The position numbers and the translations under genes were made by a program. A model generated the notes under the pieces. It had not been told where the DNA came from. It ran no database searches and saw only the letters and a list, made by a program, of their open reading frames with translations. A DNA stretch of 23,360 nt. It comes from a virus. The stretch is from positions 1 through 23,360 of the IMG/VR virus record IMGVR_UViG_3300010300_000112; one strand, given 5' to 3'. Shown here piece by piece: positions 1-23,360 of this stretch; within the stretch, counting starts at the first letter, position 1; each line of letters starts with the position of its first letter.

Positions 1-558
1 TCAAGATTGCATGATGAGACCATAGATTTTACCTTTATGGTTACTCAAGATAGTAACTACATGCAGATTAGATTTTTTGATTACTGGATGAAGTATATTG
101 TTGGGGAAGAAGGAAAGACTGACAAACAGTTATCTTCTCGAACATTTGTTAATGAATTAAAATATCCTAAGGATTATCAATCAGATTCTTTGAAGATTGT
201 AAAATTTGAGAGAGATTTGGGATCTGGAAAAAGTAAATCAACAAATTTATTGGTTTATAACTTCATGCAAGCGTTCCCAAAAGCAGTTAATACGATTCCA
301 GTTACATATGAAGCATCTCAGGTGCTAAAATGTACAGTATCATTTACTTACTCTAGATATTTTATATCAGAGATTGAGACTCAAAATGACGGTGCATATA
401 CAGATCCCTCTCAAAATAATTCTGCATCTCCAGGTAATCCAGACGTTCCTTCTGGATCGTCATCTTTTAACAGCAGTTTAAATTTTGGTGATCTTTATAA
501 CAATAAAAGTCTATTTAATAGCAATAATTATGGACTTGGATTCTCATCATTATTCTAA
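1..558 (+). CDS. Tail-tube-fold baseplate protein (gp54/gp48/gp19-like), 5' partial
   Basis: The frame is open from the first base of the window, so the start lies upstream and only the last 185 codons are visible. The first roughly 115 residues read like the T4 gp19 tail-tube fold shared by the tube protein and by tube initiators gp54 and gp48: a beta-rich stretch, then FPKAVNTIPVTYEASQVLK and an aromatic strand ending SFTYSRYF. The last 50 residues are low-complexity Asn/Ser/Gly, more typical of a baseplate-associated paralogue than of the major tube protein. The next gene is a gp26-like hub chaperone, and T4-like cyanophages usually carry the main tube gene elsewhere beside the sheath gene. 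I therefore favour a tube initiator or cap at the baseplate-tube junction. Tube fold likely; which T4 orthologue is unresolved. Confidence 0.6.
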   Translation, partial: SRLHDETIDFTFMVTQDSNYMQIRFFDYWMKYIVGEEGKTDKQLSSRTFVNELKYPKDYQSDSLKIVKFERDLGSGKSKSTNLLVYNFMQAFPKAVNTIPVTYEASQVLKCTVSFTYSRYFISEIETQNDGAYTDPSQNNSASPGNPDVPSGSSSFNSSLNFGDLYNNKSLFNSNNYGLGFSSLF

Positions 559-566
559 TAATTGAG

Positions 567-574
567 TCTAAATA
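567..574 (+). promoter_or_regulatory. Possible T4-type late promoter, weak
   Basis: The octamer TCTAAATA in the 47-base gap before the gp26-like gene differs from the T4 late element TATAAATA at one position. It lies 32 bases before the ATG at 606. A Shine-Dalgarno AGGA at 595-598 follows, 7 bases from that ATG. One near-match in an AT-rich genome is weak evidence. Confidence 0.3.
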
Positions 575-605
575 AAGTACCTGAATTTTTCATAAGGATT
601 TTTTC

Positions 606-1325
606 ATGCCATTACCTACTATATCAACTCCAACATATGACCTTGAATTGCCATCTACAGGACAATCAATTCAATATAGACCATTTTTAGTTAGAGAAGA
701 GAAACTGCTCGTTCTTGCACTGGAAAGTGAAGATACTAAACAGATAACAACCTCTATTAAGACTGTAATTAAAAATTGCATTTTAACAAAAGGCGTAAGG
801 GTTGAAGATCTTCCCACTTTTGATATTGAATATTTGTTTTTAAATATTCGTGGTAAGTCTGTCGGTGAGGACTTGGAAGTTAACATCCTTTGCCCAGATG
901 ATGAACAAACTTATGTTCCTACAACCATTAACATTGACGATATTAAGGTATTAAAAAATCCTGATCACGATAGGCAAATTAAAATAGATGATTCTATTGC
1001 GATGGAGATGAAGTATCCATCACTGGATCAATTTATTAAGAGCAATTTTGATTTTGCTTCTACCAATAATGTTGAACAGTCCTTTGATTTGATTGCTTCT
1101 TGTATCGATCAAATTTTTACTGAAGAAGAGTCTTGGGCAGCAAAAGATGTTCCCAAAAAAGAAATCAATGACTTTTTAGAGCAGATGAATTCATCTCAAT
1201 TTAAAAAGATTGAGAAGTTTTTTGAGACAATGCCCAAACTCTCACATGAGATTAAGATTAAAAATCCAAATACTGGAGTTGAGAGCACCGTTGTGCTGGA
1301 GGGACTGTCAAGTTTTTTCGCATAG
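606..1325 (+). CDS. 26: gp26-like baseplate hub assembly protein / probable tail assembly chaperone
   Basis: A 239-aa protein resembling the T4 gp26-type baseplate hub family. N-terminal PLPTISTPTYDLELPSTG leads into a strand-rich domain, then a helical second half, ending in the motif VVLEGLSSFFA. T4 gp26 is about 208 aa. The family helps assemble the central hub in the cytoplasm before the tail is built. The start is supported by AGGA at 595-598. The gene lies between a tube-like gene and the first tape-measure-like gene. That is the position of the G/GT tail assembly chaperones in lambda-type phages. The last codons carry a textbook -1 slippery heptamer that would fuse residues 1-238 to 62 extra residues, giving a 300-aa product. 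Family identity is fairly sure; the chaperone role by analogy with G/GT is inference. Confidence 0.75.
   Translation: MPLPTISTPTYDLELPSTGQSIQYRPFLVREEKLLVLALESEDTKQITTSIKTVIKNCILTKGVRVEDLPTFDIEYLFLNIRGKSVGEDLEVNILCPDDEQTYVPTTINIDDIKVLKNPDHDRQIKIDDSIAMEMKYPSLDQFIKSNFDFASTNNVEQSFDLIASCIDQIFTEEESWAAKDVPKKEINDFLEQMNSSQFKKIEKFFETMPKLSHEIKIKNPNTGVESTVVLEGLSSFFA
1298..1319 (+). promoter_or_regulatory. Predicted -1 programmed ribosomal frameshift signal
   Basis: In the zero frame the gp26-like gene ends AGT TTT TTC GCA TAG. The heptamer T_TTT_TTC at 1313-1319 fits the X_XXY_YYZ rule for -1 slippage. A Shine-Dalgarno-like GGAGGG at 1298-1303 sits 9 bases upstream of it, close to the spacing of the stimulator in E. 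coli dnaX. After slippage, reading continues CGC ATA GCA CTC TCT CAC ATG with no stop, into the frame at 1337-1507. The zero-frame stop lies directly after the slip site, at 1323-1325. I could not identify a clear downstream stem-loop by eye. Confidence 0.7.
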
Positions 1326-1336
1326 CACTCTCTCAC

Positions 1337-1507
1337 ATGGATCTGGAGAATTATTATAAATTAAATTTTGCCCTGTTACAGTACCATAAATACTCATTAA
1401 CTGAGGTTGAAAATTTGATACCATGGGAGCGGGAAGTTTATGTTGCATTATTGAAGGCTCATTTGGAAGAAGAGAAACTCAAGGCGCAACAGCAATCTAA
1501 TAGCTAA
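1337..1507 (+). CDS. 56-aa -1 frame extension of the gp26-like gene (gp51-like / T-like)
   Basis: A short open frame beginning MDLENYYKLNFALLQYHKYS and ending in a Glu/Lys/Gln-rich helix. It lies in the -1 frame relative to the gp26-like gene and is open back through the slippery site at 1313-1319. Its own ATG has no Shine-Dalgarno (the preceding bases are GCACTCTCTCAC). I therefore infer it is made mainly as a 62-residue C-terminal extension of gp26, like the T part of lambda GT, which recruits the tape measure. Its TAA overlaps the ATG of the tape-measure-like gene (TAATG at 1505-1509), consistent with coupled translation. An alternative is a stand-alone small hub assembly factor (gp51-like) translated from 1337. 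Confidence 0.7.
   Translation: MDLENYYKLNFALLQYHKYSLTEVENLIPWEREVYVALLKAHLEEEKLKAQQQSNS
1385..1392 (+). promoter_or_regulatory. T4-type late promoter motif (CATAAATA) inside the -1 frame ORF
   Basis: CATAAATA matches the T4 late element TATAAATA in 7 of 8 positions and is followed by C, about 115 bases before the 826-aa gene. The same octamer occurs in the intergenic region at 8247-8254. It lies within coding sequence, so it may be chance or an internal late promoter for the tape-measure-like genes. Confidence 0.3.
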
Positions 1508-3987
1508 TGGCGAATATTCCAAACTACATATCAGAGATAATACCGTATTCCAGAGTCTTAAAAAGGAAGAACGGATTTAGAGCGTCTATAGGTGGATACA
1601 TTGCACGCTCTAAATTTCTGATTGCTAATGAGTTTGGAGTAGATCCAGATAAAGTACACGATATATTTTTAAAAGCATGGGATAAGTCGGAGAAGGACTA
1701 CCCTTCTCCTTCTATTATATTCCCACAAACATCAAAGGAAGCAGATTTATATAATAACTACGTTTTATACATTTGGAAGTATTACGTAGAGGATAAGAGT
1801 AAACCAAAACCACCACCAAAGGAACCAAAATTACCAAATGTAAAACAACCTAAGGTTGAGGAACCAGAGGAAGAGGACACTGGAGAATTTCAGGGATATA
1901 ATGATCCAGAAGATCCACCAATGGCGTGGTCGGAACCAACTACAAAACCAAAACAACCTCCAGGCGCAATTGTGCCAAAAATGTATGAGGGTGTTGGTGG
2001 ACAAGATCTTGTAGATGAAGAGATTGATGAAAGAATATTAAAACTTCTTGGATTAGAAGATGTATTTGATATTGATTATGATACTTATATCTCTCTGCTA
2101 AAGGGGTGGGCATTAGAAGCAAGGATGTCAAAAACTTCTGTCTCTACAGAAGAATCTGAGTTAGTAGTTGAAGAATATAAGAGAGTAAGGCGTAAAGTTG
2201 GTCGATTTAAGATCAACAAAAAGCGGGAGCAGAGAGGTGGCGTTCCACCGTTGCAAGGTGCTAAAAACTTTGTTACTGGCGCAACAGAACCACCACAGAA
2301 GTTACTTCCACCAGCAGGACCACAAAGACCTAAAAGAAAAGCAACTCTTGAAGAGAATGTTGCTGCAATTAGAAAGAGTGTAGAGTCTATCCTCAAGATT
2401 ATGGAGGATCAATTCTCCATACTCAGAAGACAGGCGGAGTTAGATCGAAGATCTAGGGAAAAATCAAAGAGATCTGATAGAGAGAATAAGTTAGAAGGTG
2501 CTGTCAAGAAGACTATGGCTCTTGCTAAAAGAGTTTTGGCACCAGCATTAAGTTTGCTTGATAGAATCATACAATTTATCACAACTGTTTTACTTGGTAG
2601 AGCATTGGTTAAATTGATGGATTGGCTTGCTGATGGAAACAATCAGAAAAAGTTGCAATCTTTATTGAGATTTATTGGAGATTGGTGGCCAACTATACTC
2701 GCAGCATGGGTTATATTTGCAACTCCTCTTGGAAAACTTATTAGAACAGTTTTAGGTGGAATTGTAAAGATGACCATGTTTATGGTCAAGAAGGGTATTC
2801 CCAAACTACTTAGTATTATTAGAAAGAATCCAAAAGCTGCTCTCGCAACAGCAATTGTAGGGGCTGCTGCCACTGGACTGGTGATGCAGTCTCAGTCAAA
2901 GTCAAATGATCCAGACGCAAAAGAGGGGCAGACACAATTAGATGATACTAGAAAATTTGGAGGAACTACTGGAGATCCAGTAGGAGTTTTGGGTGAAATG
3001 CGTGGTGGTGGAGTTGTTCCCAAAGGAAGACTTGCTGGATATAGTAGAGGTGGCAAGATGCTTCCTTCTAGAAGAACACAGAATAGTAATGGAGGCAAAA
3101 TTAATGGATCAACTGGTAGAAGAATCAGGGGTGCTGGAAAAGATACCCAGTTAGTTGCAGCGCAACCTGGAGAAGTTGTCATCTCTAAAAAAGCAGTTGA
3201 TAAGTTTGGAGCACCCTTCTTCTTGAATTTGAATAAGATGGGCGGTGGTACTAATATTCCATCCTATTCTAAATTCTCTGATATTCAGTTTGCTCAAGGT
3301 GGCGGACAAATTGGTATTACTGTCGATGACGGACTTGAAAGATTAAGTCTTCGTGAATTGTATGCCATGTTAGATCCAACTGAACCTGCTGCAAAAAGAC
3401 CACATGTATTCAGAGCAGCAAAAGAAGCAAGAGAAAGATATGCAAGTGCTACAAGAGAAGAGAGAGATAGGCAGGTTGCTATAGCGACAATTCGTGCTAA
3501 GAGAATGCCAGAACCAAGTTCCTCTGGTTCTTCCACTTCAACTGCTGGCAGAAGTGGTGCATCAGCAGCAAATAAAATAGTCTCTAAACCCACATTCATA
3601 TCCAATTCTCCTGCTCAGACTGTCAATAAAACAGATGATACTGAACAGGGAGGAGAGATTACTGCTAAGAATATAGTCTCTGGTTCTGGTTCATCTGCTC
3701 CATTTAGTGGAGTTCTTCCAAAGTCTCCTGAGGATAAATCATCAAGCACATCAGTAAAACCCGCAGCAACTATTGCTAAGGGATCTGTCAAACCACTGGA
3801 AGCCCCCGCTCCACCAGAACCCACCATGAATGTGACTACTATATCAACTGCTGCCCAACAAAAAGCATTGGGAACTGGTGCTCAACCATCTGGTAGTAGA
3901 GAGCATGATACTGGATTTGATGTGTTTATACAGACCGAATCCAGAATGATGATGTTGGCGATATATGGAATAACGGGGGTAGCATAA
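1507..3987 (+). CDS. Tape-measure-like virion protein 1 (826 aa)
   Basis: A large tail protein with several segments. Residues 1-95 are a folded N-terminal domain, and about 97-160 are Pro/Glu/Lys-rich. A Lys/Arg/Glu-rich likely coiled coil spans about 280-335. Hydrophobic and amphipathic helices follow at about 335-465, including GDWWPTILAAWVIFATPLG. A Gly/Arg region contains PGEVVISKKAVDKFG at about 554-568, a motif I associate with phage tape-measure proteins. The last 200 residues are Ser/Thr/Pro-rich and end LAIYGITGVA. The position right after a predicted chaperone frameshift site supports a tape measure, which sets tail length inside the tube. The start overlaps the upstream stop (TAATG), and the next gene begins one base after this stop. 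No detailed match to T4 gp29 was recognised. A generic virion structural protein is the fallback. Confidence 0.6.
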   Translation: MANIPNYISEIIPYSRVLKRKNGFRASIGGYIARSKFLIANEFGVDPDKVHDIFLKAWDKSEKDYPSPSIIFPQTSKEADLYNNYVLYIWKYYVEDKSKPKPPPKEPKLPNVKQPKVEEPEEEDTGEFQGYNDPEDPPMAWSEPTTKPKQPPGAIVPKMYEGVGGQDLVDEEIDERILKLLGLEDVFDIDYDTYISLLKGWALEARMSKTSVSTEESELVVEEYKRVRRKVGRFKINKKREQRGGVPPLQGAKNFVTGATEPPQKLLPPAGPQRPKRKATLEENVAAIRKSVESILKIMEDQFSILRRQAELDRRSREKSKRSDRENKLEGAVKKTMALAKRVLAPALSLLDRIIQFITTVLLGRALVKLMDWLADGNNQKKLQSLLRFIGDWWPTILAAWVIFATPLGKLIRTVLGGIVKMTMFMVKKGIPKLLSIIRKNPKAALATAIVGAAATGLVMQSQSKSNDPDAKEGQTQLDDTRKFGGTTGDPVGVLGEMRGGGVVPKGRLAGYSRGGKMLPSRRTQNSNGGKINGSTGRRIRGAGKDTQLVAAQPGEVVISKKAVDKFGAPFFLNLNKMGGGTNIPSYSKFSDIQFAQGGGQIGITVDDGLERLSLRELYAMLDPTEPAAKRPHVFRAAKEARERYASATREERDRQVAIATIRAKRMPEPSSSGSSTSTAGRSGASAANKIVSKPTFISNSPAQTVNKTDDTEQGGEITAKNIVSGSGSSAPFSGVLPKSPEDKSSSTSVKPAATIAKGSVKPLEAPAPPEPTMNVTTISTAAQQKALGTGAQPSGSREHDTGFDVFIQTESRMMMLAIYGITGVA

Positions 3988-3988
3988 G

Positions 3989-6697
3989 ATGGCAATAGAT
4001 CCCAAAAAACTTCTACCAACTTCTGGTGGGGAATTAACATATCTTGCAGTTCCCAAACAAATATCTTTACCAACAGCAAAGATCATTCCATCATCAAATA
4101 AAAAGGGTGTTCTTGGGGTTGTTAACCTTGTTGATGAGGAAGACGATCAGACAACTGATGGTGTCAGTGATACTGTAAAAGATGATGTTGCGGCAATTAG
4201 AGAGACTACTGTAAAGATACAAAAAATTGTCAAAAAGAGTATTAGGTTAAATCTAGCAAAAATTAGAACTGATAAAAGAGAACAAGAAAATCTAAGAAGA
4301 AAGAGGCGAGAAGACGATAGCGAAAAACCAAAAGAGAAGAAGTCTGGACCTGGATTGTCAATACCTCTTCCAAAAATATCCATGTTTGAGAGGTTAAAGA
4401 ACTTTCTTGGATCGGTGTTTGTGGGATGGTTGGGAGTTAGGTTATTAAAGTTTATTCCACAAATGATGCAATTCATTGAATGGATAAAACCAATTGCTTC
4501 TTTTATTGGCGATTTTGTATCTGGATTGCTTGATAAGTTAGTTACTTTTATTGATATTGGTTATACCACGGTAGACAAAATAGAGGGGACGATAGAAAAT
4601 TTATTTGGTGATGATGGTAAGGAAAAGTTCAAGCAATTCCAAAGCACATTTACCAAATTTATGAATTTTGCAATGATTGCAGCGATGTTGGGTGCTGCAG
4701 TCAATAATGATCTTGGTAGAAATAGTCCATTCAGGGGTCCTCAAAGGGTTGGATTTGATAGATCTGGTAGAAGAGTAGGAACAAGAGCGCAACAAAGATA
4801 TCGCCAAAGATTTGGTGATAGAAGATTTACTGAAAGATTTGGTCGTCAAAATACCAGAAGATTAGATAGAATTGCGGGAAAAGTTCCCAGAGGAGCAGCA
4901 GACCCACTTGCTGGGATGGTACAAAAGGGTGTTACTAAGGTTGCTGGTAAGACCGCTGGTAAGATTGCTGGTAAGATTCCAATTGTTGGTCCTCTGATTG
5001 ATTTTGGAATTAGAGCATTTGTTTTTAAAGAACCACTTGGAAAAGCAGCAGCAGGTGCTGTTGGTGCTGGTGTTGGTCAGGCACTTGGAACATGGTTAGG
5101 TGGAGTTGTTGGTGGACTTGCTGGATCTGTTGTACCAATTGTTGGTAATATTCTTGGTGCTGCAGGTGGTGCTACATTAGGTGGACTGATTGGTGGTGTT
5201 ATTGGTGATCAGATTGGTGTCAGTTTGTATAATGTTGTTGCTGGCAAGGAAGATAGTTCTGCTGCTGAAGATCTTGAGAAAAAAGCAACTGGAGGAACAG
5301 TTGGAGAAGAGGAATCTGAGAGACAAAAAAAAGAGCAGGATGCTCTGCGCGAGAAGATAAGAAAAGCAAATGCTTCAAGAGTCAACATGAAACAAGATGA
5401 CTCTCATTTAAAAAAACCAAAACAAAATCCAAAAAAAGGAAATATATTCCAGATGCTTTTTGGTCGTGGGGGTCAGTCTCAATCTCAAGGTGATGATAGT
5501 GGTGGAATATTTGGAAGTATAAGAAAAGCAGTCAGGAATTTGAAGAGAACTAACAGTTCTCTTATCAGTAAGATAATGGCGATGGGTATCGACTTACTTG
5601 GTGGTAAAAAACCAGATAAGAGAGCGATACGACAAATTGCTAAGAGTTTGACAAACTTCTTTGATGCTGCCATACCAGCACCAATCTTTATGCTCAAATC
5701 TCTTCTTCAGAAGTTGGCAACTGGTGGTATGGTCATCGAGACTCCACTTGAGAGTCAAAGAAAGATGATGGAGTTGAGCAAACAAATTGAGAGAAGCTTC
5801 CTAAAGGATGTAAACAGAGATACTTCACTTGCAACTTCAACATTAAATCAAGCTCAACCAACTCAGTCAGCACTTCCTGGTGTTCCTCGTCGTCCTCGTG
5901 GTGCCAATCCCCCTGGAGGATCTAATGCTCTTCCTACTGCTGCTGGAGCAACTGTGGCAGCGACTGCTAAAGTAACTGGTATCAGTGGATCATCAGGAAC
6001 TGTTGCTTATGCTGGAAGAGAAGGTGCGGGATTATCTGTATCCTATAGTCCATTTGCCGCTGGGTCTGGTGCTGTGATTACATCTGGTAAAGGATATAGA
6101 AGAAGCACTAATTCTGATCATAAAGGATATGATGTTGGTGCTCCAACAGGAACACCAATGTATGCATATCTTGACGGCGAGGTCACGCATACAAATACTG
6201 TATTAGGTGGTCCAAAAGATGGAAGTTATGGATATTGGATTGTCTGGAAAGATTCTACTCATGGTGCATACCACTTCTTTGGTCATTTAAATAGACCGCC
6301 AGCGTTGAATGTTGGTGCTAAATTCAAAGCAGGCGCTTTACTTGCTGAAGTTGGTGGTTCTGGTGCTGGAAGATTGAATAAGTATGCCCCACACTTACAC
6401 TGGGAGATATCAAACAGTGCTCCAGCAGCAAATGGACAATTTAGTTCTTATGTAGATCCTGGACAGTGGGTTAATACTCATGGCAAATCCAAAGCTCCTG
6501 CACAAGTAGCATCTGGACCGAAAAAATTAGATCCAGGAGCAGTGTCTTCAAAAGCATCTTATGAGAAAAATGAACAGACCATAGCATTAGTTGAGAAGAC
6601 AAGAGTTGTTAGAACAAATGGAAGTGTAAATACCAGTGGGCGTTCAGTTCCATCTGTTCTTGAGAATCAGCAAACAATATCTGCTACAGCTGCTTGA
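3989..6697 (+). CDS. Tape-measure-like protein 2 with C-terminal M23 peptidase (902 aa)
   Basis: Residues about 65-115 (VAAIRETTVKIQKI, then Lys/Arg/Glu-rich) resemble the coiled coil of the preceding 826-aa protein. Hydrophobic helices follow at about 130-200. A Gly/Ala-rich glycine-zipper stretch at about 350-420 contains VGAGVGQALGTWLGGVVGGL. Residues about 690-830 are an M23 (LytM-type) metallopeptidase domain with zinc motifs H711-x3-D715 (HKGYDVG) and H802-x-H804 (HLHWE), plus a further His in FFGHLN (H766). M23 enzymes cut peptidoglycan peptide cross-links. In a tail protein this would open the cell wall during DNA entry. The M23 call is strong. The tape-measure or hub assignment comes from position and composition. 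The one-base spacing to the upstream gene suggests coupled translation. Confidence 0.8.
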   Translation: MAIDPKKLLPTSGGELTYLAVPKQISLPTAKIIPSSNKKGVLGVVNLVDEEDDQTTDGVSDTVKDDVAAIRETTVKIQKIVKKSIRLNLAKIRTDKREQENLRRKRREDDSEKPKEKKSGPGLSIPLPKISMFERLKNFLGSVFVGWLGVRLLKFIPQMMQFIEWIKPIASFIGDFVSGLLDKLVTFIDIGYTTVDKIEGTIENLFGDDGKEKFKQFQSTFTKFMNFAMIAAMLGAAVNNDLGRNSPFRGPQRVGFDRSGRRVGTRAQQRYRQRFGDRRFTERFGRQNTRRLDRIAGKVPRGAADPLAGMVQKGVTKVAGKTAGKIAGKIPIVGPLIDFGIRAFVFKEPLGKAAAGAVGAGVGQALGTWLGGVVGGLAGSVVPIVGNILGAAGGATLGGLIGGVIGDQIGVSLYNVVAGKEDSSAAEDLEKKATGGTVGEEESERQKKEQDALREKIRKANASRVNMKQDDSHLKKPKQNPKKGNIFQMLFGRGGQSQSQGDDSGGIFGSIRKAVRNLKRTNSSLISKIMAMGIDLLGGKKPDKRAIRQIAKSLTNFFDAAIPAPIFMLKSLLQKLATGGMVIETPLESQRKMMELSKQIERSFLKDVNRDTSLATSTLNQAQPTQSALPGVPRRPRGANPPGGSNALPTAAGATVAATAKVTGISGSSGTVAYAGREGAGLSVSYSPFAAGSGAVITSGKGYRRSTNSDHKGYDVGAPTGTPMYAYLDGEVTHTNTVLGGPKDGSYGYWIVWKDSTHGAYHFFGHLNRPPALNVGAKFKAGALLAEVGGSGAGRLNKYAPHLHWEISNSAPAANGQFSSYVDPGQWVNTHGKSKAPAQVASGPKKLDPGAVSSKASYEKNEQTIALVEKTRVVRTNGSVNTSGRSVPSVLENQQTISATAA

Positions 6698-6712
6698 TTA
6701 AATAGTTACTAA

Positions 6713-6716
6713 AGGA
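6713..6716 (+). promoter_or_regulatory. Ribosome binding site for the gp27-like gene
   Basis: AGGA within AAAGGAAATAAAAT, 8 bases before the ATG at 6725. It is one of the few clear Shine-Dalgarno sites in the tail block, where most starts touch the preceding stop. It fixes the start of the 499-aa gene. Confidence 0.6.
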
Positions 6717-6724
6717 AATAAAAT

Positions 6725-8224
6725 ATGGGAACACCACTACAGTACACAGAGGCGGGAACTATCTCAAAATTAGAGGTATTCTCTAAGAAAGTGAATGGAT
6801 CGAAGGATTTGTCCGCAGGTGTTGTTGTATGTGATTATTTTGAGAGTATCCTTGACAATACTATAAGATTCTCCATTGTTATTGTTGACACTGGTTCTGA
6901 ACAGGGAGGAGGAGAATCTACATCGTCAGCTATACATTCTTTAAAATTATCTGGATCCGAAAAGGTTCATTTGACTATTAGTGATGCGTATGGAACCAAA
7001 TTAAAATTTGAAGGACCAGATAATGCTCTTTATATACATGAAATACGTAATATTATATCTTCCTCAGAGACAACAATATACACATTAGAATTAGTATCTT
7101 TAGAGTTTATTGCTAATGACTTTTTAGCATGTGAGGTCTATCGGAGATATGATGGAAAGATAAGCGATTCTGCGTCATCAATTTTAAATGATATTCTCAA
7201 AACTAAAAAGAATGTTATTCTTGATGAGACTGCTAACAAGTATAACTTTATTGGAGAAGGTAAGAAACCTTTTAGACTTTTAGCGGAAATTGCTACAAAG
7301 GGTGTTCCTGCATCAGCATCTAATACTGCAGGATATTTGATATATGAGACTTATGCTGGTTTTAACTTTAGATCAATAGACTCATTATTCAATGAGAAAA
7401 CATACAAATCTTTTATTTACAACAGTACAGTTTTGTTGCCAAAAGGATACGATGGAAAAATAATAGAATATGATGGTGATAATGCAATTAATGTTGGTAA
7501 AAATTTACAGTCTGGTGCATATGGTGCAAAATTAGAGACAATAGATACTTTTACTCATGTTTACACAAAAAGTCAAGAAATTGATACTGAAGAGCAGAAA
7601 GTTCATGGTGGAAAAGAAGCACCAAAGTTAGCAGAAGATTTTTCTAGTTACGGATCTACTGCATCAAGGAGATTTTGTAAAATTAACTCTGTTGGTGAGT
7701 TACCAGAGGGGTCTGTTAGTGAACAATTAGAAAAAGCAACAGAACCGAATTTAAAATTAGAAGATGTCATAGTTCAAGCGGCTATGACTTACAATAAATT
7801 ATTCACTCTTCAGATTACTGTTGTTGTTCCAGGTGATTATGGTATTAGAGCGGGTGCATTAGTGCATTGTGATTTTCCAGAACAAAGTTCTAAAGATCAA
7901 ACAGAGATCGATAAAGAGATGAGTGGAGTATACTTGGTTTCTGATGTATGTACTCACTTGACAGCAAAAACTACTTTGACTAAAATGCGTTTAGTGAGAG
8001 ATTCGCATGGAAGAACTGCAAATACAACATCTTCTTCATCTTCAGATTCTAGTGGAACTGACACAGATACTTTAAATTCAACTAATACAAATTCCACTAG
8101 AGTTGATGATGGAAAAACTGTAGATCGTACATCTAGCACATCTAATCCAAATTATGGAACAGATATAAGAAATAGAGATGTTAATGCTAGAGGTTCATTC
8201 GATCCTCGTTATGATAGGAGATGA
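6725..8224 (+). CDS. 27: gp27-like baseplate hub protein (499 aa)
   Basis: A beta-rich protein. Its order in the operon, directly before the gp5-like gene, and its N-terminal domain (SKLEVFSKKVNGSKDLSAGV, then a strand-rich region to about residue 230) fit the T4 gp27 hub family. In T4, gp27 forms a trimeric torus that holds the gp5 spike and joins the baseplate to the tube. T4 gp27 is 391 aa. The extra length here includes a Ser/Thr/Asp-rich tail from about residue 435 to the end that looks disordered. A second folded region at about 330-425 contains VVVPGDYGIRAGALVHCDFP, resembling hub-type beta-barrel segments. The family is assigned with moderate confidence from position and general sequence character. 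Confidence 0.65.
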   Translation: MGTPLQYTEAGTISKLEVFSKKVNGSKDLSAGVVVCDYFESILDNTIRFSIVIVDTGSEQGGGESTSSAIHSLKLSGSEKVHLTISDAYGTKLKFEGPDNALYIHEIRNIISSSETTIYTLELVSLEFIANDFLACEVYRRYDGKISDSASSILNDILKTKKNVILDETANKYNFIGEGKKPFRLLAEIATKGVPASASNTAGYLIYETYAGFNFRSIDSLFNEKTYKSFIYNSTVLLPKGYDGKIIEYDGDNAINVGKNLQSGAYGAKLETIDTFTHVYTKSQEIDTEEQKVHGGKEAPKLAEDFSSYGSTASRRFCKINSVGELPEGSVSEQLEKATEPNLKLEDVIVQAAMTYNKLFTLQITVVVPGDYGIRAGALVHCDFPEQSSKDQTEIDKEMSGVYLVSDVCTHLTAKTTLTKMRLVRDSHGRTANTTSSSSSDSSGTDTDTLNSTNTNSTRVDDGKTVDRTSSTSNPNYGTDIRNRDVNARGSFDPRYDRR

Positions 8225-8246
8225 TACAAATCTCTTCTGAATTGAT

Positions 8247-8254
8247 CATAAATA
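8247..8254 (+). promoter_or_regulatory. Probable T4-type late promoter before the CP12-like gene
   Basis: CATAAATA in the 51-base gap between the gp27-like stop and the ATG at 8276 matches TATAAATA in 7 of 8 positions. It lies at a natural distance (21 bases) upstream of the gene. It could give the CP12-like and gp5-like genes a late transcript of their own. No -35 element is expected for T4 late promoters. Confidence 0.5.
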
Positions 8255-8275
8255 ACCAATAACACCATTAAAAAA

Positions 8276-8488
8276 ATGGAAAACATCGAACAACATATTG
8301 AGGCAGATAAAAAGATCCTTGACGATCCTCAGACATCACCTCAAGCTCGCAGACATACAGAACAAGAACTGGCAGATTTGGAAGCATACGCAGAGCGTCA
8401 TCCAGAAGATCATCATGATCCAACACCACTTGAATTGTACTGCGACACTCACCCCGACGCTGCAGAGTGCAGAATTTACGAAGACTGA
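8276..8488 (+). CDS. CP12-like small protein (C-terminal CP12 motif)
   Basis: A 70-aa acidic, His-rich protein. The C-terminus contains LELYCDTHPDAAECRIYED, which closely follows the C-terminal CP12 signature (C-x8-C followed by an R-x-Y-(D/E)-(D/N) end, as in plant and cyanobacterial CP12). The cysteines are C56 and C65. In cyanobacteria CP12 bridges GAPDH and phosphoribulokinase and switches off the Calvin cycle. Cyanophage CP12 is known and is thought to steer host carbon towards the pentose phosphate pathway. Here the N-terminal Cys pair and the AWD-VEEL core are absent. Only the GAPDH-binding half is evident, and residues 1-50 are a charged helix. No Shine-Dalgarno is visible before the ATG (an A-run precedes it). 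The gene sits unusually between two hub genes. It could instead be a structural protein that has borrowed the motif. Confidence 0.7.
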   Translation: MENIEQHIEADKKILDDPQTSPQARRHTEQELADLEAYAERHPEDHHDPTPLELYCDTHPDAAECRIYED

Positions 8489-8491
8489 TAG

Positions 8492-11086
8492 ATGGCAAAA
8501 ACTTCTGGTTATTACAACCCGTTATTTGACACTGGAATGCCTACCAATTATTGGGAAGGCATTGTTGCGCCAAGAGATGTTTGGGAGCGTGATGAAGAAC
8601 TGGTTAATGATCGAAGTGAATTAAAAAATTGGGGATATCGGGTAAAAGTAAGAATAGAGGGAGTTCACCCTGCTGATAAGAATGTACTTCCCGATGATCA
8701 ATTGCCTTGGATCAGAATTAATGGATCTACGGCGGGAAGTGGTCACAAAAGAACGGGTCTTTCTATTGGGGTTACTCAGGGATCCAGAGTTTGGGGTATT
8801 TGGGGTAATCTAGCAAAAAAAGAAGATCCAATTCATATTGGAGTTATTCCAAATAATGATCAATTACTACTTCCCAAAACCCAACCAGCAAATAATGGAT
8901 TCTTACCATTCAGTGGATATTTGGATACTGATTTAGTTTCTAGTTATTCAATTCATCCCAATAAAGGAAATCCATTAGAAGCATATTTTCAACCAAATAC
9001 ATTATCTTTATCTGATATTGGTATAGATAAGGATGGAAAGATTAAATTCCCATTACAATCTCCTCAAGATTGTGAGAAGGTTCCTTTAACAGGAATCTCC
9101 AAACAATTGCAAGAATTTATTCAGAAAGTTGAGCAAGCTCAGGAGCAGTTAGATACATGGGAAGCAGCTGCTGATAAGTGGATTGCTGATAAACAGAAGT
9201 GGATTAGTGATAAAGCGGCAAAAGCACAAGAGTTTATTTCTACTGGGTTGAAATGGATATTTAAAGAAATAAGAAAGTTTGTAGAAGAGGAGATTAATAA
9301 ACAAGTTAAAAAATTAGTAGAACTTGTAAATCCTCCAGACAGAGATAAAGTAAAACAAGCAAATGATGGAGTTATTGAACTTATTGTTTGTTTATTTAAT
9401 AAGTTAATTTCTAATTTGGGAGCACTAGTTGGAAGCTTCTTAACTGAGATGTTGGATCGTTATATTAACGTCCCTGCATGTGCAGTTGAAAACTTCTTAG
9501 GAAGTTTATTGGGCAATCTTTTGGGAGCATTGACTGGTGCTATTGATAGTATTATTGGTTCTTTAAGTGGATTACTTGGAGGAGCATTTAGTCTTGCTGG
9601 AAGTATACTTGACTTTTTATCTGCTCTTGCTGGATTCTTTTCTTGTGATGATGATCAAGAGTGCCCAGAGACTAAAGAATGGAGTATTTTTGATGGAGCA
9701 AAGCCACCAGTTACTTTAGATTTTGATTCTATTATTAATAGTGCGAAGAGTATAGCAGAAAATGCTACTGGTCTTATTGATATTAATAACATTGCAAACC
9801 TTGACTTTAGTGATCTGATTGATAGTGCTATAAGTGCGGCAAATAGTTGCAATATTGGTCCAGTTTTTTGTGGTCCACCATCAGTAACATTCTGGGGTGC
9901 TGGTGGATCTGGTGCAACTGGCAATGTTATTGTTAGTGCTGCTGGAGATATATTGGGTGTAGATTTAATTGCGTCGGGACTTGGATACACTAAGGCACCA
10001 TTTGTTGACATTAGTGATAATTGTGGGCAGGGTTCTGGAGTCAATGCAACCGCCATCGTAGAACCAGATGGAGGAACTACTTCAACGGGAGAACCTACAT
10101 ATAGAGTTGTTCAAGTTGTAATTAATGATCCTGGAGGTGGATATTTAGCAAGACCTAATGGAGACCTTGGTGGTGATGGTCGTGTTTGGGCACCAGCAGA
10201 TTGGACGGTTGTTAGAAGAAATGATGGAAGATGGAATAGATATCCTCCCGAAACTCCAATTGAAACAATAGATCCACAACCTGGAGATGAAGTTCTTCTT
10301 CCAGAAGACAGAGTTGTCTCTGAGGGTGGTATTCCTATAACACCAGGAATTTACCCTGGTGGTCAAGGTGGTGGAATTAACGATTTGGGAATTGGTGATG
10401 ATTTTAATGATAGACTTGCCAGACTCAGAGGAACAACCACAATTCCTGGAACTGGTAATAATGGAGCTACAGATATTAATGCATTCCCAACATTAGATAT
10501 TGGTAGTTATCCTATAATTCTTTATCTTTGTGATCTTAAGATTACAAATGCAGGAATAAATTATTCATCTGATGATGAAATTGTTATTGAACCAAGTAAT
10601 GGTGCAGAAGTTATTGCCAACTTTGGACCTTTTGGTGTATTGGACTCTGTTAGAATCGTTAAGACTGGTAAAGGTTGGGTGGAGAGACCAGAAATTTATG
10701 TCAAATCCGAGACAGGTTACAATGCTAGGTTGACACCAGTGTTCTGTGTTGATAGAATTGGTGATGATATTGATGGAAATCTTCCAGACGATCCATTATT
10801 CGCTGGAGTTATATCAATTGTCAATTGTGTTGGTAAAATTATTCCAGACGAACATAATGGTTTTATAAATGGAAGACCATACTATGGACCAGTTCATGTC
10901 TACAGAGGTAAAAAAATGATGGGGCAAACTCATACAAATAGGGATCATCCTGTTGTTTGGGATAGTGTTGCCTTAAGCCTTAAGAATTATGATGAAAGAT
11001 TTAGATGGGTTGGGCAAAGTTTGGTAAAAGTTGTTGAGAGAGTAACTAATCCTGTCTCAGGAAATTCATCCAATATCGGATATTAA
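8492..11086 (+). CDS. 5: gp5-like baseplate hub protein with N-terminal OB fold, no lysozyme (864 aa)
   Basis: Residues about 20-130 match the T4 gp5 N-terminal OB domain: YWEGIV-, a run with VKVRIEGVHP, DQLPWIRI, and GSRVWGIWGN. T4 gp5 then has a lysozyme domain. Here there is instead a long helical segment (about 200-310, Gln/Lys/Glu-rich), then a hydrophobic Gly/Leu/Ser stretch (about 310-390, LLGNLLGALTGAIDSIIGSL). A beta-rich region with repeated G-x-G-Y/W-x3-P units follows (GLGYTKAP near residue 495, GGGYLARP near 550, GKGWVERP near 729). The C-terminus has VHVYRGKKMMGQTHTNRDHP. The start lies 3 bases after the CP12-like stop, and the next gene begins 2 bases after this stop. The likely role is the trimeric hub holding the spike. 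The OB call is strong; the rest is descriptive. Confidence 0.75.
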   Translation: MAKTSGYYNPLFDTGMPTNYWEGIVAPRDVWERDEELVNDRSELKNWGYRVKVRIEGVHPADKNVLPDDQLPWIRINGSTAGSGHKRTGLSIGVTQGSRVWGIWGNLAKKEDPIHIGVIPNNDQLLLPKTQPANNGFLPFSGYLDTDLVSSYSIHPNKGNPLEAYFQPNTLSLSDIGIDKDGKIKFPLQSPQDCEKVPLTGISKQLQEFIQKVEQAQEQLDTWEAAADKWIADKQKWISDKAAKAQEFISTGLKWIFKEIRKFVEEEINKQVKKLVELVNPPDRDKVKQANDGVIELIVCLFNKLISNLGALVGSFLTEMLDRYINVPACAVENFLGSLLGNLLGALTGAIDSIIGSLSGLLGGAFSLAGSILDFLSALAGFFSCDDDQECPETKEWSIFDGAKPPVTLDFDSIINSAKSIAENATGLIDINNIANLDFSDLIDSAISAANSCNIGPVFCGPPSVTFWGAGGSGATGNVIVSAAGDILGVDLIASGLGYTKAPFVDISDNCGQGSGVNATAIVEPDGGTTSTGEPTYRVVQVVINDPGGGYLARPNGDLGGDGRVWAPADWTVVRRNDGRWNRYPPETPIETIDPQPGDEVLLPEDRVVSEGGIPITPGIYPGGQGGGINDLGIGDDFNDRLARLRGTTTIPGTGNNGATDINAFPTLDIGSYPIILYLCDLKITNAGINYSSDDEIVIEPSNGAEVIANFGPFGVLDSVRIVKTGKGWVERPEIYVKSETGYNARLTPVFCVDRIGDDIDGNLPDDPLFAGVISIVNCVGKIIPDEHNGFINGRPYYGPVHVYRGKKMMGQTHTNRDHPVVWDSVALSLKNYDERFRWVGQSLVKVVERVTNPVSGNSSNIGY

Positions 11087-11088
11087 AG

Positions 11089-11676
11089 ATGGGAAAACCT
11101 AGAATTCATAACCCAATAGAACTGGGAAATGACTTTGGTCATATAAAATTTGGGCACATTAATAAGAACTACACCTACGCTGGTGTCATGATTCGTAATG
11201 GTCATCCAGGACAAGCATCAGAACATTATATGATGTTCATGTCATCGGGCACTATGTCGGGTGGAACTATTAATAGGTGTCCAGGAGTATACCAAGTTAT
11301 TTGTGGCGAAGTGCCTGTAAATGACACTTCTTATATTGTAAGTGCTTCTGAAGGTGATATTGTTCTTAGAGCTCCAAACGGAAGGATCCGAATGGAAGCA
11401 AGAAACATTGATATCAAAGCAACTGGTCAAAACAATAAGAATGGACATATCAACATTGAGTCTAATGAGAAAGTTGCAATTAGATCTAAGAACATCGAGA
11501 TTAATGGGGATGCTATTTGTAAATTGCTATCTTCAGGAACATGTGAATTAGTTGGAAGTAGTGCTTTGAATTTTTATGGAGGATTGATTGACTGTGCGGA
11601 TTCTGCCACAACACTTCTACCATCTAAGGGAACATCTAAATTTGAGGATCAACAGAGGACTGGAGGATTTATTTAA
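11089..11676 (+). CDS. Beta-helix spike protein (gp5 C-terminal-like needle), 195 aa
   Basis: Residues about 85-172 are short alternating strands typical of the triple-stranded beta-helix of the T4 gp5 needle and VgrG spikes: EGDIVLRAPNGRIRMEA, NGHINIESNEKVAIRSKNIE, then a Gly-broken series to FYGGLIDCAD. The N-terminal 84 residues are a separate domain (FGHINKNYTYAGVMIRNGHP). It directly follows the OB-fold hub gene, so the T4 gp5 architecture appears split over two genes, without lysozyme. The likely role is a membrane-piercing spike under the baseplate. The stop overlaps the next ATG (TAATG at 11674-11678). Confidence 0.65.
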   Translation: MGKPRIHNPIELGNDFGHIKFGHINKNYTYAGVMIRNGHPGQASEHYMMFMSSGTMSGGTINRCPGVYQVICGEVPVNDTSYIVSASEGDIVLRAPNGRIRMEARNIDIKATGQNNKNGHINIESNEKVAIRSKNIEINGDAICKLLSSGTCELVGSSALNFYGGLIDCADSATTLLPSKGTSKFEDQQRTGGFI

Positions 11677-12452
11677 TGAAAGTACCTGATTTAGAAATTA
11701 AAAAGACATTATATGTTGGTGTTGGTGATCCAAGTACTGTATTGGGTAAAGGACCTCTGCAAATCAGGGGTGGTTCTTTTATGGAAGGACCATCTATTTT
11801 CGGTTCAATTCCGCCATTTTTAACTGCAACAGTAATGATTGGTCCTTGTGAAAACTCGGACATGTTAATTCCTCCAATCATCCCTGGTGCTCTCTGTACT
11901 GGAATTAACAATCCATATTCCTTAGCAGTTGATGGTCCAGCAGCATTTCTTGGAATTGTTGATACCAATGCAAATATAAATGCTGGTGGTAATATCACTG
12001 CTCAGGGTGAGGTCATGTCTCGTTGTGGTGGACATATTCTGTCTGCTAAGAAGAACTTTGATATTCCTCACCCAACAAAAGAGGGTTGGAGATTACGTCA
12101 TACTTGTCCAGAGGGACCAAGTAATGATGTATACATAAGGGGTAAATTAAAAAATAAAAATACTATTGAACTTCCTGAATATTGGAGGGAGTTGGTTGAT
12201 GCTGATTCTATTACAGTATCAATTACTCCAGTAGGAACTCATCAGAATATTATTATTCAAAGAATAGAGGATAATAAAGTTTATCTTCATGCTTCTACTC
12301 CGATTAATTGTCACTATCACATCTTTGCTGAACGGAAAGATGGAGAAAAATTAATCCCAGAATATGAAGGATCAACTCCAGCAGACTATCCTGGTAATAA
12401 TGATGAGTACTCTGTATCTGGATATCATTACGACACTAAGAGGTATATCTAA
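11676..12452 (+). CDS. Structural protein with RLRH-EGP C-terminal domain, copy 1 (258 aa)
   Basis: Residues 1-125 form a Gly/Pro-rich N-terminal region (IQIRGGSF-like strands, MIGPCENSD), perhaps a tip or adaptor. Residues about 126-258 form a domain running FDIPHPTKEGWRLRHTCPEG, then VYIRGKL, ELPEYWRELVD, SITVSITPVG, and ending STPADYPGNNDEYSVSGYHYD. The same domain recurs in the next gene and, from memory, in many phage and large-virus fibre or structural proteins with no settled function. Position beside the spike suggests a baseplate tip or short-fibre component. The start overlaps the spike stop. The function is not known to me. Confidence 0.55.
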   Translation: MKVPDLEIKKTLYVGVGDPSTVLGKGPLQIRGGSFMEGPSIFGSIPPFLTATVMIGPCENSDMLIPPIIPGALCTGINNPYSLAVDGPAAFLGIVDTNANINAGGNITAQGEVMSRCGGHILSAKKNFDIPHPTKEGWRLRHTCPEGPSNDVYIRGKLKNKNTIELPEYWRELVDADSITVSITPVGTHQNIIIQRIEDNKVYLHASTPINCHYHIFAERKDGEKLIPEYEGSTPADYPGNNDEYSVSGYHYDTKRYI

Positions 12453-12454
12453 TT

Positions 12455-13156
12455 ATGGCAGAATTTGAACCAGATTTTAGTAATAAAAGCACTTGTGCGG
12501 ATGAGGGTGTAAGTGGACCTTTTTCCTCAAAGTATGATTACATATTGAAACCAAATACTGGAGATTCGGATTATCCTGCTGATGCTTGCATTCCTTGGGT
12601 GCATTATAATGTTAAGGTGGGCAATCTTCAAGCGGATCAAAACATCGTTGCAGGTGGAAATGGAACATTTGGTGGGACTGTGACTGCTCCTACATTCTCT
12701 GGGCAGATTAACGTTCAATCTTGGAAGGGATTTGACATTAAACATCCCAACAAAGAAAACCATAGATTGAGACATATTTGTCTAGAGGGTCCAGAGGCAG
12801 GTGTTTTTTATCGTGGAAGATTAAAAGATTCAAATTACATCCAACTTCCAGAATATTGGAAGGGATTGGTTGATTATGAATCAATTACTGTATCGTTAAC
12901 TCAAATTGGATCCTCTCAAGATTTGATTGTAGATGCAATTGAGTGGAACTCTAGAATCAAAGTTAGATCTGGTAATGCGTCAAATATTGATTGTTATTTT
13001 GTAGTACACGCTGCCAGAATCGATGGAGAACCATTGATTGTAGAATATGAGGGGCAAACTCCTGCAGAATACCCAGGAGATGACAAGCAATTCTCAATCT
13101 CTGGATATGATTATGATGCACGCGGAGACAAGAGCACTAAGGACGTTAGTTTATAG
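12455..13156 (+). CDS. Structural protein with RLRH-EGP C-terminal domain, copy 2 (233 aa)
   Basis: The C-terminal domain from about residue 85 (GFDIKHPNKENHRLRHICLE) parallels copy 1 segment by segment: GVFYRGRL, LPEYWKGLVD, ESITVSLTQIG, CYFVVHAARIDGEPLIVEYE, PAEYPGDDKQFSISGYDYD. The N-terminal 80 residues differ from copy 1 and end with a strand repeat (NIVAGGNGTFGGTVTAPTF) like those that precede trimerising domains in fibres. The two genes look like a tandem duplication that kept one domain and diverged at the N-terminus. It is probably a tail-tip or fibre-associated virion protein. The ATG is 2 bases after the upstream stop. Confidence 0.55.
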   Translation: MAEFEPDFSNKSTCADEGVSGPFSSKYDYILKPNTGDSDYPADACIPWVHYNVKVGNLQADQNIVAGGNGTFGGTVTAPTFSGQINVQSWKGFDIKHPNKENHRLRHICLEGPEAGVFYRGRLKDSNYIQLPEYWKGLVDYESITVSLTQIGSSQDLIVDAIEWNSRIKVRSGNASNIDCYFVVHAARIDGEPLIVEYEGQTPAEYPGDDKQFSISGYDYDARGDKSTKDVSL

Positions 13157-13159
13157 GAG
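13155..13159 (+). promoter_or_regulatory. Ribosome binding site deciding the start at 13166
   Basis: AGGAG lies 6 bases before the ATG at 13166 but only 3 before the in-frame GTG at 13163. The ATG is therefore the better start. The site overlaps the stop codon of the upstream gene. Confidence 0.65.
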
Positions 13160-13165
13160 TAAGTG

Positions 13166-13921
13166 ATGGGAATTATAGTAGATAGTTTATCTGAAGATAG
13201 AGATAATATTATTATTGCACAAGAAAAAATACCACAGCGTATTGTGGATGCTACGGCAGAGAGAGATTCCCTTGCCACTCCTGCTATTGCTACTGGACAG
13301 CAAGTTCTTGATGGAATTGATGTTGCAAACTCTTTAAAAACGCAAATCGCTGCAATTGGTGGCAATACGGGACTGTCTTCAACTAGATATGGGTCTAGTA
13401 CAAGCAATATTAGTTCTCAATATGGGTCTATTGCGAGTGGTATAACAACTGCTTTTGGTGCTGATGTGGGACTTGTTGGTGTTGGAACTAACGTTGTTGT
13501 TGCATATGGAAGAATCCTTCAAGATCAGGCAAAGGTTTATGATTATCCGAATGTAACATCGGGTAATTACAACACTGATTTAATTTTTGACGGTGAAGGA
13601 TACGTCACTATGACGGGATCCAATCTGGGAGTTGGCGCTAGCACAAGAGTTTATAAGTCTACAGGATCTCAAATTGGATTAGTTTTTGACATCACGGGTC
13701 CTGCAGTTGATGTTTCTTCGTTGATATCTGACTATGATTCTAATTGGACTACTTTGGAAGATAAAGCAGTTGTAGCAACTAGTGTCCAAGAGGTTAAGCT
13801 TGATAGTGAACTTCAGATTTGGGGTCTCAATAGACAGTCTCAAGTAAACTCTGATGAGATTTCGAGACTTAATACTTCAATTGGAATTGCTTCAAACTCT
13901 GCATATGGGGGACCCTGGTGA
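13166..13921 (+). CDS. Unrecognised virion-block protein (251 aa)
   Basis: I do not recognise this protein. Residues 1-75 are helical and charged (MGIIVDSLSEDRDNIIIAQE, then a Thr/Ala/Glu-rich stretch). A Ser/Gly/Tyr-rich linker (STRYGSSTSNISSQYGSIAS) follows at about 75-95. A beta-rich central region holds the short strands GEGYVTMTGSNLGVGASTRV, and a helical C-terminus runs EVKLDSELQIWGLNRQSQVN. No signal peptide or membrane segment is visible. It is the last gene of the tail block before the tRNA island, so a minor structural or fibre-attachment protein is plausible but unproven. The start at 13166 is chosen over GTG 13163 because of AGGAG at 13155-13159. Confidence 0.6.
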   Translation: MGIIVDSLSEDRDNIIIAQEKIPQRIVDATAERDSLATPAIATGQQVLDGIDVANSLKTQIAAIGGNTGLSSTRYGSSTSNISSQYGSIASGITTAFGADVGLVGVGTNVVVAYGRILQDQAKVYDYPNVTSGNYNTDLIFDGEGYVTMTGSNLGVGASTRVYKSTGSQIGLVFDITGPAVDVSSLISDYDSNWTTLEDKAVVATSVQEVKLDSELQIWGLNRQSQVNSDEISRLNTSIGIASNSAYGGPW

Positions 13922-13925
13922 CGGG

Positions 13926-13938
13926 GGATTGACAATCC
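13926..13938. repeat. Inverted repeat GGATTG-A-CAATCC over the -35 box
   Basis: Two perfect 6-base arms (13926-13931 and 13933-13938) around a single A. The repeat covers all of TTGACA. It could be a small operator for a repressor, or chance. No second copy was noticed in this window. Confidence 0.4.
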
Positions 13939-13957
13939 AAAGTTTATCCCTTATAAT
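13929..13957 (+). promoter_or_regulatory. Perfect sigma-70 consensus promoter before the tRNA island
   Basis: TTGACA (13929-13934), a 17-base spacer, then TATAAT (13952-13957). Both hexamers and the spacing are exact consensus. The predicted start is about 13964-13966, roughly 55 bases before tRNA-Gly. It would be read by unmodified host RNA polymerase and so is probably active early. It lies just after the tail-block stop codon. The -35 sits inside the inverted repeat GGATTG-A-CAATCC. Confidence 0.85.
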
Positions 13958-14019
13958 ATAAAGGTAATCAGTTGAGGGGTCGCCCAAGTCTCAGTCTAGA
14001 TCTCTTACAGATTACACTC

Positions 14020-14091
14020 GCGGAGTTAGTTCAGCGGTAGAACGCTATCCTTCCAAGTTAGATGTCGTCGGTTCGATTCCGATACTCCGCT
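14020..14091 (+). tRNA. tRNA-Gly(UCC)
   Basis: Complete cloverleaf. Acceptor arms GCGGAGT/ACTCCGC pair perfectly. D-arm GTTC-AGCGGTA-GAAC, anticodon loop CTTCCAA with anticodon TCC, T-arm GTCGG-TTCGATT-CCGAT, discriminator T. No CCA is encoded. The anticodon stem CTATC/GTTAG has one T-T mismatch (30-40), unusual but compatible with folding. It decodes GGA, which is very frequent in the neighbouring structural genes. Confidence 0.9.
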
Positions 14092-14092
14092 T

Positions 14093-14106
14093 CCCCCTTA
14101 AGGGGG
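14093..14106. terminator. C5-TTAA-G5 perfect palindrome / hairpin after tRNA-Gly
   Basis: CCCCCTTAAGGGGG starts one base after the tRNA-Gly discriminator. It can form a 5-bp GC stem with a TTAA loop. The bases that follow (CAAACTTAAT) are not a T-run, so it is a poor terminator. It may act as a pause, attenuator or tRNA 3' processing signal between the tRNA and the 51-aa gene. Confidence 0.45.
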
Positions 14107-14127
14107 CAAACTTAATACTCACCGTCT

Positions 14128-14283
14128 ATGAGACCAGAAACGCGCAAAGCAATGGAAATGCTGTTCACTGCCAAGTGGAACTTGCCAAAAGCAGCAGCAC
14201 ATGCTAATCTGACTAACAAGGAAATGAAAATTACTTTTAACGAGTATTGTCATTTTCATCCTCCTACCTATAGTCCAGAGTAG
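14128..14283 (+). CDS. Small protein between the tRNA genes (51 aa)
   Basis: Starts MRPETRKAMEMLFTAKWN and ends CHFHPPTYSPE. The middle, LPKAAAHANLTNKEMKITF, has the helix-turn-helix spacing of small DNA-binding proteins (Ala-x-His-Ala-x-Leu turn, then a second helix), but the resemblance is loose. No strong Shine-Dalgarno precedes the ATG (AATACTCACCGTCT). It lies between two tRNAs on what looks like one transcript, 9 bases before tRNA-Leu. I do not recognise a characterised family. Possible roles include a small regulator. Support for coding comes from the clean, protein-like composition and tight fit between the tRNAs. Confidence 0.6.
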   Translation: MRPETRKAMEMLFTAKWNLPKAAAHANLTNKEMKITFNEYCHFHPPTYSPE

Positions 14284-14292
14284 GATACTTTT

Positions 14293-14376
14293 GGGAGCGT
14301 GGTGGAATAGGTAGACACAACAGACTTAAAATCTGTCGGGAGTTATCCCATGTCGGTTCAAGTCCGACCGTTCCTA
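14293..14376 (+). tRNA. tRNA-Leu(UAA), intronless
   Basis: Class II tRNA with an extra arm. Acceptor arms GGGAGCG/CGTTCCT (two G-T wobbles), anticodon stem ACAGA/TCTGT with loop CTTAAAA (anticodon TAA), long variable arm CGGGAGTTATCCCAT, T-arm GTCGG-TTCAAGT-CCGAC, discriminator A, no encoded CCA. It decodes TTA, common in this AT-rich region. Many cyanobacterial tRNA-Leu(UAA) genes carry a group I intron in the anticodon loop; this copy has none. Confidence 0.9.
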
Positions 14377-14405
14377 CTTGGGAGGAGTACAAAAGGTCCC
14401 TTATA

Positions 14406-14418
14406 GGAGGACGCCTCC
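14406..14418 (+). terminator. GGAGG-ACG-CCTCC hairpin after tRNA-Leu, possible weak terminator
   Basis: A 5-bp GC-rich stem with a 3-base loop, followed by CTTTAAAAA. A longer alternative pairs GGGAGG at 14380-14385 with CCTCCC at 14414-14419. The T-run is short, so termination would be partial. It marks the end of the tRNA island, 35 bases before the next gene. Confidence 0.4.
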
Positions 14419-14453
14419 CTTTAAAAACTAAATATTAGGAAACGGTAATAAAC

Positions 14454-14753
14454 ATGAAGTTAAAGATTACCAAGTCGTACTGCTGGCATGATCCCAATGA
14501 ATTTGGAATGCCAGAGCGAGTGGTCAACATGTACTTCATTAATGGAATACCATTTACCTGGGACGAATTAACAGAGGAAGAAGAATCCAATTATTCATGT
14601 ACTATTGCTGCAAATACACATCAACGTAGATATACTGCAGAAGATTTGTTTATAGCATCTGGGTATTTGATTATGGAAGAATGTCATCCTTGTTTTTTTG
14701 AGATGGAATTAGAAAACCCAGAAATGCTAGCAGAATTAGATGATGGAATTTAG
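14454..14753 (+). CDS. Hypothetical protein (99 aa)
   Basis: I do not recognise the family. The protein is acidic, with a strand-rich N-terminal half (MKLKITKSYCWHDPN, VVNMYFINGIPFTW) and a helical C-terminal half (YTAEDLFIASGYLIMEE). The cysteines at 10, 49, 77 and 80, including C77-HP-C80, might bind a metal, but the spacing matches no zinc motif I know. The nearest Shine-Dalgarno (AGGA 14437-14440) is 13 bases away, longer than usual. It overlaps the next gene by 14 bases, so it is probably co-translated with the oxygenase at 14740. Confidence 0.7.
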   Translation: MKLKITKSYCWHDPNEFGMPERVVNMYFINGIPFTWDELTEEEESNYSCTIAANTHQRRYTAEDLFIASGYLIMEECHPCFFEMELENPEMLAELDDGI

Positions 14754-15279
14754 AAACCCCCATGGAATCTTTACGGTTCCTTTTTTTGTAGAAGAAATTG
14801 ATCTTAGTAAGATTAATTTTATTGATGCAGAATTTAATAAATCATTCCTTAGTCAGGTCAATACGACTTTGGGAAATGATTCTTTAACTGAAGAGTCTTA
14901 TGAATACCTCTGTGGCATAATACATGAGTGTATTGGTCAATTCTCAGATAAACCATTTGCAATTGGTCAAGTTTGGCGAAATGAGTATGAAGAATCTGAT
15001 TGGCAAGATCCACACATTCATTCTGGAGCACAGTGGAGTTTTATAGTTTATGATACTGTAGAACACTCTAGAACCGTATTCATGAATCCTGCTCGTAAGG
15101 AGATTATGAATCAGTGGGGAACCTATGCAAATACAATACCAATGGATTTTATTCCTAAAATTCCATCGGGTCATATGATTATTTTCCCATCATGGGTTGA
15201 GCACTTTGTTATGAGTGGTAATAGGGGAAGAACAATATCTGGTAACATTTATCTTGATCAACCTCCGTCAGGACCTTAG
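14740..15279 (+). CDS. 2-oxoglutarate/Fe(II) oxygenase-like protein (179 aa)
   Basis: A compact double-stranded beta-helix protein of the phage 2OG-Fe(II) oxygenase type. The first metal motif is in DPHIHSGAQWSFIVYD (H92 and H94). The distal His is H155 in FPSWVEHFVMSG. R164 in RTISGNI is the likely 2-oxoglutarate-binding Arg. Such enzymes hydroxylate proteins, nucleobases or small molecules. Small ones are common in cyanophage genomes with mostly unknown substrates. Two in-frame ATGs (14740 and 14743) occur with no Shine-Dalgarno. The 14-base overlap with the 99-aa gene indicates coupled translation. The next gene begins 6 bases after the stop. Confidence 0.75.
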   Translation: MMEFRNPHGIFTVPFFVEEIDLSKINFIDAEFNKSFLSQVNTTLGNDSLTEESYEYLCGIIHECIGQFSDKPFAIGQVWRNEYEESDWQDPHIHSGAQWSFIVYDTVEHSRTVFMNPARKEIMNQWGTYANTIPMDFIPKIPSGHMIIFPSWVEHFVMSGNRGRTISGNIYLDQPPSGP

Positions 15280-15285
15280 TAGACT

Positions 15286-16386
15286 ATGTTTGACGCAAAA
15301 ATATATGATTATGATTCTTCAGATTACTTCTTAAGTGATACTGTATTGGAATGTGTCAAAAAATATTATCCAGATGTCAATGATTTAGCATTATTGCATG
15401 AGTTTGTCCCAGCAAAAAATATTGGAGAACTTGTAAAATTAATTGGCAAAGATCTCGCAGATACTGACTTTTATGTCAAATTCGATGAGATAATTGCTAG
15501 ATACGTATTCCCTCTTCTGCCTAGTGACGCACTGGTTCAAAAGTTTGGTAACATTAGAATAACAGTTCCTAATCAGGATAAGACTGGAACAGTATTACCA
15601 TTTCATCAAGGTAAATGGGTTGGTAACGGACTTGGAATGAGAACGGTCTGGTTGCCCTTTACTGATGCATACGATAGTAATTCTCTTCAAATTATTCATC
15701 TTGACGCAAGTCGGTTAATTACCAAGCAATGCTTAGAGCAAGATTGGTCGTATGAAGAATTTCAAGAGACATGTAACAGAGTTTGTCGTCCAGTAAATAT
15801 TAAAGAGGGACAATTCTTATTGTTTACTCAAGAACATATTCATGGTGCAGTTCCAAATACAACTGGAAAAACACGAATGAGTATTGACGTTAGAATTTTA
15901 CTCCGTGATGGACAACCCCATCGAAAATGGCCAGGAGCATATTTTAGAATTCTTGGTGATACTGATATTCAATCTCGAAGTATAACGATATCTGACGATC
16001 AAAATGTAGTTATGTATGCGGAGTATGAAGGATTTAAAACTAGAAATATTGATTTGTACTTCCAAACGTTAGTAGTTAAAGAGTATTGTAATAGAATGGG
16101 ATACACATTCCCACATCAAACTGGCGATAATGAGGGAAGAAATCACAATTATTTGGAATATTTAATCACAAAGGGAAATGTTGATCATATCTTAATGTTT
16201 AGTATATTCTCTCTTCCAGACAACTCTGTTAGAAGAAAGTATATTATGAACCTAGCATTGGAGAATAACTGTATATTACATTTTGCAAACGAAGAGTTTG
16301 TTCTTGATAATCAGAATATGCTAGATAAAATTGAGTATTTAAGAAATTTTACATCTGATTGGAGTAACCCAGCACATGAGGATTAA
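15286..16386 (+). CDS. 2OG-Fe(II) oxygenase-like domain fused to LIC12192-like domain (366 aa)
   Basis: Residues about 30-210 resemble the phytanoyl-CoA-dioxygenase-like oxygenase of 'sporadic carbohydrate cluster' loci: LPFHQGKWVGNGLGMRTVWL, then LPFTDAYDSNSLQII, and a distal motif HIHGAVPNTTGKTRMSIDVR with H186 and Arg 197 or 203. The usual H-x-D is H107-Q-G109 here, so the carboxylate iron ligand is missing. Residues about 242-352 resemble the separate LIC12192-type protein of the same loci: EGFKTRNIDLYFQTLVVKEY, then a helical middle, MFSIFSLPDNSVRRKYI, and LHFANEEFVL. Both assignments are from memory of these families. The fusion suggests the two act together on a sugar or nucleotide-sugar, perhaps altering host or virion glycans. 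An inactive oxygenase is the main alternative. The 3' end overlaps the next small gene by 11 bases. Confidence 0.65.
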   Translation: MFDAKIYDYDSSDYFLSDTVLECVKKYYPDVNDLALLHEFVPAKNIGELVKLIGKDLADTDFYVKFDEIIARYVFPLLPSDALVQKFGNIRITVPNQDKTGTVLPFHQGKWVGNGLGMRTVWLPFTDAYDSNSLQIIHLDASRLITKQCLEQDWSYEEFQETCNRVCRPVNIKEGQFLLFTQEHIHGAVPNTTGKTRMSIDVRILLRDGQPHRKWPGAYFRILGDTDIQSRSITISDDQNVVMYAEYEGFKTRNIDLYFQTLVVKEYCNRMGYTFPHQTGDNEGRNHNYLEYLITKGNVDHILMFSIFSLPDNSVRRKYIMNLALENNCILHFANEEFVLDNQNMLDKIEYLRNFTSDWSNPAHED

Positions 16387-16540
16387 TCTCTGGTACTGCG
16401 AAGAAATGAAATTATGGCGATGGACCCTTACTGATAATCGTCGTCCCATGGTGAGAATGGAATCTGGTCAACAACCAGTTCTTAAAGATGCCATGCATGA
16501 TGTTGCCAATACAGTGGAGTACATGATGGATTCTATGTAA
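16376..16540 (+). CDS. Small conserved-looking protein (54 aa)
   Basis: Starts MRINLWYCEEMKLWRWTLTD, continues through an Arg/Met-rich middle, and ends DAMHDVANTVEYMMDSM. The aromatic strand followed by a C-terminal helix gives a compact folded look. It overlaps the 3' end of the 366-aa fusion by 11 bases, so it is probably translated by coupling. An internal ATG at 16406 would give 44 aa, but the upstream residues look part of the fold. From memory such proteins recur in cyanophages; no function is known to me. Confidence 0.6.
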   Translation: MRINLWYCEEMKLWRWTLTDNRRPMVRMESGQQPVLKDAMHDVANTVEYMMDSM

Positions 16541-16543
16541 TCT

Positions 16544-16566
16544 GTTATGAATAAATAAATCATAAC
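16544..16566. repeat. Perfect 7-base inverted repeat flanking the late promoter motif
   Basis: GTTATGA at 16544-16550 and TCATAAC at 16560-16566 are separated by nine bases, ATAAATAAA. The arms could form a weak RNA hairpin or be a protein-binding site around the promoter. The AT-rich stem and lack of a T-run argue against a terminator. Confidence 0.35.
16550..16557 (+). promoter_or_regulatory. Probable T4-type late promoter for the fibre gene
   Basis: AATAAATA, 7 of 8 to TATAAATA, 27 bases before the fibre ATG at 16585 and in the gap after the 54-aa gene. It lies inside the inverted repeat GTTATGA/TCATAAC. No clear Shine-Dalgarno precedes the fibre ATG. Confidence 0.5.
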
Positions 16567-16584
16567 AGCAACTAGTGTAATAAA

Positions 16585-19500
16585 ATGGGTCTTAGTCGCT
16601 TAGATAATTTTCTGAAAAATAGTAGAGGCGATATCCTTTACGTTGATCCTTCAAGTATTGACTCAACTGATAGTATTGAGAACCAAGGTAACTCTCTGGT
16701 TAGACCTTTTAAAACTATTCAGAGAGCACTGATCGAGGCAGCGAGATTCTCATATCAGAAGGGACTTGATAACGATAGATTTAGTAGAACAACAATTATC
16801 GTTTATCCTGGCGAACACTTAATCGATAACAGACCAGGATGGATTCCTGTACATGATGATCCAATTGTAGGTAATAATTGGTTAACTCGTAGCGGCACGA
16901 GTTCAAATGATCTTACTCAGTTTACACTAGATACTAATTTTGATATTGATAGTTTTGAGAACGATCTTTATAAGATGAACTCTGTCTACGGGGGTGTAAT
17001 TATTCCTCGTGGTACATCTATTGTTGGTATGGACCTTCGTAAGACGAAGATTCGTCCTAAGTTTGTTCCTGATCCTGCAGATGATGATATCAAGCAGACT
17101 TGCTTGTTCCGTGTAACAGGTACTTGTTACTTCTATCAGTTTACATTCTTTGATGCAGATCCCAACTCTAGGGTATTCAAAGATTATGGTACGACAGAAT
17201 ATGTTCCTAATTTCTCTCACCATAAAGTAACTTGTTTTGAGTATGCTGATGGTGTAAATCCAGTAGGATTTAATGACACATTCTTAAATTATTCTTCTAA
17301 TAGAACAGACCTTGATATCTATTATGAGAAGATTGGTCTCGTTTATGGTCCTTCTAGTGGAAGAGAGATTCAACCAGATTATCCAGATAGTGGTCTTGAT
17401 ATTCAGACCAAGATTGATGAATATAGAATTGTTGGTTCTAAAGGACAGAATGTAGGTATTAGTAGTATTAAAGCGGGTGACGGTTCTACTTCTAGTACAA
17501 CAGTTACAGTTGATCTTGTAGAACCTCTTGCAGGTCTTGATGTAGATACCCCAATTAGAATTGAGGGTATTCCAACGGGTGGATACAATGGATCATTTGT
17601 TATTGATACTGTAGCAAGTAGCACAAGAATTACATACGAGGTATCTACACCACCAGCGAATGCACTTCCAAGTATTGTATCTGGTGCTCCTACACTTAAC
17701 ATTGTTGTTGACTCTGTAACTTCAGCGTCTCCATATATCTTTAACTGCTCACTCCGTTCTGTATACGGTATGTGCGGTCTTCATGCTGATGGTAGCAAGG
17801 CGGATGGATTTAAATCCATGGTTGTTGCCCAGTTTACTGGTATTGGTCTGCAAAAAGACGATAGGGCGTTTGTCAAGTATAATGCAGTATCTGGTGTTTA
17901 TGAAGATAGTACAGCGGTAAGTAATCTTCATACAAATACTTCTGCGGTATATAAACCAAACTACGAGAACTTCCACATCAAGGCATCAAATGATGCATTC
18001 TTGCAGTTGGTGTCTGTGTTCGCTATTGGTTATGCAAATCACTTTGTTGCTGAGACTGGTGGTGACCACTCAATCACAAACTCTAACTCCAACTTTGGTG
18101 CAAAAGCTATTGTTTGTAGTGGATTTAGAAATGATGCATTCCCTAGAGATGATACTGGATTCATCACTCACATTCTCCCCCCACAAAAACTTGGTGGAAA
18201 TGAAGTAACAATTGAATTTGCTGCAATTGATGTTCAGCAAACAATTGATGTTGGTAATGATAATAGACTTTATATTTACAATGAGAGCAATGAAAACGTT
18301 CCTCCAAAATCTGTATTAGAAGGATATAGAATTGGTGCTAAAGTTGATGATGAACTGAAGGTAATTATTAACGTTGGTGCTCAACCAGAGACCAAAGTTG
18401 CTCGCATTATCATGCCTGAAACTCAGGGAACAGGCATTTATGAAGTATCCTCCAAAAAATTATCAACTGTTGGTAGAACCGCTATTGGTATTAATAGTAT
18501 TACTTCCAATATCTTCACTCTTACCTCTCCTCACCAGTTCCAAAGTGGTGAATCACTTCGTATTTTAAGTGATGACGGTGAACTTCCTGATGGACTGGAT
18601 CATAATAGAGTTTATTATGCAATTACTGCTGGTATTAATACTGATCAGATTAAGTTAGCACAAACTCTTAATGATACAATTAGCGCATCTTCTGTTGTAG
18701 TTAACAGCAAAGGTGGTATTCTTACGATCGAATCTAGAGTATCTGATAAGAAGTCTGGTGATATTGCACACCCAATTCAATATGATAGCACTCGCGCACA
18801 ATGGTATATTACTGTTGCCGATAATAATGAGATCTACAACACTATTGTTGGTCTTGGAACTGCTACTTTAGGTGCTGCTACACCAAAAACATTCTTCTCT
18901 AGAACACCAGACAACAGATCTCTTGAAGATAGAATCTATAAGGTAAGATATGTTGTACCTAGAGATTCTACTGTTTTAGGAAGACCTCCTAAAGATTCAT
19001 TTGTTCTTCAGGAATCAAGTCAGACTATTGGATTTACCAATCAAGAAGTTGCTAAGTTTAAGAGCGTAAACCCTGTCATCTTATCTAATACTTCTGAACT
19101 GAGAAATCCAAGAACTGTTGCCAGTGCAGTGTGGGATGGTATTGTTGGTATTGCAACATTCCATACAGAAACTCCTCACGAGTTGTCAATAGGATCCAAA
19201 GTTCAGATCTTTAATGTCGTATCTTCTGCAAATACTACTGGATTGGGGTACACTGGATTTAACGGTGTATTCTCGGTAACAGGTCGTCCAGATAGAAAGT
19301 CATTTACTGTTGGTTTAACCACAAACCCAGGTACTTTTGATAACAATGTAAATCTTAGAACAACTGAACTTCCTAGATTTGAAAGAAAAGAATTTAACAA
19401 TACTCTCTTTGTTTATAAGAAAGAGGAAGTTCAAGAGTATATTCCAAATGCAAAGGATGGTGTTTATCACCTAACACTGGTCGATTCCTCAGCAACACCT

Positions 19501-22401
19501 GCGGTAACACCATTCCAAGAACTTAGATTTAGTCAACCCGTCAAAAATCTTTATCCTCAACTTGATAGAGATAACCCAACATCTGACCCAAATCAGACTA
19601 GAACTTTTGCACTTCCAACTCCAATTGGTCTTACTGAAGTAAATGATCCAAAGAATAGTCTTACAAAGGAAGTAATTAACAAGAGAACTAGAGATTATCT
19701 AACAGGATTTAATATTGTAGAGATTGAATCTTCTTCTGGAACCGCACATACGATTACAACAGAAGATGACCATGGATTCAACTTTATTACTAAAGTTGGA
19801 ATTAGTAGTGCAGGTTTAAATTATGGTGATGGTTCTGGTAGCGTTCAAACATTATATAATGCTAAGTTGGTTGGATTTGCTGGATCAACGACTGGTGCAT
19901 ATGCTACTGCAAACGTAGAGATTGATGCTGCTGGTTCAATTTCTGCAGTTAAAATTGTAGATGGTGGTTCTGCATTTGGAGTTGGTAACACTCTTGCGGT
20001 GACTGGCATTGGTACTACTGTAGGATTTGTCGCAGGTTATCTGACAGTTGAACAAATTCACAACAGTATTGGTGATGTATTCAGAATTGATGGTATCAGG
20101 GACGATAGATTCCACGATTATAATAATCTGTATAGAATTACATCTATTGAAACGGGAAGTACATCTAAGATAAATGTATCATCCGCAAGCACTGTCTATT
20201 ATCGAGAGCAATTTGCTGCTCCAGCAAGTGTAACTGGAATTAATACTAATGGACTTACTAACGTTAACTCTGCAGTTCTGTCCGACGTTACTGCATATTT
20301 AACTGGTGAAGCAATTGGAATCAGTTCAGTATCATATGACAACATATCTGGTATTGCCAGCTTTACAACTAATAAGTCACATGGATTATTAGTTGGTAAT
20401 AGTATTGTTATTGGTGGAGTTAACGCTCCAGTAATTAATGGTCATTGGAGTGTTGATACTGTATATAATGTAATTAGTCTTGCAGTCAAAGTTGGTGTTG
20501 GTACTACAGTAGTCGCACCTACTGGTGGTGGATTTATCTATCAGACAGGTGTCAACGCACAAGATGCACTTATTGACTTTGCTGATGAGGCAGCATCTTC
20601 AAGACTTGTTCCTTCTTATGCTGGAATTACAAGTAGTCTGGCAGCAGCATTGAATGACCCAACACTGAATACTCTGACAGTCACAAATGCAACTCACATG
20701 GGTTGGGATGTTGGTGATTATCTTGTAATAGATAATGAATTCATGAGAATCAGTGAGTCTGTTACTACAGACACTGCTATTGATGTATTCCGTGGATTGT
20801 TTGGATCGCAAAAACAAACACACCCAGTAGGATCAGTCATAAGAAAGGTTAAGTTCCAACCAGTAGAATTTAGAAGAAACTCTATCATTCGTGCTTCTGG
20901 ACACACCTTTGAATATCTTGGTTTTGGTCCTGGTAACTATTCAACCGCTCTTCCTGAAAGACAAGATAGACAATTCAAGCAAATCGAGAGACTACTCTCT
21001 CAATCAGTATCTGTAAACGGTGGTACACCATTCTATAATGGTTTAGATGACGAAGGTAATGCTTACACTGTTAACAAGTTTACTAGTGGATCTACGGGTC
21101 AAGATTTGATCACAAATGCACCAGTCCCAACAGTAACTGGTGAGGACATCACTAGTGATACTGGCGCAGTTGGATTTGACGTTGATTCTACAGAACAACT
21201 TACAGTAGCAAGAGGACTGAAGGTTGATGGTGGTAAAGAGAATGATATTATCTCTGAATTTAATGGACCAGTTGTATTCAATGAAAAGGTAACTATTAAT
21301 AGTCCTGTTGAGGCAAATAGTTTACTTGTTCAAGGTGATCAGACAATTGCTAGAGAATACACAGTTGGTATCTCTACTCCACAAGTTGCTGGTAACGTTG
21401 GTAATGTTGTTTATGATGCAGAACCAAATTCTGGTGGAGAAGTTGGATGGGTCTACACTAATGACAATAATTGGAAGAAGTTTGGTCCGATTCAGTCAGC
21501 AGCAGACAACTATTATGTTGGTCTCTGGAGTGGTTCCTTCAAAGGAGATGGATCTGGTCTGTCAAACGTGTCTGACGTTTGGGTGTTTGATGGTGTTGGT
21601 ATCTCAACAACTGCTAACGTAGGTATTGAGACAACCTCAGCAAAACCAGGATATTCTCTTTATGCAAGTGGTCCTGTTCTCTTCGAGAATAACGTTGAAT
21701 TTAGGACCAGTTCGTTACTTTGGAATATTCCAAACGGTTGGATTGTTAATACTGGTATTAGTACATTTAATCAGCAGGTTAACTTTAATACCATCAAAGC
21801 AATTGGTATCTCCACCTTCCAGAATGATGTTCTAATTACAACTGATGCTGCGACAACTGGAGATCTTAATGGTAACTTCCTGAGATTCTTACAGACTGAC
21901 CCAGCACTCAATGCATCGTATGAGTATGGTGGAATTAAATTTGAAGGTAATGATATTGGTAACAGTGGTGAGCGTGGTTACATCAAAGGTGTATCTGAAG
22001 GAACCTCTGGTCAGTTTGGATTGATTTTTGGTACGCAAGGGTCTGGTGCATCTGCTCCTCAAGAAAGACTGAGAATTGCAAACACTGGTAATGCAACGTT
22101 CTCAGGTACTGTTACTGCAAACTCTGATGAGAGACTGAAGGAGAATGTTGTTGGAATTGGCAATGCTCTGAGTAAAGTTCTTGACCTAAGAGGTGTATAC
22201 TTCAATCGTATCGGTCAACCAGAGCGTGAGATTGGTGTTATTGCACAAGAGGTTGAAAAGGTTCTTCCTGAACTTGTATTTGAATCTCCAGATGGGGTTA
22301 AGTCTGTTGCATATTCAAACATGGTTGCGGTTCTGATTGAGGCAATCAAAGAGCAGCAGGAACAGATCAACGAACTTAAGGCGCGATTGGACAGTCTCTA
22401 A
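16585..22401 (+). CDS. Giant tail fibre / tailspike with C-terminal S74 chaperone domain (1938 aa)
   Basis: The N-terminal segment has DILYVDPSSIDSTDS and SLVRPFKTIQRALIEAARFS, a type I associate with cyanophage virion proteins. It leads into a pectin-lyase-like beta-helix (TTIIVYPGEHLIDNRPG). A very long strand-rich, Gly/Ser/Thr-rich body follows, with repeats such as GISSVSYDNISGIASFTT and NYGDGSGSV. The last about 92 residues are a peptidase S74 intramolecular chaperone. The catalytic Ser is S1847 in ANSDERLKENV, K1852 is the likely dyad partner, GVIAQEVEKVLPELVF follows, and a C-terminal coiled coil runs IKEQQEQINELKARLDSL. S74 domains help the trimer fold and are then cut off just before the Ser. 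Likely role: host receptor binding. It is the final gene of its unit, followed by a strong terminator. Confidence 0.85.
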   Translation: MGLSRLDNFLKNSRGDILYVDPSSIDSTDSIENQGNSLVRPFKTIQRALIEAARFSYQKGLDNDRFSRTTIIVYPGEHLIDNRPGWIPVHDDPIVGNNWLTRSGTSSNDLTQFTLDTNFDIDSFENDLYKMNSVYGGVIIPRGTSIVGMDLRKTKIRPKFVPDPADDDIKQTCLFRVTGTCYFYQFTFFDADPNSRVFKDYGTTEYVPNFSHHKVTCFEYADGVNPVGFNDTFLNYSSNRTDLDIYYEKIGLVYGPSSGREIQPDYPDSGLDIQTKIDEYRIVGSKGQNVGISSIKAGDGSTSSTTVTVDLVEPLAGLDVDTPIRIEGIPTGGYNGSFVIDTVASSTRITYEVSTPPANALPSIVSGAPTLNIVVDSVTSASPYIFNCSLRSVYGMCGLHADGSKADGFKSMVVAQFTGIGLQKDDRAFVKYNAVSGVYEDSTAVSNLHTNTSAVYKPNYENFHIKASNDAFLQLVSVFAIGYANHFVAETGGDHSITNSNSNFGAKAIVCSGFRNDAFPRDDTGFITHILPPQKLGGNEVTIEFAAIDVQQTIDVGNDNRLYIYNESNENVPPKSVLEGYRIGAKVDDELKVIINVGAQPETKVARIIMPETQGTGIYEVSSKKLSTVGRTAIGINSITSNIFTLTSPHQFQSGESLRILSDDGELPDGLDHNRVYYAITAGINTDQIKLAQTLNDTISASSVVVNSKGGILTIESRVSDKKSGDIAHPIQYDSTRAQWYITVADNNEIYNTIVGLGTATLGAATPKTFFSRTPDNRSLEDRIYKVRYVVPRDSTVLGRPPKDSFVLQESSQTIGFTNQEVAKFKSVNPVILSNTSELRNPRTVASAVWDGIVGIATFHTETPHELSIGSKVQIFNVVSSANTTGLGYTGFNGVFSVTGRPDRKSFTVGLTTNPGTFDNNVNLRTTELPRFERKEFNNTLFVYKKEEVQEYIPNAKDGVYHLTLVDSSATPAVTPFQELRFSQPVKNLYPQLDRDNPTSDPNQTRTFALPTPIGLTEVNDPKNSLTKEVINKRTRDYLTGFNIVEIESSSGTAHTITTEDDHGFNFITKVGISSAGLNYGDGSGSVQTLYNAKLVGFAGSTTGAYATANVEIDAAGSISAVKIVDGGSAFGVGNTLAVTGIGTTVGFVAGYLTVEQIHNSIGDVFRIDGIRDDRFHDYNNLYRITSIETGSTSKINVSSASTVYYREQFAAPASVTGINTNGLTNVNSAVLSDVTAYLTGEAIGISSVSYDNISGIASFTTNKSHGLLVGNSIVIGGVNAPVINGHWSVDTVYNVISLAVKVGVGTTVVAPTGGGFIYQTGVNAQDALIDFADEAASSRLVPSYAGITSSLAAALNDPTLNTLTVTNATHMGWDVGDYLVIDNEFMRISESVTTDTAIDVFRGLFGSQKQTHPVGSVIRKVKFQPVEFRRNSIIRASGHTFEYLGFGPGNYSTALPERQDRQFKQIERLLSQSVSVNGGTPFYNGLDDEGNAYTVNKFTSGSTGQDLITNAPVPTVTGEDITSDTGAVGFDVDSTEQLTVARGLKVDGGKENDIISEFNGPVVFNEKVTINSPVEANSLLVQGDQTIAREYTVGISTPQVAGNVGNVVYDAEPNSGGEVGWVYTNDNNWKKFGPIQSAADNYYVGLWSGSFKGDGSGLSNVSDVWVFDGVGISTTANVGIETTSAKPGYSLYASGPVLFENNVEFRTSSLLWNIPNGWIVNTGISTFNQQVNFNTIKAIGISTFQNDVLITTDAATTGDLNGNFLRFLQTDPALNASYEYGGIKFEGNDIGNSGERGYIKGVSEGTSGQFGLIFGTQGSGASAPQERLRIANTGNATFSGTVTANSDERLKENVVGIGNALSKVLDLRGVYFNRIGQPEREIGVIAQEVEKVLPELVFESPDGVKSVAYSNMVAVLIEAIKEQQEQINELKARLDSL

Positions 22402-22407
22402 ACTGTC
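22390..22407. repeat. GACAGT/ACTGTC inverted repeat spanning the fibre stop codon
   Basis: Arms at 22390-22395 and 22402-22407 flank CTCTAA, which contains most of the stop codon. It sits directly before the G6/C6 terminator and could form a second small stem in the mRNA 3' end. Confidence 0.4.
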
Positions 22408-22409
22408 AC

Positions 22410-22432
22410 GGGGGGCACTGCCCCCCTTTTTT
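22410..22432 (+). terminator. Strong intrinsic terminator of the fibre gene
   Basis: GGGGGGC (22410-22416) pairs with GCCCCCC (22420-22426) around the loop ACT, followed at once by six Ts (22427-22432). A 7-bp all-GC stem plus a U-run is a classic rho-independent terminator. It separates the late fibre unit from the helicase unit. Confidence 0.9.
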
Positions 22433-22438
22433 ATGGTG

Positions 22439-22444
22439 TATAAT
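22439..22444 (+). promoter_or_regulatory. Candidate -10 element for the helicase gene
   Basis: TATAAT is preceded by TG and lies just 6 bases after the terminator T-run. No -35 hexamer is visible at the right spacing, where the sequence is the terminator stem. The predicted start near 22451 gives a 20-base leader to GTG 22471. Confidence 0.45.
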
Positions 22445-22470
22445 TATTGGGTACAGCGATCTTAGCATTC

Positions 22471-23360
22471 GTGATCAACATCTACGTTGATACCCTCAAA
22501 GGTTCCACCAACTCCTTCAACGTCGGAGAGACCCACTTCACTTGGGAGCACCGTCACCGTGGTCGTGACTACGGTAAGGCGAAGCAGGTTCTTACCCAGT
22601 TGGATTCTAAGTACGTCCGTTGTGCTTGGTGGGAGAACGTGTCTACTCGTGATGATAAGGATCACCACCATGACACCATCATCCATGAGTGGTTGATGAC
22701 TCTTCCTGGTGTCAAGAAGATTGGTCAGGAGACCTTTGAGTTTGATCTCAAGTTCTATACGATTGAGATCCTTGTCCAGATGATGGAGGAGAAGTTTTTC
22801 TCTGGCAAGCAGAAGGAATATACTGAATTCAAACCACGTCAGTATCAGCAACAGTTCCTTAGTAAAATTGCTGCTGCATGGGGTGTTAGCAATGAGTTTC
22901 TATTGTTTGCTAAGTGCCGTGCAGGTAAGTCTGCAATGGTCCTAAAACACATTGTAGATAGTGGTTATAAGGTATCTTTGGTTTGCTCCCGTCAGAAGTC
23001 TCCTGAGGGGTCTTGGAAGGCGGATTCTAATGAGTTCTTCCCTACTGTCAAATACATCTCTGTCCAGGATCCTGGTTGGGAGACCTACCTTGAGTATTGG
23101 AAGGAGCGCGATGTCAATGTAGTTCTTTGGGGTACTGTCCAGAGTTTTATCAAGCGTCTGGATAAGATCAGCAATGTTGACTTCATTGCTTTTGATGAAG
23201 CACATATCGGCGGCACTGCGGACCAGTTTGTTCAACTCCGCAATGCAATCGATACTCGTATTTGCTACATCTCTGGTACTGCCCACAAACTCTGCTGGAT
23301 GTTCCCTGATGATCGCCAGAAGTTTGTCTACACCTATTTTGATGAGCAACTAGACGTTCA
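22471..23360 (+). CDS. SF2 DEAH-box helicase-like protein, 3' partial
   Basis: Open from just after a TAA at 22441 to the window end, about 296 codons visible. An N-terminal domain of about 115 residues is rich in His/Arg/Asp (THFTWEHRHRGRDYGKAKQV). It is followed by a Q-motif-like FKPRQYQQQFLSKI, Walker A AKCRAGKS (residues 147-154), GTVQSF, DEAH (242-245), and motif III-like ISGTAHK. These are superfamily 2 helicase/translocase motifs, as in DEAD/DEAH and restriction-type helicases. It may act in phage recombination, repair or restriction-related DNA processing. No in-frame ATG precedes the conserved N-terminus; GTG 22471 is my choice and TTG 22447 the alternative. No Shine-Dalgarno is seen. 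Codon use is richer in C/G-ending codons than in the neighbouring tail genes. The C-terminal helicase half lies outside the window. Confidence 0.7.
   Translation, partial: MINIYVDTLKGSTNSFNVGETHFTWEHRHRGRDYGKAKQVLTQLDSKYVRCAWWENVSTRDDKDHHHDTIIHEWLMTLPGVKKIGQETFEFDLKFYTIEILVQMMEEKFFSGKQKEYTEFKPRQYQQQFLSKIAAAWGVSNEFLLFAKCRAGKSAMVLKHIVDSGYKVSLVCSRQKSPEGSWKADSNEFFPTVKYISVQDPGWETYLEYWKERDVNVVLWGTVQSFIKRLDKISNVDFIAFDEAHIGGTADQFVQLRNAIDTRICYISGTAHKLCWMFPDDRQKFVYTYFDEQLDV

Follow-up and report, generated by a model that had tools for sequence, protein, structure and literature searches.

A very probable programmed -1 frameshift site at the end of the gp26-like, putative tail assembly chaperone gene of a marine T4-like cyanophage

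The sequence studied here (the window) is the 23,360-base virus record of a marine T4-like cyanophage; all elements of the junction described below lie on the + strand. The gp26-like gene (606-1325) encodes a zero-frame product of 239 aa, a candidate short, G-like tail assembly chaperone, which matched PF12322 (T4_baseplate, E 1e-74) and phrog_150 (E 6e-79). Its closest gp26 among the matches listed in the phage collection is that of Synechococcus phage S-SM2 (76% identity). The reading frame ends with AGT|TTT|TTC|GCA|TAG, which places the heptamer T_TTT_TTC at 1313-1319 (T6 at 1313-1318, C at 1319) in the phase that is required for a tandem -1 slip and makes it an X_XXY_YYZ heptamer with respect to the zero frame. 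The zero-frame stop TAG (1323-1325) is the second codon past the heptamer. A Shine-Dalgarno (SD)-like GGAGGG, a candidate upstream stimulator, is found within Glu-Gly codons at 1298-1303, 9 nt 5' of the heptamer (10 nt for the GGAGG core). Reading in the -1 frame meets no stop from 1319 until the TAA at 1505-1507. The product of its 62 codons (1319-1507), a putative T-like domain, matched phrog_634 (E 2e-27), labelled 'baseplate hub assembly catalyst' (gp51), and this match included residues ahead of the first in-frame ATG. By these three homologies the locus belongs to the T4-like gp26/gp51 family. The ATG, at 1337-1339, opens a portion of 56 aa (1337-1507) and is not preceded by an SD; this type of start is annotated in relatives but is probably not the main one. 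The predicted fusion would have 238 + 62 = 300 aa. Its end overlaps in TAATG, at 1507, with the start of an 826-aa ORF. All coordinates in the initial annotation proved correct, and the two product lengths, the uninterrupted -1 frame, the small ORF without an SD of its own and the overlap with the next ATG were likewise found as it had described them.

Two large tape-measure-like ORFs of 826 and 902 aa (1507-3987 and 3989-6697) come after the chaperone gene. Neither matches T4 gp29 by sequence. They have a region of about 175 residues in common (E 2e-9), each contains a hydrophobic segment, and the 902-aa ORF carries a peptidase M23 domain; the tape measure may be either of them or both. Further along the window, an auxiliary metabolic gene (8276-8488) lies within the baseplate gene cluster and encodes a 70-aa CP12 domain protein (PF02672, E 7e-14). 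Tandem paralogues at 11676-12452 and 12455-13156 share 49% identity over 169 aa and both match phrog_17490/28536. Genes for tRNA-Gly(TCC) (14020-14091) and tRNA-Leu(TAA) (14293-14377) are situated between phage genes, and two 2-oxoglutarate-dependent dioxygenase-like genes (PF13759, PhyH) are adjacent at 14740-15279 and 15286-16386. Two more in-frame heptamers, both T_TTT_TTT, occur in neighbouring genes at 14693-14699 and 14781-14787. These were set aside as frameshift sites: as the overlapping ORF at 14740 is outside the -1 frame of the first, T_TTT_TTT is there probably by chance.

Homologues of the junction were gathered from IMG/VR and from annotated phages. This yielded 241 loci in which the end of gp26 was complete; they were reduced to 130 representatives by dereplication at more than 90% nucleotide identity. 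TTTTTT[C/T/G] was present at the junction in 239 of the 241 loci and in all representatives. The codon ahead of TTT was one of eight (AGT, TCT, GAT, AAT, GCT, GGT, CAT or ACT), specifying seven amino acids, and ended in T in 130/130, while the remaining Phe-Phe pairs of the same genes were slippery in just 3 of 132 cases. The heptamer is kept in cyanophages (Kyanoviridae), pelagiphages (HTVC008M and Mosig), KVP40-like phages, Ceceduovirus and phages of Rhizobiales, Pseudomonas and Stenotrophomonas; the phages that retain it include the Methylophilales phage Melnitz-3, KVP40, Vibrio 6E35, Aeromonas P19, pf16, Astolliot, DLP6, Mendera, phiN3, phiM9, OLIVR5 and Acinetobacter SH-Ab 15599. Since the relatives are phylogenetically dependent, P values are only indicative. 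The alignments confirm that the conservation of the heptamer exceeds chance, and the codon phase together with the homologous loci confirms its frame.

Only two loci were without the heptamer. One is a contig with its gp26 frame broken earlier and otherwise 99% identical to HTVC008M. The other is Vibrio phage D531 (L089 2839-3900), in which the gp26 homologue ends with TCA CTT TTC AAG TAATGG and an extension-like ORF begins in the TAATG overlap. This arrangement is possibly an alternative solution by reinitiation. Homologues that keep the small ORF with its own ribosome binding site and lack the slippery site had been named beforehand as evidence against frameshifting; such an arrangement was encountered in part, in this one clade, and D531 counts as a genuine exception.

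In each of the 128 complete representatives the -1 frame ran for 56-73 codons without a stop, and 551 phage records in the collection contain the extension. When its 62 residues were used in a tblastn search, most of the phage records listed aligned from the first residues onwards, right past the slip site. Third positions vary most among the -1 codons, and the coding pattern of the -1 frame is present also ahead of the ATG. In the records examined the extension is annotated as an independent gene, often as 'baseplate hub assembly catalyst', or is left out, and gp26 is named a baseplate hub protein. Public annotation has thus adopted the reading that a short gp51 is made separately, from the ATG at 1337 or by termination-reinitiation after gp26, and that no frameshift occurs. 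The in-frame ATG of the window agrees with this reading, as do the TAATG/TGATG overlaps in KVP40, Mendera, phiM9 and D531. However, 43 of the 130 representatives have no ATG in the first eight codons of the extension, ahead of the conserved core, so that independent initiation there would drop conserved residues. Where the ATG is present, the SD energy has a median of +0.7 kcal/mol versus -3.9 kcal/mol for gp26, and it is at or below -6 kcal/mol in only 2/121. With the ATG often missing and the SDs poor, independent translation of the small ORF explains little; moreover, conservation of the -1 frame and of the amino acids it encodes extends all the way to the slip codon, and the rule of the T-ending codon and the in-phase T6 would be left unexplained. 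A separate gene is therefore considered improbable.

The GGAGGG of the window was compared with the corresponding positions in relatives. At this site 71 of 100 relatives encode the Glu by GAG, against 31.6% GAG among the Glu codons of these genes. The anti-SD pairs here with an energy 1.0 kcal/mol more favourable than the synonymous expectation, a gain larger than that of each of 38 control windows. Where GGAGG was found, it was located 10 nt 5' of the heptamer in 31 representatives. This indicates, at the level of sequence, that codons are chosen in favour of an SD-like element at a distance of 10 nt from the heptamer. The element is strong in the window itself, whereas several clades outside the cyanophages have a weak one or none. 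The alignment across cyanophages and other T4-like phages that the initial annotation had proposed thus bore out a conserved heptamer and -1 frame; the upstream element is not universal outside cyanophages.

Downstream of the slip site, the 102 nt that follow were more stably folded in the family than their synonymous variants (mean z -1.9), compared with z values of -0.15 to -0.95 for windows along the gene and the extension and -1.27 for a closely overlapping one. In one group of relatives a local 5-bp hairpin (GGUCC-AUAU-GGACC and variants) was observed with 18 double-change cells and 97.6% of the cells paired. This covariation was reached in none of 500 shuffles, and RNAalifold recovers the hairpin unaided. 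In the group to which the window belongs (Leu-Ser-His / Glu codons), a 10-bp stem would join 1326-1335, about 6-7 nt after the heptamer, and 1424-1433, in the codons for WERE, across 88 nt. In the candidate stem this group has 8.29 pairs per sequence versus 7.13 by synonymous chance (0/1000), and its 15 double-change cells were reached in 0/500 shuffles. RNAalifold did not recover the long stem unaided from this group, and the stem is for that reason only moderately supported. For this fold, z falls as low as -5.6 in some relatives, Mosig among them. The window itself showed weak downstream structure, with z -0.97 in the 102-nt test and +0.12 in a separate fold test, and neither of the two stems was present in 55 of 121 relatives. 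An apparent stem in KVP40 has a shifted register and was hence not counted as homologous. A hairpin around the slip site of the window (1280-1335, z -1.9) was dropped, the mean z of the relatives being -0.17, and a search of Rfam gave no match. Taken over the family, a downstream structure is well supported by the sequence comparison; there is good support for the local hairpin, the long-range stem is probable, and confidence in its strength in this particular phage is low. The earlier suggestion to fold the region up to 1400 met with partial success: folds ending there revealed no structure because the 3' arm sits at 1424-1433, and longer folds revealed one at the family level that is weak in the window. 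Candidate stimulators are present in the family, and the window has a strong SD-like element and a weak stem.

The T6 run could also give rise to both products by slippage of the RNA polymerase, which would generate mixed mRNAs. Six T's are short for polymerase slippage. In addition, this process needs neither a fixed codon phase nor an SD-like element nor a downstream RNA structure, and we regard it as very unlikely.

The relation to T4 was evident from profile searches. The profile of the 300-aa fusion matched T4 gp26 over the region of the short form (E 3e-25), and its alignment with T4 gp51 crossed the junction without a break (E 1e-12). These E-values are optimistic because the target database was small (seven sequences). 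The gp26 and gp51 of Acinetobacter phage 133 behaved in the same way. These matches imply that the fused form would be the counterpart of T4 gp51 and the short form that of T4 gp26. T4 and phage 133 carry 26 and 51 as two distinct genes of divergent orientation and have lost the heptamer. The last codons for T4 gp26 are GAG TTC TTT GAG, in which FF is kept in non-slippery codons. This bears on the idea that the extension is a functionless relic and that the junction is conserved on account of the C-terminal FF of gp26. The FF is indeed conserved at the protein level, but T4 retains it without slippery codons, and the extension has preserved the invariant residues F17 and E37 as well as its pattern of third-position variation. 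A relic is for these reasons hardly credible.

An AlphaFold2 model of gp26 had a mean pLDDT of 86.8. Its only PDB match of substance was the HK97 tail assembly chaperone 2ob9 (prob 0.82, TM 0.53 by target length, E about 1), a resemblance that is suggestive. The extension was modelled as helices with moderate confidence, and a sequence search of solved structures returned nothing useful. That gp26/gp51 may be the functional counterpart of the G/GT pair, as the initial annotation had put forward, is supported by the homology of T4 gp51 to gp26 plus extension and weakly by the HK97 fold match; it is already in the literature (see below).

Taken together, the locus is best explained as a tail assembly chaperone gene whose two forms arise by programmed -1 ribosomal frameshifting; this reading, with its stimulators, the fusion and a G/GT-like role included, is highly probable. 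Nearly all comparative tests that were able to refute such a frameshift came out in its favour (the heptamer, the frame, the lack of an SD and often of an ATG for the small ORF, the stimulators and the loss of the heptamer in T4). The data on which this is based are the conservation, the phase, the openness of the -1 frame, the stimulators seen in codon choice and the homology to T4 gp26/gp51; slippage, its rate and the role in assembly are what we infer. The -1 frameshift very probably makes, next to gp26, a 300-aa gp26-51 fusion, the two forming a G/GT-type pair. Most ribosomes would read gp26 up to the stop at 1323 and produce the 239-aa short form. A fraction, slowed by the upstream SD-like element and the downstream RNA structure, would slip at T_TTT_TTC, with both Phe tRNAs moving back by one base. 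The slipped ribosomes would continue in the -1 frame to 1507 and yield the gp26-gp51 fusion. On the model of lambda G/GT, the tape measure may be coated by many copies of the short form and few of the long one, and tail tube subunits may be recruited through the extension.

For T4-related phages in general, we lean towards the view that outside the T4 lineage most of them set the gp26/gp51 ratio by frameshifting and that the stimulator is modular. It would consist of the SD-like element 10 nt upstream and a clade-specific downstream RNA, either the local 5-bp hairpin or the 10-bp stem, whose loop spans about 88 nt; in the T4 lineage two separate genes take the place of the frameshift. The gp51 of cyanophages was reported to have about 20% of the normal length and to lack the first ~200 residues (Sullivan et al., 2010; PMC3037559). 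If the view is correct, this shortness is explained by the frameshift. The predicted frameshift arrangement is widespread in T4-related phages, with the two genes of T4 as the exception in this set. The locus offers a testable tail assembly chaperone pair for abundant marine phages and a ready reporter target to measure frameshifting in cyanobacteria.

Among known systems, the stimulators resemble those of Escherichia coli dnaX, which has an SD-like element about 10 nt upstream and a downstream stem. The dnaX heptamer is A_AAA_AAG, the gene is cellular and its frameshift product is shorter. The G/GT chaperones of lambda, a system found in many siphophages and in Mu-like myophages, had no detectable sequence relationship to this locus. 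The present heptamer, T_TTT_TTC, differs from theirs, SD-like and RNA-structure stimulators are under selection here, and the annotated names refer to the hub or baseplate.

T4 gp26/gp51 were described as the tail assembly chaperones of T4-like phages by Vladimirov, Gautam and Davidson (2022; Virology 566:9-15; 10.1016/j.virol.2021.11.003), as cited in PMC10885494 and PMC12846349. The former, the PRFect paper, states with reference to Vladimirov et al. (2022) that in some T4-like phages frameshifting is replaced by two genes, one short and one long and fused. Frameshifting at this locus in cyanophages was not found in the accessible literature, and Vladimirov et al. (2022) may or may not contain an account of it. 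The kind of chaperone frameshift is thus already known, and the cyanophage case is at least missing from the annotation examined. According to the paper on phage Adele (PMC12846349), the short chaperone gene of T4-like phages is known to contain T-rich frameshift signals. The chaperone locus of the Vandenendeviridae/Andersonviridae, to which that paper refers, resembles the present one in a conserved T-rich motif (GTTTTT) where the short gene ends and in an open -1 frame misannotated as a separate gene; these families differ from that of this phage. T4 gp26 and gp51 themselves are homologous to the short form and, across the junction, to the fusion. T4 and Acinetobacter phage 133 employ two full-length separate genes free of the heptamer, whereas this phage and most of its relatives have one gene plus a frameshift.
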